Shown: positions 1 through 64,000 of the stretch, in pieces
Layout: every line of letters begins with the position of its first letter
Numbering within the stretch: position 1 is the stretch's first letter
Assembly: GCA_003134685.1 (NCBI GenBank)
Contig: PLCA01000008.1
Span: 73,185-137,184 of the forward strand
DNA length: 64,000 nt
DNA from: Gemmatimonadota bacterium
GTDB taxonomy: Bacteria; Gemmatimonadota; Gemmatimonadetes; Gemmatimonadales; Gemmatimonadaceae
Direction: 5' to 3'
Notes under the pieces: generated by a model
What the model was told of the DNA's origin: nothing
Databases searched by the model: none
What the model saw: the letters and a program-made list of their open reading frames with translations, nothing else
Translations under genes and position numbers: made by a program

Positions 1-2848
1 CGGGCTCGTCCTGCTTCACCGTCACGAGCGCGCCGTCGGGACAAACGGCGACGCAGAGATTGCATCCCTTGCACGCTTCGGGATTGATCGTGATCGAGAG
101 CAGCCCACCCGCGCCCTTCGCTTTCGCTTCGACAGCGTCGTAAAACGGCTTGGTGCGGGCGAGCGGAAACTCGATGAGCCGCGTGTTGACCGCCAGGAAT
201 TCCGGCTCCGCGGCGGCCTTCCGTTCCGCATCCCAGCCGAGTTTGTCGGTGACGGCGCGATACGACAGCGCCCACACGTCGGCGAGCGGTGAGTTGGGAT
301 TCTGGTCAATGAGCTTGCGCGCCTCGCGCGCCCAGTGCTTCATGATCGGCCGGATGCGCTCCATCCGCAGTCCATTCACCGACGCGTCGATTGCCGCGGT
401 CAGCACATCTTCGACGCTGTTGACGAGCCCCGGGATGGCCGAGTCAGGACACTGCGTCCAGCACTGGCCGCAGCCGGTGCACTTCTCGGCGATAAAGTCC
501 GGCACTTCTAGCCGCACGCCGCTCATGTCGCGAACCGCGCCGGTAGCGGCGGGAATCGCGCTGATCGCGGCGAACGGATCCGCGATGCCGTCCTGTCCCA
601 TCTGGCAGACCGCGCACACCTGCTCCCAGAACCGGCCCGGATTGCCGGGACCCTGTTCGGCGTTCGGAGAGTCGAGCAGCATCGGCATCTGCGGCACCTT
701 GCCTGGCTCGTCGGCAACGTCGCCTTCGGCCGGCTCTACCGCGTGCACTTCGTCGAATCCGCGGCGAATCACCCGCAGGTTGTCCTCCACCACCTGCTCA
801 CCCTTCGATCCGAACTTCTTGGCGAGCTGCTTACGAATGCCCTCGAATACGGACTTCTCACTCGCGCCTTCGCGCGCGAGCAGTGGCGAGGTGGCGAAGA
901 AGGCGCCCATGAACGCGGCGCCCTGCATCCGGTATCGCAGCTCGACGTCGGATGCTTCCTTCCGCGCGATCGCGAACGCGTCCAGCACATACAGCTTGAT
1001 CTTCCGCTCGCGGATCGTCTGGCGCGCCCTGGCCGGCAGCGTCTGCCAGAACGATTCCGGAGAGAGGTCACTCTGGATCACGAACACGCCGCTCGTGGCG
1101 AGGCCGTCGAGCGGATCGCTATGGCGGAAGACGTTCGGGTCGGGCGAGAGCACGACATCAACGTGCCGGAGCTCGCAGTTGAGCCGGATCGGCTCGTGCG
1201 CGAGCACGGCGTAGAACGTCGTCGGCTGCCCCTTCTTCTCCGAGCCGTACTTCGGGTTCGCCTTGATGTGCATCCCGAGTAGCTCGAACGCGGTCATCGC
1301 GAGGTTCTTCCCCATCGTGATCGCGCCCCATCCACCCACGGAATGGATGCGAAGTGCCGTGGAGCCCTGAGGCAGAAGGTTTACGTCGCTCGCCGAGTGG
1401 AGCGCGAGCTCGGGAAGCCGCGGGTAGCTGTCGAGCAATCTCTCCTGCCAGATCTGGAGCTTCGGCAGCCGCGTGCCTTCGCGCACGAAATCGATTCCGA
1501 GGTAGAACTGCCGCGTGCGGGCATTGCCTGGCAGCATGTTGTCCACCGCGGCGATGATGTCACCCGGCTGCAAGTCGCGGCTGCCGAGCCCGAAACAGGC
1601 GGTGAAGAAGTCGGGCACCTGCTCGACGCGAATGGGGAGAATTCCCATGTATGGCAGCGGCAAGCCGGGAGTGACGCGCCCGTTCTCGACGGCTTTCGAC
1701 ATCGCCGCGCGAATCTCGCGCAGCAACGGCGGATCCACCGCGAGCGGCTGGTCGGTGCGTTCCATCACCACGACGCCCTTCTTTCCGGCGAGCAGACGGC
1801 TGATCGCGTCCGCGGGGAACGGCCGGAACATCGTGAGGTTGACGACGCCGACCTTGAGCCCGCGCGTCGAGCGCAGGTGATCGGCGACGGCCTCGGCGTT
1901 CGAGACGACGGAGCCCTGGCCAACGATCACCCACTCTGCGTCATCTGTGCGATAGCCCATCGCCCGCGCATACCTACGCCCGGTGAGCGCCGCGTATTCA
2001 TTGAATGCGCGATCGGCAAGGTCGGCGATGTGGTCGAAGTAGAACGGTCGTTGCGCCGCCACGCCCTGTGCGTAACTGTCCTGGTTTTGCACCACGCCGA
2101 GCATCGCGGGGTAGTCGAGATCGAACGACTCGGGAATGCGGCGCCGCTTGTCGCCGAATACGAGTCGCTGGGCCGGAGTCGGAGATTCGATCAGCTCCGA
2201 CGGATCGCCGAGGAACGTCTTGACCAGATCACGCTCGGGAAGGTGCAGCAACTCGATCACATGGCTCGTGAGGAATCCGTCCTGCGCGATGATGCCGGGG
2301 TTGAGCGAGAGTTCCGCGATGCGGTGCGCGATGAGGTTGAGGTCGGCGCACTCCTGGACATCCTTGGCGAAGAGCTGGAAGAACCCGGTGTCGTCAACCG
2401 CGTGATAGTCGTCGTGACCGGCATGCACGTTGAGCGCGTGCTTCGTCATCGCCCGCGCGGCGACGTTGAGCACGTAGGTGAGTCGCTTGCCGACCGCGGC
2501 ATAGAGCGACTCGTGCATGTAGGCGATACCCTGTCCGCTCGAGAAGTTGGTGGCGCGGAGCCCAGCCATCGACATGCCCGCCGTCACGGCCGCGGCCGCG
2601 TGTTCTCCCTCGGGCTCGAAGAAGAGCAGCCGCCGGCCGTTCACGTTGCGCTTTCCCTCGGCCACCGCGACGGCCCAACCTTCGCCCATCTGCGTCGACG
2701 GAGTGATGGGATAGGCGCCGGCTGCTTCGCTTGCCGCTGTTTCCATCTTGACGATCGCGGCGCTGCCGTCGAGCGCCTGCAGCACACCCGGAAATGGCGG
2801 GGCGTCTTGAGCAGCTTCTCTCGGCTTCGATGTTGTCCACAGCTTCAT
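1..2848 (-). CDS. nifJ: Pyruvate:ferredoxin (2-oxoacid) oxidoreductase, NifJ type, 3' end missing
   Basis: Read from the minus strand, this frame is open from an ATG at 2848 to the window edge (949 codons), so the C-terminal thiamine-diphosphate domain lies outside. The N-terminus has the POR alpha-type signature GAYPITPSTQMGE, then the domain II and gamma-type regions follow. Two ferredoxin clusters are visible, CTGCGQCWTQCP (encoded near 449-482) and CKGCNLCVAVCP (near 41-80). Family knowledge: PFOR decarboxylates pyruvate to acetyl-CoA while reducing ferredoxin, or runs in reverse. The domain order matches NifJ-type single-chain enzymes. The two clusters are about 140 residues apart, which seems more than in the classical enzyme. 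The start lies 2 bp after the rnfB-like stop, so it is the last visible gene of the korA-korB operon. The exact 2-oxoacid is not determinable. Confidence 0.88.
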   Translation of the reverse strand, partial: MKLWTTSKPREAAQDAPPFPGVLQALDGSAAIVKMETAASEAAGAYPITPSTQMGEGWAVAVAEGKRNVNGRRLLFFEPEGEHAAAAVTAGMSMAGLRATNFSSGQGIAYMHESLYAAVGKRLTYVLNVAARAMTKHALNVHAGHDDYHAVDDTGFFQLFAKDVQECADLNLIAHRIAELSLNPGIIAQDGFLTSHVIELLHLPERDLVKTFLGDPSELIESPTPAQRLVFGDKRRRIPESFDLDYPAMLGVVQNQDSYAQGVAAQRPFYFDHIADLADRAFNEYAALTGRRYARAMGYRTDDAEWVIVGQGSVVSNAEAVADHLRSTRGLKVGVVNLTMFRPFPADAISRLLAGKKGVVVMERTDQPLAVDPPLLREIRAAMSKAVENGRVTPGLPLPYMGILPIRVEQVPDFFTACFGLGSRDLQPGDIIAAVDNMLPGNARTRQFYLGIDFVREGTRLPKLQIWQERLLDSYPRLPELALHSASDVNLLPQGSTALRIHSVGGWGAITMGKNLAMTAFELLGMHIKANPKYGSEKKGQPTTFYAVLAHEPIRLNCELRHVDVVLSPDPNVFRHSDPLDGLATSGVFVIQSDLSPESFWQTLPARARQTIRERKIKLYVLDAFAIARKEASDVELRYRMQGAAFMGAFFATSPLLAREGASEKSVFEGIRKQLAKKFGSKGEQVVEDNLRVIRRGFDEVHAVEPAEGDVADEPGKVPQMPMLLDSPNAEQGPGNPGRFWEQVCAVCQMGQDGIADPFAAISAIPAATGAVRDMSGVRLEVPDFIAEKCTGCGQCWTQCPDSAIPGLVNSVEDVLTAAIDASVNGLRMERIRPIMKHWAREARKLIDQNPNSPLADVWALSYRAVTDKLGWDAERKAAAEPEFLAVNTRLIEFPLARTKPFYDAVEAKAKGAGGLLSITINPEACKGCNLCVAVCPDGALVTVKQDEP

Positions 2849-2850
2849 TG

Positions 2851-3690
2851 TCAAGCACTCCCGGAAATCGCCAGCGCGGGTGAGAACTGCGCGCCGGAGA
2901 GCCACACTATTGCACCCGTTGGGCACCGCTCCGCGGCATGCGGCTCGGCCAGCCCGATCTTGTCGTAGTTGAGCACAGCCACCCCTGTGGCGACGTTGAT
3001 CAGGCCAGCGGCGGCGTCCTGTACGCACTTGCCGCATGCCGTGCACGCCACCTTGCACTGCTCGAGAACATCGTCGCCGTTGATCAGGTTCTTGCATTGC
3101 ACGAGAAGACCAGCGTTCACGGGCCGCAGCTCGAACAGCGACTTCGGACACGCTTCCACGCAGTCGCCGCATGCCGTGCACTTGTCTATATCCACCACCG
3201 GAAGTCCGGTCTCGCTCATGTGGATCGCGTCGAAATCGCACACGTGCTCGCAGTCGGCGAGACCGAGGCATCCCCAGGCGCAGCCCTTTCCTCCGCCGGC
3301 GACGGCAGCGGCCGCCGCGCAGGTGGAGAGTCCCCGATACTCGGCCTGGTAGCCGGCGACGTCGCTGCCGCCCCCGCAGAGCAATCGCGCGACATTCTTA
3401 ACCGCTTCTCCGGCATCAACGCCGAGAAAGCCGGCGATCTGCTCACGCGCTGCCTCGCCCGACACCGTGCACTGCGCCGGCGTCACCGTTCCTGCCACGG
3501 CTTGCTCGGCGAACGCGCGGCAACCGGGGAGTCCGCAGGCTCCGCAATTGGCGTTTGGCAGCATCTGCGCGACGATGTCGATGCGCGGGTCTTCCCACAC
3601 CCAGAGCCGCTTGTTGGCGATCGCGATGAACACGCCGAACACCAGTCCGACGCCGCCGAGGATGAGGACCGCAACAAGGGTATCCGACAT
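2851..3690 (-). CDS. rnfB: RnfB-like membrane-anchored polyferredoxin (orphan)
   Basis: This 279-residue protein has the RnfB layout. One N-terminal membrane helix (about 5-24) is followed by a first [4Fe-4S] motif, C49-C52-C57 with C74. A cysteine-rich middle holds C137, C141, C147 and C151. A ferredoxin domain follows with C171/C174/C177/C181, and a last set has C212, C216, C219 and C222. In Rnf complexes RnfB takes electrons from ferredoxin on the cytoplasmic face. No rnfA, C, D, G or E is present in the window, and the gene sits between two 2-oxoacid:ferredoxin oxidoreductases. The likely inference is that it carries electrons from these enzymes to the membrane. Gaps of 2 and 5 bp to its neighbours indicate cotranscription. 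Confidence 0.85.
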   Translation of the reverse strand: MSDTLVAVLILGGVGLVFGVFIAIANKRLWVWEDPRIDIVAQMLPNANCGACGLPGCRAFAEQAVAGTVTPAQCTVSGEAAREQIAGFLGVDAGEAVKNVARLLCGGGSDVAGYQAEYRGLSTCAAAAAVAGGGKGCAWGCLGLADCEHVCDFDAIHMSETGLPVVDIDKCTACGDCVEACPKSLFELRPVNAGLLVQCKNLINGDDVLEQCKVACTACGKCVQDAAAGLINVATGVAVLNYDKIGLAEPHAAERCPTGAIVWLSGAQFSPALAISGSA

Positions 3691-3695
3691 GGCCT

Positions 3696-4694
3696 TTAAG
3701 GACTGCCGTCGGTAGTCGATTGATCGAGTAGCCAGGCGGTGAGTCGTTCGGCGGGATCGTAGCTGCCACTGCTGCCAGCCGCGACGAGTACTTCAGCGGG
3801 ATTCGCAGCCAAAACCGGTTGCTGAATGAGTGCTTTTAGATGAGACAGATCGTCACGCTGCTGCCACGCGCTGCGAGCGCCGAGAGATTTGCGGGGTTGT
3901 GCAGCCGGCATGTGAGTGACCTCGATGCGCTGCCACATAGCTGATCCTGCGCGCGGGTCGTGGATGAATCGGGCTTCCGACCCGCTCATCACGGCGATGA
4001 CTGCGGGTCCGTCGAAGTCAGTGACCCTTTCCAGCACTTTCATGTCGCCAGTTTGCGCGACGAACACGCCGGGTGACACGAGCCGTGCCAGAGGCGCGAC
4101 CGTGCAGGGTTCCGCTACCAGCAGGACGAGACGGACCCAGCCATCGATCAGCGGAGCAAGCTCGAACGCATCGAGGTCGCGACCGTCGAGCCGTATCACG
4201 AGAGGCGGTGCCAGCCGGCGCTCGGCCACCGTCCATTTCTGGAACGGATGTGCCTCCAAAGGCAAACCGTGCTGCGCAGGATCGTAGGTGCGTCGTCGCA
4301 CCAGGTCGACAATAGTCGCGGCTGCAAACGCCGGCCCCAAAGCCGTCATGCGCGCACGAATCGCGGCGGCGGCTGACGTACCGGCGCGCACGTCCACTAT
4401 GAAATCCTCATCGCCCGCACGAAGGAGAGCCTCGAGTGCTTTCACGGCGCGCTCGACGATTGCGAGGCTGACGGAGTCGAGCGGGCCGAAACGGGACGAA
4501 ATCATCGCGAAACGGTCGGGATCTATCAGCCTGGCGGCGAAATCTCCAAGTGCAACGCGCGCCTGATCCGGGCCGGATTCGGACGCGAGCGTGTTCTTCG
4601 CGCGCTCCATCGCGCCGGAAACGGCGAGGCGAAATGCCGCGATCCGGGGACGGAGAGCGGAGAGGGCGGCGTCGACGCGTTCGTCAGACTGCAT
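3696..4694 (-). CDS. Unrecognised protein inside the 2-oxoacid oxidoreductase operon
   Basis: A 332-residue soluble-looking protein with no signal peptide, membrane helix, cysteine cluster or nucleotide-binding loop that I can recognise. The first 150 residues are rich in Ala, Arg and Leu and look helical. The middle (about 165-270) has alternating hydrophobic stretches such as RLVLLVAEP and GPAVIAVMSGSEARF that suggest an alpha/beta domain. The start overlaps the korB stop by 11 bp and the end is 5 bp before the rnfB-like start, so it is almost surely translated with them. Its position suggests an accessory, assembly or regulatory partner of the oxidoreductases, but this rests on neighbours only. 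Confidence 0.8.
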   Translation of the reverse strand: MQSDERVDAALSALRPRIAAFRLAVSGAMERAKNTLASESGPDQARVALGDFAARLIDPDRFAMISSRFGPLDSVSLAIVERAVKALEALLRAGDEDFIVDVRAGTSAAAAIRARMTALGPAFAAATIVDLVRRRTYDPAQHGLPLEAHPFQKWTVAERRLAPPLVIRLDGRDLDAFELAPLIDGWVRLVLLVAEPCTVAPLARLVSPGVFVAQTGDMKVLERVTDFDGPAVIAVMSGSEARFIHDPRAGSAMWQRIEVTHMPAAQPRKSLGARSAWQQRDDLSHLKALIQQPVLAANPAEVLVAAGSSGSYDPAERLTAWLLDQSTTDGSP

Positions 4695-5631
4695 AGTGAT
4701 CGAGCTCCTGGTTCAGGAGAGCGATTCGCTCGCTGCTCGTGACTTTGGGTGGCTTCCGCAGCAGATCGTAGCGCGCGCGGCTCTCGTTCCGGTAGAAGAG
4801 CCCGAGCCGGATGCGAGTGGAGTCTTCGGCGAGCCTTCTGGCGGAATCGAGATCAGAGGGATCGTGCGTAGCCCGATTTCTGTAGATCTTGTCGAGCTCG
4901 GGCGCGACGACTCCGTCGTCGTGAACGAGGAGCTCGATCATTCCGGGATCTCTCACCGCTGCTTCGTACATGCCCTGGGTGTACATTGGGCACCGCTGAA
5001 GAATGCGTACGAAAGAGAAGCCCTGGTGCCGATAGGCCGCGCGAAGTGTGGCGTAGAGGTGTGCGGGAACCCACTCTGCCGTCTGCGCCACGAATGATAC
5101 GTTGGTCGTTCCAAGCGTTGTCGTCAGCGGATTCAGCGGCGGGAGGAAGCTCCCGAACGGCTGAGTGTTCGTCTTGAATCCCTGCGGCGTTGTGGGTGAC
5201 GTCTGCTTCTTCGTCAGCCCGTAGATGCTGTTGTCGAGCAGCATCGCCACCATGTGGATGTTGTAGCGGATGGCGTGAATCCAGTGCGCGGCGCCGATCG
5301 AGCAGCAGTCACCGTCTCCCATCACGACGAAGACATCGAGATCGGGACGATGCAGCTTCACTCCGGTGGCGACCGGTAGGGCGCGCCCGTGTAATCCGTG
5401 GAAGCCGTAGGTCTTGAGGTAGTGGGGGAATCGGCTCGAGCATCCAATGCCTGACACGAACACGGTCTGCTCCGGCTTGAGCTGCTCGGCGACGAGAAGC
5501 TTTTCGACGGCGGTGAGGACAGAGTGATCTCCGCACCCCGGGCACCAACGGGCAACGGCTCCCTCATAGTCTCCGAGCGCGAACTCACGCTCATCGTCGT
5601 CGAGCATCGGCAGAATGGCGCATTGTGTCAT
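4684..5631 (-). CDS. korB: 2-oxoacid:ferredoxin oxidoreductase beta subunit (thiamine-diphosphate binding)
   Basis: The chosen start is the ATG at 5631, which overlaps the korA stop as ATGA; upstream in-frame codons would lie within korA. The 315-residue product carries the beta-subunit motifs WCPGCGDH near the N-terminus, GIGCSSRFPHY, and the diphosphate/Mg motif GDGDCCSIG followed by NSIYGLTKKQTSPT. These are typical of KorB/OorB-type subunits that oxidise 2-oxoglutarate or a related 2-oxoacid with CoA and reduce ferredoxin. No extra ferredoxin domain is seen, so electrons should leave through a free ferredoxin or the RnfB-like neighbour. 2-oxoglutarate is the likely substrate from family resemblance, but pyruvate-type or branched-chain activity is not excluded. 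Confidence 0.9.
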   Translation of the reverse strand: MTQCAILPMLDDDEREFALGDYEGAVARWCPGCGDHSVLTAVEKLLVAEQLKPEQTVFVSGIGCSSRFPHYLKTYGFHGLHGRALPVATGVKLHRPDLDVFVVMGDGDCCSIGAAHWIHAIRYNIHMVAMLLDNSIYGLTKKQTSPTTPQGFKTNTQPFGSFLPPLNPLTTTLGTTNVSFVAQTAEWVPAHLYATLRAAYRHQGFSFVRILQRCPMYTQGMYEAAVRDPGMIELLVHDDGVVAPELDKIYRNRATHDPSDLDSARRLAEDSTRIRLGLFYRNESRARYDLLRKPPKVTSSERIALLNQELDHYAV

Positions 5632-7532
5632 GGCCGGGCCCCGGTCAGTGTGAGTGCTGCGTCGCGTATTGCCTGGTGGATGAATCCCGGGCGGAGCGGC
5701 TCGCCCGGCACGCGGGTCCAGCAATCCACGTCGCACAGCGTCTGCGCGCGGAGAAGCATCGCCAGCTGACCTCGCCGCCTGTTCTCTTCGGTGATGAATG
5801 GATCGCCGGGCTGATCACTGTAGTTGATCTCGACCGTCATGACCTTCCGGAACCGCGAGAAGATCTCCTTGAGTCCAGGCTGCAGCGGCGAGAGAAATGT
5901 CAGATGCACCGACGATGCGCGAATACCCTCCGCGCGTGCCCTTTCAACGGCTTCCTCGATAGCGCCCTTCGTGCTGCCCCAGCCGACGACGAGCAGGTCG
6001 CCGTCCTGGTCGCCATTGATGGCGGGCCGGAGCAGCGTTTGCTGAAGGACCGCGAGCTTGCGACTTCGCATCGTTGTCGCGCGCTGATGAACGCCGGCAC
6101 CGTACGCGACTTTGCTCCCTTCGTCGTGCGAGAGTCCGGTGACCGTGAACATTCCACCGGGCTGCCCGGGTATCGAACGCGGCGAGGTACCCGTCCGCGC
6201 GTCCCACTCATAGGGGCGCTGTCCCTGCTTGACCGGCGCGAGGTCCAGCTCGGGAGCGAGCCATTCCTTTTTCAGCTGCGGGCGTGGGAAAGGTTGAACT
6301 CCCGTCGAGAGATTCGCATCCGAGAGAATGATCACCACCGTGCGGAACGTCTCAGCGATCTGACGCGCGGTGACAACCACATGGAAGCATTCCTCGATGG
6401 TCGCCGGCGCAATTACGACACGTGGGGCATCGCCGGGCTCCGCGAACAAGGCGGCGAGAAGATCGGACTGTTCTACCTTGGTCGGCAGGCCGGTACTCGG
6501 TCCACCACGCTGAACGTCAATGATGACGAGGGGAGTCTCGGTGATAACAGCCAATCCAATGAACTCCGTCTTCAGCGCGAAACCGGGGCCGGAGGTTATC
6601 GTGAACGCGACCTTCCCGGAGTACGAAGCGCCGATCGCCACTCCAACGGCGGCGATCTCATCCTCAGCCTGATGAAGGATTCCCCCAAACTTCGAGAAGA
6701 CCTCTGCCAGATAGTGAGACACCGAGGTGGCCGGCGTGATTGGGTACATCGCGCAGAGCTCCATTCCTGACGCCAGCGCACCCATGCCCAGAGCTTCGTT
6801 GCCATTCATCACGACGAGCGCTTCGGTCGGAGGATGAGTCGGAACCTCGATCCGGAAATCGAGGTTGGCCGCGGCCCATTCGACACCCAGCCGCATCAGC
6901 GCAACGTTCCTGTTGTAGACCTCTTCGGATTTCTTGCGGAACGCGTACGCGATCTGCTCGTCGATTCGCTCCAGGCTGCGGTCGTAGATGTACGCCAGCA
7001 GCCCCAGCGCGAACATGTTCTTGCCCTTTCGTGGATTCTCGTCGATGGTGAGGCATTGCTGCTCCATCGGAACTTCGATTATCCGATACGACGTCGTAGA
7101 GAGCTCGGCGAGCGTTTTGTCCCACGCGCTCCGGATGTCAGGATTAGAGCTCGTTGCCCAGGAGTTCTCGAGCAGAACGATGGCGTCGCTCGCGAGGGCG
7201 CCGAGTCGATGGCGGCCGAGGAGCACCTGCTCGTTGAAAGCGATGACGAGGTTGGTTTCGTCGCCCCCATTGGTGACGGGGCCGGTCCCGAACCGGACGC
7301 GATTGCCGCTCGCTCCCTCCGCCGTGCGAGGTGGTGGCTGGATCTCGGCGGGTATGATCTCCACCGTCCAGACCCCGTTCCCCATTTTCGCGGAGACTGC
7401 TCCGAAGATCTGGCCGCATTTCTGCGCCCCCTCTCCGGCGTCTGAGACTATCTCTATGGTGTGCTCCGCCCGATTGAGGACAGTCGGTGCAATGCGAAGC
7501 TCGGGACTGGCAGGCGCGGCGACAGCGGTCAT
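5628..7532 (-). CDS. korA: 2-oxoacid:ferredoxin oxidoreductase, fused gamma-alpha subunit
   Basis: The product has about 634 residues. The N-terminal gamma-type domain (about 30-200) includes DAGEGAQKCGQIF and the GTGPVTNGGDETN region. The alpha domain then contains NGNEALGMGALASGME and AMYPITPATSVSHYL, followed by TSGPGFALKTEFIG and RGGPSTGLPTK. Together with korB this forms the 2-oxoacid:ferredoxin oxidoreductase. The start at 7532 is chosen because the mRNA has AAAGAGG about 11 bases upstream. A longer in-frame start at 7595 lacks a clear ribosome site. It is the first gene of the minus-strand operon korA-korB-unknown-rnfB-nifJ. The stop overlaps the korB ATG. Confidence 0.9.
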   Translation of the reverse strand: MTAVAAPASPELRIAPTVLNRAEHTIEIVSDAGEGAQKCGQIFGAVSAKMGNGVWTVEIIPAEIQPPPRTAEGASGNRVRFGTGPVTNGGDETNLVIAFNEQVLLGRHRLGALASDAIVLLENSWATSSNPDIRSAWDKTLAELSTTSYRIIEVPMEQQCLTIDENPRKGKNMFALGLLAYIYDRSLERIDEQIAYAFRKKSEEVYNRNVALMRLGVEWAAANLDFRIEVPTHPPTEALVVMNGNEALGMGALASGMELCAMYPITPATSVSHYLAEVFSKFGGILHQAEDEIAAVGVAIGASYSGKVAFTITSGPGFALKTEFIGLAVITETPLVIIDVQRGGPSTGLPTKVEQSDLLAALFAEPGDAPRVVIAPATIEECFHVVVTARQIAETFRTVVIILSDANLSTGVQPFPRPQLKKEWLAPELDLAPVKQGQRPYEWDARTGTSPRSIPGQPGGMFTVTGLSHDEGSKVAYGAGVHQRATTMRSRKLAVLQQTLLRPAINGDQDGDLLVVGWGSTKGAIEEAVERARAEGIRASSVHLTFLSPLQPGLKEIFSRFRKVMTVEINYSDQPGDPFITEENRRRGQLAMLLRAQTLCDVDCWTRVPGEPLRPGFIHQAIRDAALTLTGARP

Positions 7533-7857
7533 GGGCGGACATGCCTCTTTTCGGGAGAGGAACGCGATACTGTAATTTTTGCCCGCCGGGCCCAAGCGTC
7601 AGTCAGTGATAAGAGGCGACTTTGTCAGGGATTCCCTTGTACTCCGCTTATCGTGCCGCCAGCGCTTCAACGTATCTGACAATGGCGGCCAGTTGTCCAT
7701 CACCATCCAGTCCTACCTCAGCTATGACGCGTGACGAAATGGAGTGAGGGATGCCCTGACGCACAACGACAACGGCCGGCATCCCGTTGATCGGAATGCC
7801 GGCCGTACCTGCTTATGGTGTCAACACCTAGATCAGGTTCCCTTTTTCAAGGCGCTA
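7533..7857. other. Intergenic region between korA and the GH3 gene
   Basis: A 325-base gap between two minus-strand genes. It holds the korA leader with its AAAGAGG ribosome site (about 7544-7550) and the hairpin at 7772-7806 listed separately. I see no convincing gene. Short open frames here have no family resemblance, and one of them crosses the hairpin. No clear -35/-10 pair for korA could be picked by eye. Confidence 0.5.
7772..7806 (-). terminator. Hairpin downstream of the GH3 beta-glucosidase gene
   Basis: A perfect 11-bp inverted repeat, ACGGCCGGCAT (7772-7782) and ATGCCGGCCGT (7796-7806), encloses a 13-base loop. It lies about 50 bases past the GH3 stop codon. There is no uridine run after it on the minus strand, so it is at best a non-classical terminator or an RNA-stabilising 3' hairpin. 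Confidence 0.45.
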
Positions 7858-9765
7858 TTAAGCGAAGGTCAATCCGAACCCGTATTTGAAAAGCGGATCG
7901 TAATTCTTGTCGCCGACGTTGATCGGAATCTGCGCCATGGACCGAGGCCACGAACAGGATAGTTTGCCCGTTGGTTTGTAATCACCGAAGAGCACATCCG
8001 CCACACCTTGCCCTTCCGTCCCCGGCAACCAGGCTGCAACAAAAGCATCGCAGTGCCCCAGCGCGTCGTTGATGATCATCGGGCGTCCAGAAAAGAGCAC
8101 AACAACAACCGGAATGCCCGCCTGCTTCATGTTGTTGATCGCCGTCAAATCTTCCGCGGCGAGCGCGAGGTCGTCCCTGTCTCCGAAGCCTTCGGCGTAT
8201 GGTGTTTCGCCGATCACGAGGATGCCCACGTCCGCGCCGCCGGCGTCACTGCCATCTTTCGAAAACGTCACCTTTGTCGCCGGCGAAACCGTGTTTTGAA
8301 TGGCCTTGAGAATCGTTGTCCCGCCCGGGGTAACATCACCGCTCTTGCCCTGCCAGTCGATAGTCCAGCCGCCGCATTGGTTGCCGATATCGTCGGCGCT
8401 TTTGCCTCCCACATGAATGCGCGCAAGCTTCTTCGACAAAGGCAAAGTTCGCTTTTCATTCTTGAGGAGCACCAATGATTGGCGCACGCATTCGCGCGCG
8501 ACCTGCCGATGTTTGGCGGAGCCAAAGGTCTTGTGTAAACGCCGGTCAGCCAGCGGAGACCGGTTCTTGTTCATCAATCCCATAGCGAATTTGACTCGCA
8601 GGATGCGCGTGACGGCATCGTCAATCCGCGCCATGGGCACCTTGCCCTCCTTCACCAGCTCCAGCAGCAGATTGTAGAAATGTTGATAGTCGGATGGCAC
8701 CATCGCCATGTCCATGCCTGCGTTGATCGAGATGCCGATGGCTTCCTTGAAGTCTTTGCTTATCTGATTGAGGGCATTGTAGTCGGAGATGAGGAAGCCC
8801 TGGAAACCCAGTTCCTGTTTCAGAATGCCAGTGAGCAGCCTTCTGCTGCCTGAGACCTTGACTCCATTCCAGCTGTTGTATGAGGGCATGATGGAGCCGA
8901 CTCCGGCTTTTACGGTGCTGATGTAGCCCTGCAAATGAATCTTTCTTAAATCCGCTTCACTCAGTTGAGTATCGCCCTGGTCAAGCAGGTGCTGTCCCTC
9001 ACGATTGGCAAACCCAGCCGTCCCGATCGTAGTGCCGCCATCCCCCACATAGTGCTTGGCGCACGCCAAAACGCTCAAAGGATCACCGAGATCGTCGCGC
9101 TGGAGACCCCTGACTGCGGCTTCTCCCAAGGTCCGAGCGAGCTCTGGCGCTTCCCCAAACCCTTCGTAGGTTCGCCCCCATCTTTCATCGCGCGGAACCG
9201 CGACGCAGGGAGCGAACGTCCAATTGACGCCGGTGGCGCGCACTTCTTCCGATGTCACCCGCGCGGCGCTTTCGACCAGCTTCGGACTGCGCGTGCAGCC
9301 TAGACCAACGTTGTGCGGAAAGAGCACCGCGCCCAGGACGTTGTTGTGACCGTGCACAGCATCTGCTCCGTAGAGCAGGGGAATGCCGAGACGGGTCTTC
9401 AATGCGTGCTCCTGATAGCCGTCGCACATGTCAGTCCAGGCAACGAGGCTGTTGCCCGCCTTGGGATCCGAGCCTCCTCCGCTAAAAACCGAGCCCAGGA
9501 AATATTTTTGAATGTCATTGACATCTTTCAGGGCGTCCTGCTCAGCCTGGGTCATCTGGCCGATTTTCTCTTCCAGAGTCATTTGGGCGAGCAACGCTCG
9601 CGCTTGCCGATCGTAAGAAGAAAGTGGTGCCTGGGCAGCGGGATCTTCCATTGCACTTCTCGTCCCGGTACCCAGAGCTTCAACGATCGATGGCGCGAAC
9701 ACAGTGGCGCCGGCAGCCAGGGCGGAGGACTCGATGAACTGTCGGCGATTGATCTTTTTCGTCAT
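7858..9765 (-). CDS. Glycoside hydrolase family 3 beta-glucosidase, Tat-exported
   Basis: The product has about 635 residues from the ATG at 9765. That start has GGGAG about 12 bases upstream; a TTG at 9777 is the alternative. The N-terminus has a Tat-type signal with NRRQFIES followed by an Ala-rich segment. The GH3 N-domain is clear ([42 protein letters not shown]), and the likely catalytic nucleophile is the Asp of FLISDYNAL near residue 325. The GH3 C-domain follows with LVLLKNE and LFSGRPM. The family releases glucose or similar sugars from the ends of beta-glucosides. The gene has a visibly lower G+C content and more AAA/TTT-type codons than its neighbours, which suggests lateral acquisition. 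The symbol bglX would be plausible, but the exact substrate is unknown. Confidence 0.9.
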
Positions 9766-9815
9766 AAGTTTTTTCAACTCCCTATTCAGCGGTCCTTGGT
9801 CCTCGCAAGAGCCCA

Positions 9816-9844
9816 GAATTATTAGCCTCTCAAGGCATAGTCAA
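9816..9844 (-). promoter_or_regulatory. Putative sigma70-type promoter of the GH3 gene
   Basis: On the minus strand TTGACT (9844-9839) and TAATTC (9821-9816) are separated by 17 bases, which places the transcript start near 9809 and leaves a leader of about 45 bases before the ATG at 9765. The prediction is by pattern only. Confidence 0.4.
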
Positions 9845-9986
9845 GCAGAATCTGGAGATTCCCCACGTGCTGATGTCGGCTATTTCCGCACATATACGCC
9901 CGCCGTAACATTGCTCTGAAGTCTTACATGACTATCCTCCACTGTCTTGCAAATGAAATATTTCTGGAACTTCTTAGGATGAGAAC

Positions 9987-10406
<420 letters not shown>

Positions 10407-10456
10407 TGGATTCCGCCCCTGAACTTATCACGGCTACGAGTTGTCCAGCAGAAAGC

Positions 10457-10487
10457 AAAACGGGCACTCCCTTTCGAAAGTGCCCGT
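10457..10487 (-). terminator. Rho-independent terminator of tRNA-Asn (probably bidirectional)
   Basis: A perfect 9-bp stem, ACGGGCACT (10460-10468) with AGTGCCCGT (10479-10487), around a 10-base loop. Read on the minus strand the stem is followed by TTTTGCTTTC, giving a uridine-rich tail. It lies about 38 bases beyond the tRNA 3' end and about 50 bases beyond the DUF1801 stop on the other strand. Confidence 0.75.
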
Positions 10488-10524
10488 CTGAGTAAGTCGA
10501 TGCAACTACGAGTCTTATAACAGC

Positions 10525-10596
10525 TCCCGAGGAGGGACTCGAACCCCCGACCCGGTGATTAACAGTCACCTGCTCTACCACCTGAGCTACTCGGGA
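10525..10596 (-). tRNA. tRNA-Asn (anticodon GTT)
   Basis: The minus strand folds as a full 72-base cloverleaf. The acceptor stem is TCCCGAG/CTCGGGA, the D-arm GCTC...GAGC, the anticodon stem GGTGA/TCACC with loop CTGTTAA (anticodon GTT), and the T-arm has TTCGAGT in its loop with one G-T pair in the stem. The CCA end is not encoded. Confidence 0.97.
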
Positions 10597-10606
10597 ATAG
10601 CTATGC

Positions 10607-10635
10607 AAGCTAGCAACTCGAAGCCTTCGAATCAA
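10607..10635 (-). promoter_or_regulatory. Putative promoter of tRNA-Asn
   Basis: On the minus strand TTGATT (10635-10630) and TAGCTT (10612-10607) are 17 bases apart, placing the start about 4-6 bases before the mature tRNA. The spacer contains the palindrome CGAAGGCTTCG. Confidence 0.5.
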
Positions 10636-10701
10636 CCGATCCAGGTGAGTGCTCGCTCTGTAATTCTGGCGTAACCAGTATTCGCTACCTTCCATCCATC
10701 C

Positions 10702-11505
10702 ATGCGATCAAAACGAAACGGCACCCAGAATCCGACTGCGCTCGTCACCGGCGGCTCCGGTGGCATCGGACTGGAGATCGCAAAGGTTCTTGCCCGGAAA
10801 GGATTCGACCTCGTGCTCGTGTCGCGCAAGCGCGATTTGCTCGAGGCGGCAGCGGGTCAGCTGGAGGGAAAATACGGCGCCCGAGTCCAGGTCTTCGCCG
10901 CCGATCTGAGGCGCCCCGACGCGCCGCAAGCGATCTACGACTTTCTCCATAACGAGAACATCCCGATCGAGGTGCTGGTCAACAACGCCGGATTCGGACT
11001 CGGAGGCGAGTTCGCGGACACGAAGCTTCAGCGAGAGCTGGAGATGATTCAGGTGAACATCTCCGCGCTCACGCATCTCACCAAGCTATTTCTGCCGGCG
11101 ATGATCAAACGCAAATCGGGTCGCGTGTTGAACGTTGCATCCACTGCCGCGTTTCAGCCTGGGCCATTGATGGCCGTCTACTACGCCACGAAGGCTTACG
11201 TGCTCAGCTTCTCGCAAGCGCTCGCCGAGGAGTTGCGCCACAGCGGTGTGACGGTGACGGCGCTGTGTCCAGGACCCACGGCCACGGACTTTGCCGCGAC
11301 GGCCGACGTAGGGAGCTCGGGGCTGTTCTCAGCTTTCGGAATGGCGGACCCCGACGCCGTCGCGGAATTTGGGGTCGCCGCGATGATGCACGGTCGGCGC
11401 GTCGCCATCCCTGGCATCAAGAACAAGATTATCGCCCAGTCCAGCCGATTCGCGCCACGTGCCGTCTCGGCCAGGCTTGTCCGCATCGCGCAGGAATCCC
11501 GCTAG
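10702..11505 (+). CDS. Short-chain dehydrogenase/reductase (classical SDR)
   Basis: A 267-residue SDR. The NAD(P)-binding motif TGGSGGIGLEIAK lies at about 16-28, with Arg residues after strand 2 (SRKRD) that suggest NADP preference. NNAG is present (LVNNAGFGLGG). The catalytic Ser is in NVASTAA and the Tyr/Lys pair in YYATKAY, and CPGPTATDF follows. It resembles the DltE/YqjQ-like group of SDRs acting on ketones or 3-oxo groups, but the substrate cannot be read from sequence. It lies alone, divergent from tRNA-Asn and convergent with uvrA. Confidence 0.9.
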   Translation: MRSKRNGTQNPTALVTGGSGGIGLEIAKVLARKGFDLVLVSRKRDLLEAAAGQLEGKYGARVQVFAADLRRPDAPQAIYDFLHNENIPIEVLVNNAGFGLGGEFADTKLQRELEMIQVNISALTHLTKLFLPAMIKRKSGRVLNVASTAAFQPGPLMAVYYATKAYVLSFSQALAEELRHSGVTVTALCPGPTATDFAATADVGSSGLFSAFGMADPDAVAEFGVAAMMHGRRVAIPGIKNKIIAQSSRFAPRAVSARLVRIAQESR

Positions 11506-11530
11506 AAACCTCGTTGCTCCGCTTGCGTTG

Positions 11531-14431
11531 CTAAAGAGCCAGCTGACGCGAAATGGGTTCGATATCGGCGCGCGCGGAGCCGATCCGTGGCGATATTTCC
11601 ACGCTCTCGACACGCCGCTCCAGCAGCGGCGCCAACCAGCGTCCAGTGTGCGAATCCCCGACCTTCACCACGTCTTCAGGACGACCCATCGCGACCACCT
11701 TGCCCCCCGCGATTCCGCCTTCCGGGCCAAGGTCGATGATCCAGTCGGCGAGCTTTATCACGTCTAGGTTGTGCTCGATGAGTACTAGCGTATGTCCCTG
11801 TTCTATAAGACGGTCAAAGACCTTCGCCAGCTTTCTGATGTCCTCGAGGTGGAGGCCCGTCGTCGGCTCGTCCATCACGTACATCTTCTTCCCGGATTTC
11901 TTTCCCGCCAGCGCCAGCTCGCGCGCGATCTTGATGCGCTGCGCTTCTCCCCCCGACAAGGTCGTCGCCGGCTGTCCGAGACGAACGTAGCCGAGTCCGA
12001 CCTGCTGTAGCTGCCACAGCGCCTGGCCCAGCTTTTCCTCGCGCGGAAAGAATCTGATCGCCTGATCGACGGTCATGTTGAGCACTTCGTGGATGTTTTT
12101 TCCGCGAACGGTGACATCCAGAACTTCGGGCTTGTAACGCTTGCCGCCGCAGTCCTCGCAAGGCACGTAGACGTCGGCCATGAACACCATCTCGACCTCG
12201 AGCGCTCCCGCCCCCTCGCACGCTTCGCATCGTCCTCCCTCGACGTTGAAGCTGAACGTGCCCGGAGTGTACTTGCGCTGCCTGGCCAATGGTGTGTCGG
12301 CAAATATGCCGCGGATATCGTCGAACGCCTTCACGTAGGTGACAGGGTTCGAGCGCGGCGATTTCCCGATCGGGCTCTGGTCGATCATCACGACGTTCTC
12401 GAGCGCATCGAACCCAGTAATGGTCTCGTAGTCGCCAACTTTTTCGCCGAGGTGGAGCTTGGCGGAGTGCTCGCCAAGGAGATGGGTCTCCAGCGCGCGG
12501 TACAGCACATCGTGCACGAGGGTGCTCTTGCCAGAGCCCGAGACTCCCGTCACAACCGTCAAGGCTCCGAGCGGAATGCGGATGTCCACGTCCTGGAGAT
12601 TGTGCTGGCGGGCGCCGGAGAGCGTGATCCAGCGCGGACCGAGCCGGCGGCGCTCCTCGGGGAGCGGAATCGAGCGCACTCCCGTCACGTACTGGCCTGT
12701 CAATGGGCTTTCGCTGACGCGGCTCATTGGCCCCGCAAAAACGATCTGACCTCCCGCTTCGCCGCTGCCGGGTCCGAGCTCCACCATGTAGTCGGCCATC
12801 TCGATCGCGGCCAGATCGTGCTCCACGACGAGCACACTGTTGCCCGCATCCCGCAGCCGCTGCAACAGCTTGAGCAGCCTGTCCATGTCGCGCGCGTGCA
12901 GGCCGATGGAAGGCTCGTCGAGAACGTAGAGCGTGTCGACGAGCTGCGAGCCGAGCGAATTGGCGAGACCGATACGCTGCGCCTCTCCGCCCGACAGAGT
13001 GCGCGTGGCGCGATTCATCGAGAGGTACGCGAGACCGACCTCGTTCAGAAAAGTGACGCGGTCACGCGCCTCCTTGAGGATCATCTCGGCCACGCTGCGC
13101 TCGAATTCGGAAAGCGCCAGCTCGTTTAGCCAGATCGAGAGCTGGTCGACGGGCAGGTCCGCAACCTGGGCGATGTTGAGGCCACCCACCCGCACGTTGA
13201 GCGCTTCGGGCTGAAGCTTCGTCCCGTGGCAGAGCGGACACTCCTGTGCTGTCTGATACTGTCGGAGGAAAACACGGATGTACTGCTTGTATCGCTTCTC
13301 CTCGAGATCACGCAGGAAGGGAAAGATTCCTTTGTAGCCGCGCGTCTTCGAATGAAGAAGCAGCTCTCGCTGGGCGGCGGTGAGCTGATCCCACGGCTTG
13401 TCCATCGGGATGCGCTCGCGACCCGCGAACTCCGCCAGTGCCCGCCGTTTGTTGTCGTACCGCGGCTTGGTCCACGGGTCTATCGCTCCGTCGCGCAGAG
13501 AGCGGGAAGGGTGGGGGATCACCAGCGACTCGTCGTACTCGAGAATCGCCCCGAACCCGTTGCACTGCGTGCATGCGCCGCGCGGATTATTGAACGAGAA
13601 AAGCTGCGGCGTGGGGGTGGGCGCAAGCGTGCCGTCGTTCGCGCACTGGAACCGCTCAGTGAAGCGCAGCTTGCTCACCGTCAATCCGTCGATGGGCGAC
13701 ACGATCGAATCCGTGAACAGGATTACGCAATCTCCTTCGCCCTCGGCGAACGCGGTTCCGACGGCGTCGCTCATGCGTCCGGCGCTTTCCGGCGAGACCG
13801 CCAGCCGGTCAACCACTACGAGGAGCTCCTTTGCGCGCGTGATGTCGCGCTTGGATTCGGCGAGCTCGTCGAGATGCATCACGGCCCCGTCGATGGCGAC
13901 GCGCAGAAATCCCTGCGCGCGGAGGTTCTCGATCACCACTTCGTGCGTGACTTTACTGGAAAGCCGCAGGGGAAACGTGACATAGAAGCGGTTGCCACCC
14001 GGCAGGGAGAGGACCGCGTCGGTTACCGACTGCACTGTGTCCGGCTTTATCTCCCTTCCACATTTTGGGCAGAATGTGTGTCCCACGCGCGCCCATAGGA
14101 GACGGAGATAGTCGTAGACCTCGGTCGCCGTTCCGACAGTGGAGCGGGAGGTCTTGGTGGGATTCCTCTGCTCGATCGCTACGGCCGGGGACAATCCTTC
14201 GATGGAATCGACGTCCGGCTTCTCCATCCGCTCGAGGAATTGCCGAGCGTAAGACGAAAGCGACTCGACGTAGCGACGCTGACCCTCGGCGTAGATGGTA
14301 TCGAACGCCAGCGACGATTTCCCCGACCCCGACGGGCCGGTCACGACGGTGACGGTTCGTCTCGGAATCTCGAGGTCGAAGCCCTTCAGGTTATGCTGCC
14401 GGGCGCCGCGAATGACGATACTGTCTTTCAC
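11531..14431 (-). CDS. uvrA: Excinuclease ABC subunit A (UvrA)
   Basis: At 966 residues the length fits UvrA. The first Walker A is GPSGSGKSS (32-40) and the second is GVSGSGKST near residue 630. ABC signatures are TLSGGEAQRI in both halves, and Walker B regions are VLDEPSIGLH and VMDEPTTGLH. Zinc-binding cysteine pairs include CPLCHG and CEACEGAG...CEDCGGK. UvrA dimers scan DNA for bulky lesions and load UvrB in nucleotide excision repair. Translation starts at GTG 14431 (VKDSIVIRG). No uvrB or uvrC is nearby, but mfd, which couples this repair to transcription, is in the same window (57709). Confidence 0.98.
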   Translation of the reverse strand: MKDSIVIRGARQHNLKGFDLEIPRRTVTVVTGPSGSGKSSLAFDTIYAEGQRRYVESLSSYARQFLERMEKPDVDSIEGLSPAVAIEQRNPTKTSRSTVGTATEVYDYLRLLWARVGHTFCPKCGREIKPDTVQSVTDAVLSLPGGNRFYVTFPLRLSSKVTHEVVIENLRAQGFLRVAIDGAVMHLDELAESKRDITRAKELLVVVDRLAVSPESAGRMSDAVGTAFAEGEGDCVILFTDSIVSPIDGLTVSKLRFTERFQCANDGTLAPTPTPQLFSFNNPRGACTQCNGFGAILEYDESLVIPHPSRSLRDGAIDPWTKPRYDNKRRALAEFAGRERIPMDKPWDQLTAAQRELLLHSKTRGYKGIFPFLRDLEEKRYKQYIRVFLRQYQTAQECPLCHGTKLQPEALNVRVGGLNIAQVADLPVDQLSIWLNELALSEFERSVAEMILKEARDRVTFLNEVGLAYLSMNRATRTLSGGEAQRIGLANSLGSQLVDTLYVLDEPSIGLHARDMDRLLKLLQRLRDAGNSVLVVEHDLAAIEMADYMVELGPGSGEAGGQIVFAGPMSRVSESPLTGQYVTGVRSIPLPEERRRLGPRWITLSGARQHNLQDVDIRIPLGALTVVTGVSGSGKSTLVHDVLYRALETHLLGEHSAKLHLGEKVGDYETITGFDALENVVMIDQSPIGKSPRSNPVTYVKAFDDIRGIFADTPLARQRKYTPGTFSFNVEGGRCEACEGAGALEVEMVFMADVYVPCEDCGGKRYKPEVLDVTVRGKNIHEVLNMTVDQAIRFFPREEKLGQALWQLQQVGLGYVRLGQPATTLSGGEAQRIKIARELALAGKKSGKKMYVMDEPTTGLHLEDIRKLAKVFDRLIEQGHTLVLIEHNLDVIKLADWIIDLGPEGGIAGGKVVAMGRPEDVVKVGDSHTGRWLAPLLERRVESVEISPRIGSARADIEPISRQLAL

Positions 14432-14501
14432 ATCCGAAATCTAAGCGCGGCCCCGAAGATTTGCCGAATTGGCCTGCGCTGTCGAGGGCAGATCAGCTCG
14501 G

Positions 14502-14765
14502 CTATAACCGCCTGACGAGTCGACCGAGCAGGAGGAGGACTATGGCGCCGACGGTGGCGATGCCTATCGAGCGGAAGTCAAACTCTCCGGCCATCACGGT
14601 GCCCCACCCGAAGAATCGAGTTCCCAGCCAGCCACCGATGAAGGCGCCGACGATTCCGAGGAGGATGGTGATGATGCAACCGGAAGGGTCCCGCCCTGGC
14701 ACCAGAAACTTGGCGAGTGTCCCGGCGACAAGGCCGAGAACGATCCAATAGAGCCAGAGCGGCAA
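14502..14765 (-). CDS. GlsB/YeaQ/YmgE-family small membrane protein
   Basis: An 87-residue protein with three predicted membrane segments and the family motif GLVAGTLAKFLVPGRDPSG...TILLGIVGAFIGGWLG. The family (transglycosylase-associated protein) is often stress-induced, with unknown function. The start is a TTG at 14765 with AGG about 8 bases upstream, and I see no ATG that would keep the first helix. A second member lies just upstream at 14796-15068, so this looks like a tandem pair. Confidence 0.85.
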   Translation of the reverse strand: MPLWLYWIVLGLVAGTLAKFLVPGRDPSGCIITILLGIVGAFIGGWLGTRFFGWGTVMAGEFDFRSIGIATVGAIVLLLLGRLVRRL

Positions 14766-14795
14766 ACCCTTTACCTGCGTGAACCGTGTGCCGCG

Positions 14796-15068
14796 CTACG
14801 GAACACGCGGCGCGCCGCGGCCCTTCGTCGCCATGCGATAGATCCACAGCAGGATGAGCGCGCCGATGACCGCGAGAATGATGCTCTGGATGGAGAATCC
14901 ATTTAGAGGGGTTCCAGTCAGCATGTTTCCGAGAAAGCCACCGATGAACGCACCCACGATTCCGATAATAATGGTAACGATGATGCCGCCGGGGTCGTTG
15001 CCCGGCATGATGGCCTTGGCGATCGCACCCGCGATCAGACCAAGAACGATCCATGCGAGAATTCCCAT
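14796..15068 (-). CDS. GlsB/YeaQ/YmgE-family small membrane protein
   Basis: The 90-residue product begins MGILAWIVLGLIAGAIAKAI and carries the family motif PGNDPGGIIVTIIIGIVGAFIGGFLG, with three membrane helices and a basic tail. The ATG at 15068 is chosen because GGAGGGAAG stands directly upstream; a longer in-frame start at 15146 adds a non-conserved stretch. It is paralogous to the next gene downstream, with about 30 bases between them. Confidence 0.88.
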   Translation of the reverse strand: MGILAWIVLGLIAGAIAKAIMPGNDPGGIIVTIIIGIVGAFIGGFLGNMLTGTPLNGFSIQSIILAVIGALILLWIYRMATKGRGAPRVP

Positions 15069-15200
15069 CTTCCCTCCAGTATGGGTTAAACGTCGACCGA
15101 TAAGATGGATCATCGACGCCTGTGAAAAGTGCAACCCGCGTACCATGGCTGAACCGAGTGCCGTGGCGTCGCACCTGCAACCCGGCTAGGATACGGCTGA

Positions 15201-17057
15201 ATGACTGCTCCCGCAACTCAGACTCACGAAGACGACATCCTCGGCAAGGCGTACGACAGCAAGCTGATGCGTCGCCTGCTCGTCTACACCCGCCCGTACC
15301 GAGCGTTGATGTACGGCGCATTCGCGCTTCTCTGCGTCGAGGGCGGGGTCCAGGTCGTGGGGCCGCTGCTGACCAGGCGGGTGATCGACGTCGCAGTGCC
15401 CGCGCGCGATATGCATATCGTGGCCACCTGTACCGCGTTCCTGCTCCTCGCACTGGTGGCCGAATTCGTCACATCGTACGGCCAAACCTGGCTCACCAGC
15501 CTGCTGGGGCAGCGAGTCATGCGCGACTTGCGGATGGAGATCTTCGAGCACCTGCAGCGGCTCTCGGTGTCGTTCTTCGACCGGAATCCGGCGGGTCGGC
15601 TGATCACACGCGTGACGTCAGACGTCGAGACGCTGAATGAGCTCTTCACCTCCGGCGTCGTCTCGGGGCTGGGAGATCTCTTCACTCTGGTAGCGATCAG
15701 CGTCGCCATGCTGATCATGGATTGGCGCCTCGCGCTGGCCTCGTTTGCCGTCATTCCCTTCGTGGTCATGGTATCGGGACTGTTTCGAAAGGGTGTGCGC
15801 GATACTTATCGCGACATCCGGGTCCGCCTCGCCCGCATCAACTCGTTCCTCCAGGAGAGACTGACAGGTATGCGAATCGTCCAGCTGTTCGGACAGGAGA
15901 AACGGGAAGCGCAGCGCTTCGACGAGCTGAATCGGTCGCACCTGGATGCGAACCTGAAATCGATTACGATCTACGCGCTCTACTTCCCGGCCATCGAGCT
16001 GCTGACGTCGGTCGCGCTCGCGATTCTCATCGTTGCGGGAGCGTCGCGGGTCCACGCGAATCTCCTGAGTGTCGGCACGGTCGCGGCGTTTCTGCAGCTG
16101 GTGAGAAGATTCTTCCAACCGCTCCAGGATCTGTCCGAGAAGTACAACATCCTGCAGACAGCGATGGCGAGCTCGGAGCGAATATTCACGCTCCTCGACA
16201 CGGTGCCGAGTGTTCCCGACAATGCCGCGCCCACTGAAGTGGTAAAGAGGAGCAGGGGAGTCGAGGTGGCGTTCGAGGATGTCTGGTTCGCCTACGACAT
16301 TGCGCACCTGGCGAGGCAGAAGAGAGGAGAGCCTGCGGAGAGCGTGCCGGTCGAGTGGGTGCTCAAGGGAGTGACCTTCACCGCTCGTCCGGGCGAGACG
16401 CTCGCCCTGGTCGGGCACACCGGCGCGGGGAAGACGACGATCGTCAATCTGCTCATGCGCTTCTACGACCCCCAGCGTGGGAGGATCACCATCAACGGGG
16501 TCGACATCCGAACCATGCCGCTGGCCGAGCTGCGGTCTCTGATCGGCTATGTTCAGCAGGACATCTTCCTGTTCGCGGGGGACATCGCGACCAACATCCG
16601 GCTCTCGAATCCGCTCAGCGACGAGGACGTGGTGAAGGCGGCGGCGAAAGTCGGCGCGGACCGGATAATCCGCGGGTTTCCGCAGGGCTATGGTCAGGTG
16701 CTGGGCGAGCGGGGCGCATCGATCAGCGTTGGCGAGCGGCAGCTGCTCTCCTTTGCGCGGGCGATCGCCGCGAACGCGCCGTTGCTGCTTCTGGACGAAG
16801 CGACGAGCGCGGTCGACAGCGAGATCGAAGCCGAGATCCATGCCGCGCTCGGCGTGCTGGTGTCGGGACGAACGACGATCGCGGTGGCGCACCGCCTCAG
16901 CACGATCGCAAACGCGGACATGATTCTGGTTCTGCACCACGGCGAAGTAGCCGAGCGTGGGACGCACCGCGAGCTGCTGGAGAGGGGCGGCCTCTACGAC
17001 GCGCTGTGGAGGCTGCAGGCGGGAGACTCGGAGCCGCTGCTCAAGCGCGCAGGGTGA
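15201..17057 (+). CDS. ABC exporter half-transporter (MsbA/multidrug type)
   Basis: A 618-residue fusion of a six-helix type-IV exporter membrane domain (about 25-320) and an ATPase domain (about 355-610). Walker A is GHTGAGKTT near 406, the Q-loop is YVQQDIF, the signature is ISVGERQ near 509, Walker B is LLLLDEATSAVD near 528 and the switch His is in AVAHRLS. ISVGERQ in place of LSGGQ is known in part of this family. Such proteins work as dimers and export lipids, drugs or peptides; the substrate is unknown. About 25 residues between strands 1 and 2 (AHLARQKRGEPAESVPVEW) look like an insertion in the ATPase domain. The next gene is a PP2C phosphatase 100 bp downstream. Confidence 0.93.
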   Translation: MTAPATQTHEDDILGKAYDSKLMRRLLVYTRPYRALMYGAFALLCVEGGVQVVGPLLTRRVIDVAVPARDMHIVATCTAFLLLALVAEFVTSYGQTWLTSLLGQRVMRDLRMEIFEHLQRLSVSFFDRNPAGRLITRVTSDVETLNELFTSGVVSGLGDLFTLVAISVAMLIMDWRLALASFAVIPFVVMVSGLFRKGVRDTYRDIRVRLARINSFLQERLTGMRIVQLFGQEKREAQRFDELNRSHLDANLKSITIYALYFPAIELLTSVALAILIVAGASRVHANLLSVGTVAAFLQLVRRFFQPLQDLSEKYNILQTAMASSERIFTLLDTVPSVPDNAAPTEVVKRSRGVEVAFEDVWFAYDIAHLARQKRGEPAESVPVEWVLKGVTFTARPGETLALVGHTGAGKTTIVNLLMRFYDPQRGRITINGVDIRTMPLAELRSLIGYVQQDIFLFAGDIATNIRLSNPLSDEDVVKAAAKVGADRIIRGFPQGYGQVLGERGASISVGERQLLSFARAIAANAPLLLLDEATSAVDSEIEAEIHAALGVLVSGRTTIAVAHRLSTIANADMILVLHHGEVAERGTHRELLERGGLYDALWRLQAGDSEPLLKRAG

Positions 17058-17157
17058 TGCTTGCCGCTCATTTCGCGTGTTCGTAGTTTGAGGCCAGGAG
17101 GGTCCCCTCCATCAACCGAACACCCACCAGTCCTTCCATTCCAATGAGCTCCCGCTA

Positions 17158-17955
17158 GTGCACCTTGCTGTTGCGGCTCGCACTGATGTCGGCCGGATTC
17201 GAAAGGGTAATGAAGACTCGCTTCACGCATCGGCCAACGCTCACCGCGGACTATTCATAGTCGCGGACGGGATGGGTGGGCACGCGGCCGGCGAGGTCGC
17301 GAGCGAGATGGCGGTGGAGATGGTGAGCCACGACCTCTCGGACCTGAACGATCTGGAAGCGGCTGACTCGCACGGGCGGGTCACCGACGCTCTGCGCGAT
17401 GCCAACCGCGCCGTCTACGAGCGGACCAGGACCGAGCGCGATAAGCTCGGCATGGGCAGCACGGTGTCGGCCCTGCTTCTATCCGAGACGAGATTCATCG
17501 TCGGACACGTGGGCGACTCGCGCATCTACCTCGTGCGCGACGGCCAAATGCGCCAGCTCACCAAGGACCACTCGCTGGTGCAGGAACAGGTCGACGCGGG
17601 TCTCCTCACGCCGGAGCAGGCGAGACGCCACCCGCAGAGCAATGTGATCACCCGCTGTATCGGCATGGCCGACGAGATCGAGCCGGATGTGTTCGACGGC
17701 GAGGTCAGAGTCGGCGATGCATTTCTTCTCGCGAGCGACGGGCTAACGGGGCTGGTCGAAGACAGGCGCATTCAGCAGCTACTCGTGTCCCGCGCGAAGC
17801 CGGAGCGGATCGTCGACGCCCTGATCCAGGAAGCAAACGTCAACGGGGGCAACGACAACATCACCGCGGTCGTCGTTCGCGTTCTTTCCGCGGAATCGAC
17901 CGGCGCGGACCACCGCGATGTCACTCCGATTCCCCCCGCACCCGCGCATGGGTGA
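17158..17955 (+). CDS. PP2C-family Ser/Thr protein phosphatase
   Basis: A 265-residue PP2C (PrpC/Stp-like) phosphatase. Metal-binding and catalytic motifs are TDVGRIRKGNEDS (Asp20), ADGMGGHAAGE (Asp37), GHVGDSRIYLVRDG, HSLVQEQV, ASDGLTGLV and NGGNDNITAVVV. It has no transmembrane segment, so it should be cytoplasmic and dephosphorylate Ser/Thr phosphoproteins. The start is the GTG at 17158, the only start that keeps the conserved N-terminus. It follows immediately on an upstream TAG, sharing bases as TAGTG. No partner Ser/Thr kinase lies in the window. Confidence 0.92.
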   Translation: MHLAVAARTDVGRIRKGNEDSLHASANAHRGLFIVADGMGGHAAGEVASEMAVEMVSHDLSDLNDLEAADSHGRVTDALRDANRAVYERTRTERDKLGMGSTVSALLLSETRFIVGHVGDSRIYLVRDGQMRQLTKDHSLVQEQVDAGLLTPEQARRHPQSNVITRCIGMADEIEPDVFDGEVRVGDAFLLASDGLTGLVEDRRIQQLLVSRAKPERIVDALIQEANVNGGNDNITAVVVRVLSAESTGADHRDVTPIPPAPAHG

Positions 17956-18130
17956 CGATCGCGACACTGTCGCGGGAATCGCGCAGCTGTACCTCGGCAA
18001 CATTCTCTACGCGCTGGAGCTCGCCGCACTCGGTCTGGACGAGCAGAACAAGAGCGTCGACGCCGCGTTTTATCGCGGAATTGCGAAAAAACTCGCGGAA
18101 GCCCGTGGCAGGGAGACGAAACGATCGTGA
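17948..18130 (+). CDS. Small hypothetical protein overlapping the PP2C gene
   Basis: A 60-residue frame starting at the ATG at 17948, which overlaps the last codons of the PP2C gene. The product is helical-looking, charged at the C-terminus (RGIAKKLAEARGRETKRS), with a hydrophobic middle (LYLGNILYALELAALGL). The coupling arrangement and codon use support translation, but no family is recognised. Confidence 0.5.
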   Translation: MGDDRDTVAGIAQLYLGNILYALELAALGLDEQNKSVDAAFYRGIAKKLAEARGRETKRS

Positions 18131-18217
18131 ACAACCCACCGGCCAGGAATGCGCCGGCTCTCGAAACCGCGGGTATCTTGTCTCGTAGGTAACTGGAATA
18201 CTGGGAGTCCAATTAAA

Positions 18218-18577
18218 ATGGCGGTGATGTCGATGCTTCCTCAGATTTTCAACGGAACGCTGCGCGAGCACTATCTCCTCCTCTTTGGTATGGCCGGAGG
18301 CATTGCTGCGGTGGTTGGATTCATCGCAGCGTGGGTTGGGGCTCATTTTGGCGCCAGACGGGCGGCCCGTCTGGGTGCGGAAGCAGCTTTGGCCAATAGC
18401 GGATTGGGCATCGACCGCACCCTCGGTTCGCTCGTCCAGGCAGTGGATGCGATAGCGCTCGAAGTCGAACGGCTGTCCGAGGGTCAGCGCTTCACCGCGC
18501 GTCTCATGTCCGAGCGGCCTTCACTTGGCGTGCCCTCGAAACAGGAAAATCCTGCCCGAGTCATAACGCCGCACTGA
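18218..18577 (+). CDS. Hypothetical single-pass membrane protein
   Basis: A 119-residue product from the ATG at 18218. A hydrophobic helix with small residues (LLLFGMAGGIAAVVGFIAAWVGAHFG, about 20-45) follows a short N-terminus. The rest is soluble, with a probable helix (LGSLVQAVDAIALEVERLSEG) that could form a coiled coil. Longer starts back to 18149 exist but add an unlikely sequence. No family is recognised. Confidence 0.6.
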   Translation: MAVMSMLPQIFNGTLREHYLLLFGMAGGIAAVVGFIAAWVGAHFGARRAARLGAEAALANSGLGIDRTLGSLVQAVDAIALEVERLSEGQRFTARLMSERPSLGVPSKQENPARVITPH

Positions 18578-18605
18578 CGGATATTCCGGGAGTCCGGGCG
18601 CCGGG

Positions 18606-19202
18606 ATGAAAAAAAAGACCGCCGTGACTGGATCCGCGCCCGGCGCAATCCGCGGATTCAAGACGCGGAAAGACTTCGCCGCCTGGCTGGAGAAGAATCA
18701 CAAGACCTCGCCTGCCCTCTGGGTGCGGATTGCCAGGAAGGCATCCGGAACGAAGTCCATCACGTACGCGGAGGGCGTCGAAGTGGCGCTCTGCTATGGC
18801 TGGATCGACGCGCAGAAACTTCCCCAGGACGAAACCGCATGGCTCCAGCGATTCATGCCGCGGCGTCCGCGAAGCATCTGGTCCAAGGTCAATCGCGAGA
18901 AGGTGCTCGCCCTGATCGCCGGTGGAGAGATGAAGCCGGCTGGGCTCGAGGAGATCGAGCGCGCCCGGAAGGACGGCCGTTGGGAAGCCGCCTACGATTC
19001 TCCCAGCGCTGCCGCCGTGCCCGCGGATTTCGAGAAGGAATTGGACCAGCACCCGAAGGCGAAGGCGTTCTACAAAACGCTCACTCGAGCGAACAGCTAC
19101 GCGATCCTCTGGCGCCTGCAGACCGCGAAGAAGGCAGAGACTCGGGCGAAGCGAATGCGAAGCTTCATCGAGATGCTGGAGAAAGGCGAAACCCTGCATT
19201 AG
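18606..19202 (+). CDS. YdeI/OmpD-associated family protein
   Basis: A 198-residue protein with the features of the YdeI / bacteriocin-protection family: F(K/R)xxxDFAAWLEKNH, then PALWVRIARK, ITYAEGVEVALCYGWIDAQ, the Arg-rich WSKVNREKV segment and a C-terminal helical part. The family is cytoplasmic and poorly understood; some members are linked to peptide or stress resistance. It is followed 9 bases later by a hypothetical gene, so the two may share a transcript. Confidence 0.85.
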   Translation: MKKKTAVTGSAPGAIRGFKTRKDFAAWLEKNHKTSPALWVRIARKASGTKSITYAEGVEVALCYGWIDAQKLPQDETAWLQRFMPRRPRSIWSKVNREKVLALIAGGEMKPAGLEEIERARKDGRWEAAYDSPSAAAVPADFEKELDQHPKAKAFYKTLTRANSYAILWRLQTAKKAETRAKRMRSFIEMLEKGETLH

Positions 19203-19211
19203 ATAGCGTCC

Positions 19212-19781
19212 ATGCCGGACCCACAGCGCATCGTCATTCGCATAAAGAAGGGCACCGATGGGCGCAACTCCCTCAGCTGCACGCGCGCCGATGGAACGAC
19301 GACGTGGCAGCGGCAACAGGGCGGGCAGGCGGCTTTCTTTCCGAAGCACGACCTCACGCACTACGCCGTCGAAACCACGCTCGGATTCCGTGAGGGTTTC
19401 TACGGCCTAGTCTCGGCGGGCTGGGATTTCTCGGATTTTGGGAGCCCGTGGCCGCGCGGTAAGCTCCCGCCCGAGGCGAGCATCTCCGAGATGATCGTGG
19501 GATTCTTCGACCTCGAGCGTCGCATTGCGGAGCGAGTGGCGGCCGATGACCTGAACCAGAAGCTGGCTGAGTATTGCGCGGAGAACCGTCTCCCGCCGCA
19601 GCGGCAGCTCAGCGAGGACGATCTCGCCCGAGTGAGAGCGAAGCGCGCCGAGCTGTTCGCGAAGTGGGATGCGGTCGAGCCCGGGAATGCGCTCGAAGTT
19701 GTGTTCGATCTCTCGGGTCGCCCGGAATCTGCCGAGGATCCGGTGGCAAGCAGCAGGCTCGTTGCTCCGCCGGGTTCTTGA
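19212..19781 (+). CDS. Hypothetical protein
   Basis: A 189-residue soluble protein. The N-terminal 60 residues (IVIRIKKGTDGRNSLSCTRADGTTTW, then FFPKHDLTHYAVETTLGF) look like a small beta domain with a conserved-looking HDLTHYAVE element. A helical C-terminal part has many acidic and basic residues. It resembles uncharacterised proteins annotated only as hypothetical; I assign no function. It is probably cotranscribed with the YdeI-like gene 9 bases upstream. Confidence 0.7.
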   Translation: MPDPQRIVIRIKKGTDGRNSLSCTRADGTTTWQRQQGGQAAFFPKHDLTHYAVETTLGFREGFYGLVSAGWDFSDFGSPWPRGKLPPEASISEMIVGFFDLERRIAERVAADDLNQKLAEYCAENRLPPQRQLSEDDLARVRAKRAELFAKWDAVEPGNALEVVFDLSGRPESAEDPVASSRLVAPPGS

Positions 19782-19912
19782 TTTCGTCAACACTCCCCGT
19801 AGCGGTGTCGTATTTGCTAATTTAAGGGGTGAGGCCGCGCCTTCCGTGAGGAAGAGCCGGTCAGCGGCGTAAAAGCCTCACAAATCTCATCGCGTCGAAA
19901 TCCGGAGAAGTA

Positions 19913-21037
19913 ATGGGAACCGCGACACTTACGGCACCTGAGCAGGTTACGGACACCTTTCCGATCAACGGAACGGATTTCATAGAGTTCTACGTCGGTA
20001 ACGCGAAACAGGCCGCACATTTCTATCGCAATGTCTTCGGGTACAAGATCCTCGCGTACCGCGGGCCGGAGACGGGAACGCGCGATCGCGCGAGCTACAT
20101 TCTGGAGCAGGACAAAGTGCGGCTCGTGCTCACGACCGCCTTGCGGCCCGACAGCGAGATTGCGGCGCACGTGCACAAGCACGGCGATGGCGTAAAGGAC
20201 ATCGCGCTCTGGGTGGATGACGCCAGGAAGGCGTTTCGACTCGCCGTCGAACGGGGGGCAAAGCCGGCGTACGAGCCCAAGTCACTCGTCGACGAGAATG
20301 GCGAAGTTGTGCTTGCCGGCATTCACACGTACGGCGAGACAATCCATAGCCTCGTCGAGCGAAAGAATTACAAGGGACCGTTCATGCCGGGCTTCGTTCC
20401 GTTCGCCGGTAAGGGCGACTCGCAAGGAGTCGGTCTCAAGTACATCGACCACTGCGTCGGAAACGTCGAGCTCGGCGCGATGAACAAGTGGGTCAAGTAT
20501 TACGCTGACGTGCTTGGCTTCACCCAGCTCATCTCGTTCGACGACAAGGCGATCTCCACCGAATACTCGGCCCTCATGTCGAAGGTCGTCGCGAACGGCA
20601 ACGGCCGCATCAAGTTCCCGCTCAACGAGCCCGCGAAGGGCAAGAAGAAGTCGCAGATCGACGAGTATCTCGAATTCTATGAGGGGCCGGGATGCCAGCA
20701 CATTGCGATTGCGACCGACAACATCATCGACACGGTCACGAAGTTAAGGGACAACGGGGTTGAGTTCCTGCGCGTTCCGGGCACTTACTACGATACGGTC
20801 ACCGAGCGCGTCGGAAAAATTGACGAGGACCTGGCGCCCATTCGCGATCTGGGAATCCTGGTAGACCGCGACGAAGAGGGCTATCTCCTTCAGATCTTTT
20901 CCAAGCCGATGGAGGACCGCCCGACGCTCTTCTACGAGATCATCCAGAGGAAGGGCGCGAAGAGCTTCGGCGCCGGAAACTTCAAGGCGCTGTTCGAGGC
21001 GCTCGAGCGCGAACAGGATCTCCGCGGCAACCTGTAG
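19913..21037 (+). CDS. hppD: 4-hydroxyphenylpyruvate dioxygenase
   Basis: A 374-residue HPPD that converts 4-hydroxyphenylpyruvate to homogentisate with Fe(II) and O2. Two vicinal-oxygen-chelate halves are present. The iron ligands appear as His180 (YIDHCVGN), His263 (GCQHIAIATDN) and Glu342 (LFYEIIQR). The C-terminal GNFKALFEALEREQDLRGNL-type tail that closes the active site is intact. The ATG has GGAG five bases upstream. hmgA follows after 3 bases, so the two steps of tyrosine breakdown are cotranscribed. Confidence 0.97.
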   Translation: MGTATLTAPEQVTDTFPINGTDFIEFYVGNAKQAAHFYRNVFGYKILAYRGPETGTRDRASYILEQDKVRLVLTTALRPDSEIAAHVHKHGDGVKDIALWVDDARKAFRLAVERGAKPAYEPKSLVDENGEVVLAGIHTYGETIHSLVERKNYKGPFMPGFVPFAGKGDSQGVGLKYIDHCVGNVELGAMNKWVKYYADVLGFTQLISFDDKAISTEYSALMSKVVANGNGRIKFPLNEPAKGKKKSQIDEYLEFYEGPGCQHIAIATDNIIDTVTKLRDNGVEFLRVPGTYYDTVTERVGKIDEDLAPIRDLGILVDRDEEGYLLQIFSKPMEDRPTLFYEIIQRKGAKSFGAGNFKALFEALEREQDLRGNL

Positions 21038-21040
21038 ACC

Positions 21041-22237
21041 ATGCCGAACTATCACACACTCGGAAAGATTCCCCGCAAGAGGCACATTGCGTTCAAGAAA
21101 CCCGGCGGAGGCATCTACGCCGAGGAGCTCGTCGGACACGAGGGATTTACCGGAACCTCGGCGCTCATGTACCACATCCACCCGCCGACGACGGTGAAGT
21201 CGGTGCGTCGCGTGCGCGAGATAAAGTGGGAGGCGGATCCGGACCAGACGCTCCATCACCGGCATTTCCTCACCTCGCGCGCCAAAAAAGGCGGCAGTGC
21301 CACGCTCGACAGGATTCCCCTGCTGTTCAATCAGGACATCGCGATGCTTTACGTCGAGCCCGACGAGAACGACGCGCATTTCTACCGGAACGCACAGGCC
21401 GACGAGCTGGTGTACGTCAGCAAGGGGACGGGAATCCTGGAGAGCACGTACGGCGCGTTGCCCTTTCACGAGGGCGATTACCTCGTGATCCATCGCGGCA
21501 TCCTGCACCGGTATCGGTTCGATCTGCACGCCGAGCAGCAGCCGAAGCTCGTGATCTTCGAGAGCAGGGGACACGTGCGGTCGCCGAAGCGGTATCGCAA
21601 TGAATTCGGACAGCTGATCGAAGGCGCGCCGTACTCGGAGCGCGACATCCGGCGTCCGACCTTCGTCGAGGCGATCGACGAGATGGGGGATTTTCCGATT
21701 CTCGTGAAGCAGTACGACGGCATCAACGAGATCATGCTCGATCACCATCCGCTCGACGTCGTGGGCTGGGACGGATATTTCTATCCGTGGGCCTTCAACA
21801 TCAACGACTTCGAGCCGATCGTCGGGCGCGTCCACCAGCCACCTCCGGTGCACCAGACTTTTCAGGGAGACGGGTTCGTCGTCTGCTCGTTCTGCCCGCG
21901 TCCGTACGATTTCCATCCGGAAGCGGTGCCCGCTCCGTACAATCACAGCAACGTGGATTCGGACGAAGTTCTCTACTATGCGTCGAGCGAATTCATGAGT
22001 CGGAAGGGAATCGAGTTTGGGAGCATCACGCATCACCCCGACGGGATCCCCCACGGTCCGCACCCGGGACGCGCTGAGGCCAGCATCGGCGCCAAGTACA
22101 CCGACGAGCTGGCAGTGATGATGGACAGCTTTCATCCGCTCAAGGTGGCGAAGCAGGCGCTGGAGTTTGAGGACAAGGACTACCACAAGTCGTGGCTGCA
22201 GGGGCAGCACGCGCAATTCAATCCTCCCACGAGCTGA
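21041..22237 (+). CDS. hmgA: Homogentisate 1,2-dioxygenase
   Basis: A 398-residue cupin-fold dioxygenase of the shorter bacterial HGD type, which opens the homogentisate ring to maleylacetoacetate. Recognisable parts are the N-terminal MPNYHTLGKIPRKRHI, the cupin stretch ESTYGALPFHEGDYLVIHRG, the region VGWDGYFYPWAFNINDFEP, and a His-rich active-site region with HHPDGIPHGPHPGR. It sits between hppD (3 bases) and acetoacetyl-CoA synthetase (15 bases). The usual next enzymes, maleylacetoacetate isomerase and fumarylacetoacetase, are not in the window. Confidence 0.95.
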   Translation: MPNYHTLGKIPRKRHIAFKKPGGGIYAEELVGHEGFTGTSALMYHIHPPTTVKSVRRVREIKWEADPDQTLHHRHFLTSRAKKGGSATLDRIPLLFNQDIAMLYVEPDENDAHFYRNAQADELVYVSKGTGILESTYGALPFHEGDYLVIHRGILHRYRFDLHAEQQPKLVIFESRGHVRSPKRYRNEFGQLIEGAPYSERDIRRPTFVEAIDEMGDFPILVKQYDGINEIMLDHHPLDVVGWDGYFYPWAFNINDFEPIVGRVHQPPPVHQTFQGDGFVVCSFCPRPYDFHPEAVPAPYNHSNVDSDEVLYYASSEFMSRKGIEFGSITHHPDGIPHGPHPGRAEASIGAKYTDELAVMMDSFHPLKVAKQALEFEDKDYHKSWLQGQHAQFNPPTS

Positions 22238-22252
22238 GAGTCTGAACCCGAA

Positions 22253-24469
22253 ATGAGCGAGGCGCTGTGGACCCCCTCGCCCGAGCGCGTCATCAAGGCG
22301 AACATGACCGAGTTCCTCCGGTACGTGGAGGAGCGCGGCGGTCCGCCTGTCCCCGACTATTCGTCGGACTCGTACTGGCAGCTCCACGAATGGTCGGTCA
22401 ACAACCCGGAGCGATTCTGGTCGTTGACGTGGAGATTCTGCGGGATCATCGGGCACCGTGGTACCGGCGGGGGCGCCGAGCGCGTGGGAATCGGACTCGA
22501 CAAGATGGGTCCGCCCGATCCGGAGAAGGGACCTCGCTGGTTCCCGGACGCCAGTCTCAACTTCGCCGAGAATCTTCTCCGCTTCACGGATGATGTGCCG
22601 GCCCTCTCGTCGTGGAACGAGGAGGGCCATCAACGCACTATCACCTATCGCGAGCTGCGCGAAGCCGTGGGCACGCTGGCGCTCGCACTCGACGCCGCCG
22701 GCATTCGGCCCGGCGACCGGGTGGCGGGCTGGCTGCCCAACATTCCGGAAGCCGTCATCGCCATGCTCGCCGCGACTTCACTCGGCGCGACCTGGTCGTC
22801 GTGCTCTCCGGATTTCGGCGCTCAAGGTGTGATGGACCGCTTTGGCCAGATCGAGCCGAAGGTTCTCTTCGCGGCGGACGGCTATCTCTACAATGGAAAG
22901 GAGATCGACCTCCTGCCGCGCCTGAGACAGATCGCGTTCCGGATTCCGACGCTCGAGCACGTCGTCGTCACTCCGTACAGAAAGCAGATGCCGGACCTGG
23001 ACGGTGTGAGGAAGGGAACTCTCTGGTCGCGATTCATCGCGGCGCAGTACGCTGTCGCGGCCACCAAGAGCACGCCTCCCGAGGGGTACAGGACGACTCC
23101 GACAGAGGGGTTCCGTCGCACGCCGCCGGGTGGATACAGCAGGGCGGAGCTGGCAGGTGGTACGTCGAGGGTGACGCCTGCGCACGCCTCGAGGCCGACG
23201 CCACCGCATGGAGTGAAGATGACTCCCGCTGCGCCCGCTCCGGTCGAACCGCCAGATACCAAGCTGCTCAACTTCGAGCGCTTTCCGTTCGATCATCCCG
23301 CCTACATCATGTACTCGTCCGGCACGACCGGATTGCCGAAGTGCATGGTGCACAGCGCCGGCGGAACGCTCCTTCAGCACCTGAAAGAGCTGATTCTCCA
23401 CACCGACCTGAAGCGCGAAGACTGCATCTTCTACTACACGACCTGCGGCTGGATGATGTGGAACTGGCTCGTCAGCTCGCTGGCCGTGGGCGTGAAGGTG
23501 GTGCTCTACGACGGCGCTCCACTGGCGCCGACGCCGGGGCGGCTCTGGGACATGGTGGATCAGGAAGGGATCACCGTCTTCGGGACCAGCGCGAAATATC
23601 TGGCGCTGCTGGAGAAATCCGGCGCGGAGCCGCGCAAATCTCACGAGCTGTCGAAGCTGAAAACGATTTTATCGACGGGCAGCCCGCTGGCGGACCACAG
23701 CTTTGACTACGTCTACAAGAAGATAAAGGCGGATGTGCATCTCGCCAGCATAAGCGGGGGCAGCGACATCATCTCCTGCTTCGTACTGGGCAACCCGATT
23801 CTGCCGGTTTATCGCGGCGAGATTCAGACGCCCGGTCTCGGGATGGCGGTCGATGTGCTGGACGAGCGCGGGCGCCCGGTTAGGCTCATTCCCGGGGAGC
23901 TTGTTTGTACGCGTCCCTTCCCGAGCATGCCGGTGGCGTTCTGGGACGACGCCGACGGCGCGAAATACCGCGCCGCCTACTTCGAGTATTTCCAGGACGT
24001 GTGGCGGCACGGCGACTGGGCGGAGATCACGCGCAATCGCGGGTACATCATCTACGGACGGAGCGACGCTACTCTCAACCCCGGGGGCGTGCGCATTGGA
24101 ACGGCGGAGATCTACCGGCAAGTGGAGCAGCTACCGGAGGTAGTCGAGAGCGTGGCGGTAGGTCAGGAGATCGAAGGCGGACCGCCCGGCGATGTGCGCA
24201 TTGTGTTGTTCGTGAAGCTGCAACCGGGCCTGACCCTTGACCAGGCGTTGTGCGAGCGCATCACGAAGGGCTTGCGGGACAACACGACGCCGCTGCACGT
24301 GCCGAAAAAGATCATTCAGGTCGAGGACATCCCGCGCACGATCAGCGGAAAGATCAGCGAGCTGGCGGTGCGCGAGGTGATTCACGGGCGTCCGGTGAAG
24401 AACACGGAGGCGCTGGCGAATCCCCAGTCGCTGGCGTTGTATGAGAGGCTGCCGCAGCTGCGTGATTAG
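22253..24469 (+). CDS. Acetoacetyl-CoA synthetase with an octapeptide-repeat insertion
   Basis: A 738-residue ANL-superfamily ligase matching acetoacetate-CoA ligase: WTPSPERVIKANMTEFLRYV at the start, FAENLLR, the nucleotide loop MYSSGTTGLPK at 353-363, CGWMMWNW, and the C-terminal PGGVRIGTAEIY and RTISGKISELAV. It activates acetoacetate with ATP and CoA. Acetoacetate is the end product of homogentisate breakdown, which explains its place after hmgA. Family members are usually about 650-670 residues; the excess is a Thr/Pro-rich insertion at about 265-337, just before the nucleotide loop. The frame is intact throughout, so the gene should be functional. Confidence 0.93.
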   Translation: MSEALWTPSPERVIKANMTEFLRYVEERGGPPVPDYSSDSYWQLHEWSVNNPERFWSLTWRFCGIIGHRGTGGGAERVGIGLDKMGPPDPEKGPRWFPDASLNFAENLLRFTDDVPALSSWNEEGHQRTITYRELREAVGTLALALDAAGIRPGDRVAGWLPNIPEAVIAMLAATSLGATWSSCSPDFGAQGVMDRFGQIEPKVLFAADGYLYNGKEIDLLPRLRQIAFRIPTLEHVVVTPYRKQMPDLDGVRKGTLWSRFIAAQYAVAATKSTPPEGYRTTPTEGFRRTPPGGYSRAELAGGTSRVTPAHASRPTPPHGVKMTPAAPAPVEPPDTKLLNFERFPFDHPAYIMYSSGTTGLPKCMVHSAGGTLLQHLKELILHTDLKREDCIFYYTTCGWMMWNWLVSSLAVGVKVVLYDGAPLAPTPGRLWDMVDQEGITVFGTSAKYLALLEKSGAEPRKSHELSKLKTILSTGSPLADHSFDYVYKKIKADVHLASISGGSDIISCFVLGNPILPVYRGEIQTPGLGMAVDVLDERGRPVRLIPGELVCTRPFPSMPVAFWDDADGAKYRAAYFEYFQDVWRHGDWAEITRNRGYIIYGRSDATLNPGGVRIGTAEIYRQVEQLPEVVESVAVGQEIEGGPPGDVRIVLFVKLQPGLTLDQALCERITKGLRDNTTPLHVPKKIIQVEDIPRTISGKISELAVREVIHGRPVKNTEALANPQSLALYERLPQLRD
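23066..23242 (+). repeat. Degenerate octapeptide-repeat stretch within acetoacetyl-CoA synthetase
   Basis: Residues about 272-330 can be laid out as roughly eight-residue units: STPPEGYR, TTPTEGFR, RTPPGGYSR, AELAGGTSR, VTPAHASR, PTPPHGVK, MTPAAPAP. The consensus is xTPxxG(Y/F/V)(R/K). The DNA units are diverged, so this is an old or protein-level repeat. Confidence 0.7.
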
Positions 24470-24490
24470 CAGCAGCGACTAGTCAACGGC

Positions 24491-25198
24491 TTAGTGCTGG
24501 GCGACTACCGGTTCGCGCTTCGACGCGGCGGCAAGATCGCCGACCATGTCCTGCAGCTTCGGACCGCGGCCTGGCTCCGGAGCACCAAGCGTCAGAGCGG
24601 TGTGGTAGTGCGAAACGCCGTAGATGGAGCCAGACCTGCGCTCGACGGTGATTCCCCAGTTCTCGTCGCCGGTCTGATCGTCAGCCGGGACGACGTCGCC
24701 GCTCTGCGAAAGCGCGTGCGCTTCCACTTCGGAAAGGAATGCCTTCCATTCCGGATTCCCCTTCAGATTCGCTTCGCAGATCGAGCTGATCCAGCGGTCC
24801 TCACCGAAATGCGAATCGCGCTTCGAGACCGGGCCGCAGTCATAGCCCCTGCGGACGAAGTTGTCGACGCGAACGTCGGCCGAGGCGGGATTCGACTCGT
24901 AGTACTGATCCCACCAGAGCATGAGGCGGCCGGTGACGTTGGCCCCCTTCTGTCGGATGATGACCAGATACTGCGGATTTCCAAAACCGGAGTACCAGAT
25001 TCTCACCTCGCGCTCACCCTTGGGGAGCTGCGTCTTGGAGAGGGGAATGAGACCAGCGGTAGTGATGGCCGCGTCCTTCGTCTCGAAGATTGCATCCGAG
25101 GCGGGACCGGTATCATTGGCTGTGAAGGCTGCCTGCTGTGCGAGTGACGAGCTGGACACTGCGAGCAGGAGAGAGGCAACGAACGTGAGTCGGCTCAT
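24491..25198 (-). CDS. Secreted hypothetical protein
   Basis: A 235-residue protein with a Sec signal peptide (MSRLTFVASLLLAVSSSSLAQQ, cleavage probably after SLA). The mature part has a beta-rich look (REVRIWYSGFGNPQYLVIIRQKG, VTGRLMLWWDQYY), two cysteines (CGPV and CEAN) that could form a disulphide, and a C-terminal SIYGVSHYHTALTLG. No family is recognised. It is convergent with the acetoacetyl-CoA synthetase gene, with 21 bases between the stops. Confidence 0.75.
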   Translation of the reverse strand: MSRLTFVASLLLAVSSSSLAQQAAFTANDTGPASDAIFETKDAAITTAGLIPLSKTQLPKGEREVRIWYSGFGNPQYLVIIRQKGANVTGRLMLWWDQYYESNPASADVRVDNFVRRGYDCGPVSKRDSHFGEDRWISSICEANLKGNPEWKAFLSEVEAHALSQSGDVVPADDQTGDENWGITVERRSGSIYGVSHYHTALTLGAPEPGRGPKLQDMVGDLAAASKREPVVAQH

Positions 25199-25276
25199 GC
25201 CAATAGGACGGTTCTGACGAGCTCAAGGTCACATTCCGCGACCTCATCCGCACGACGGCTGTAACCTGCTGTGGGG

Positions 25277-25306
25277 CAAGGGCTTAGCCTGTGGGAAAGC
25301 CCCTTG
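25277..25306 (-). terminator. Weak hairpin between the CAP-domain gene and the secreted hypothetical
   Basis: CAAGGGCTT (25277-25285) can pair with AAGCCCCTTG (25297-25306) with one bulged C. It lies about 30 bases after the CAP-domain gene stop on the minus strand. There is no uridine run, so termination is uncertain. Confidence 0.3.
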
Positions 25307-25334
25307 TAAACCTGGGTTGCAGGCCGCCGCCCCC

Positions 25335-25883
25335 TTACAGCGAGGTTAACCGTCTCCCAAAGACCTGGCAGAAGTAAAGGCCGCCGCCTTGGGCCCTCAC
25401 AATGCCTATCCCAGTCTCCACGACATCGGCGTTGAGAATGTTGTGGCGATGCCCGCTGGAGCCCATCCAGCCCTGAACCACCGTCTCAGCATTCGGGAAA
25501 CCCTGAGCCACGTTCTCGGCCATTCGGCCGAACGGGTACCCGACGTAGGCTGCGCGGTCGCCGAGCGTAGGCAGCTGCGATTCGGGGAGCGTGTGCGCCA
25601 TTTTGTGTAGGCGCGCCATGTTCGCGGCCTGGATCTTCGCCATTCGGTCCAGCTGCGGGTTGTAGGCAAGCGCCGGCAACCCCTGATGTCGCCGCTCAGC
25701 GTTAATGAGCTCGAAGATGCGCGCTTCCGTGTCGCTGTACGCACTCGAGCCCGCGCCGGCGGTAGCGCCCGCACTTTCCTGCGACGGAGCAGGCGGCGAA
25801 GGCGCCGGTGCCCCAACGGGAATGGCGCAGCCGGCAACCAGGAGGGCGACGGCCGACGCGGCGAAAAATCTCGGTGCGCGCAT
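25335..25883 (-). CDS. CAP-domain (SCP/YkwD-like) lipoprotein
   Basis: A 182-residue lipoprotein with signal and lipobox LLVAGC, a Pro/Ala/Ser-rich linker (about 22-50) and a CAP domain. The domain contains FELINAERRHQGLPAL, MAKIQAANMARLHKMAHTLPES, AENVAQGFPNAETVVQGWMGS and the signature SGHRHNILN. The family is extracytoplasmic; bacterial members are mostly of unknown role. It probably sits in the envelope facing the periplasm. The HD-domain gene lies 18 bases upstream on the same strand. Confidence 0.92.
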   Translation of the reverse strand: MRAPRFFAASAVALLVAGCAIPVGAPAPSPPAPSQESAGATAGAGSSAYSDTEARIFELINAERRHQGLPALAYNPQLDRMAKIQAANMARLHKMAHTLPESQLPTLGDRAAYVGYPFGRMAENVAQGFPNAETVVQGWMGSSGHRHNILNADVVETGIGIVRAQGGGLYFCQVFGRRLTSL

Positions 25884-25901
25884 ACATAATATGACGCTTC
25901 G

Positions 25902-27131
25902 TCAGCGCGATCGTTCCAACGCGTCGAGTACGCGACGCGGCTCCAGCCTGGCCCGCTTCGCCGTGAAGACGCGCAGCCATCTCGCGCTCTTGTACAGCTC
26001 CTCTGAAAGCGAGGGGAGATTGATTGTCCCGATCCAGCCCTCGCCCGTAAGCCGCTCGACTTTGCCGCTCCGCCGGAGAACCGGGATGTCGAGTCCAAGC
26101 ATCTGCGTCTTAACCGGATAGTCCAGCAGCAGCTCTCCGGGCCCGAGTCCGAACTCCTTTGCGAGGGCGTTCTCCGCCTGGGCGACGCGCTTCCTGTCGG
26201 TCGCAATCCATTCGACCTTGTCGTCATCCAGCTCCGCGGCCGGCCATTCCGCCGCGCGCTTGTAAAGCCTGCGCTCCCTGAGCGCGGCGAGGAGCGGCGT
26301 CGGCCTGTCGCTCTCGAGCCTGTGCATCAACCCTTCGTCGGTGTGGCGAGACAGGGACTGAACGTCGACGACTTCCGCTTTCACGGCATCTTCCACCAGT
26401 CGCTTGTACATCGCCGTCGCGCTTCTCACGGCGTGGTGCCAGTACACGTTTCGGTACATCTGGTACTTGGCGAAGAGCAGCGACTCCAGCGCCGACAGCG
26501 CCTTCTCCTGCACGCCGAGCGAGCGGCGCCCGGTTTCGGGATCGTCCACGATGACGAGCGAGTTTGTCAGGCGGTCGACATCGATCTCGCCATAGGGGAC
26601 GCCGCACATGAACGCATCTCGCTTGAGGTATTCGATCTTGTCGAGATCGAGCGAGCCGGAGATCAGCCCCTGCAAGGGACTCTCGCTGCGGCCGCGAATG
26701 AGGTCGAAGACTTTGAGCGGTGCGTCTTTGCCCAGCTGCGCGGAGAGAATCGTCGCGACGCTTCCCTCGGTGATTAGCGGGCGCGCCACGTCCTCGTGGT
26801 GGAGAGCTCCAATCTCTTCAAGCGCGTGGGAGAACGGGTAGTGTCCCACGTCGTGGAGGAGCGCGGCCGATCTGACAATGGCCTGGTCGGTTTCACCGAT
26901 CGACGTGTCTTCGGCTTCGCAAAGGAGCGCCAGGGTGCGGCGCGAGAGGTGATGCGTGCCGAGTGCGTGCTCGAATCGCGAGTGGGTCGCGCCGGGGTAG
27001 ACGAGGTAAGTCCACCCGAGCTGGCGCACGTACCTGAGACGCTGAAAGACGTCGGTGTCGAGGAGCGTGAGCGTCAGCTCGTCGACCCGAATGTTGTTCC
27101 AGACGGGGTCGCGCAGAATCTCGAAGCGCAT
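25902..27131 (-). CDS. HD-domain phosphohydrolase (dNTP triphosphohydrolase-like)
   Basis: A 409-residue HD-superfamily protein of the SAMHD1/YwfO type. The metal-binding set is visible: His in GATHSRFEHALGTHHLS, the His-Asp pair in AALLHDVGHYPFSHALE, and a later Asp in GSLDLDKIEYLKRDAFM. Family enzymes hydrolyse dNTPs to nucleosides and triphosphate, or related phosphate esters; the precise substrate is not set by sequence. It starts 26 bases after the PEP carboxykinase stop and may belong to that operon. Confidence 0.9.
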   Translation of the reverse strand: MRFEILRDPVWNNIRVDELTLTLLDTDVFQRLRYVRQLGWTYLVYPGATHSRFEHALGTHHLSRRTLALLCEAEDTSIGETDQAIVRSAALLHDVGHYPFSHALEEIGALHHEDVARPLITEGSVATILSAQLGKDAPLKVFDLIRGRSESPLQGLISGSLDLDKIEYLKRDAFMCGVPYGEIDVDRLTNSLVIVDDPETGRRSLGVQEKALSALESLLFAKYQMYRNVYWHHAVRSATAMYKRLVEDAVKAEVVDVQSLSRHTDEGLMHRLESDRPTPLLAALRERRLYKRAAEWPAAELDDDKVEWIATDRKRVAQAENALAKEFGLGPGELLLDYPVKTQMLGLDIPVLRRSGKVERLTGEGWIGTINLPSLSEELYKSARWLRVFTAKRARLEPRRVLDALERSR

Positions 27132-27157
27132 GCCCCGTCTCTCGCGCTGGGTTGGCG

Positions 27158-28780
27158 TCAGCCCTTCGGGCCGGCGTTCTTCGTCGCCGCGTCCACGCTC
27201 CCGAACTTGTCGAAGTTCTCGCGGAACATGCCAGCCAGCTTTTTCGCCTGCGCGTCGTAGGCGCGTGTATCGGGCCAGGTCTCACGAGGATTGAGCACCT
27301 TCGCCGGAACGCCTTTGGTCTCGGCTGGAATTGCGAGGCCAAAAATCGGGTCGGTGTGCGTCTTCACCTCGTCGAGCTCGCCCGCGAGCGCGGCATTCAC
27401 GATCGCGCGCGTGTACTCGAGATCGATGCGCTTGCCCGTTCCGTACGGTCCGCCGCTCCAGCCGGTATTTATCAGCCAGACTTTAGATTCGTGCTTGCGA
27501 AGGAGGTCGCCCAGCATGCGCGCGTACTTGGTCGCGTGCCAGACAAGAAACGCCGCGCCGAAGCAGGCGCTGAACGTCGGCTGCGGCTCCTTTACGCCGC
27601 GCTCTGTTCCCGCCACCTTGGCGGTGTAGCCCGACAGAAAGTAGTACATCGCCTGTTGCGGAGTCAGCCTCGCAACCGGAGGCAGCACGCCGAACGCATC
27701 GGCCGTCAGGAAGACAACGTTTTTCGGGTGTCCGCCGCGCCCGCCCTCGACGTGGTGCCTTATGTAGTCGAGCGGATAGGAAGCCCGCGTATTCTCCGTG
27801 ATGGACTGATCCGCAAACCGCACCTTCTTCGTCGCCGGATCGAGCACGACGTTTTCGAGCACTGTGCCGAACATCTGCGTGGTGCGATAGATGTCGGGCT
27901 CGCTCTCGGGTGAGAGGTTGATCACCTTCGCGTAGCAGCCACCCTCGAAGTTGAAAACCCCGTTGTCCGACCATCCATGTTCATCGTCGCCGATGAGGCC
28001 GCGATTGGGAGCGGCGGACAGCGTCGTCTTGCCGGTTCCGGAAAGACCGAAGAACAACGCCGTGTCACCCGCTTTCCCAACATTGGCGGAGCAGTGCATA
28101 GAGAGCACGCCTTCGCGCGGAAGCAGATAGTTCATGACCGTGAACATCGCTTTCTTCAGCTCGCCGGCGTAACGTGTGCCGCCGATCAAAATCGTTCGCT
28201 CGGCCAGGTTGAGCACGACGAACGTGCTGGACCGTATCCCGTGCCGCGCTGGATCGCCCTGGAACTCGGGCGCGTGAAGAACCGTGAAGTTCGGATCGAA
28301 TGTTGGCAGGTCGCTCCGCTCGGGACGGATGAACATGTTGCGCACGAACGCCATGTGCCACGCGTTGGGCGACACGTAGCGCACGGACAACCGATATGAT
28401 GGATCGGCGCCACAATAGAGATCCTCGACGAACAGCTCGGGAGACTCATTCAGGTATTTGCGGACGTCGTCGAGCAGCAGCTGATATTTCTCGACCGTCA
28501 GCGGCTGATTGACCTTGCCCCAGTCGACATCCTTCTCCGAGCTCGGCTCCTTTACGACGAACTTGTCGTTAGGAGAGCGTCCGGTGTGCGGAGTCGTGAC
28601 CGCTACGAATGGACCCATGTCCGCAAATTCGCCCTCGCTACGCCGCGCCGCCGCCTGAAAAAGCTCGGGCGCAATCAAATTCCAATGCACGTCGCCGCGC
28701 GGATTCAGTCCCTGTCTGCTCAGGCCAATGCTGCTCTCGCGCGCCATCTGCTTGCGCTGCGGTTTTATTTCCGTTGCCAT
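27158..28780 (-). CDS. pckA: Phosphoenolpyruvate carboxykinase (ATP)
   Basis: A 540-residue ATP-type PEPCK. Key motifs are the substrate Arg region TPHTGRSPNDKFVV, the kinase-1a loop GLSGTGKTTLSA near residue 247, the metal-binding SADAFGVLPPV region and NTGWSGGPYGTGKRIDL. The enzyme makes PEP from oxaloacetate and ATP in gluconeogenesis, or the reverse. The ATG shares one base with the maeB stop (TAATG), so both are made from one message. Together they control flow between C4 acids, pyruvate and PEP. Confidence 0.97.
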   Translation of the reverse strand: MATEIKPQRKQMARESSIGLSRQGLNPRGDVHWNLIAPELFQAAARRSEGEFADMGPFVAVTTPHTGRSPNDKFVVKEPSSEKDVDWGKVNQPLTVEKYQLLLDDVRKYLNESPELFVEDLYCGADPSYRLSVRYVSPNAWHMAFVRNMFIRPERSDLPTFDPNFTVLHAPEFQGDPARHGIRSSTFVVLNLAERTILIGGTRYAGELKKAMFTVMNYLLPREGVLSMHCSANVGKAGDTALFFGLSGTGKTTLSAAPNRGLIGDDEHGWSDNGVFNFEGGCYAKVINLSPESEPDIYRTTQMFGTVLENVVLDPATKKVRFADQSITENTRASYPLDYIRHHVEGGRGGHPKNVVFLTADAFGVLPPVARLTPQQAMYYFLSGYTAKVAGTERGVKEPQPTFSACFGAAFLVWHATKYARMLGDLLRKHESKVWLINTGWSGGPYGTGKRIDLEYTRAIVNAALAGELDEVKTHTDPIFGLAIPAETKGVPAKVLNPRETWPDTRAYDAQAKKLAGMFRENFDKFGSVDAATKNAGPKG

Positions 28781-31044
28781 TACTTGTCCGTCCTCTCGCT
28801 GATCCGCTGTTGCGCGTCAATCACCGCGACGGCAGCCATGTTCACGATATCCTGCACGTCGGCGCCCTGCTCCAGTATATGCACGGGAAGATTCATACCC
28901 AGCAGGATCGGCCCGATTTTCGTAGCGCCACCCAGATGGTGGAGGAGCTTGTACGCGATGTTTCCTGCGCTCAGGTTCGGGAATATCAGCACGTTCGCCC
29001 GCTCCTTCAGCATGCTGAACGGATATGCCGAGCGGAGGATGTTTTCGTCCATCGCCGTGTCTGCCTGCATCTCGCCATCGACGACGAGCGCGGGGTCGCG
29101 TTTCCTCAGAATCGCGACAGCTCTCGCGACCTTCTCCGCTTCCGGGTGGCGCACGGACCCGAAATTGGAGAACGACAGCATCGCGATCTTGGGCGTGATG
29201 CCGAACGTCTGAACGATCCGGCTGGCCGAGTAAGCAATCTGCGCCAACTGCTCCGCGGTGGGATCGATGTTGACTGTCGTGTCTCCACAGAAGATAACGT
29301 GCTTCTCGAAGACGAGCATGTAGAGACCGCTCACGATCTCGGCCTTGGGATGTGGGCCAATGACCTGGAGCGCGGGACGAATGGTCTCGGGATAGTGCAT
29401 GCCGACTCCGGAGAGGAGCGCGTCCGCATCGCCGCATGCAACCATTACGGAGCCGAAGTAGTTCCCGTTGAAAAGGAGCTGATGTGCTTCGCCGTGGCTG
29501 AGTCCTTTGCGCTGGCGGCGCTGCCACAGATAGTCGGCGTACTTGTCGCGCCTCTCGGAAGTGCTTGGATCCTCAATCAGGATATCACGAAGCGAGATGT
29601 GTCCCTCGGCGGCGACACGCTCGATGTTTGCTCGTTGGCCCAGCAGAATCGGGGAGCCAATGCCCTCGTCGACGATCATCCGGGCGGCGCGAATGATCTT
29701 TGGCTCTTCGCCCTCGGGAAACACGATGCGCTTCGGATCGCGCACGGCGCGGTTGATGATCCCGCGCATGATTCCGCGCGCGCGACCGAGCCGCGCTTCG
29801 AGCTGCTCGCGGTATTGCTCGAGGTCGATCATCTCCTTTGCGACTCCGCTCGCGACGGCGGCCCATGCGACCGCGGGCGCCACCCAAAGCAAAACGCGCG
29901 GGTCGAAGGCGAAGGGGATCAGGTATTCGGGGCCAAATTTTACGGAACGCAATCCGTACAGGCGCGAGACGCTATCGGGAACGTCTTCCTTCGCGAGCGC
30001 GGCCAGCGCGCGCGTCGCCGCCATCTTCATCTCCTCGTTCACCTGCGTCGCGCGCACATCGAGCGCTCCGCGGAAGATGAACGGAAAACCGAGCACGTTG
30101 TTGACCTGATTGGGGAAATCGCTGCGGCCGGTGGCGATGATCGCATCGGAGCGCACCGCGCGCACCTGCTCCGGCAGAATCTCCGGTTCGGGATTGGCGA
30201 GGGCGAAGACGATGGGTTTTTTTGCCATCTTCGCGACCATCTCGCCCGTGATGGCGCCCGCGGCGGAGAGTCCGACAAAGACGTCCGCGCCGACGAGGGC
30301 GTCCGCAATCGTCCGCGCTTTGGTCTTGTTCGCGAATTTTGCCTTGTACGGATCCATCTCACCGGGGCGGCCCTCGTAGATCACGCCCCGCCGGTCGGCC
30401 ATCAGTATGTTCTCGCGAGGCACTCCGAGCCTGACATAGTGCTCCGCGGTCGATATGGCCGCTGCGCCCGCTCCGGAGAAGACGACGCGGACCTTTTCGA
30501 TTTTCTTCCCCACGCATTCGAGGGCGTTCAGCAGCGCGGCGCCGGAGATGATTGCCGTGCCGTGCTGGTCGTCGTGGAAGACTGGAATCTTCATCGTCTT
30601 CCGCAGCGTCTCCTCGATGTAAAAACAATCGGGTGCTTTGATGTCCTCGAGATTGATTCCGCCGACGGTCGGCTCGAGCAGCTGGCAGAACCTGATGACG
30701 TCATCCGGTTTCTCTGACCCGACCTCGAGGTCGAACACGTCGAGATCGGCGAATTGCTTGAAGAGGTTTGCCTTGCCCTCCATCACGGGCTTCGCGGCCA
30801 ACGCTCCGATGTTGCCGAGTCCGAGCACGGCGGTACCGTTGGTGACGACCGCGACGAGGTTGCCCTTGGCGGTGTACTTGTAGACGTCGTTCGGGGTTGC
30901 CTTGATCTCGAGACAGGGCACCGCCACTCCGGGGGAGTAGGCGAGTGCGAGATCGCGCTGGTTGTTGAGGGGCTTGGTCGGTACTACCGCGATCTTTCCG
31001 GGGCGCCCGGATGAGTGGTAGTCGAGGGCATCTTCACGCTTCAT
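28780..31044 (-). CDS. maeB: NADP-dependent malic enzyme fused to a phosphotransacetylase-like domain
   Basis: A 754-residue MaeB-type protein. The malic-enzyme half (about 1-425) has [24 protein letters not shown] and the dinucleotide-binding GAGAAAIST region. The C-terminal half (about 430-754) is phosphotransacetylase-like ([27 protein letters not shown]); in characterised MaeB proteins this part is regulatory and does not make acetyl phosphate. It turns malate into pyruvate, CO2 and NADPH. It leads the pckA operon, and pckA begins at its stop codon. Confidence 0.96.
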
Positions 31045-31235
31045 TGAACGTGGAAAAATGCCATGTGTGCGGGCTAAGTGCTACCTCGCAGGTGAGATAG
31101 GCTGGACACTTTCGCCAGCTTTCGCTCGACAAGCCGTTGGGGCGCCGCTACCCTCGCGCCTGAGCCGTTCGTGAACGAGCACGAATTCTCTGAGACGTGA
31201 ATCGCTTTGCTCCAAGGCGGGTACATCAGACCGAC

Positions 31236-32054
31236 ATGGTGATTCCGTATCCCCGAATACCGCCCGCGATAGTCTCGATTGGCCCTATCGCGATCCGATG
31301 GTACAGCGTGATGTATGTCGTCGGATATGTGTTGGGTTACCGCCTTGTGCTAAGACGCATTCACACCGGTCGCTCCAGCCTCAGCAGCGCGGATCTCGAC
31401 AATCTGATCTGGTATCTCGTAGCGGGAATGCTGATTGGAGCTCGCCTCGTGTACGTCCTGGTTTACGGACGCGCGGAGTACAGCGCGCATCCCTGGGAGG
31501 CATTTGCCGTTTGGAGGGGCGGGTTGTCGTTCCATGGCGCAATCGCGGGTATGACGGTGGCCATCGCCTTCTTCACGCGACGATACCGACATTCGATCCT
31601 CGAAGTAACTGATCTGGTCGCGCTTTGCGGGGCGCCGGGACTGTTCTTTGGACGGCTCGGCAACTTCATCAATGGAGAGTTATACGGCAGGCCCACCAAT
31701 GTTCCCTGGGCGATGATCTTTCCGGCGGATCCCTTGCACGTGCCGCGGCATCCCTCGCAGCTATATGAGGCGTTCGCTGAAGGCGTGCTATTAAGTGCGC
31801 TACTCTGGTGGATCGACGGCCTGGCACGCGCACGCGGTTACAATCGACGCGGGCTCGTGACCGCACTTTTTCTTGTCGGCTACGCAATCGCCCGATTTGC
31901 TCTCGAGTTCACGCGCCAGCCCGACGCACAGCTCGGACTCGTAGTCGGACCGCTGTCGATGGGTCAGGTACTCTCGACGATCATGCTGTGCGTCGGCCTG
32001 ACGCTGCTCGGCGCGATTTATCGCAGCCTCGATAAATCAGCGGCTGGCGGTTGA
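31236..32054 (+). CDS. lgt: Prolipoprotein diacylglyceryl transferase
   Basis: A 272-residue polytopic inner-membrane enzyme that moves diacylglycerol from phosphatidylglycerol to the lipobox Cys. The family motifs are YPRIPPAIVSIGPIAIRWYS at the start, GGLSFHGAIAG, the signature GRLGNFINGELYGRPT and HPSQLYEA. The ATG at 31236 fits the usual Lgt N-terminus; a GTG at 31197 in frame would add 13 residues. Several substrates lie in the same window (CAP lipoprotein, membrane-fusion protein, M30-like protease, PPIase). Confidence 0.95.
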   Translation: MVIPYPRIPPAIVSIGPIAIRWYSVMYVVGYVLGYRLVLRRIHTGRSSLSSADLDNLIWYLVAGMLIGARLVYVLVYGRAEYSAHPWEAFAVWRGGLSFHGAIAGMTVAIAFFTRRYRHSILEVTDLVALCGAPGLFFGRLGNFINGELYGRPTNVPWAMIFPADPLHVPRHPSQLYEAFAEGVLLSALLWWIDGLARARGYNRRGLVTALFLVGYAIARFALEFTRQPDAQLGLVVGPLSMGQVLSTIMLCVGLTLLGAIYRSLDKSAAGG

Positions 32055-32095
32055 GTGGTACCCTTTTTGTCGCGTAACGCTACCTTAAGGATCAG

Positions 32096-32452
32096 ATGAA
32101 GCCTGCTCGCTCGGTAACTTGCAGCTCGGTGTGGCGTCTGCGTTTGTTCGCAATGGTCCTCGCCGTTGCCGGGCAGCTCGGATTATCGGGCGCGTCGCTC
32201 ACACTGGCGCGCGACGAGTCGAGTGTCGTGTCGCACACCGAGCGGAGCGGCATCGACTTGCATCGCGGGCACAACGAAGCAACGTGCCCAGCCTGCGCCG
32301 CTCTCTCGTTTCACGCTAATGTAAATCACGTCGCGCCGCCGGTTCCGAACGGGGCCATGTCAAGCCTGGTCATCGCTCAAGGTTCCGCTGATTTCGTTTC
32401 GGCCGCACAAAACCACCCCAACTCCTGCCGAGCACCGCCCAGAGAATCCTGA
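32096..32452 (+). CDS. Small secreted His/Cys protein at the head of the RND efflux operon (DUF2946-like)
   Basis: A 118-residue protein with an N-terminal hydrophobic signal segment (FAMVLAVAGQLGLSGASLTLA) and a short His/Cys region SHTERSGIDLHRGHNEATCPACAALSFHANVNH. The H-x(n)-CPAC-x(n)-H layout recalls DUF2946-type proteins found next to copper and metal transport genes; metal binding is inferred from His and CxxC. It has AAGGA five bases before the ATG. A possible promoter (TTGAGT, 18-base spacer, TAACGC; 32051-32080) precedes it. A similar protein is encoded at 42553-42945. Confidence 0.75.
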   Translation: MKPARSVTCSSVWRLRLFAMVLAVAGQLGLSGASLTLARDESSVVSHTERSGIDLHRGHNEATCPACAALSFHANVNHVAPPVPNGAMSSLVIAQGSADFVSAAQNHPNSCRAPPRES

Positions 32453-32493
32453 ACCTGTCGTTCAGTGGTTAGTCAAAATTCTCTGGGGAGCTC

Positions 32494-33798
32494 ATGCATT
32501 TCACTCGGTCAACGATCGCGCTGGCGTTTTTCGCTGGCGCGCTCCAAGCCCAACAACCCGTTCAAACGCCCCGAGCCGATTCCATATCGAGGCTCGGAAC
32601 GTCGCAGCGGCCCGATTCGGCGCGACTGTCGCGTCGCGAAGCGATTGCGCTGGCGCTCGCGCACAATCCACAGCTCGAGATCGTCCGCGCCCAAATCGGG
32701 GAAGCAAAGGCCAGAAAAGTAGAGGCGGTTTCGATTCCGGATCCCGCCGTGACGGCGTCTTTCGATCAGCAGCGGGGGATTTTCCGCTCCGGCGTCGCCG
32801 GCCAGAAGAATGTCGGTGTCGGCGTCCTCGTTCCGTTTCCCAACAAGCTCCGGCTCCAGGGAAAAATCGCGCAGTCGGATGTCCAATCCGCGGAGCTGTC
32901 GTATCAACTGCAGCGCCAGCTCGTGGCAGCGCAAACCGCGGAGGCATATGACTCGCTCCTCGTCGCGCTCAAGCATCGTGCGGACCTGACAGATGCCGAA
33001 ACGCTGGCGCGCGATTTCCTCAAGAGGACCGAGGCGCGCTTCAATGCCGGGACGGCGGCGAAGCTGGATGTAATCAAGGCCACCGTCGAGGTCGCGCAGG
33101 CTTCAAATCAGCTGCTGACCAACGCTCTCGATGTGCAGAACGCGGGCTCGGCTCTCGATCGCTTGCTGGGACAGCTCATTGGAGTCCCGGTTCTGCCCAC
33201 TGATTCGCTCGTCGTACCCGACAGCCTTCCCGCGCTCGACCGTCTCGTGGCGGTTGGTCTGGAGGCGCGTCCCGAGCTGGCGTCGATCACGGCACAGCGA
33301 GAGGGAGCGCGCGCTGCCACGACACTGGCAAAGCAGTTCTGGCTGCCCGATCTCACGCTCAGCGTCAACCGCGACTACAACCTTCCCGATCCCGCGCTTT
33401 TCTCGACCGGCTTGGCATTCCCGCTCCCGATCTTTTTCTGGCAGCATACTCGCGGCCAGATAGCTGAATCGAGCTTTCGCGAGCGCGAGCTCGCGGCGTC
33501 GGAACGCGACCTCCGCGCGGCGGTGACGCAGGATCTTCGCGATTCCTACGCGACCGCCCGTATCGCGCTCCTGCAGGCAGTCTTCATCCGCGACCAGCTT
33601 CTGCCTTCCGCGCGCGCGGCTTATCGCGCCGCATCCGCGAGCTATACCCTCGGCGGCTCGTCGGCGCTGGAGGTGCTCGATGCGCGCCGGACGCTGCTCG
33701 GCGCCGAGAGCCAGTACGCCGACGCTCTCGCCGCGGCGAACATCTCGCGCTACGAGCTCGAGCGCGCGGTGAGCGTTCCGCTCGACACCATTCATTAA
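32494..33798 (+). CDS. Outer-membrane efflux protein (TolC/CusC family)
   Basis: A 434-residue outer-membrane factor with a Sec signal (MHFTRSTIALAFFAGALQAQQ) and two OEP repeats of long helices and short strands (SRREAIALALAHNPQLEIVRAQIGEA; TLGGSSALEVLDARRTLLGAESQY). It should form the trimeric outer-membrane channel for the RND pump encoded two genes downstream. No lipobox Cys is present, unlike many CusC/OprM proteins. The start has GGGGAG immediately upstream. The fusion protein follows after 11 bases. Confidence 0.92.
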   Translation: MHFTRSTIALAFFAGALQAQQPVQTPRADSISRLGTSQRPDSARLSRREAIALALAHNPQLEIVRAQIGEAKARKVEAVSIPDPAVTASFDQQRGIFRSGVAGQKNVGVGVLVPFPNKLRLQGKIAQSDVQSAELSYQLQRQLVAAQTAEAYDSLLVALKHRADLTDAETLARDFLKRTEARFNAGTAAKLDVIKATVEVAQASNQLLTNALDVQNAGSALDRLLGQLIGVPVLPTDSLVVPDSLPALDRLVAVGLEARPELASITAQREGARAATTLAKQFWLPDLTLSVNRDYNLPDPALFSTGLAFPLPIFFWQHTRGQIAESSFRERELAASERDLRAAVTQDLRDSYATARIALLQAVFIRDQLLPSARAAYRAASASYTLGGSSALEVLDARRTLLGAESQYADALAAANISRYELERAVSVPLDTIH

Positions 33799-33809
33799 AG
33801 GTCTCCCCA

Positions 33810-34979
33810 ATGCGAAATGATGTTCTGATCAAATGCGGACGTTACGCGCTGCGGAGTCTGGTTGTCGGCGCGACCGCGATCACCGCCTGTGCGCGGACCG
33901 ACGCCAAGCCGCCAGACGCCGACAGCGCCGCCTCGGCAAGCGGTGCGGGCTTCACGATTCCCGCGGCGCAGCGTGCCCGACTCCATGTGATACCCGTAGT
34001 GCTATCCGTTTTCAGGCCGGTAGTAGCGACGACCGGCACCGTTGCGTTCAACGGCGATCACTCGACGCAGGTGCTGGCTCCCGTTTCAGGCCCGGTGTCG
34101 CGGATTCTTGTTCCCCTCGGAGCTCAGGTTGCTCGAGGCTCCGCGCTCGCCACAGTGTCATCACCGGATTTTGCCGCGGCCGTCTCCGCTTTTCGAAAGG
34201 CGGAATCGTCGTATCGACAACTGTCCCGGGTTGCCGTGCTCGACGAGGAATTGTTCAAGACGGATGCAATCGCGCACCGTGACGTCGAGCAAGCGCAGAC
34301 GGATGCAGCGGCGGCCGCCGCTGACCGCGACGCTTCGCTCCAGCAGCTGCACGCGCTCGGCGTCGATGCCGCGACCATCGCGGCAATTCAGGCTGGGAAA
34401 TCCGTGGGGCCGGTCGAAGCGGTCATTCGCGCGCCGATAAGCGGCACGGTCGTCGAGAAGCTGATCAATCCCGGACAATTGCTGCAGGCGGGAACGACTC
34501 TGACCTTCACGGTCGCGGATGTGTCGTCGATGTGGGTGACGGCGAATGTGTTCGAATCGGATCTGGCGGCAGTGCGCAAAGGCGCGAACGCCACGATATC
34601 AACCGACGCCGGAAAATATCCGATCCCCGGAGTCGTCGACAACGTCGCCGATCTCGTCGATCCGAACACCAAAGCAACGGCGGTGCGGATCGTGGCGCCG
34701 AATCCGAGCGGCATTCTCAAAAGGGACATGTTCGTGCGAGTGGCGATCCAGGCGGCTGCGCAACAATCCGGATTCCTGGTGCCGACCTCCGCGGTGCTCA
34801 GGAACGATGAGAATCTTCCGTTCGTGTTCGTGGCACTCCCGTCGGGAGGATTCAACCGGCGGCAGATCACGCTCGGCCCGCGCGTCGGAGATGGCTATCA
34901 GGTCCTGACCGGTCTCACGGCCGGTGACAAAGTGGTAACGGAGGGCGCGCTGTTCCTCCAGTTCGCGGAGAGTCAGTGA
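33810..34979 (+). CDS. RND efflux periplasmic adaptor (membrane-fusion protein, CusB/CzcB type)
   Basis: A 389-residue adaptor with a probable lipoprotein signal (lipobox-like AITAC near residue 27). It has a barrel-sandwich region (VLAPVSGPVSRILVPLGAQVARGS and IRAPISGTVVEKLINPGQLLQAG), an alpha-hairpin between them (about 125-185), a beta-barrel part (MWVTANVFESDLAAVRKGA) and a membrane-proximal C-terminus. It bridges the pump and the outer-membrane channel. Its TGA overlaps the GTG start of the pump gene, which ties their translation together. Confidence 0.93.
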   Translation: MRNDVLIKCGRYALRSLVVGATAITACARTDAKPPDADSAASASGAGFTIPAAQRARLHVIPVVLSVFRPVVATTGTVAFNGDHSTQVLAPVSGPVSRILVPLGAQVARGSALATVSSPDFAAAVSAFRKAESSYRQLSRVAVLDEELFKTDAIAHRDVEQAQTDAAAAAADRDASLQQLHALGVDAATIAAIQAGKSVGPVEAVIRAPISGTVVEKLINPGQLLQAGTTLTFTVADVSSMWVTANVFESDLAAVRKGANATISTDAGKYPIPGVVDNVADLVDPNTKATAVRIVAPNPSGILKRDMFVRVAIQAAAQQSGFLVPTSAVLRNDENLPFVFVALPSGGFNRRQITLGPRVGDGYQVLTGLTAGDKVVTEGALFLQFAESQ

Positions 34980-37900
34980 CCGCCCCAAAGGACCCACAGG
35001 AGCTGCAACCAGTCGCTGAAAAATCGAATCGCGTCCATCGAATCGTCACGGGGGCGCTGGCGCAACCGATCCTCGTCACCGTCCTCACGATTGCACTCGT
35101 CGTTGTCGGCTTTTGGTCACTCCTGAGGTTGCCGGTCGACGCTTACCCCGACATCTCGCCACCTCTCGTTGAAATAGTGACGCAGTGGCCGGGCCATGCT
35201 GCCGAGGAGGTCGAGCGGCTCATCACAGTTCCGGTCGAGACCGAGATGAATGGTCTGCCCGGCCTCCAGGTGATGAGATCGATTTCACTGTACGGCCTCT
35301 CGAACGTTCGGCTGACTTTTGCGGACGGCACCGACAACTATTTCGCGCGGCAGCAAGTATTCGAAAGGCTCCCCGATCTGTCGCTTCCGCCGGGTGTAAC
35401 GCCGGGAGTGTCGCCGCTCTTCTCGCCGTCGGGACTGGTCTACCGCTACGTCATCGAGAGCCCGGACCGCTCATCGATGGAGCAGAAGATCATCCAGGAT
35501 TGGGTTCTCGAGAAGGCATACAAGGCGGTTCCCGGCGTTGCTGACATGTCTTCGCTCGGCGGGCTGACGATGCAGTATCAGGTGTTGCTCGACCCTACGC
35601 GGCTGGCCGGAGCGGGACTCTCCGTTCCGGCCGTCGCGACGGCGTTGGGAGCGAACAATGGAAACGCCGGCGGCGGATTCTACTCGGAGGGCGGGCAATT
35701 TTATTACGTGCGCGGCTTGGGCCGTCTCGAGACTCCCGACGACATCGGCAAGGTCGTGCTGGCAGTCCACAATGGAACTCCGGTGCTGGTCAAAGATGTC
35801 GGAGAAGTCGTAATCGGAAGTGCGCCGCGTCTCGGGCAATTCGGATTCAACGACAACAACGACGCCGTAGAAGGCGTCATTCTAATGCGCACCGGGGAAC
35901 AGGCGCAAACCGTCCTCAAGGCGGTGCAGCGGAAAACCGACGAGCTGAACCGCTCGATCCTGCCCAAGGACGTGAAGGTCAAACCATTCTATGATCGAAG
36001 CGATCTGATCAGCCTCACGACGCGAACGGTGGAGGACAACCTGCTGCGCGGCATCCTCCTCGTGATCGTGGTGCTGATCTTTTTTCTGTACGACGTCCGC
36101 TCCGGGCTGATCGTCGCCGCGACGATTCCGCTTTCGCTCTTCTTCGCGTTCATCTGCCTCGACCTCCGCCACATCCCGGCCAACCTTCTCTCGATTGGCG
36201 CCATCGATTTCGGAATCCTCGTGGATGGTGCGGTCGTGATGGTGGAGAACATCCACCGCCAGCTTGCTCATCGGCAGCCCGGAGAATCGATTCGCGATGT
36301 CATCGCGAATGCGGCGGGCGAGGTCGATCGCCCAATTGTCTACGCGATCGCAGTGATCGTCGCGGGCTTCCTGCCGATTTACGTACTGTCGGGTCCGTCA
36401 GGACGATTGTTCCGGCCGATGGCGGATACCACGATCTTTGCGCTCATCGGCGCACTTCTCATCACCCTCACGGTGATGCCGGTGCTGGCGGCGTGGGTGC
36501 TTCGAGGCGGTGTGAAGGAAAAACGCAACAGAGCTTTCGAGTGGATGCTTGCCCGTTACGAGCGGTCACTCGATTGGGCGCTATCCCACCGCAAGGAGAC
36601 GGTCTTCGGGTCCATCGGAGTGTTCGTGATCTCGCTGCTGATCGCGGCGGGACTCGGTGCCGAGTTCATGCCCCACCTGGACGAAGGCGCTTTGTGGGTT
36701 CGCGCGACGATGCCGTACACGATCTCCTTCGAGGAGTCGTCGCGCATCGTCCCGCAGATCCGGGCGATTCTTCGCTCGTTTCCAGAGGTTACCGACGTGG
36801 CGTCGGAGCATGGCCGGCCAGACGACGCCACCGATCCGACCGGCTTCTTCAACGCCGAGTTTTACGTCGGCCTCAAGCCCTACGGCGAGTGGAACGGTTT
36901 GTACCGCTCCAAAGGCGCTCTCATCGAAGCGATAAACCGGAAGCTCATAGCATTTCCCGGCGTGACGTTCAACTACACGCAGCCAGCCGAGGATGCCGTC
37001 GACGAAGCTGAAACGGGTCTCAAGAGCGCTCTCGACGTCAAGATATTCGGACCTGATCTCAACGTTCTGGAGCAGAAGGGGAGCGAAATCAAGCGAGTGC
37101 TCTCAGGCGTGGCGGGGATCCGGGAGATCACGCTAGTGCAGGAGCTGGGACAGCCAAGCCTCACCGTCGCTGTCGATCGCAACAAGATCGCCCACTATGG
37201 ATTGAATGTCGCCGACGTGAACGGCCTGATTGAAGCCGCGGTCGGAGGAACGGCCGCGACGCAGGTGGTGCAGGGTGAACGACTGTTCGACCTTGTGGTG
37301 CGCCTCGCGCCGCAGTTTCGCGAAACCCCGGAACAGATCGGCAACATTCTGATCTCGACGCCGGCCGGCGGCCAGGTTCCACTCCGCGAGGTCGCCGACA
37401 TTCAGATCTCCAACGGAGCGTCGTTCATCTATCGCCAGGACAATTCCCGCTACATCGGAGTTCAATACTCAGTTGAAGGACGGGACCTTGCCGGCGCCGT
37501 GCAGGACGCGCAGAAAAAGGTCGCGTCCCACGTGGTGATGCCCGGTGGGTATCGAATCATTTGGGGCGGAGAGTACCAAGAATACACCGCATCCAGAAAG
37601 CAGCTCGCTGTAGTCCTGCCGCTGACGCTCGTGCTGATTTTTGTCCTTCTCTTTGGGCTCTATGGAAACTTCGCGTTCCCATTCATCACCGTGGCGGGCG
37701 TGATCGTCTCAGCTCCGATCGGCGGACTGCTCGCGCTCGCGATCACCCGCACACCGTTCTCGGTGTCGTCGGGAATCGGATTCCTTGCGCTATTCGGAGT
37801 ATCGGTGCAAACCGCGGTGGTTTACATCTCGTACGCCAACGAGCTGCGTCTGGCGGGAGCGGGGATCATTGACGCCACTCGACGGGCGGCACTGCTCAGA

Positions 37901-38104
37901 CTCAGACCGATCATGATGACGGCTCTCGTCGCGGCTTTGGGCTTGTTGCCGGCCGCGCTGTCCAGCGGCGTCGGCTCGGACTCGCAACGTCCGTTCGCGC
38001 TGGTGATCGTGGGCGGCTTGTTCTCCCGTCTTCTCATCAGCGTTCTCCTGATGCCCGTCCTGTACGCGATGGTCGCCAGGAAGGGCGATCACCTGGAAGT
38101 CTAG
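34976..38104 (+). CDS. RND-family efflux pump, heavy-metal type (CzcA/CusA)
   Basis: A 1042-residue inner-membrane RND pump with 12 predicted helices and two large periplasmic loops. The HME-RND signature GAIDFGILVDGAVVMVENI lies in helix 4, with the Asp expected in the proton relay. The N-terminal PVDAYPDISPPLVEIVTQWPG and the helix pair around FALVIVGGLFSRLLISVLLMPVL also match CzcA-type proteins. The metal (Cu, Ag, Co, Zn, Cd or Ni) cannot be read from sequence. Translation starts at the GTG 34976, overlapping the adaptor stop as GTGA. Confidence 0.94.
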   Translation: MTAPKDPQELQPVAEKSNRVHRIVTGALAQPILVTVLTIALVVVGFWSLLRLPVDAYPDISPPLVEIVTQWPGHAAEEVERLITVPVETEMNGLPGLQVMRSISLYGLSNVRLTFADGTDNYFARQQVFERLPDLSLPPGVTPGVSPLFSPSGLVYRYVIESPDRSSMEQKIIQDWVLEKAYKAVPGVADMSSLGGLTMQYQVLLDPTRLAGAGLSVPAVATALGANNGNAGGGFYSEGGQFYYVRGLGRLETPDDIGKVVLAVHNGTPVLVKDVGEVVIGSAPRLGQFGFNDNNDAVEGVILMRTGEQAQTVLKAVQRKTDELNRSILPKDVKVKPFYDRSDLISLTTRTVEDNLLRGILLVIVVLIFFLYDVRSGLIVAATIPLSLFFAFICLDLRHIPANLLSIGAIDFGILVDGAVVMVENIHRQLAHRQPGESIRDVIANAAGEVDRPIVYAIAVIVAGFLPIYVLSGPSGRLFRPMADTTIFALIGALLITLTVMPVLAAWVLRGGVKEKRNRAFEWMLARYERSLDWALSHRKETVFGSIGVFVISLLIAAGLGAEFMPHLDEGALWVRATMPYTISFEESSRIVPQIRAILRSFPEVTDVASEHGRPDDATDPTGFFNAEFYVGLKPYGEWNGLYRSKGALIEAINRKLIAFPGVTFNYTQPAEDAVDEAETGLKSALDVKIFGPDLNVLEQKGSEIKRVLSGVAGIREITLVQELGQPSLTVAVDRNKIAHYGLNVADVNGLIEAAVGGTAATQVVQGERLFDLVVRLAPQFRETPEQIGNILISTPAGGQVPLREVADIQISNGASFIYRQDNSRYIGVQYSVEGRDLAGAVQDAQKKVASHVVMPGGYRIIWGGEYQEYTASRKQLAVVLPLTLVLIFVLLFGLYGNFAFPFITVAGVIVSAPIGGLLALAITRTPFSVSSGIGFLALFGVSVQTAVVYISYANELRLAGAGIIDATRRAALLRLRPIMMTALVAALGLLPAALSSGVGSDSQRPFALVIVGGLFSRLLISVLLMPVLYAMVARKGDHLEV

Positions 38105-38186
38105 CGCCGGGCGAGCGAGGGCCCGAGCAATACCAGCAGCCAGTGCCAACGGGTCATCCTAACCATCGCGTCAGGACCGACCGGCT

Positions 38187-39938
38187 CTACTGCACTCGCA
38201 ACACATAGATATGCGCCCCCGGATAAGTCACGTCCCCGCCAGCAGGGTCGAGAACCTTCACATTTTTTGATCCCGCATTCGCGGCAACAGTCAACCTGAA
38301 GTAATTCCCGCTGCCGGACTTGTTCGTCGCTGAAATATTGTCGGATCCGCTTCCGACTGGAGATACCAGCAACGGATATACGCTACCCGTGCCCAGCACC
38401 GACTGCGCCACCGGTGGCATTATGTCCCGGAAATTGTATGAGCGGTACTGGTACTTGGGATCCAGCCCGGCGATTCCAAGGTGATCGGCGTACATTGAAA
38501 CGAGCCAGCCGGCCATTAGTGTATCCAGTGAGGCGCCCGAAACCGTCGTGAAATTCTTGATCCCGTTGTCGGGACCGGCCGCAAGCCTGCGAGTGAACGC
38601 ACGCACGTCGCCGTTCGAATAGTTGTCGGCCGCATACCGGCCGATTGCCCAATCCGCCCCGCTCGAGGAGAGATTTGCGTCCGAGTTGGAGCTGATGCCC
38701 GAGGATGTATCCGGTCGCGCCATCCAGTACGCGAGTCGCGCAAAGTTCTGGAAAAAGAAAGCGTTGAAGTCATCACGCGCAGCCTGATTCCCGGCGGGGA
38801 GCATGTCCTGAAGCGTCAGCGTCTGGAGGTCTCCAAATCCCCGGGACACACGACCAACGGCTTCCTCCGCAATGTGCGCTAGGGATTCGTCGAGCCAGTT
38901 GTCCTCGAAAGCGGTGGCGGCGGGGTTGAAGTACCGGTTGCCCGCGTTGATCAGGTGTTCGAGCTCGTGCGGGATCGTTCCCCGCGTTCCCTGACGGACT
39001 GAAGACGCGCTGCGGACGTTGCCGTACTTCCCCGTCGGATCGGGCGACAGCAGATACATGATCTCGGCATTGTTACTCTCGGCGCAGGATTGATTGACTG
39101 CTCCTGTCTTCGGGAAATAATCCCCCGCGAAAAAGTATCCACCGACAAAAGCGCCCGTCGAGTTTGCGGGCGTAAGCTTGTTGACCTCACCGGTGAACAG
39201 CAGGATGACGCGCCCATTGCCATCGATGTCCGTCGGATTGCCGAAGTACGAACTATCCGTCACGAACGTGTTGTTGTCGAACTCCTGCGTGATGGAGTCC
39301 AGAACCGTTTGCGGGAACAAGAGCGTCGGCGGACCATCCAGAGTGTCAACCGCGAGTATCGCCCGGCGACTCACCGACGCTACTACAGCCTGGGTCTGAA
39401 AGTAGTTGATGCAGAGATTGTTGCTGCTGCCGTCAGGAACGTCGAGGTTGAGAACATCCCCCACCGCGGGTGCGGTCGCGGCCTGGACACTTCGCCCGAG
39501 GGATAATCGCGTCGCTCCGACTGGAGCCGATTTCGAGCGGAGCAGAAGATTCTGTCGCTCGAACGCGCGTAGCTTCGTCTCGAAGGCCTGTTGTAGCGGC
39601 GTCGTCACGTTGATTGTCTGGCCCGCGCGCTGCAGAGCCGAGCTGAGCTCAGCGCTCGCTGAGAGGTCCGAGGAACCGCCCGCGGATCGGTCCGCTTTCA
39701 CGAGAAAAGTGGCGACGGCGTCGATCGTCGGATTCGTATTTCCAACGATGATGACGTAGTCCCGGGCGGAAGAACCGGAAGGCAGATCGATCCCATTCGG
39801 AATGTCGGACGGATTGAGTACTCGGACCTCGCCGACGCTCATGGTGCTGATGTCGCTGGGCGGGGCTTTGGGCGCTGTGCCATCGCTTCCACCGCATGCG
39901 ATGGCAGACGCCATTAGGACTGGGGCAAGCCTCTTCAT
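38187..39938 (-). CDS. M30-like (hyicolysin-type) metalloprotease lipoprotein
   Basis: A 583-residue lipoprotein from the ATG at 39938, which has AAGAGGT about 7 bases upstream; a longer in-frame start reaches 40055. The N-terminus MKRLAPVLMASAIACGG is a lipoprotein signal. The zinc motif HELEHLI (HExxH) occurs in RGTIPHELEHLINAGN, with a further Glu in WLDESLAHIAEE, the arrangement seen in peptidase M30. A Ser/Gly-rich C-terminal part with beta-type repeats (SGSGNYFRLTVAANAG) could be a PPC-like domain. It lies about 110 bases downstream of the TonB receptor on the same strand. Peptidase activity is inferred. Confidence 0.75.
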   Translation of the reverse strand: MKRLAPVLMASAIACGGSDGTAPKAPPSDISTMSVGEVRVLNPSDIPNGIDLPSGSSARDYVIIVGNTNPTIDAVATFLVKADRSAGGSSDLSASAELSSALQRAGQTINVTTPLQQAFETKLRAFERQNLLLRSKSAPVGATRLSLGRSVQAATAPAVGDVLNLDVPDGSSNNLCINYFQTQAVVASVSRRAILAVDTLDGPPTLLFPQTVLDSITQEFDNNTFVTDSSYFGNPTDIDGNGRVILLFTGEVNKLTPANSTGAFVGGYFFAGDYFPKTGAVNQSCAESNNAEIMYLLSPDPTGKYGNVRSASSVRQGTRGTIPHELEHLINAGNRYFNPAATAFEDNWLDESLAHIAEEAVGRVSRGFGDLQTLTLQDMLPAGNQAARDDFNAFFFQNFARLAYWMARPDTSSGISSNSDANLSSSGADWAIGRYAADNYSNGDVRAFTRRLAAGPDNGIKNFTTVSGASLDTLMAGWLVSMYADHLGIAGLDPKYQYRSYNFRDIMPPVAQSVLGTGSVYPLLVSPVGSGSDNISATNKSGSGNYFRLTVAANAGSKNVKVLDPAGGDVTYPGAHIYVLRVQ

Positions 39939-40051
39939 TGCGGTACCTCTTGGACTGATTAAGGATTGAAACACGATATTCGAATCGTGCGAACGCCGAC
40001 GAACGAGCGATGGCCCCATCAGCAGGAGCGTCAGGGACCATCGCGTCGTCG

Positions 40052-42439
40052 TCATTGCGCGATGCTGAACCTGAGCTGAAACTGACGCGGTCTTCCTACT
40101 GACGCTCCGCTAAAAAACGCGCCCTTCAACAGGTACTTCTTGTTGAAGATGTTGTCCACGTAAAATTCTGGATGAATGAGTGAGCGACCGAACGGCAGCG
40201 AAATCCCGGTGCTGGCGCCCAGAATGAAGCTCGGGTTCACCTTGATGCCCTTGTTGAAATCCAGGAGACCTGTCCCAAATGAGCAATTGCAAACGGACGG
40301 ATCAACGCCATTGGTGAGGCCCGATCCGTAGGTGCCGGTGAGACTTAAGTACGCCTGGCGCAGCGAATAAGTTGCCGAGCCAAGAATGCTCAGGCGTTGG
40401 TCGTGATCAAGATCGAAGAAACCCGTCGGCTCATTTGTCGGAAAGAAGCCACCCGTTATGGGCCCGCTTCCATAGGCGTGATTGAGCGCGACGTTCAGAT
40501 ACGCGGAGAATGGTCCCGGAGGACGAATCTCCTGCACCGTCTCGATTCCGGTGATTTTCACCTTAGCGATGTTGACCGACGTCACGATGTTGGATCCCGG
40601 AACGGTGTTGTCGTCGATACCCGGCGAGCTCTGCTTGTAATACCCGGCGAATTTCGAAACGAGGCCGAAGGGGAATCGGTGTATGTATCCCGCCTCATAG
40701 AAATGATCGCGCTCGGGAAGCGTCGGCTCAGTCGCGACACCGCCCTGAGCAACGCTGGTGACCGCGCGCAGGTCCTCGACGTTGGTCGGCAAAAACAGTC
40801 GGCCGTAGTACAAATACACCGTATTGGCCGAGTTGGGGTAAAAGTTGAGTCGCACCCGGGGACTCCATTGCGACTGGGTTCCGGCAAAAGGAGCGTTGTG
40901 CGCGTCGTAGCGGATGCCCGTTCGAATCTCGAACTGCTCGACAGGGGACCAGGCGATTTGCCCGTATCCGCTGGCGTCCCATCCCTTCAGGTCGGAAATG
41001 GATGCGGGTCCGGGATTGCCGCTGGCGTCAACCGTGCTGAAATCCTCGTGACCACGAGTAAGGCTGGACAACGTTCCGAACTTTATTTCCATTTCGCGCG
41101 CCGGATGGATCGAATAGTCCGCCTTTACGCCGAACGCGTTGAAGTTTCTGTTCTCCTGGATGTTATACGGCGTAAGCGTATCCGGGAAGAAGATGAATTG
41201 CGGCTGGTCATTGATACCGGGAGTGTAGCGAAGACCACCGTGCCGATAGAATAGCCCCAGGAAAAGCTCCGGTGCCGCGCCCGCGCTTGCCGCGCTTCCG
41301 CCTTCAGTGTATTCGGGACCGGCAAATTGGTGTCTCCAGCCAAGATTCACGAAGCTGTTGACATCACGCTGGTTGTCGTCGAGCTGAGTATTCCCGGTCG
41401 TGTCGAACGGTACCTGGAACTTCGTCTGCGAGAGATTCGCGTCCAGATTGACGACGTCGTTCGCTCCGGGCGTGAACTGGATCTTGCCGAATCCATACCA
41501 GTCCTCGCCGTGATTGTGGAAGTTCTCGACATTGTTCGTCGTCGGATCGAGAATCACCGGTTCCTTCCGCATATCCGTGGTCTGATGGGAGCCAGAAAAG
41601 AAGTAGCCGAGCTTTCCGGAATTGGTGCTGGCGCTGACCCCCTGACCATAGGTGTTATAGTTTCCAGCGAATCCATTGAGATTGTAATGCAATCCGCCGG
41701 CAGGTACCCGTGTCGTGATGTTCACGACCGCGGAATTCTTGTTTCCGTACTCGGCGTCCCAACCGCCAGTTATGAAATCGATCTCATTGACAACCGATGG
41801 GTCGAACAATTCGTTGAGGCTGCCGGATATCCCGGCCGGCACCGGTACGCCATCGACGAAGTAAGTGTACTCCGCGTGCTGACCGCGAATGTGAACCTCA
41901 CCGGTCGGAGCGCGAGCCGCACCAGCGATGGACTGCTGGAGGATCTGCGACGTGGTATTGGTCGGCGCTCCATGATACTGGTCCTGCTTGAATCGCTGAT
42001 CCCCGGTGCGTGTATCAACGGCGAGTGGCACCGATGCGTTGACGGTAACGCCCTGCAGACTTATCGCCACCGGCGAGAGAGCAAAATTGACCTTGATATC
42101 CGCGTTGCTGTCGCCGAGGGTGACCGTCCTTGACTGCGGACCGAAACCGAGGAAGCGGGCCATGACAGTGTACGTTCCCTGGGCGATGTTGTGGGCCGTG
42201 TAGCGTCCAAACGCGTCGGTAATTGCGTTGGATATCACTTCCGTGCCCTGCATGATGCTGACTTCCGCCGAGGGAAGTGGTTGTCCGCTCGAAGAATCGG
42301 AAACGACGCCTGTAATATCGGCGTTTGCCGGTCGAACGGGGTAGGCCGCGGCAACGCGGGAGAAGAATATGAGCACAGCCGCAGCGACGAATGATGCGCG
42401 CGCAGCTCCACTGTGGATGCGCCGAATTGTAGCAATCAT
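40052..42439 (-). CDS. TonB-dependent outer-membrane receptor with N-terminal carboxypeptidase-regulatory-like domain
   Basis: A 795-residue receptor. A signal peptide leads into a CarboxypepD-reg-like domain (ITGVVSDSSSGQPLPSAEVSI, about 40-115), then a plug domain (VHIRGQHAEYTYFVDGVPVPAG; FITGGWDAEYGNKNSAVVNI), then a 22-strand-type barrel ending in an aromatic-poor RFSIAQ. A Cys pair, SVCNCS, sits near the C-terminus. Such receptors import siderophores, metals, vitamins or sugars; the substrate is unknown. The ATG at 42439 has GAGG six bases upstream. A His/Cys small protein is encoded just upstream, which suggests a metal-linked role. Confidence 0.92.
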   Translation of the reverse strand: MIATIRRIHSGAARASFVAAAVLIFFSRVAAAYPVRPANADITGVVSDSSSGQPLPSAEVSIMQGTEVISNAITDAFGRYTAHNIAQGTYTVMARFLGFGPQSRTVTLGDSNADIKVNFALSPVAISLQGVTVNASVPLAVDTRTGDQRFKQDQYHGAPTNTTSQILQQSIAGAARAPTGEVHIRGQHAEYTYFVDGVPVPAGISGSLNELFDPSVVNEIDFITGGWDAEYGNKNSAVVNITTRVPAGGLHYNLNGFAGNYNTYGQGVSASTNSGKLGYFFSGSHQTTDMRKEPVILDPTTNNVENFHNHGEDWYGFGKIQFTPGANDVVNLDANLSQTKFQVPFDTTGNTQLDDNQRDVNSFVNLGWRHQFAGPEYTEGGSAASAGAAPELFLGLFYRHGGLRYTPGINDQPQFIFFPDTLTPYNIQENRNFNAFGVKADYSIHPAREMEIKFGTLSSLTRGHEDFSTVDASGNPGPASISDLKGWDASGYGQIAWSPVEQFEIRTGIRYDAHNAPFAGTQSQWSPRVRLNFYPNSANTVYLYYGRLFLPTNVEDLRAVTSVAQGGVATEPTLPERDHFYEAGYIHRFPFGLVSKFAGYYKQSSPGIDDNTVPGSNIVTSVNIAKVKITGIETVQEIRPPGPFSAYLNVALNHAYGSGPITGGFFPTNEPTGFFDLDHDQRLSILGSATYSLRQAYLSLTGTYGSGLTNGVDPSVCNCSFGTGLLDFNKGIKVNPSFILGASTGISLPFGRSLIHPEFYVDNIFNKKYLLKGAFFSGASVGRPRQFQLRFSIAQ

Positions 42440-42512
42440 GAATTGCCTCGATATAGGGGTGCCATCGGAACGCCGATACACGTGTGATCGGCGCGCGTGA
42501 TCCTGTGGTGCC

Positions 42513-42545
42513 GCGCACGCTGGAGCCGTCGGCTCCAGCGTGCGC
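42513..42545 (-). promoter_or_regulatory. Strong 15-bp hairpin between the small His/Cys gene and the TonB receptor gene
   Basis: GCGCACGCTGGAGCC (42513-42527) and GGCTCCAGCGTGCGC (42531-42545) form a perfect 15-bp stem with a three-base loop. It begins 8 bases beyond the stop of the 42553 gene and ends about 70 bases before the receptor ATG. Without a uridine run it may stabilise or attenuate the message rather than terminate it. Confidence 0.6.
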
Positions 42546-42552
42546 AGATGGA

Positions 42553-42945
42553 TTACGCCTGCGCGGGTGGCGCCCGGGGGAGGCTTGGTGCGCCGTCACT
42601 CAGCCACTCGGGGAGGAGCGGGAGACGGCGGGTAATCTGGAGGGACTTGGCGTGTTCAAGAGGCGGAGCCGAACGGGGCGTCGAGGTGGCAAGTGCGCCA
42701 GCGACGAACTGGCAGAGCGCGCAAGTGTCTTCCTGATGGACGCGGGGGCAACGCGGGTGCGTGTGATCTTCGGCGTGCGGGCGCACCGTGGCGCTCGCCA
42801 CTCCGCCCGCCGCCGATGCATCGATGATGCCGGCGACGCCGGGCAAAACTGCTTGCCCGAGGGCGGCGGCGAAGATCCAAATGCGTACAGATCGCGAAAC
42901 GCGTCTACCCACTCTGTCGTTTCCTTGGTGGTGAAGCTCGAACAA
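42553..42945 (-). CDS. Small secreted His/Cys protein upstream of the TonB receptor (DUF2946-like)
   Basis: A 130-residue protein with a hydrophobic signal segment (IWIFAAALGQAVLPGVAGII) and a metal-type region HAEDHTHPRCPRVHQEDTCALCQF. The placing of His residues before a T-C-x-x-C motif mirrors the protein at 32096-32452, although overall identity looks low. It probably precedes the receptor gene on one transcript, with the hairpin at 42513-42545 between them. Its start codon is not well fixed; the ATG at 42945 is used here. Metal handling is inference. Confidence 0.65.
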   Translation of the reverse strand: MFELHHQGNDRVGRRVSRSVRIWIFAAALGQAVLPGVAGIIDASAAGGVASATVRPHAEDHTHPRCPRVHQEDTCALCQFVAGALATSTPRSAPPLEHAKSLQITRRLPLLPEWLSDGAPSLPRAPPAQA

Positions 42946-43085
42946 AATCTAACCGGGATATGCTCCGGGCCCAAATGTGCCTTGATTTCCAGCTTATTGA
43001 TTTTGTGCAGCATCCTGACGCGTGAATACGCCTGCTAGTCAATTATTGCTGATTACTCTAGTCAAACATCTGACGATTACTTCAA

Positions 43086-44480
43086 ATGATTGAGATCCCC
43101 GCACACACGATAGCGCAGCTCCTCTACCTCGTACACACCGATCCGGAGGAGCTGCGCGAAGCGCTCGGCGAGCTACGCGCTCCTGATATAGCCGAGGCTT
43201 TGCGGGAGCTGCCACCCGAAGCCGCAGCGAAGGTGATGGCGGCACTTCCGTTCGACCTTGCGGTCCAGGTGTTCGACGAGCCAGAGCTGACTCGCCATCG
43301 CTGTGCGATCATCCAGCTGATCGAGCCGCGCAAGGTCGGGCCGCTCATCGAGGCAATGTCAGCCGACCAGCAGGCGGATCTGTTCAGGGAGGTTCCTCGC
43401 GAAGAGCGGCCGCGCCTGCTGGCGACTGTGAGCGAGCCGACTCGCGCCTCGCTCCAGAAGCTCCTTCAGTATCCGCCGGAAACGGCCGGCGGAATCATGA
43501 CCACCGAATTCGTCAGCGTTCCATCGGACTGGAGCGTCGAGCAGGCCCTGCGGCTGATCCGAGAAGTAGGTGGCCGCAAGGAAACCGTGTACGCGATTTA
43601 CATCGTTGACCCCGCGACGCAGGAGCTGGTCCACGTCGTCTCGCTACGCGAGCTGCTGACCGCCGAGCGCGAGGATAACGTGCTCGACGTCGGCAACAGG
43701 AGACCGCCGCTGACCGTGAGGGCGGAGATGGATCGCGAAGAAGCCGCCCGCCTCATCTCGAAGTACAATCTGCTGGCGATCCCTATCGTCGACGATCAGC
43801 GACGCATGCTCGGCATCGTCACGGTTGACGACGTGATCGATGCTCTGGTGGAGGAGTCGACCGAAGACGTCCAGCGCTTCGGAGGTATGGAGGCCCTCGA
43901 CGCGCCGTACATGGAAATCGGATTCGTGGAGATGATCAAGAAGCGGGCGGGTTGGCTGTGCGCGCTGTTCCTGAGCGAGATGCTGACGGCGACGGCGATG
44001 CAGCGCTTTCAGGGTGAGATCGAGCACGCTGCCGTGCTCGCGATGTTTATCCCCCTCGTCATGAGCTCCGGCGGTAATTCCGGTTCTCAGGCGACCTCGC
44101 TCGTGATACGAGCGCTCGCACTTCAGGAGCTGAAGCTCCGCGACTGGTGGCGGATCGCGATCCGCGAGCTGCCCACGGGACTGGTGCTGGGCGCCATCCT
44201 TGGCGTGATCGGGTTTACCCGCATCGTGCTCTGGCAGAATCTGCACATCTTCAGTTACGGACCCCACTACTTCCTGCTGGCCGTGGCCGTCGGGTTCTCG
44301 CTGGTCGGAATCGTCGCGTTCGGATCCCTGGCCGGATCGATGCTTCCGTTCCTATTGAAACGAATCGGATTCGATCCCGCGAGCGCGTCGGCTCCGTTCG
44401 TGGCGACGCTCGTCGACGTGACTGGTTTGGTGATCTACTTCTCGGTTGCGTTCCTCGTGCTTCACGGAACGCTTCTATGA
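43086..44480 (+). CDS. mgtE: Magnesium transporter MgtE
   Basis: A 464-residue MgtE. The N-terminal superhelical domain (about 5-130, with the ETAGGIMTTEFVSV junction) is followed by two CBS domains (about 135-255, including YNLLAIPIVDDQRRMLGIVTVDDVIDALVEE) and five membrane helices. MSSGGNSGSQATSLVIRALAL forms the pore-lining signature. The N and CBS domains bind Mg2+ and close the channel when cytoplasmic Mg2+ is high. The start lacks an obvious Shine-Dalgarno site. The AT-rich leader has two copies of CTAGTCAA (43035-43042 and 43058-43065). I see no M-box riboswitch. Confidence 0.95.
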   Translation: MIEIPAHTIAQLLYLVHTDPEELREALGELRAPDIAEALRELPPEAAAKVMAALPFDLAVQVFDEPELTRHRCAIIQLIEPRKVGPLIEAMSADQQADLFREVPREERPRLLATVSEPTRASLQKLLQYPPETAGGIMTTEFVSVPSDWSVEQALRLIREVGGRKETVYAIYIVDPATQELVHVVSLRELLTAEREDNVLDVGNRRPPLTVRAEMDREEAARLISKYNLLAIPIVDDQRRMLGIVTVDDVIDALVEESTEDVQRFGGMEALDAPYMEIGFVEMIKKRAGWLCALFLSEMLTATAMQRFQGEIEHAAVLAMFIPLVMSSGGNSGSQATSLVIRALALQELKLRDWWRIAIRELPTGLVLGAILGVIGFTRIVLWQNLHIFSYGPHYFLLAVAVGFSLVGIVAFGSLAGSMLPFLLKRIGFDPASASAPFVATLVDVTGLVIYFSVAFLVLHGTLL

Positions 44481-44518
44481 TCCCATCGGTGGTTGGGGGG
44501 GGCATGCTTCCACCGTAC

Positions 44519-44709
44519 TGCAAAAGAACGGGCGGGAGGCGCGAGAAGCATAGCCGCCAGTTCGATAGTTCACTACGCCGGGACTTATCTCGGTAGGATC
44601 ATGACACAAGCAACCGCTTGTGCCCTGAATGCCACAGAGGCAAGTCCGGGCGCCGTGAACTGAATCACTGGCAACCACGCTACTCGCGCCTCCCGCCCGT
44701 TCAGTTGCA
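44519..44709. repeat. About 190-bp imperfect palindrome (MITE-like) between mgtE and nfo
   Basis: GAACGGGCGGGAGGCGCGAG (44526-44545) is the exact reverse complement of 44683-44702. Pairing continues inward with scattered mismatches through 44567-44595 and 44630-44660 to a central stem CACAAGC (44605-44611) / GCTTGTG (44616-44622) with a four-base AACC loop. It fills the space between convergent mgtE and nfo. Long self-complementarity without a coding frame suggests a miniature inverted-repeat element or a large transcript hairpin. No clear target duplication is seen. Confidence 0.7.
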
Positions 44710-44717
44710 CTTGCCTT

Positions 44718-45611
44718 TCAGTCAACGTACCCTCGCAGCCGCTCCAGCATTCTACGATCGGTGGTCTCAGCATCGTCGAGTTTGGGTGTCTCGATGACCT
44801 TGCCGACGCTCGCGAGCCGAGGGTCGTTCATGATGCTACGGAACGCGCCCTCGCCAATTGCGCCTTCGCCGATCAGCTCGTGACGATCCTTGCGCGACCC
44901 CAGCGGGACCTTTGAATCATTGAGATGCATGAGACGAAGGCGCGATCTCCCGATCACGTCGTCGAAGCGAGCCCAGACGCCGTCGTAGTCGTTCACGATG
45001 TCGTAGCCGGCCGCGAAAATGTGCGCGGTATCGACGCACACGCCGACGCGCTTTCGGTAGGGAAGTGGGATCATCTCGATCAGCTTCGCCATCTCTTCGA
45101 AGCTGGAGCCCAGCACCGTCCCGGCACCGGCGGTCATTTCCATCAGGAGCATTGTTTCTCCCGGCGCGCGCTCGAGGGCGATTCCGATTGCCTCGGCGTT
45201 GCGCTCGAGCCCGCTCGACCTTTCATCCATGAAGTTCCCGGGATGCGACACGAGAAACTTGAGTTTAAGTGCGGCGCATCGCTGGAGCTCGCCGACGAAC
45301 GAATCGATGGAGCGCTGACGCAGCACTGGGTCGGGGGAGGCGAGGTTGATCAGGTAGCTGTCGTGCGCGTTTGTCTCTCGAACGGCGGTATCGCCGAGCT
45401 CTGTCAGGAACGTCGTGCATTCCTCCTCCTCGCACACGCGCTCGGCCCAGCGACTGGCCATCTTCGTGAAGATCTGCATCGCCGTCGCGCCTATCGCCTT
45501 CGCGCGTGGAGGCGCCTTGCTCGTGCCGCCTGCTATCGAGACGTGAGCGCCGAGCGGGGCAGCCTTGCGGTCGCCTTGCTTCGGCGCGCGGGAATCACCG
45601 CGCCGCGGCAC
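44718..45611 (-). CDS. nfo: Deoxyribonuclease IV (endonuclease IV, AP endonuclease)
   Basis: A TIM-barrel AP endonuclease that nicks DNA 5' of abasic sites in base-excision repair. Visible motifs are PLGAHVSIAGG at the start, FLVSHPGN, LLMEMTAGAGTVLGSSFEE, VGVCVDTAHIFAAGYD and LMHLNDSKVPLGSRKDRHELIGEG, which carry the three-zinc ligands. The start is uncertain: a GTG at 45611 gives 297 residues, close to family length, and overlaps the envC end by 17 bases; an ATG at 45677 would overlap by over 80. It is the last gene of the lepA-to-nfo run. Confidence 0.93.
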   Translation of the reverse strand: MPRRGDSRAPKQGDRKAAPLGAHVSIAGGTSKAPPRAKAIGATAMQIFTKMASRWAERVCEEEECTTFLTELGDTAVRETNAHDSYLINLASPDPVLRQRSIDSFVGELQRCAALKLKFLVSHPGNFMDERSSGLERNAEAIGIALERAPGETMLLMEMTAGAGTVLGSSFEEMAKLIEMIPLPYRKRVGVCVDTAHIFAAGYDIVNDYDGVWARFDDVIGRSRLRLMHLNDSKVPLGSRKDRHELIGEGAIGEGAFRSIMNDPRLASVGKVIETPKLDDAETTDRRMLERLRGYVD

Positions 45612-46785
45612 GCAGCCATTCTGCTGGATCGACCGCCGGCCCGCCGCGCCTGATCTCGAAGTGAAGGTGGGATCCAAGCGCGGGATCGCTGACGCCTACT
45701 GTTCCGAGCGGCTGGCCCTTGATTACGCGCGTTCCTTTTCGGACGGCGATCTTGTCGAGCGAGCCGTACACGGAATAATCGCCGCCGCCGTGCTCGAGAA
45801 TGACGGTGTTGCCGTAGGTGCCCATCGGACCCGCGTAGGCAACCATTCCAGCGGAAACCGACTTCACCATCGTGCCGACGGGCGCGCTGATCCCGATTCC
45901 GTTCCAGCGGGTCGTGGTGTTGTTGGGATTCACGAAGCGGCCAAACCGATAGAGGAATGTTCCGTTAACCGGCCAATCCAGGCGGCCGATGTCCGTCGTG
46001 CGGATCGAGCTCGGCGCCAGCGCCACTGCTCCGCGTCCACTCGCCCTTCTACGCTCGGCTTCGAACGACGCGATCAGGTTGTTCAGTCGCGCCTCGCTCT
46101 TCTCCAGCTCCGCGAGACGCGCCTTTGTGCGCTTGGTGTCTTCCTGCACTCGCACGAGGTTCTTCGCCTGCTCCTTCTCGAGATCCGCGAGACGCGCCGC
46201 CTCGCGCTCCTTTTGCGAGCGATTCTCGGCCACGCTGTTCTGCAGCCGCACCAGTTGTATCTGCTGCGATTCGATTTTGGAGTGCAGCTCGTCGAGACGG
46301 TGAACCAGGCCCTTGTCTCTCAGGGCCAGCAGGTGCAGGTACTTGTATCGCGCGACGAGCTGTCCGACGGACTGCGCGGAGAAAAGCACCTCGGCGGAAT
46401 AGAGCGGCCCCCGCTTGTAGATCTCGATCAGTCGCCGCTGCAGCACCGTGCGCTTCATCGAGGCTTCGCGCTCCGACTTCTGGAGGTCGTTGGTGGTCGT
46501 CTGCACCTCGTCCGTGATTGCGATCATCTGCTGGTCGAGGGACTTCACCATGCGCGCGGTCGCGTCGTGCTGCTTGTCGAGAAGATTCACTTCGTCTCGG
46601 ATCTCGTGAGCGGTATTCTGGAGCCCGCTCATTTTCTTCTCGAGCTCGTCGCGCTCGGCACGAATGCGAGCGAGCTCATCGCGCTGTGCGTTAACCCGCG
46701 CTTCCGCGCTCTCGGTCTGCTGAGCCGACAACAGAGAAGTGAACAGCAGCGCGCAGAACGCAACCGCGTACGACGTGCGGCTCAG
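45595..46785 (-). CDS. envC: EnvC-like periplasmic murein-hydrolase activator (degenerate M23/LytM)
   Basis: About 396 residues: a signal peptide (SRTSYAVAFCALLFTSLLSAQQ), long coiled coils (about 25-265), and a C-terminal LytM domain (about 285-390) containing GTYGNTVILEHGGGDYSVYGS and GSHLHFEIRRGG. The usual HxGxD zinc motif is replaced by NGIGI and the xHL site by YGSL, so peptidase activity is unlikely; this fits EnvC, which activates amidases under FtsEX control. There is no ATG, GTG or TTG before the signal peptide. The best start is CTG 46785, overlapping the ftsX TGA as CTGA, with GGGGAG upstream. It follows ftsX directly. Confidence 0.88.
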   Translation of the reverse strand: MSRTSYAVAFCALLFTSLLSAQQTESAEARVNAQRDELARIRAERDELEKKMSGLQNTAHEIRDEVNLLDKQHDATARMVKSLDQQMIAITDEVQTTTNDLQKSEREASMKRTVLQRRLIEIYKRGPLYSAEVLFSAQSVGQLVARYKYLHLLALRDKGLVHRLDELHSKIESQQIQLVRLQNSVAENRSQKEREAARLADLEKEQAKNLVRVQEDTKRTKARLAELEKSEARLNNLIASFEAERRRASGRGAVALAPSSIRTTDIGRLDWPVNGTFLYRFGRFVNPNNTTTRWNGIGISAPVGTMVKSVSAGMVAYAGPMGTYGNTVILEHGGGDYSVYGSLDKIAVRKGTRVIKGQPLGTVGVSDPALGSHLHFEIRRGGPAVDPAEWLRAAAR

Positions 46786-47627
46786 ATTCGGCGTAAGTGT
46801 CTCCCCACCGAGAAGAGACTTCCGAGCACGCCCATCACCGCGCCGCCAACGACGCCGAGGAAGATGAGCTGGCGGTCGAAAAAAATCGTCTGCATGAAGT
46901 ACTCGTTGACGACCCGGTTCGCGACCCACACGAAGACCAGCGCCAGCAGTCCGCCGAGTACGCCTTTCACGAGCCCATCGATGAGGAAGGGAAGGCGGAT
47001 GAACATGTCCGTCGCCCCCACCAGGCGCATGATCGAAATCTCCTTCGCGCGCGCGAGCACGGTCATCCGGATCGTGGCGCCGATGATGATGATCGCGACC
47101 GCCGCGAACGCGACGCCGAGCGCGATTCCGGCAACCGTTGCGATATTCCGCAGGCGATAGAGCTTTTCCACCCACTCTTCGCCGTAGCGGACGTCGTCGA
47201 TGAAGCTGTAGGTCTTCATCCGATCGGCCACGGACCGCACCGATGACGGGCTCCGCATGCCCGGCCGCAAATGCACCTCGATGGATGCCGGAAGAACGCC
47301 GGCCTCGAATACGTCAGCGAACTCGCCCATCTCCTTCCGCGCGCGCTCGAGCGCTTTCTCTTTCGACACATAGTCGATCCGCAGGACCTCGGGGAAGTCT
47401 CCGATGTCCTTCATCGCCGCCGCGACCGCTTCGATGTCCGCGCTGTCGCTCAAAAAGGCGCGTACCTCAACCCGTTCTTCTACTTCATCCAGTGCCTTTC
47501 GGATGTTGATCGCGACGAGACCGAAGAGCCCGAATGCGAAGAGCGAAAACGCGATAGTGACGATGCCGAGCGCGCTGAGGAGCGGCGCGCGGCGGGAGGC
47601 GGTCAGCGCTTCGCGGGCAGAGCGCAT
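46782..47627 (-). CDS. ftsX: Cell division protein FtsX
   Basis: A 281-residue membrane protein with four helices. An N-terminal helix (LSALGIVTIAFSLFAFGLFGLVAI) is followed by a periplasmic loop (about 45-160) with RVEVRAFLSD and LPASIEVHLRPG, then three C-terminal helices around KEISIMRLVGATDMFIRLPFLIDG. With FtsE it forms the ABC-like complex that drives EnvC-type activators during septation. The ATG at 47627 abuts the ftsE stop codon, and its own stop overlaps the envC start. Confidence 0.95.
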   Translation of the reverse strand: MRSAREALTASRRAPLLSALGIVTIAFSLFAFGLFGLVAINIRKALDEVEERVEVRAFLSDSADIEAVAAAMKDIGDFPEVLRIDYVSKEKALERARKEMGEFADVFEAGVLPASIEVHLRPGMRSPSSVRSVADRMKTYSFIDDVRYGEEWVEKLYRLRNIATVAGIALGVAFAAVAIIIIGATIRMTVLARAKEISIMRLVGATDMFIRLPFLIDGLVKGVLGGLLALVFVWVANRVVNEYFMQTIFFDRQLIFLGVVGGAVMGVLGSLFSVGRHLRRI

Positions 47628-48368
47628 CTAGATCTGCTCCGTCGAGTCGGGCGGTGTCTCGCGCACTTCCCATGGCTCCTCGATCGGTCTCTCGGATGCG
47701 GGGGACTCGGATGAGTCGAAAACGACCCGGCCGTGGTTGAGCTCGATCGTTCGATAGTTGGAGCGGCGGACGAGGTCCAGGTCGTGCGTCGCCATGATCA
47801 CCGCGGTCCCCGAGGAATTAATGTCGCGCAGCAGCTGGAACACGCTGCGCGTTGCGCGCTCGTCCAGGTTTCCGGTTGGCTCGTCGGCAATGAGGACGAA
47901 CGGATCATTGATGAGCGCGCGCGCTATCGCCACGCGCTGCTGCTCGCCGCCCGAAAGCTCACGCGGGAAGCTCGTGGCTTTGGATGCGAGCCCCACCTGG
48001 GTAAGGACGCGGGTGACCTTCGCGCGAATCGTCGCCTTGGGAGCGCCCGTCACCTCGAGCGCGAAGCGCACATTGGCCTCGGCGGAGCGATCCTCGAGCA
48101 GGCGGAAATCCTGAAACACGATTCCGAGGCGACGCCGCAGCCGTGAGATCTCGCGACCGGTGGCGTTCTTCGAGCTGACGCCGTTGATCCACACTTCTCC
48201 CTGACTCGGCTTGTCATCCATGTAGAGGAGCCTGAGGATCGTCGTCTTGCCCGAGCCGCTCGGGCCAGTGAGGTAGACGAACTCGCCCTTCTTCACTTCG
48301 AAGCTTATTTGGGCCAGCGCGACTCCCGATCGCGGGTACTCCTTGGCGACATCGGTGAGGCGGATCAT
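47628..48368 (-). CDS. ftsE: Cell division ATP-binding protein FtsE
   Basis: A 246-residue ABC ATPase. Walker A is GPSGSGKTTILRL, the Q-loop is VFQDFRLL, the signature is ELSGGEQQRVAIARAL, Walker B is VLIADEPTGNLD and the switch His is in MATHDLDLV. A C-terminal acidic and Pro-rich tail (SSESPASERPIEEPWE) extends beyond the usual end. It pairs with FtsX, encoded with no gap, at the cytoplasmic face of the divisome. It starts 2 bases after the PLP-enzyme stop. Confidence 0.95.
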   Translation of the reverse strand: MIRLTDVAKEYPRSGVALAQISFEVKKGEFVYLTGPSGSGKTTILRLLYMDDKPSQGEVWINGVSSKNATGREISRLRRRLGIVFQDFRLLEDRSAEANVRFALEVTGAPKATIRAKVTRVLTQVGLASKATSFPRELSGGEQQRVAIARALINDPFVLIADEPTGNLDERATRSVFQLLRDINSSGTAVIMATHDLDLVRRSNYRTIELNHGRVVFDSSESPASERPIEEPWEVRETPPDSTEQI

Positions 48369-48370
48369 GA

Positions 48371-49531
48371 TTACTGCTGAAGGGCCTGCTCGATATCGGC
48401 GATGAGATCTTCCGCGTTCTCGATCCCGACGCTCATCCTGAGGAAGCCATCGGGGATCCCGATCTTCGCGCGTTCGTCCGGGCTCATATGCGCGTGTGAG
48501 CTGTAACGTGGCTCTATCACCAGCGAATCGACGCCGCCGAGGCTCGCCGCGTAGGTGAACAGCTTGAGTCCCTTCACGAATCGGATCACAGCCGGGCCAG
48601 CGCCCTTGAGCTCGATTGCCATCATCCCTCCAAATCCATCAAGCAGCGTCTTGGCGATCTCGTGGTCGGGATGGCTCGGAAGCCCGGGGTAATGCACCTT
48701 CGCTATGTCTGGACGTTTGGAGCACCACTCCGCGATTCGCATGGCGTTTTCGTTCTGGCGCTTCACTCGGACATCGAGCGTCTTCAGCCCGCGCTCCAGA
48801 AGCCAGCATGCGAACGGATCCGGCGCCTGTCCCCAGACGATCATCTTCCGCCGAACCTCGTCGATGAAAGGCTCGTTCCCGCACACGACGCCGGCGAGGA
48901 TGTCGTGGTGTCCGTTCAGGTACTTGGTGGCCGAATGGATGACGACGTCGACGCCATGCTCGATCGGACGGAAATTGATCGGGCTCGCGAACGTCGAGTC
49001 GACGACGAGAGCGATCCCCTCCGCGTGGGCGAGATTCTGGAGAGAGCCGAGCTCGAGCACGCGGCACGTCGGGTTCACCGGCGACTCGAGAAACACCACT
49101 CTCGTGTTCTTCTTAAGCGCTCGCCGCCACGCCCGTGGTTCTAGGGGATTCACGAGGGTCACCTCGATCCCCATTCCCGGGAGATCTTCAGTGAACAGTT
49201 TGAGCGTTCCGCCGTAGACCCATGAGCTCGACACCAGGTGATCGCCGGACCGGAGCAGCGCCAGCATCGCACACGCGGTGGCGCCCATCCCGCTCGAGAG
49301 CACGAGCGCCGCTTCGGATCCTTCCATCAGCGCCAGACGCCGTTGAACCCGCTCGGCGTTTGGAGTGTTGCCGTAGCGCGTATAGAGGAGGCCATCACTC
49401 GTCCCCGGTTCCTGGGCGAAATTGACCGACTGAACGAGCGGGGATGAGACGCTCTCGCCCGGAGCGGTTGGTGCCGCGCCGCCGTGAATCGCCGTCGTCG
49501 ACAGTCCCAGCTTGCGTGTCACTTCTGCCAA
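48371..49531 (-). CDS. Cys/Met-metabolism PLP-dependent enzyme (cystathionine gamma-synthase/lyase type)
   Basis: A 386-residue fold-type I PLP enzyme of the trans-sulphuration family. The motifs are LYTRYGNTPNAERVQ, SSGMGATACAML, VFLESPVNPTCRV, the PLP Lys in HSATKYLNGHHDILAG and SLGGVDSLVIEPRYSSHAHM. It could be cystathionine gamma-synthase (MetB), cystathionine beta- or gamma-lyase, or O-acetylhomoserine sulphhydrylase; sequence alone does not separate them. Its place between the switch-type genes and ftsEX is unusual. It lies 8 bases after the small barrel protein gene. Confidence 0.9.
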   Translation of the reverse strand: MAEVTRKLGLSTTAIHGGAAPTAPGESVSSPLVQSVNFAQEPGTSDGLLYTRYGNTPNAERVQRRLALMEGSEAALVLSSGMGATACAMLALLRSGDHLVSSSWVYGGTLKLFTEDLPGMGIEVTLVNPLEPRAWRRALKKNTRVVFLESPVNPTCRVLELGSLQNLAHAEGIALVVDSTFASPINFRPIEHGVDVVIHSATKYLNGHHDILAGVVCGNEPFIDEVRRKMIVWGQAPDPFACWLLERGLKTLDVRVKRQNENAMRIAEWCSKRPDIAKVHYPGLPSHPDHEIAKTLLDGFGGMMAIELKGAGPAVIRFVKGLKLFTYAASLGGVDSLVIEPRYSSHAHMSPDERAKIGIPDGFLRMSVGIENAEDLIADIEQALQQ

Positions 49532-49539
49532 GCGCTCTC

Positions 49540-49845
49540 CTATCCGAGGTTGCGGGTGCTGCCGCCCGCGTCGAAATCGTGCTTGACGACGCGTACAATC
49601 TCTGCTGGGGCGATGCCCAGGACGTCGCGGGCAACGACGCTTCCCGGGCTCACCGAATCATCGACGACCAACACCGCCAGCTCGTGACGCCGGGGGCCGT
49701 AGACCCAGACGAGCTCGCCGTCCTCGAGCAGACGCCGGCGCGCATCGCTCGGGTGCAGCCGAACGAGTGGCCCGCGCTCGGAATCACCGGTGCGCGTCGA
49801 GATGTATCGCGAGACCATCAGCCACGGCTGGAACCCCTCCATCAT
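49540..49845 (-). CDS. Small protein resembling a molybdopterin-dinucleotide-binding/double-psi barrel domain
   Basis: A 101-residue protein. The stretch VRLHPSDARRRLLEDGELVWVYGPRRHELAVLVVDDSVSPGSVVARDVLG follows the strand and turn pattern of the C-terminal MGD-binding barrel of molybdoenzymes and related double-psi barrels (polar start, DGELVWV, then xxVxPGxV). No molybdoenzyme is encoded nearby, so if the fold is right it is a stand-alone version. The ATG at 49845 overlaps the upstream stop as ATGA. The fold assignment is by eye and tentative. Confidence 0.65.
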   Translation of the reverse strand: MMEGFQPWLMVSRYISTRTGDSERGPLVRLHPSDARRRLLEDGELVWVYGPRRHELAVLVVDDSVSPGSVVARDVLGIAPAEIVRVVKHDFDAGGSTRNLG

Positions 49846-50429
49846 GCGTCGAGTCTCGTCGCCTGCGAGGGAATCGTGGCGCTTCCGACGGCGACATACG
49901 CATTGTCGTAGCGAATCAACAGCCGCCGGCGCCACAGCGTGTCGAGCATTCGCTCGGCGTCGGCGCTCGATAGTCCGATCGCATCCGCGACGTCAGCGCT
50001 GACACCGGTGCCCAATTGCGAGATTATCTCCCACGCCCGCCGCTCCTCGAGGCCGACAATCCCGATCAGACGCGACTCACCATCAGCGTGTTGGGTCACC
50101 AGAGCCAGTTTGTGACGCTCCAGCACCGCTTCGATCGCCTCCATGTGCGACTCGCTGATCCCGCGGAACACGAAATACACCTCACGGCGCGGAGCATCGA
50201 TGCTCACGTACTGCAACAGCAGTTTTGCTACGATCTCGTCGGCGCAGGAGAAATCGAGCAGCCCGACGTGCGAGAAGTCGATTATCGTGAGCGCCCGGTC
50301 GCCAATGCGGTCGAGCTCCTGCTCTATCTCGCATCGAACCGCCGCGCCTGTCGGACGCGTAACGAGGTTCGAATAGAGCTCGCAAACGCTCTTGCGAAGC
50401 ATCGAGCTCACATCGATGTGATTTATCAC
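49842..50429 (-). CDS. STAS-like (DUF4325-type) protein with winged-helix C-terminus
   Basis: A 195-residue protein from the GTG at 50429, which overlaps the upstream stop as GTGA. The N-terminal part (about 1-110) contains ALTIIDFSHVGLLDFSCADEIVAKLL, the strand-loop-helix of STAS/DUF4325 domains, with Ser in DFSCAD at the position phosphorylated in anti-sigma-factor antagonists. The C-terminal part (about 125-185: RRAWEIISQLGTGVSADVADAIGLSSADAERMLDTLWRRRLLI) looks like a winged helix. It follows a STAS-ATPase gene, which suggests a kinase-substrate pair. DNA binding is inference. Confidence 0.75.
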   Translation of the reverse strand: MINHIDVSSMLRKSVCELYSNLVTRPTGAAVRCEIEQELDRIGDRALTIIDFSHVGLLDFSCADEIVAKLLLQYVSIDAPRREVYFVFRGISESHMEAIEAVLERHKLALVTQHADGESRLIGIVGLEERRAWEIISQLGTGVSADVADAIGLSSADAERMLDTLWRRRLLIRYDNAYVAVGSATIPSQATRLDA

Positions 50430-51313
50430 GCCACGCGCTCCGGAATCGTTATCTGCACCTGCGCCCCCGGAAAGTATGAGAGGTCCTCTACCAGCGGCTC
50501 GTCCTCGTCCCAATCGCCCTTGGGAAGCACAGCAATGCGGGCGGTGCCACTTCTGATGGAAAGTTTACCATCCCAGTTTCCAACAAAACGCCTCACTCCG
50601 GCAAGGCCTTGACCTCGGCCGGGATCCCTGAACCGGGATGCCCCGCGCATGACGGTCTCCTCCAACGCCTGCCCATCGTCCCAGCGGTCCTTCCTCTGAA
50701 ATCCCGGCGCCGACTCGAGCGACTGCCTGAATCCAATTCCCGGATCCGCGACCGCGATGACCACGACCTTGCGCCCGCCGAGGCGAACGCGCCAGGTGTA
50801 CGTCTGCACGGCAACCCAGCCGCCGCGGCCGGCGTGCTCGACGATGTTCTGGCAGACTTCCGATAGCGCCATCGTGAACCGCATGGTGATCTTCGCGTCG
50901 AGGTTCAGGTTCTTCACCAAAGCGTCCTGAGCTCGCTGCTGGATCTTGTCGACGACGCTATGGACGTCGTCGCTCTTGGAGATGGACGTAACCTCGAGAA
51001 GCACGCTCGTCTCCGCCGCCTTGGTGCTCTTCACACGTCCCTGCAGCTCGTACAGCTCGGCTGCGTGCTTGAAGAAATCCATCCTCGACCAGTACGTGCT
51101 GACGTTCTCCGCCTCAGGGACATACAATATCGGCCTCTCCGCGCGGGACTGCGCCAGCGCCAGCAGCGCCGTCAGGCCGTACGGGGACGCCCACCGCGCG
51201 TGCCTCGTGTCGACGATGATTTTCTCGTCGAGCGGCAGCGGTGCGACCTGATCCAGCACCTGCTCGAAGGACTTGTCCTCGAGCGAGTGTGGAACGTTGA
51301 TGATTGTCGTCAC
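50426..51313 (-). CDS. STAS-like/GHKL-ATPase fusion, anti-sigma-factor-like kinase
   Basis: A 295-residue protein. The N-terminal 90 residues (EKIIVDTRHARWASPYGLTALLALAQ) resemble a STAS-like fold. From about 115 on there is a HATPase domain with N-box ALSEVCQNIVEHAG, G1 box VADPGIGF and a second glycine box GRGQGLAGVRRFV. No histidine phosphotransfer or receiver domain is present, so it resembles SpoIIAB/RsbW-type kinases rather than sensor kinases. ATGA overlaps link it to the PfkB gene before it and the STAS gene after it. A partner-switch role is inferred. Confidence 0.82.
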   Translation of the reverse strand: MTTIINVPHSLEDKSFEQVLDQVAPLPLDEKIIVDTRHARWASPYGLTALLALAQSRAERPILYVPEAENVSTYWSRMDFFKHAAELYELQGRVKSTKAAETSVLLEVTSISKSDDVHSVVDKIQQRAQDALVKNLNLDAKITMRFTMALSEVCQNIVEHAGRGGWVAVQTYTWRVRLGGRKVVVIAVADPGIGFRQSLESAPGFQRKDRWDDGQALEETVMRGASRFRDPGRGQGLAGVRRFVGNWDGKLSIRSGTARIAVLPKGDWDEDEPLVEDLSYFPGAQVQITIPERVA

Positions 51314-52308
51314 TTGATGCTGAGCTCTCCGCGCAGGTAGTCGGCGAGACCGGTAGCGCCGCGATGGTCCACGTTCAGGGAAGCCGCGTCGAGTGCGCGG
51401 TCGATTGCTGCGTCTAAGGTATCACCCGCCAGGAGGCGGGAGAAATAGGTTGCGCCCCACACATCTCCGCAGCCTATCGGATCTCCCGGCCCCGGATGGC
51501 GTCGAGGTTTTGCCGGAACTAGCGCGGTGCGGATCGCGCCCGCGGGAAAGCCGAGAATCGGGCGCTGCACGTCGGAGATTCGATCGAAGCCCGAAGCGGC
51601 GAAGTAGACCACGCCGCGACTGCCGAGCGTAATGGCTATCGAGGAAACGCCCTCTGCAAAGGCGATAGCAGCCAAGGCCATCGGGTCGCTAGCCATCATG
51701 CTCATCTCGTCTTCGTTTACCTGGATCAAGTCGAAGCACCGGCACCACGCGGCGGGATTCGGGAGCGGTTGCAGCGCCCTCATTCCATCAGGTTGGACCG
51801 CCAGCAGCAGCGAGTGCAGATCGCAGTAGATCGGACCGCGGAAATGCTGCCTGATGAGCTGCGCCGTTTCGAGATCGAGCTCGAAGCCGCTGATCAGATT
51901 GATGTAGAGCGCGTCGAGATCGGTGAGGAGAGGCTTCAGGCCCAACCAGCTCCATCTGGGAACGCCGCCGCTCAGCCGCTCGCAGCGGCGCTCGTCGCTC
52001 AGGTAGTGAAGCGCGACACGATTGTTCGGGTGGGGCACCTCGATCGGAGCTGCATCCGGCGCGGCGCGGTCCAGGTTGGCGACGAATTCCCGAGCAGACT
52101 GCGCGAGATCGCTGCCGACCTTGAGGATCGGAACAAACTCCCAAACCGCTGGAAGCGCGGCCTCGAGCGCGCCGAGCGCATAGGTGATCCCACCCCATTC
52201 TTCGACGGGCGCGTCCCGCGGATCGCGTCCGTGAATCACGTCCCAGACGAAACTGCCCATTACCCCGACGCGCTTTTTTCGCGGCTTCGAGTTTCCGTGG
52301 GCCATCAC
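51310..52308 (-). CDS. PfkB-family carbohydrate/nucleoside kinase
   Basis: A 332-residue ribokinase-fold enzyme. The N-terminal VGVMGSFVWDVI and EEWGGITYALGALEAAL match the substrate-binding part. The C-terminal GPGDPIGCGDVWGATYFSRLL holds the anion hole and catalytic Asp of PfkB signature 2. The substrate (sugar, nucleoside or sugar phosphate) cannot be assigned. The ATGATG start abuts the ROK-kinase stop, and the stop overlaps the STAS-ATPase start, so its translation is tied to both. Confidence 0.88.
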   Translation of the reverse strand: MMAHGNSKPRKKRVGVMGSFVWDVIHGRDPRDAPVEEWGGITYALGALEAALPAVWEFVPILKVGSDLAQSAREFVANLDRAAPDAAPIEVPHPNNRVALHYLSDERRCERLSGGVPRWSWLGLKPLLTDLDALYINLISGFELDLETAQLIRQHFRGPIYCDLHSLLLAVQPDGMRALQPLPNPAAWCRCFDLIQVNEDEMSMMASDPMALAAIAFAEGVSSIAITLGSRGVVYFAASGFDRISDVQRPILGFPAGAIRTALVPAKPRRHPGPGDPIGCGDVWGATYFSRLLAGDTLDAAIDRALDAASLNVDHRGATGLADYLRGELSIK

Positions 52309-53307
52309 CTACAGCTCGCCCAGCTTCTGCATCTTGAAAGTTGCGATCGCACCGACGACGCCGGCGGAGAGGGGAAGCGCGCCCGGAACGATGCGGCACG
52401 CTTCGACCGCGGGCTTGAATGCGCGGCGCTTCACCTCTGCGCGCAACGGTCGGAAGAGCGCGTCTCCCGCCTGAGTGACGCCGCCCGCGAGCACCACGGT
52501 ATCCGGATTGAACATGTTGAGGAGATTCGACACGCCTGCCCCGAGAAAGCGAGCCGTCTCGCGCACGACCTCTCTGGCGGTCGAGTCGCCGCGCTTCGCG
52601 GCCTCGTAGACGGTCTGCGCAGTGATCTTGCGCAGATCGCCGTCGACCATGCTCACAATTATGGATTCGCTCTCGTCCCCGCGCAGCGCTTCCCGCGCGC
52701 GCTCGGCGATCGCCGGCCCGGAAGCGTAAGCCTCGAGGCATCCGTAGTTCCCGCATTTGCAGCGGCGTCCTGTGGAATCGATCGTCGTGTGACCGATCTC
52801 TCCCGCCACATCAGATGCGCCGTGATACAGTTTGCCCTCGAGGATTATTCCCCCGCCGATTCCGGTACCGAGCGTCATCCCGATCACGTTTCGGCCACCT
52901 ACCGCGGCGCCGCACCAGAACTCGCCGAGCGTCGCGCAATTGGCATCGTTGTCGAGGGTGGCTTCGAGATGCACCCGGCTCGAGATCTCGTCGCGCAGCG
53001 GAAAATTCTTCCACCCAAGGTTTGGTGTCACGATGACGACGCCCTTCTCGCGATCGAGCGGGCCGGGCGATCCAATGCCGACACCCAGAAAATCGGAGCG
53101 CTCCGCACCCGTCTCCGACATCGTCTGCGCGATTACCTGCTCGATCATTCCCGCGATTCGATCGACGACCGAGGCGGCTCCACCGTCAGCGAGTGTCTGC
53201 GTGGTGTGCATGGCGATCTCGCGGCTACCATCGAGCGGCATCGCACCGGCAACGATGTTGGTTCCGCCCAGATCCACTCCGACGATGTAACGCTCCTTCA
53301 CGCTCAT
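52309..53307 (-). CDS. ROK-family sugar kinase (glucokinase-like)
   Basis: A 332-residue ROK kinase. The phosphate loop is VGVDLGGTNIVAG, the second motif GVGIGSPGPLD, the catalytic Asp region LDNDANCATLGEF, then TLGTGIGGGII, and the ROK zinc motif GHTTIDSTGRRCKCGNYGCLEAYAS (HxnCxCGxxGCxE). It most likely phosphorylates glucose or N-acylmannosamine-type sugars. The ATG at 53307 overlaps the glycosyltransferase stop as ATGA; a longer frame to 53424 would run back into that gene. Confidence 0.93.
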   Translation of the reverse strand: MSVKERYIVGVDLGGTNIVAGAMPLDGSREIAMHTTQTLADGGAASVVDRIAGMIEQVIAQTMSETGAERSDFLGVGIGSPGPLDREKGVVIVTPNLGWKNFPLRDEISSRVHLEATLDNDANCATLGEFWCGAAVGGRNVIGMTLGTGIGGGIILEGKLYHGASDVAGEIGHTTIDSTGRRCKCGNYGCLEAYASGPAIAERAREALRGDESESIIVSMVDGDLRKITAQTVYEAAKRGDSTAREVVRETARFLGAGVSNLLNMFNPDTVVLAGGVTQAGDALFRPLRAEVKRRAFKPAVEACRIVPGALPLSAGVVGAIATFKMQKLGEL

Positions 53308-54332
53308 ACGGGCACCGATGGGTTGAGGACTTCCGTCAGCAGGCTCGAGATGTAGTCCGGCGTCAGCTCGCGCATGCAGCGCCAATGTCCGAGCGGACAC
53401 CGCTGTGGTCCGTGTCGATCGCACGGACGACAGGACAGGCTGTCATTTCCCGCGACCGCGCTTCTCTCGGCGAGAGGACCAAACCCGAACTCCGGCACCG
53501 TCGGGCCGAAGATCGTGACTGTGGGCGTTCCCATTGCCGATGCAAGATGCTGCGGTGCCGAATCATTCGTCACTATCGCTTGCGCGCGGCCAATCAGCTC
53601 CGCCGACGCCAGCAGCGGCAGAATTCCGACCGCATTGATCACCGTGTCCGGCGGCAGCGCTTCGGTTATCTGCGCCGCAATCGCGGAATCGGCCTTCGAC
53701 CCTATGACGGCGATCCTGAAGTCGTCGGCAAGCAGCTTCGCCAGCTCGACATAGTATGGCCACCGCTTTGTTCCCCAGGCACTGCCCGGCGCGAGGGCAA
53801 CGAACGGCTCGTCGGTGCTCCGGCTCTGGCGCAGCAACGAGTCGACCATGCGTCGGTCCTCGTCCGACGGGTACAGGCGCGGCCGGACCTGGTCGCGCGT
53901 AGGAGGATCCGCGCAATCCGACATCGATAGCGACCACAGTCGCTCGACGTGATGCCGGTCGGGCCGGTAAGGAACCTGAATCGTGTAGAGCACTCGTCCA
54001 GTGGAGCTTCTAAATCCGATTCGCTCCTTTGCGCCGGTCATCATGGCGATGAGCCCGCTGCGGAACGAGCCCTGCGCAAGGTACGCGGCTTTGTAAGGGC
54101 GCCTGCCGCGGATTTCCTGGATCGTTTGCCACATTCCGACCGCCGCTCCGTAAGTCCCACGCTTGTCGTAGCGGATGACGGTGCGAATGTCCGGATTGTT
54201 GGCGAGAGCGGCCGCGCCACCGGGAGTGACGAGGACGTCAACCGTCCCGCGCCGGGCCAACTCGGCGATGAGCGGCGTCGTGAGAATGACGTCGCCGAGA
54301 AAGCTCGTCTGGATAACGAGCGATCCGCCCAC
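53304..54332 (-). CDS. Glycosyltransferase family 9 (ADP-heptose:LPS heptosyltransferase-like)
   Basis: A 342-residue GT9 protein. The N-terminus SLVIQTSFLGDVILTTPLI is the typical opening strand and helix, and the C-terminal half has APGSAWGTKRWP, VTNDSAPQHLASAMGTPTVTIFGPT, and a Cys-rich tail (CRPCDRHGPQRCPLGHWRC) of the type seen in WaaF-like enzymes. It should add heptose or a related sugar to the LPS core at the inner face of the inner membrane. The GTG at 54332 abuts the lepA stop. It is the second gene of the lepA run. Confidence 0.9.
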   Translation of the reverse strand: MGGSLVIQTSFLGDVILTTPLIAELARRGTVDVLVTPGGAAALANNPDIRTVIRYDKRGTYGAAVGMWQTIQEIRGRRPYKAAYLAQGSFRSGLIAMMTGAKERIGFRSSTGRVLYTIQVPYRPDRHHVERLWSLSMSDCADPPTRDQVRPRLYPSDEDRRMVDSLLRQSRSTDEPFVALAPGSAWGTKRWPYYVELAKLLADDFRIAVIGSKADSAIAAQITEALPPDTVINAVGILPLLASAELIGRAQAIVTNDSAPQHLASAMGTPTVTIFGPTVPEFGFGPLAERSAVAGNDSLSCRPCDRHGPQRCPLGHWRCMRELTPDYISSLLTEVLNPSVPV

Positions 54333-56129
<1,797 letters not shown>

Positions 56130-56210
56130 CGGGGTGTCTCTGGGTTGTGCGGGATGCGACGGAAGGAACGTCGTAATATAACCGTCAAGCGCTCTCTTCC
56201 CGGCGCTCAG

Positions 56211-56245
56211 AAAAAGAAAGAGGGCTGCTTTCGCAGCCCTCTTTC
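56211..56245 (-). terminator. Rho-independent terminator of the DUF4384-type gene
   Basis: On the minus strand a perfect 13-bp stem GAAAGAGGGCTGC/GCAGCCCTCTTTC (56245-56216) with a four-base GAAA loop is followed by TTTTT (56215-56211). It lies about 30 bases after the stop at 56272 and separates this gene from lepA. Confidence 0.9.
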
Positions 56246-56271
56246 TCGAATCAGTGTGTCTACGCTTATTG

Positions 56272-57594
56272 CTAGTTCGGCGGAGGAGCGCGAAGCGGCT
56301 CCGACTTGGTAATCGGTGTCACTACTCGTGGTGGCGGAGGCGGCGGTGTGGAAGTCGGTTCATGCACCACCGGTGGTGGAGGTGGAGATTGTCTTGGCGG
56401 GTCAGCAACGTGGACTGGCGGCGGCGCCGCAGAGCGCGGCTCGGGCCGGTACTCGCGGAGAGGTTGCGACCCGGTCGCTGCTGTTGGTTCCCCGCGCGGT
56501 GCTGTGACGCGCTCGATCGGGACTCGACCCGGCGGGGGCGACATCGTTCCGGACTGTGGCCGGTAGCCCTGAAGAATCTGGCCCGGCTCGGAACGGCGCC
56601 TTCCGGGAGCCGTGATCGTCACGTCGCCCAGCTGAGGAAGTCCGGAGCGTTGCGGCAGCGGAAAGACTCCCTCCGGAGCTGTACTCCGACCGGACTTAGG
56701 GGGACGCAGTGGCTTGGGATGCTGAGGGAACCGATACTTGGGAAATCCGGTCGTGTCGCCCGGAGGCCGCGGCGATATCGGCGGACGCCGCCCGGCTACC
56801 CTCAACGGAGCGATCGCGATTATCGGAGAGCCGCAAATGTCGTAGCCGAGGATTCTGACCTGCTGGCCGTGCGACCTGAGCTGCCCTATGCGGTTGAACG
56901 CCTGAAAGCGATTGAATGCCAGAGTCGGAGCGAACGCGTAGCCGTAGTACAAATCGCATGAAGAGTAAGAGCCGAGCGCGTAGCCGGCGTACCGGTTGCC
57001 GGAGAAGCGCATGTAGTCCCGTCCGATCGGCTCGCCTTTGGCGCCCAGATAGCTGGCCAGCGCCCCCTCGGCAGACTCCGGACTCCGGCCCTCGATCAGC
57101 CCTCTGATCGCCGAGATGTTCCAGTCGCCGTCTCGCTCGATCAGATCCAGGTTGAACGGTGCCCGCGAAGCAAGCGCTATCACCGTGCCGCGCGAATCCA
57201 TGTAACCGTCAGCGTAATTGCCGTAGCCGGAGTTGGAAGCCGAGGAGTAGTACCCACCTCCATCGTTCGGCTGCGCAAAGCCGGCGAAGAAATTGGGAAG
57301 GTTGAGCTGCTTGTGGGCGAGGATCCGCACCGAAATGCCGGGGAAATCGGGGTGCAGAACCTGGATGCGTCCGTCGACATCCATCGAGACCGCGAAGATG
57401 TAGGCGTTCTCCGAGACGTCTATGACGGGAGTCACATAGCTCGTGGTCTGGAGGGCGTAGGAGCCGTTCGAGGAATAGACCCGGATTATTGGGGCTCGCT
57501 GCCGGGCTGTCTCCTGCGCTCCGGCGACTGAAGCGATTGCGCACAGTAGTAACGAGGAAGTACCCACCGCCGCCGCCAATCTTGTCGCTCGCAT
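56272..57594 (-). CDS. Secreted proline-rich protein with DUF4384-like domain
   Basis: A 440-residue protein from the ATG at 57594, which has GGAGG five bases upstream. A Sec signal ([20 protein letters not shown]...AGAQ) is followed by a beta-rich region (about 35-105: [30 protein letters not shown]) resembling DUF4384. A middle part rich in Tyr/Ser/Gly has [22 protein letters not shown] and a CDLYYGYAF element. The last 180 residues are disordered-looking and Pro/Arg-rich, ending in runs such as PPPPPPRVV. It probably sits in the periplasm or on the outer surface. Function unknown; it is a single-gene unit with its own terminator. Confidence 0.78.
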
Positions 57595-57610
57595 ATCGAC
57601 CTCCACGGGT

Positions 57611-57642
57611 TTGTATACAATTTCGCGATACGAATTTGTAAA
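57611..57642 (-). promoter_or_regulatory. Putative promoter with overlapping palindrome TTGTATACAA
   Basis: On the minus strand TTTACA (57642-57637) is followed after 17 bases by TGTATA (57619-57614), or after 19 by TATACA. The perfect 10-bp palindrome TTGTATACAA (57611-57620) overlaps the -10 region, so it could be an operator. The transcript would begin only about 15 bases before the ATG at 57594. Confidence 0.4.
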
Positions 57643-57708
57643 GTCAATGGTGAACTGAGGCGGAAGTGGGCGGGCCAGAGTCCTGTCAGGCTGCTGTCAG
57701 GAGCGCCC

Positions 57709-60700
57709 ATGGCCCAATCTACCGTGGGGCGGGCCGCTACCTGTAGCTCCGGAGCGCACTTACTTTGCGCCATGCCGCTCCCACAACTGCTCTCGATATT
57801 CGAGTCTCTGGCTGAATTCCGGGAGCTGCTGAGCGATCTGCCGGGGCCGGCCTCGCGCCGCGCGCTGGGCGGCCTTCACGGATCGAGCGATGCCGTCGTG
57901 CTCGCTTCTCTCTCCAAGAATCTTACGCGCCGCTTCTTCGTCGTGTTGAACGACGACGTCGCCGGCGCCGAGCGCTGGCTCGCGGATTTGGGCACCCTCG
58001 TAGAGCCCGAAGAAGTTGCCTTCTACCCTCCGCGGGAGAGCTTCGGGGAGGCGGAGGCCCACGCGGAAGTCGCCGGCGAACGTGTTGAAACACTGGAAAG
58101 AATCGGCCGCGGAGACCTTCGAATCGTCGTCACCACCAGCCGAGCGCTGCTCGAGCGCACCCAGCTGCCGCGCGCGCTGGCTTCCGCGAGGCTCGAGCTG
58201 AGAAAGGGAGATACCAGGCGCCCGGAGCAGCTGGCCGCGCACCTCGAGGCCATTGGCTTCGAGCGCGTTCCCATGGTGGAAGACGTCGCGCAGTTCAGCG
58301 TTCGGGGCGGGATCTTCGACATCTACAGCTTTGGCATGGCGGAGCCGGTGCGCCTCGAGTTCTGGGGCGACGACATCACCGAGCTGCGCCATTTCGACCT
58401 CCTCACCCAGAGATCGACCCGCGACGCGCCGACCGCGCTTGTACTCCCCGTGGACGGCCAGATCAGCACGGGGGATGTCGAGCCCGAGCGCTCGTCCATT
58501 CGGGCGCTATTTCCGCCCGACACGCTGTTCGTGGTGCCGCGCGGAACCCACGTGAAGCCCGAGCTGGAGCGAACCTGGGCGGAAGCGCAGCACCACATCG
58601 ACCTGGCCCGGCGTCGAGGAGAAGACACCCCCAGCCGCGACGAGCTGTTCGAGTCTCCGGACACCACGCTCCGTGCGCTCAGTGAATACGGAACGATCGA
58701 TCTCTCAGGCGAAGATGCGCGGATAGTCTTTCCAATCAGGGAGCCGGAAGAGATTCAACGCGACATGAGGCGGCTGAAACAGGTCGTCGCCGATGGAATC
58801 CCGACGGTGATCCTGTGCGACAACGCCGGTCAGGCCGAGCGTCTCGACGAGCTCCTGAACGACGACCGCGTCTCGCCGGCGACCCTCGCCATAGGAGTTC
58901 TGGACGGTGGCTTCGTGATGCCGCCGCGTGGAGAGTCCTTCGCGGGCTATCGAGTACTCACCGACCACGAAATCTTCCGCCGCGAGCGGCGCTTTCGCCG
59001 AGCGCGGCGCTACGTCACCGGCGCTGCTCTCGAGAGCCTGACGGCGCTTAAACCGGGCGACTACGTCGTGCACCTCGAGCACGGAGTAGGGATCTACCGC
59101 GGCATGGAGAAGATCTTCGTGCGCGAGAGCACGGTCGAAGTCGCGGTGATCGAGTACGAGGGAGGCGACCGGCTCAACGTCCCGCTCTATCGCATCGACC
59201 AGGTCGAGCGATACCGATCCGCCGCCGACATCACAAAGGACGCCTCGCCGCCGCGGCTGCACGCGCTCGGCGGCAAGCGTTGGGCGTCGCAGCGGGACAA
59301 GACGCGCGCCGCGATTCAGGAGATGACGGTCGAGCTCCTCGACCTGTACGCACGTCGCAAAGTCGCGACCCGACCGCCGCACCTGCCGGATACCGTGTGG
59401 CAGCGCCAGCTCGAATCGTCATTTCTATTCGAGGATACTCCCGATCAGCGGACGGCCACCACCGACGTGAAGGGCGACATGGAGCGTCCTCGACCCATGG
59501 ATCGGCTCCTTGTCGGCGACGTTGGCTACGGCAAGACCGAGATCGCGGTGCGCGCCGCGTTCAAAGCGGTACAATCGGGCCGGCAGGTGGTCGTGCTGGT
59601 GCCGACGACGATCCTTGCCGACCAGCACGCGCGAACATTCGGCGAGCGGCTGGCCGATTTCCCAGTGAGGGTGGAAACGCTGAGTCGCTTTCAGACGCCC
59701 AAGGAACAAGCGGTCGTGCTCGCCGATCTCAAAGCCGGGAAGGTCGATGTCGTCATCGGCACGCATCGCCTTCTGAGCCCGGACGTCGCGTTCTCCGAGC
59801 TCGGACTGATCGTCGTTGACGAAGAGCATCGCTTCGGTGTCAAACACAAGGAACGCCTCAAGAGGCTCAGACTCGATACCGATGTGCTCACGCTGACCGC
59901 CACGCCTATTCCGCGAACTCTTCACCTCTCGCTGGCCGGCCTGCGCGACATGACACTAATGCAGACGCCCCCACGAGATCGCTCGCCCGTGCTCACCTAC
60001 GTCGAGCCGTGGGACGATGGCTTGATCGACGAAGGCATTTCACGCGAGCTTGATCGTGGCGGCCAGGTTTTCTTCGTCCACAACCGGGTCGAGACGATCG
60101 ATGGGATGGCGGAGCACATCCGCCACGTCGTGCCACGCGCCCGCATCGGCGTCGGACACGGGCAGATGCGCGAGCGAGAGCTCGAGCAGGTCATGCGCAA
60201 GTTCGTCGACGGCGAGATCGACGTCCTCGTCTCGACGATGATCGTGGAGTCGGGGCTCGACGTTCCGAACGCCAACACGATGTTCGTGAACCGCGCCGAC
60301 ACGTTCGGCCTGGCGCAGCTGTATCAGCTGCGCGGCCGGGTCGGCCGCTCGCACCGCAGGGCGAGCTGCTATCTGCTGGTGCCGGATTCGATCGACGAAG
60401 ATGCGAATCGCCGCCTCACGATTCTGGAACACCATACGCAGCTCGGGGCCGGCTATCAGATCGCGCTCAAGGATCTCGAGCTGCGCGGCGCCGGCAATCT
60501 TCTTGGTCCCGAGCAGTCGGGGTTCGTGCACGCCGTCGGGTTCGACATGTATCTCCGCATGCTCGATGAGACCGTCAAGCGCCTGCTACGCGGCGACGAC
60601 GCTCCCCGGCTCCAGCCATCCGAGATCTCGCTCGACGTGCCGTCGTATCTTCCCGACGAGTACATCAACTCGCAGGACGCCAAGCTCGACATATACCGGC

Positions 60701-61053
60701 GCCTCACGCACATGACGGACGCCGCGGAGATAGAAGCCTTGAAGGAGGAAGTGCGCGATCGCTTCGGGGTGCTCCCCGAGCCGGCCCGGTTTTTTTTCGC
60801 CACTGCTCTGCTTCGCCTCCTGGGCGGCGCGTCCGACATCGAGTCGGTGCTGGTGCGCGGAAACGAGGCCCGTATTACCTTTCGCGAGCACGCGGTGCCC
60901 CGTATGAAGGGGATTTCGGCGGCGTTCCACGAGGTACAGTTTCAGGCGGAAGTGCGTCGCGCGCATCCGCTGTCGCTCAAGCTCACCCGTCTTGGAGGAG
61001 CTGAGATGCTCGATGGACTTGTCCGTGCCCTGACGACACTGCGCCCCACCTGA
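57709..61053 (+). CDS. mfd: Transcription-repair coupling factor Mfd
   Basis: Mfd of 1114 residues (1093 from the alternative ATG at 57772). It has an N-terminal UvrB-like part (about 25-340), the RNA-polymerase-interacting domain with GDYVVHLEHGVGIYRG, and the RecG-like translocase: GDVGYGKTEIA (near 59515), VDEEHRFG, TATPIPRTLHLSL, QLRGRVGRS. A C-terminal TRCF domain follows. It removes RNA polymerase stalled at lesions and recruits UvrA, whose gene is at 11531. The start at 57709 has AGGAG at good spacing, but its extra 21 residues look non-conserved; 57772 fits the family better and lacks a ribosome site. Confidence 0.96.
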   Translation: MAQSTVGRAATCSSGAHLLCAMPLPQLLSIFESLAEFRELLSDLPGPASRRALGGLHGSSDAVVLASLSKNLTRRFFVVLNDDVAGAERWLADLGTLVEPEEVAFYPPRESFGEAEAHAEVAGERVETLERIGRGDLRIVVTTSRALLERTQLPRALASARLELRKGDTRRPEQLAAHLEAIGFERVPMVEDVAQFSVRGGIFDIYSFGMAEPVRLEFWGDDITELRHFDLLTQRSTRDAPTALVLPVDGQISTGDVEPERSSIRALFPPDTLFVVPRGTHVKPELERTWAEAQHHIDLARRRGEDTPSRDELFESPDTTLRALSEYGTIDLSGEDARIVFPIREPEEIQRDMRRLKQVVADGIPTVILCDNAGQAERLDELLNDDRVSPATLAIGVLDGGFVMPPRGESFAGYRVLTDHEIFRRERRFRRARRYVTGAALESLTALKPGDYVVHLEHGVGIYRGMEKIFVRESTVEVAVIEYEGGDRLNVPLYRIDQVERYRSAADITKDASPPRLHALGGKRWASQRDKTRAAIQEMTVELLDLYARRKVATRPPHLPDTVWQRQLESSFLFEDTPDQRTATTDVKGDMERPRPMDRLLVGDVGYGKTEIAVRAAFKAVQSGRQVVVLVPTTILADQHARTFGERLADFPVRVETLSRFQTPKEQAVVLADLKAGKVDVVIGTHRLLSPDVAFSELGLIVVDEEHRFGVKHKERLKRLRLDTDVLTLTATPIPRTLHLSLAGLRDMTLMQTPPRDRSPVLTYVEPWDDGLIDEGISRELDRGGQVFFVHNRVETIDGMAEHIRHVVPRARIGVGHGQMRERELEQVMRKFVDGEIDVLVSTMIVESGLDVPNANTMFVNRADTFGLAQLYQLRGRVGRSHRRASCYLLVPDSIDEDANRRLTILEHHTQLGAGYQIALKDLELRGAGNLLGPEQSGFVHAVGFDMYLRMLDETVKRLLRGDDAPRLQPSEISLDVPSYLPDEYINSQDAKLDIYRRLTHMTDAAEIEALKEEVRDRFGVLPEPARFFFATALLRLLGGASDIESVLVRGNEARITFREHAVPRMKGISAAFHEVQFQAEVRRAHPLSLKLTRLGGAEMLDGLVRALTTLRPT

Positions 61054-61076
61054 CAGCTAACCCGTACGACGCAAAC

Positions 61077-62540
61077 ATGAAACGCAATATCGCTCTCGCC
61101 GCTGTAGCGGCTTTTACGCTTTCGGCCTGCTCCGGCCTCAAGGACGCTCTCAACGCGCACACCGACTGGGTGGCCCGCGCCGGAAGCGCTGAGCTCACGG
61201 TCGCCAAGCTGGGGAACCTGCTCGGCAAATCGCGCGCGCCGATCCGCAAGGACATCGCCAAGTCGATCGCGAACGTGTGGGTCGATTACCAGCTGCTCAG
61301 CGTCGCCGCGGCGCACAATGACTCGCTGAGCGATCCCAAGATGATCGACGAAGCGATGTGGCCGGCGATCGCCAATCTGAAGGCGCGCAAATGGTATGAC
61401 ATCGTGTCGAAGGGTTGGGGCGTGGAAGACACCGCCGCCGCCAAGCGCCAATGGGACAGCGACCAGATTCTGGCCGCCGACCATATCCTCCTGCTCACGC
61501 AGGGAATGAACGACGCGCAAAAGGCGAAGGTCAGAGTAAGAATCGATTCGATTCGCCGCGTGGTTACTCCCGCCAACTTCGCCGATATCGCAAAAAAAAA
61601 CAGCCAGGACCAGCAGTCAGCGCGTAACGGAGGATCGCTCGGAATCTTTGCGAAGGGCTCGATGGTTCCCGAGTTCGAGAAGGCGGTCGTCGCGCTCAAG
61701 CCCGGCCAGATCTCCCCGGTGGTTCAGACCCAGTACGGATTTCACATCATTCACCGGCCGACCTACGATCAGATCAAGGGCCAGCTACTAATCGCCTCGA
61801 AGGGACGAAGCGTCGCCGTCGCGGAGAGCACGTACCTCGCCAAGCTCGAGGCGAACGGCAAGATCGAGGTGAAGAAGGACGCGGTTACGACCGTGAAAGC
61901 GCTGGGCAATGATCCGGACGCGTACCGGCGCGACAACACCGTGCTCGCGACATCGGTCGCGGGGAAATTTACGACAGCCCGTCTCGTCGGCTGGCTGGAG
62001 ACGCTGCCGCCACAAGCCCGGGTGCTCGATCAGATCAAGCAGTCGCCCGATTCGCTCCTCCTGCAGCTGGTTCGCAACTTCGTCAAGAATGAGCTGGTGC
62101 TGAGGCAGGCCGACAGCGCCAAGGTGCAGATCGATCCAGCCGAGCTGGCCCAGCTCCGCGCGAGCTTCAGCAACGCCGTTCGCTCGGCGTGGGCGCAGCT
62201 TGGGGTGACGCCGGCGTCGCTGGCGGATAGCGCCAAGAGCGAAGGCGACCGCGAGAAGCTCGCCGCCAAGCGGGTCGACGAATATTTCACGCGTATGATC
62301 CAGGAGCAGGCGCCGTTCGTGGCCGTTCCGACGCCGCTCTCGAACGTTCTGCGCGAGAGGTTCAAGTATTCGTTCAATGACGCAGGGTTCGACCGTTCGG
62401 TTCAGGAGGCGGCGAAGATCCGCAGCTCCGCTGACTCGGCGCGCTCGGCGGCCCAGCCGTCGACGGCTGTGCCTCTGGGACCTCAACCGGTCCCGGCTCC
62501 ACCGACCGCGTCCTCGACTCCTCCGGGCGGCAAGAAGTGA
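61077..62540 (+). CDS. Parvulin-type peptidyl-prolyl isomerase lipoprotein
   Basis: A 487-residue lipoprotein (signal with lipobox LSAC at about 15-18). One PpiC/parvulin domain lies at about 130-230: ADHILLLTQGM, then FADIAKKNSQDQQSARNGGSLGIFAKGSMVPEFEKAV and QTQYGFHIIHRPTY. A long helical N- and C-terminal region is of the SurA/PrsA chaperone type, and the tail is Pro/Ala-rich (PQPVPAPPTASSTPPGGKK). It should help fold outer-membrane or periplasmic proteins. It lies 23 bases after mfd and 35 bases before the next PPIase gene. Confidence 0.9.
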   Translation: MKRNIALAAVAAFTLSACSGLKDALNAHTDWVARAGSAELTVAKLGNLLGKSRAPIRKDIAKSIANVWVDYQLLSVAAAHNDSLSDPKMIDEAMWPAIANLKARKWYDIVSKGWGVEDTAAAKRQWDSDQILAADHILLLTQGMNDAQKAKVRVRIDSIRRVVTPANFADIAKKNSQDQQSARNGGSLGIFAKGSMVPEFEKAVVALKPGQISPVVQTQYGFHIIHRPTYDQIKGQLLIASKGRSVAVAESTYLAKLEANGKIEVKKDAVTTVKALGNDPDAYRRDNTVLATSVAGKFTTARLVGWLETLPPQARVLDQIKQSPDSLLLQLVRNFVKNELVLRQADSAKVQIDPAELAQLRASFSNAVRSAWAQLGVTPASLADSAKSEGDREKLAAKRVDEYFTRMIQEQAPFVAVPTPLSNVLRERFKYSFNDAGFDRSVQEAAKIRSSADSARSAAQPSTAVPLGPQPVPAPPTASSTPPGGKK

Positions 62541-62575
62541 TCGAACCACGATTCAGTCGCGGGGTAGGATCCGGG

Positions 62576-63898
62576 ATGATCAAGCGACTACTCGTTGCCG
62601 CGGCGTTCGCGCCCATAGGGATCGGAGCACAAACACCAGCCGCTCCCCCACCGGCGGTGCCGCCGGCCCTACCGATCGATCGCGTTGTCGCGATCGTCGG
62701 CGACCAGCCGGTTCTCTGGAGCGATGTGCTCACCTCCATCAATCAGCGTAGAGCGCAGGGCTTGCAGCTTCCCACCGATTCCGTCGGACAGGCCACTCTC
62801 GCGCGAACGGTGCTGGGCGAGCTCGTGGACGAGGAGATGCTCGTTCAGAAAGCGAAGGAGATGAAGCTCGAGGTTACGGACGCCGACAACACCGCCGGCG
62901 CCGACCGTCAGATCAAGTCGGTTCGCGCGCAATTCTCCTCAGACGACGACTACCGCGCCGAGCTAAAGAAGGCAGGACTGGGGTCGCCTGAGGAGTATCG
63001 CAAGTCACTCATCGAGCAGTACCGGCGCCAGAGCCTCCAGCAGAAGGCGTTCGCCGAGCTGCGGAAGAAGGCCAAGCCTGTCAACGTCACCGAGGAAGAG
63101 GTGACGGCGGCGTTCGAGCGCAGCCGCGCCGATCTTCAGAAGCGTCCCGCCACTATAACGTTCAGACAGATTGTCGTGGCGCCGAAGGCATCACCCGCGG
63201 CAAAGGCGAAGGCGAAGGCGCACATCGATTCGCTGCTCGTCGAAATCCGAAAGGGCGGCGACTTCGAGCAGATCGCCAAGCGTGAGTCGATGGATCCGGG
63301 GACGAAGCAGCTTGGCGGCGACCTGGGCTGGAATCGCCGCGGCAGTGGTCTCGTTCCCGAGTTTGAAGCGATGATGTTCGCGCTGCGCCCCGGGGATGTG
63401 AGCCCGGTAATCGAGACGGCGTTCGGTTATCACATCATCAAGGTCGATCGCGTGCAGTCCGCCGAAGTGAAAGCGCGCCACATCCTGATCGCTCCGGTGA
63501 TCGACTCCGCCGACGTTGCCGCTGCCAAGGTCGAGGCGGATACGGTGGCGGCGCAATGGCGTCGTGGCGTGCCGTACGATTCGCTCGTCGCGAAGCACCA
63601 CGATCCGACGGAAGAGAAGGGTGTGCTGCAGCCGTTCCAACGCGATTCGCTGCCGGCGTCCTACACCGCGGTCATAACCGGCGCCAAGGCAGGCGACATC
63701 ACCGCGCCGTTCCAGCTGGCGAATCCGCGCGGACAGCCCAAGTACGCCGTTCTCCAGATAGTGACGGCGACGGACGCCGGCGAATACAAGGAGAGCGAGA
63801 TCCGCGATCAGATCCGCGCCCAGCTCTCGGACGAGAGATCGATCAGGCTGCTGCTCGACGACATGCGGAAGCAGACTTACGTCTCGCTCAGGATGTAG
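62576..63898 (+). CDS. surA: SurA-like periplasmic chaperone/peptidyl-prolyl isomerase
   Basis: A 440-residue protein with Sec signal (MIKRLLVAAAFAPIGIGAQ), then a Pro-rich linker and the SurA N-domain (IDRVVAIVGDQPVLWSDV; LVDEEMLVQKAKEM). A well-kept parvulin domain follows (ITFRQIVVAP, GGDLGWNRRGSGLVPEFE, TAFGYHIIKVDRV), then a second, more diverged one (KARHILIAPV onwards). The ATG at 62576 is chosen because it begins the signal peptide; a GTG at 62537 overlapping the previous stop is possible. surA next to pdxA is a common bacterial order and is found here too. Confidence 0.9.
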   Translation: MIKRLLVAAAFAPIGIGAQTPAAPPPAVPPALPIDRVVAIVGDQPVLWSDVLTSINQRRAQGLQLPTDSVGQATLARTVLGELVDEEMLVQKAKEMKLEVTDADNTAGADRQIKSVRAQFSSDDDYRAELKKAGLGSPEEYRKSLIEQYRRQSLQQKAFAELRKKAKPVNVTEEEVTAAFERSRADLQKRPATITFRQIVVAPKASPAAKAKAKAHIDSLLVEIRKGGDFEQIAKRESMDPGTKQLGGDLGWNRRGSGLVPEFEAMMFALRPGDVSPVIETAFGYHIIKVDRVQSAEVKARHILIAPVIDSADVAAAKVEADTVAAQWRRGVPYDSLVAKHHDPTEEKGVLQPFQRDSLPASYTAVITGAKAGDITAPFQLANPRGQPKYAVLQIVTATDAGEYKESEIRDQIRAQLSDERSIRLLLDDMRKQTYVSLRM

Positions 63899-63901
63899 AC
63901 A

Positions 63902-64000
63902 GTGAAAGCGCGTCTTGCCATGACCGTCGGGGATCCCCGCGGAATTGGACCGGAGATCGTCGCCAAAGCGCTCGCTGACTCACGGGTCGGCGAGCGCTGT
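63902..64000 (+). CDS. pdxA: 4-hydroxythreonine-4-phosphate dehydrogenase, 5' end only
   Basis: The first 33 codons of a gene cut by the window edge. From the GTG at 63902 the product reads MKARLAMTVGDPRGIGPEIV..., the N-terminal signature of PdxA, which makes the pyridoxal-phosphate precursor. It starts 3 bases after the surA stop, matching the common surA-pdxA arrangement. Confidence 0.85.
   Translation, partial: MKARLAMTVGDPRGIGPEIVAKALADSRVGERC

Follow-up and report, generated by a model that had tools for sequence, protein, structure and literature searches.

A STAS-HATPase and the STAS-winged-helix protein encoded next to it form a kinase/STAS pair without a linked sigma factor, which is a near-universal, single-copy core of one class of Gemmatimonadota and lies beside two sugar kinases. 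The pair is quite probably a kinase/STAS switch, with an output of whatever kind. Partner switching is best known as alternative-sigma-factor control; here the target of the pair usually carries a predicted DNA-binding domain of its own, and this variant of a known sort of switch has an unusual phylogenetic depth. The observation in the earlier note was confirmed, and its interpretation was supported in part.

Organization of the locus

The window (the whole stretch of DNA analyzed, 64,000 nucleotides) belongs to a Gemmatimonadaceae genome (G000); the host is a soil bacterium. The module spans 49540-53307 on the minus strand, and its coordinates, strand and gene order were checked and were correct. 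Along that strand, on which all features given here lie, the order is lepA, GT9, ROK, PfkB, STAS-HATPase, STAS-winged-helix, 101-aa barrel, a Cys/Met-metabolism PLP enzyme, ftsE and ftsX, with lepA, ftsE and ftsX identified from their sequences. The run begins with lepA (54333..56129), followed by a family 9 glycosyltransferase (GT9, 53304..54332; PF01075, 2.1e-34), which is a variable insert in the lepA-ROK interval. Next come a ROK-family hexokinase of glucokinase type (332 aa, 52309..53307), a PfkB-family kinase (51310..52308, with a start at GTG 52308 or ATG 52305), the STAS-HATPase (295 aa, GTG start, 50426..51313), the STAS(DUF4325-like)-winged-helix protein (195 aa, GTG start, 49842..50429) and a small double-psi-barrel-like protein (101 aa, ATG start, 49540..49845).

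Five genes had been described as joined by ATGA/GTGA overlaps. The genes, their coordinates and the other junctions stood, and ROK and PfkB were found to abut with no overlap (ROK ends at 52309, the PfkB GTG is at 52308). Every other junction from GT9 to the barrel gene has a four-base overlap: ATGA between GT9 and ROK (53304-53307), GTGA between PfkB and the ATPase, GTGA between the ATPase and the STAS-winged-helix gene (GTG at 50429), and ATGA between the latter and the barrel gene (ATG at 49845).

Domains, fold and predicted catalytic residues of the ATPase

The ATPase was predicted to combine a degenerate N-terminal STAS domain with a SpoIIAB/RsbW-type ATPase/kinase domain. HATPase_c (3.3e-8) and HATPase_c_2 (PF13581, 5.5e-7, 30.1 bits with a cut-off of 27.4) matched over their Pfam cut-offs, and the N-terminal domain matched PF13466 (STAS_2) in 12/31 orthologues (best 3.6e-4). 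The STAS domains of the ATPase and of its partner are too divergent for detection in single sequences and become visible across orthologues; a PDB sequence search with the single sequences of both proteins gave no useful match. AlphaFold models were built from 71 sequences for the ATPase and from 58 for the STAS-winged-helix protein. The best structural match of the ATPase model (pLDDT 85.1) was SpoIIAB (Z 14.3 over 135 residues, 2.7 A; further SpoIIAB entries 14.1 and 13.9), followed by RsbW (12.3), UsfX (12.1), SiaB (9.8) and histidine kinases (at most 9.2). A Foldseek search with the full ATPase returned no E-value below 0.001. These matches bear out the description of the protein as an anti-sigma-type HATPase fused to a STAS-like domain.

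Eight residues (E152, N156, H160, D190, G192, G194, G234 and G236) were invariant in 131 ATPase orthologues, so that the Mg/ATP residues of the N-box and G-box, whose loss had been named as grounds for doubt, are intact. The predicted catalytic base is E152 in the N-box SEVCQNIVEH (codon 50858..50860). It is also kept in Nostoc, Pseudomonas and Phaeobacter relatives, and the E/N/H/D/G residues are conserved as far as the Nostoc and Pseudomonas plasmid relatives. Motifs and model together support the ATPase as a putatively kinase-competent protein of anti-sigma type. In its own STAS domain the residue at the phospho-acceptor position varies (Y, F, N, A); this domain is therefore probably no substrate and probably serves docking or regulation. 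DISARM DrmA, proposed by PADLOC, was rejected as an identity for the 295-aa ATPase, the match being weak and partial (1.2e-9, profile positions 97-246 of 1750). Close relatives of the window ATPase or of the Nostoc ATPase were not found in IMG/VR.

The STAS-winged-helix partner

The partner was assigned a STAS domain and a winged helix from matches in some orthologues (DUF4325 in 6/31, best 0.0086; STAS_2 in 2/31; TrmB over the winged helix in 5/31, best 1.1e-4) and from its AlphaFold model (pLDDT 87.5). In the model the STAS part matched RsbR/RsbS and SLC26 STAS domains (Z about 10) and SpoIIAA (8.9), and residues 124-185 matched MarR/ArsR/TrmBL2 winged helices (Z 8.6-10), in keeping with the domain content first proposed. 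Only the fold class is claimed, because several STAS and winged-helix rows tie. PF14213 (DUF4325) gave no match to the window partner, which lies below the membership cut-off. An in-house partner profile, run on a small test set, hit DUF4325 proteins with E-values from 1e-12 to 1e-6. The window partner is classed by sequence as DUF4325-like and is not counted in the family.

Eleven residues (T24, R25, T27, G28, R32, D59, S61, C62, A63, D64 and E65) were invariant in 119 partner orthologues. Ser61 (codon 50247..50249, in LDFSCADE) occupies the STAS phospho-acceptor site, in the loop that precedes helix 2, and is Ser in 119/119; it answers to the potential phospho-Ser of the earlier note and makes the partner the predicted phospho-target. 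The Ser is retained in DUF4325 relatives (SFADE/SFxDE). Phosphorylation of the conserved Ser of STAS antagonists has been reviewed (PMC8256260), and published modelling has set SypA Ser56 against the SypE N-box Glu48 (PMC10120452).

The ATPase might instead lack kinase activity and be a GHKL conformational machine or scaffold, with Ser61 in a structural role. MutL-like GHKL ATPases fit the fold too, and the Ser sits inside an invariant SCADE motif; SpoIIAB and RsbW, however, rank well above MutL and the histidine kinases, and the N-box Glu and the STAS-loop Ser are both invariant, as in kinase/substrate pairs such as SypE and SypA. We regard such a scaffold as improbable. A kinase/STAS phospho-switch is well supported because the predicted kinase motifs are intact, Ser61 is invariant, the fold is SpoIIAB-like, and fused and split relatives exist.

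Conservation within the partner is lowest in the winged helix, where the top residue has a mean frequency of 0.46 (0.40 in the recognition helix); the STAS core reaches 0.72. The winged helix is absent in 7/119 orthologues, where there is no space for a separate winged-helix gene before the next known gene. Its low conservation and its loss argue against DNA binding as a universal output.

The two sugar kinases

Both kinase domain calls hold (PF00480, 1.2e-71; PF00294, 3.7e-8, 33.5 bits over a cut-off of 25.8). The ROK protein matched the PDB glucokinase 2qm1 (3.2e-58) and shares the catalytic and zinc motifs of ROK glucokinases, its DNDAN Asp and CxCGxxGCxE zinc motif being kept in 110 orthologues. 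It differs from them in scoring slightly under the curated glucokinase threshold (TIGR00744, 250.5 bits against 260.35), and is called no more than glucokinase type. In PfkB the catalytic Asp of GxGD is invariant (118/118 orthologues); no close solved relative was found among structures.

Conservation and separability in Gemmatimonadota

The ATPase was found in 279/298 genomes of the phylum and the partner in 280/298, each normally in single copy; both were absent from all six genomes of f11, a sister family that does not belong to the class. Gene neighborhoods were surveyed at 60 loci (L040-L099) from seven families, chosen for long contigs and family spread and thus not a random sample. The ATPase and STAS-winged-helix genes are adjacent on one strand in 56/60, with a 4-nt overlap in most, and in the remaining four (family f6) a single cyclophilin gene separates them. 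At 57/60 loci ROK and PfkB both precede the pair on its strand, and a contiguous ROK-PfkB-ATPase-STAS block was present in about 54/60. Scattering of the genes in relatives, which had been named as a refuting outcome, was not seen: a four-gene block after lepA is strongly conserved, the barrel excluded. The block is class-wide, far beyond chance.

The wider neighborhood was less uniform. The barrel call itself holds (PF01568 Molydop_binding, 1.2e-8), and its gene was present at 21/21 f1 loci and 0/39 loci of other families; five genes as one module was rejected, the barrel being confined to one family. A tie to lepA, LPS glycosylation and ftsEX had also been proposed. The lepA part stood, as this gene is the constant upstream neighbor (same strand, 57/60 loci). 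A general tie to ftsEX or GT9 was rejected as lineage-restricted: ftsEX lies downstream only in f1-f3, GT9 occurs mostly in f1-f3, and many f5 loci have ROK immediately next to lepA. The barrel gene, GT9 and ftsEX count as local neighbors, or lineage passengers. With barrel and ftsEX limited to certain families, what remains as the real unit is the pair, in most cases together with the two kinases.

The pair and the kinases also occur apart. In f8 (G096, G177) lepA-ROK-PfkB is retained in divergent form without the pair, with a PLP enzyme directly after PfkB in G177, and G253 has lepA-PfkB only. The f6 lineage keeps the pair with kinases elsewhere or spaced out; in G031 the pair is present, and other contigs carry ROK (with lepA) and PfkB. 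Most other genomes lacking the pair also lack the kinases, which assembly gaps may explain. It had been suggested that sugar-kinase activity is sensed by the switch; with f8 and f6 as they are, a sensing role of the kinases is unproven. Evolutionary rates, compared given lepA distances in 46 genomes (a weak test), showed excess correlation between ATPase and STAS-winged-helix protein (0.30; 0/500 permutations), PfkB and ROK (0.43), ATPase and ROK (0.30) and, weakly, ATPase and PfkB (0.18). No excess was seen between the STAS-winged-helix protein and the kinases (0.06, 0.01) in the same 46 genomes. The four genes look like two sub-modules, the switch pair and the kinases, that share an operon.

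Relatives beyond the class

STAS-HATPase-DUF4325 fusions in a single ORF were found at L181, L182, L184 and L185 (same phylum) and L214 (Nostoc commune), and each was matched by both window-protein profiles, with E-values that refer to small sets. Since they are fused elsewhere, the two switch proteins most likely interact. Split pairs occur in Nostoc linckia (with the winged helix), Pseudomonas, Alicyclobacillus and two other Gemmatimonadota genomes (L183, L186). The plasmids of Pseudomonas sp. BYT-1 and Alicyclobacillus carry a split pair with a 102-aa 'STAS-like' partner. The Nostoc linckia plasmid AP018224 has this two-gene pair complete with winged helix, matched by the ATPase profile end to end (110 bits) and by the partner profile across STAS and winged helix (41 bits). 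With relatives fused and split elsewhere, the pair belongs to a broader, unnamed system, accessory for the most part, which this class has as a core feature.

These relatives bear on the suggestion that the gene order is merely an ancient lepA operon of housekeeping passengers, its switch proteins unrelated to their neighbors or to each other. Conserved order alone does not prove function, and barrel, GT9 and ftsEX really are lineage passengers; against this stand the fused switch proteins and the independent pairs in other phyla, which leave the suggestion very improbable.

Possible output of the proposed switch

The STAS-HATPase and the STAS-winged-helix protein would be two halves of a serine-kinase/STAS switch of SpoIIAB-SpoIIAA type. 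The ATPase would bind ATP and Mg, dock on its partner at the DUF4325-like STAS domain and phosphorylate Ser61, and phosphorylation would toggle the partner between a kinase-bound and a free state. The partner, once free or modified, may then in most lineages act directly on transcription by way of its winged helix; the operon that it shares with the two sugar kinases would be the simplest target, and no sigma factor would be involved. This last step is the weakest, and the full reading, a SpoIIAB-SpoIIAA-type switch with direct transcription control through the winged helix, is held tentatively, at somewhat under an even chance. No phosphatase is known at the locus, and this was counted against the full reading, as were the variable winged helix, the separability of pair and kinases, the missing rate correlation between STAS-winged-helix protein and kinases, and the Foldseek E-values. 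An operator search found only a terminator-like hairpin before lepA, and promoter-like matches in the region were weak. More doubtful is the broader idea that partner switching works here without sigma, the phosphorylated STAS antagonist doubling as the transcription factor, and that it serves the whole class as a core regulator wired to cytoplasmic sugar phosphorylation.

Under classical partner switching the ATPase would act as anti-sigma factor on a sigma whose gene lies elsewhere, and the STAS protein would antagonize it; the closest structural relatives of the ATPase are indeed the anti-sigma factors SpoIIAB, RsbW and UsfX. However, the linked sigma factor that the earlier note had proposed to look for was absent: the operon has no sigma gene, and no sigma of SigB/F/G type in the genome passes the family cut-off. 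The genome also encodes another, canonical RsbW-like ATPase (G000:C12:608207), which would suit the role better, and the antagonist bears its own predicted DNA-binding domain. Classical switching is improbable on this evidence, and a sigma link was rejected as the best reading, the SigBFG family being below cut-off.

The same phospho-switch might instead control an enzyme by protein binding, for example the neighboring ROK or PfkB, the winged helix being a secondary, variable add-on. SiaC, for comparison, acts on a diguanylate cyclase, and SiaB is among the structural neighbors of the ATPase. The STAS core and the kinase motifs are invariant and the winged helix is variable or lost, nearly every locus has two kinases immediately upstream, and the ATPase has some excess rate correlation with ROK and weakly with PfkB. 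The STAS-winged-helix protein, however, has none with the kinases, and pair (f6, G031) and kinases (f8) each persist without the other alongside. Enzyme control is accordingly rated rather unlikely.

Comparison with known systems

Literature searches on DUF4325 or 'STAS-like domain' returned titles and abstracts with nothing functional on this pair; searches on the STAS/winged-helix/HATPase/partner-switching combination did not find this system, and those on Gemmatimonas/glucokinase/STAS found nothing relevant. If a function were found for the pair in a cultured strain of Gemmatimonas, it would offer a first way into the DUF4325 systems, about which the searched literature has next to nothing to say.

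The stressosome (RsbR/RsbS-RsbT) has a STAS fold among the best partner matches, and differs in being a multi-copy complex with sensor domains, with no evidence for either in the window system. SiaB-SiaC of Pseudomonas aeruginosa (PDB 6kko) likewise joins a HATPase kinase to a SpoIIAA-like partner, but has no winged helix and no N-terminal STAS domain and lies in another operon. SpoIIAB-SpoIIAA and RsbW-RsbV share with the window pair the ATPase fold, the N-box and G-box residues, a STAS partner with a conserved phospho-Ser loop, and adjacent genes. In contrast to them, the window kinase adds an N-terminal STAS domain, the partner is DUF4325-like with a winged helix, and the locus has two sugar kinases and no sigma factor. 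DUF4325 (PF14213) and HATPase systems have the same STAS-HATPase and DUF4325 set, both parts being homologous by profile, and are annotated as 'STAS-like domain-containing protein' and 'ATP-binding protein'. Elsewhere such pairs, fused or split, are sporadic, often on plasmids of other phyla and mostly without a winged helix, whereas the window pair is class-core, split and set in a fixed operon.

Variation in the pair and its operon

Upstream of lepA (56129-54333, minus strand), a perfect inverted repeat with 14-nt arms and a 4-nt loop was located at window positions 56215-56246, between lepA and the gene at 56272-57606. The repeat probably terminates this upstream gene and marks where the lepA operon is bounded on its 5' side.

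The winged helix of the partner protein has been lost in at least two lineages (loci L080, L128, L042 and L046-L049), where shortened proteins of about 120-148 aa retained the STAS domain alone. Single-chain STAS-HATPase-DUF4325 proteins were found sporadically in the same class, in addition to the core pair (L181, L182, L184 and L185).

In the close relative L006 (G136:C205), the ATPase gene match contained an in-frame stop and was split into two matches; either the assembly is faulty here or the gene copy is broken. The record titled Candidatus Kuenenia stuttgartiensis (L173) carried a Gemmatimonadota-type locus with 61% identity, and is probably a mislabelled bin.

Related proteins outside the operon

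Accessory relatives of the ATPase were carried by plasmids of Phaeobacter, Pseudomonas and Rhizobium (L211, L212 and L213), and their neighbours were a DraIII restriction gene together with an N-6 methylase, a gene for a DNA adenine methylase, or one for a NACHT protein. These accessory forms may be linked to defence. On plasmid 1 of Gemmatirosa kalamazoonensis (L216, 5857-6972), a second PfkB of the same group was solitary, without the pair, and genes reading like arabinose isomerase and arabinofuranosidase lay ~3 kb away. The window's own genome also encodes a stand-alone canonical RsbW-like ATPase (G000:C12:608207-608581), which scored 79 bits to HATPase_c_2.
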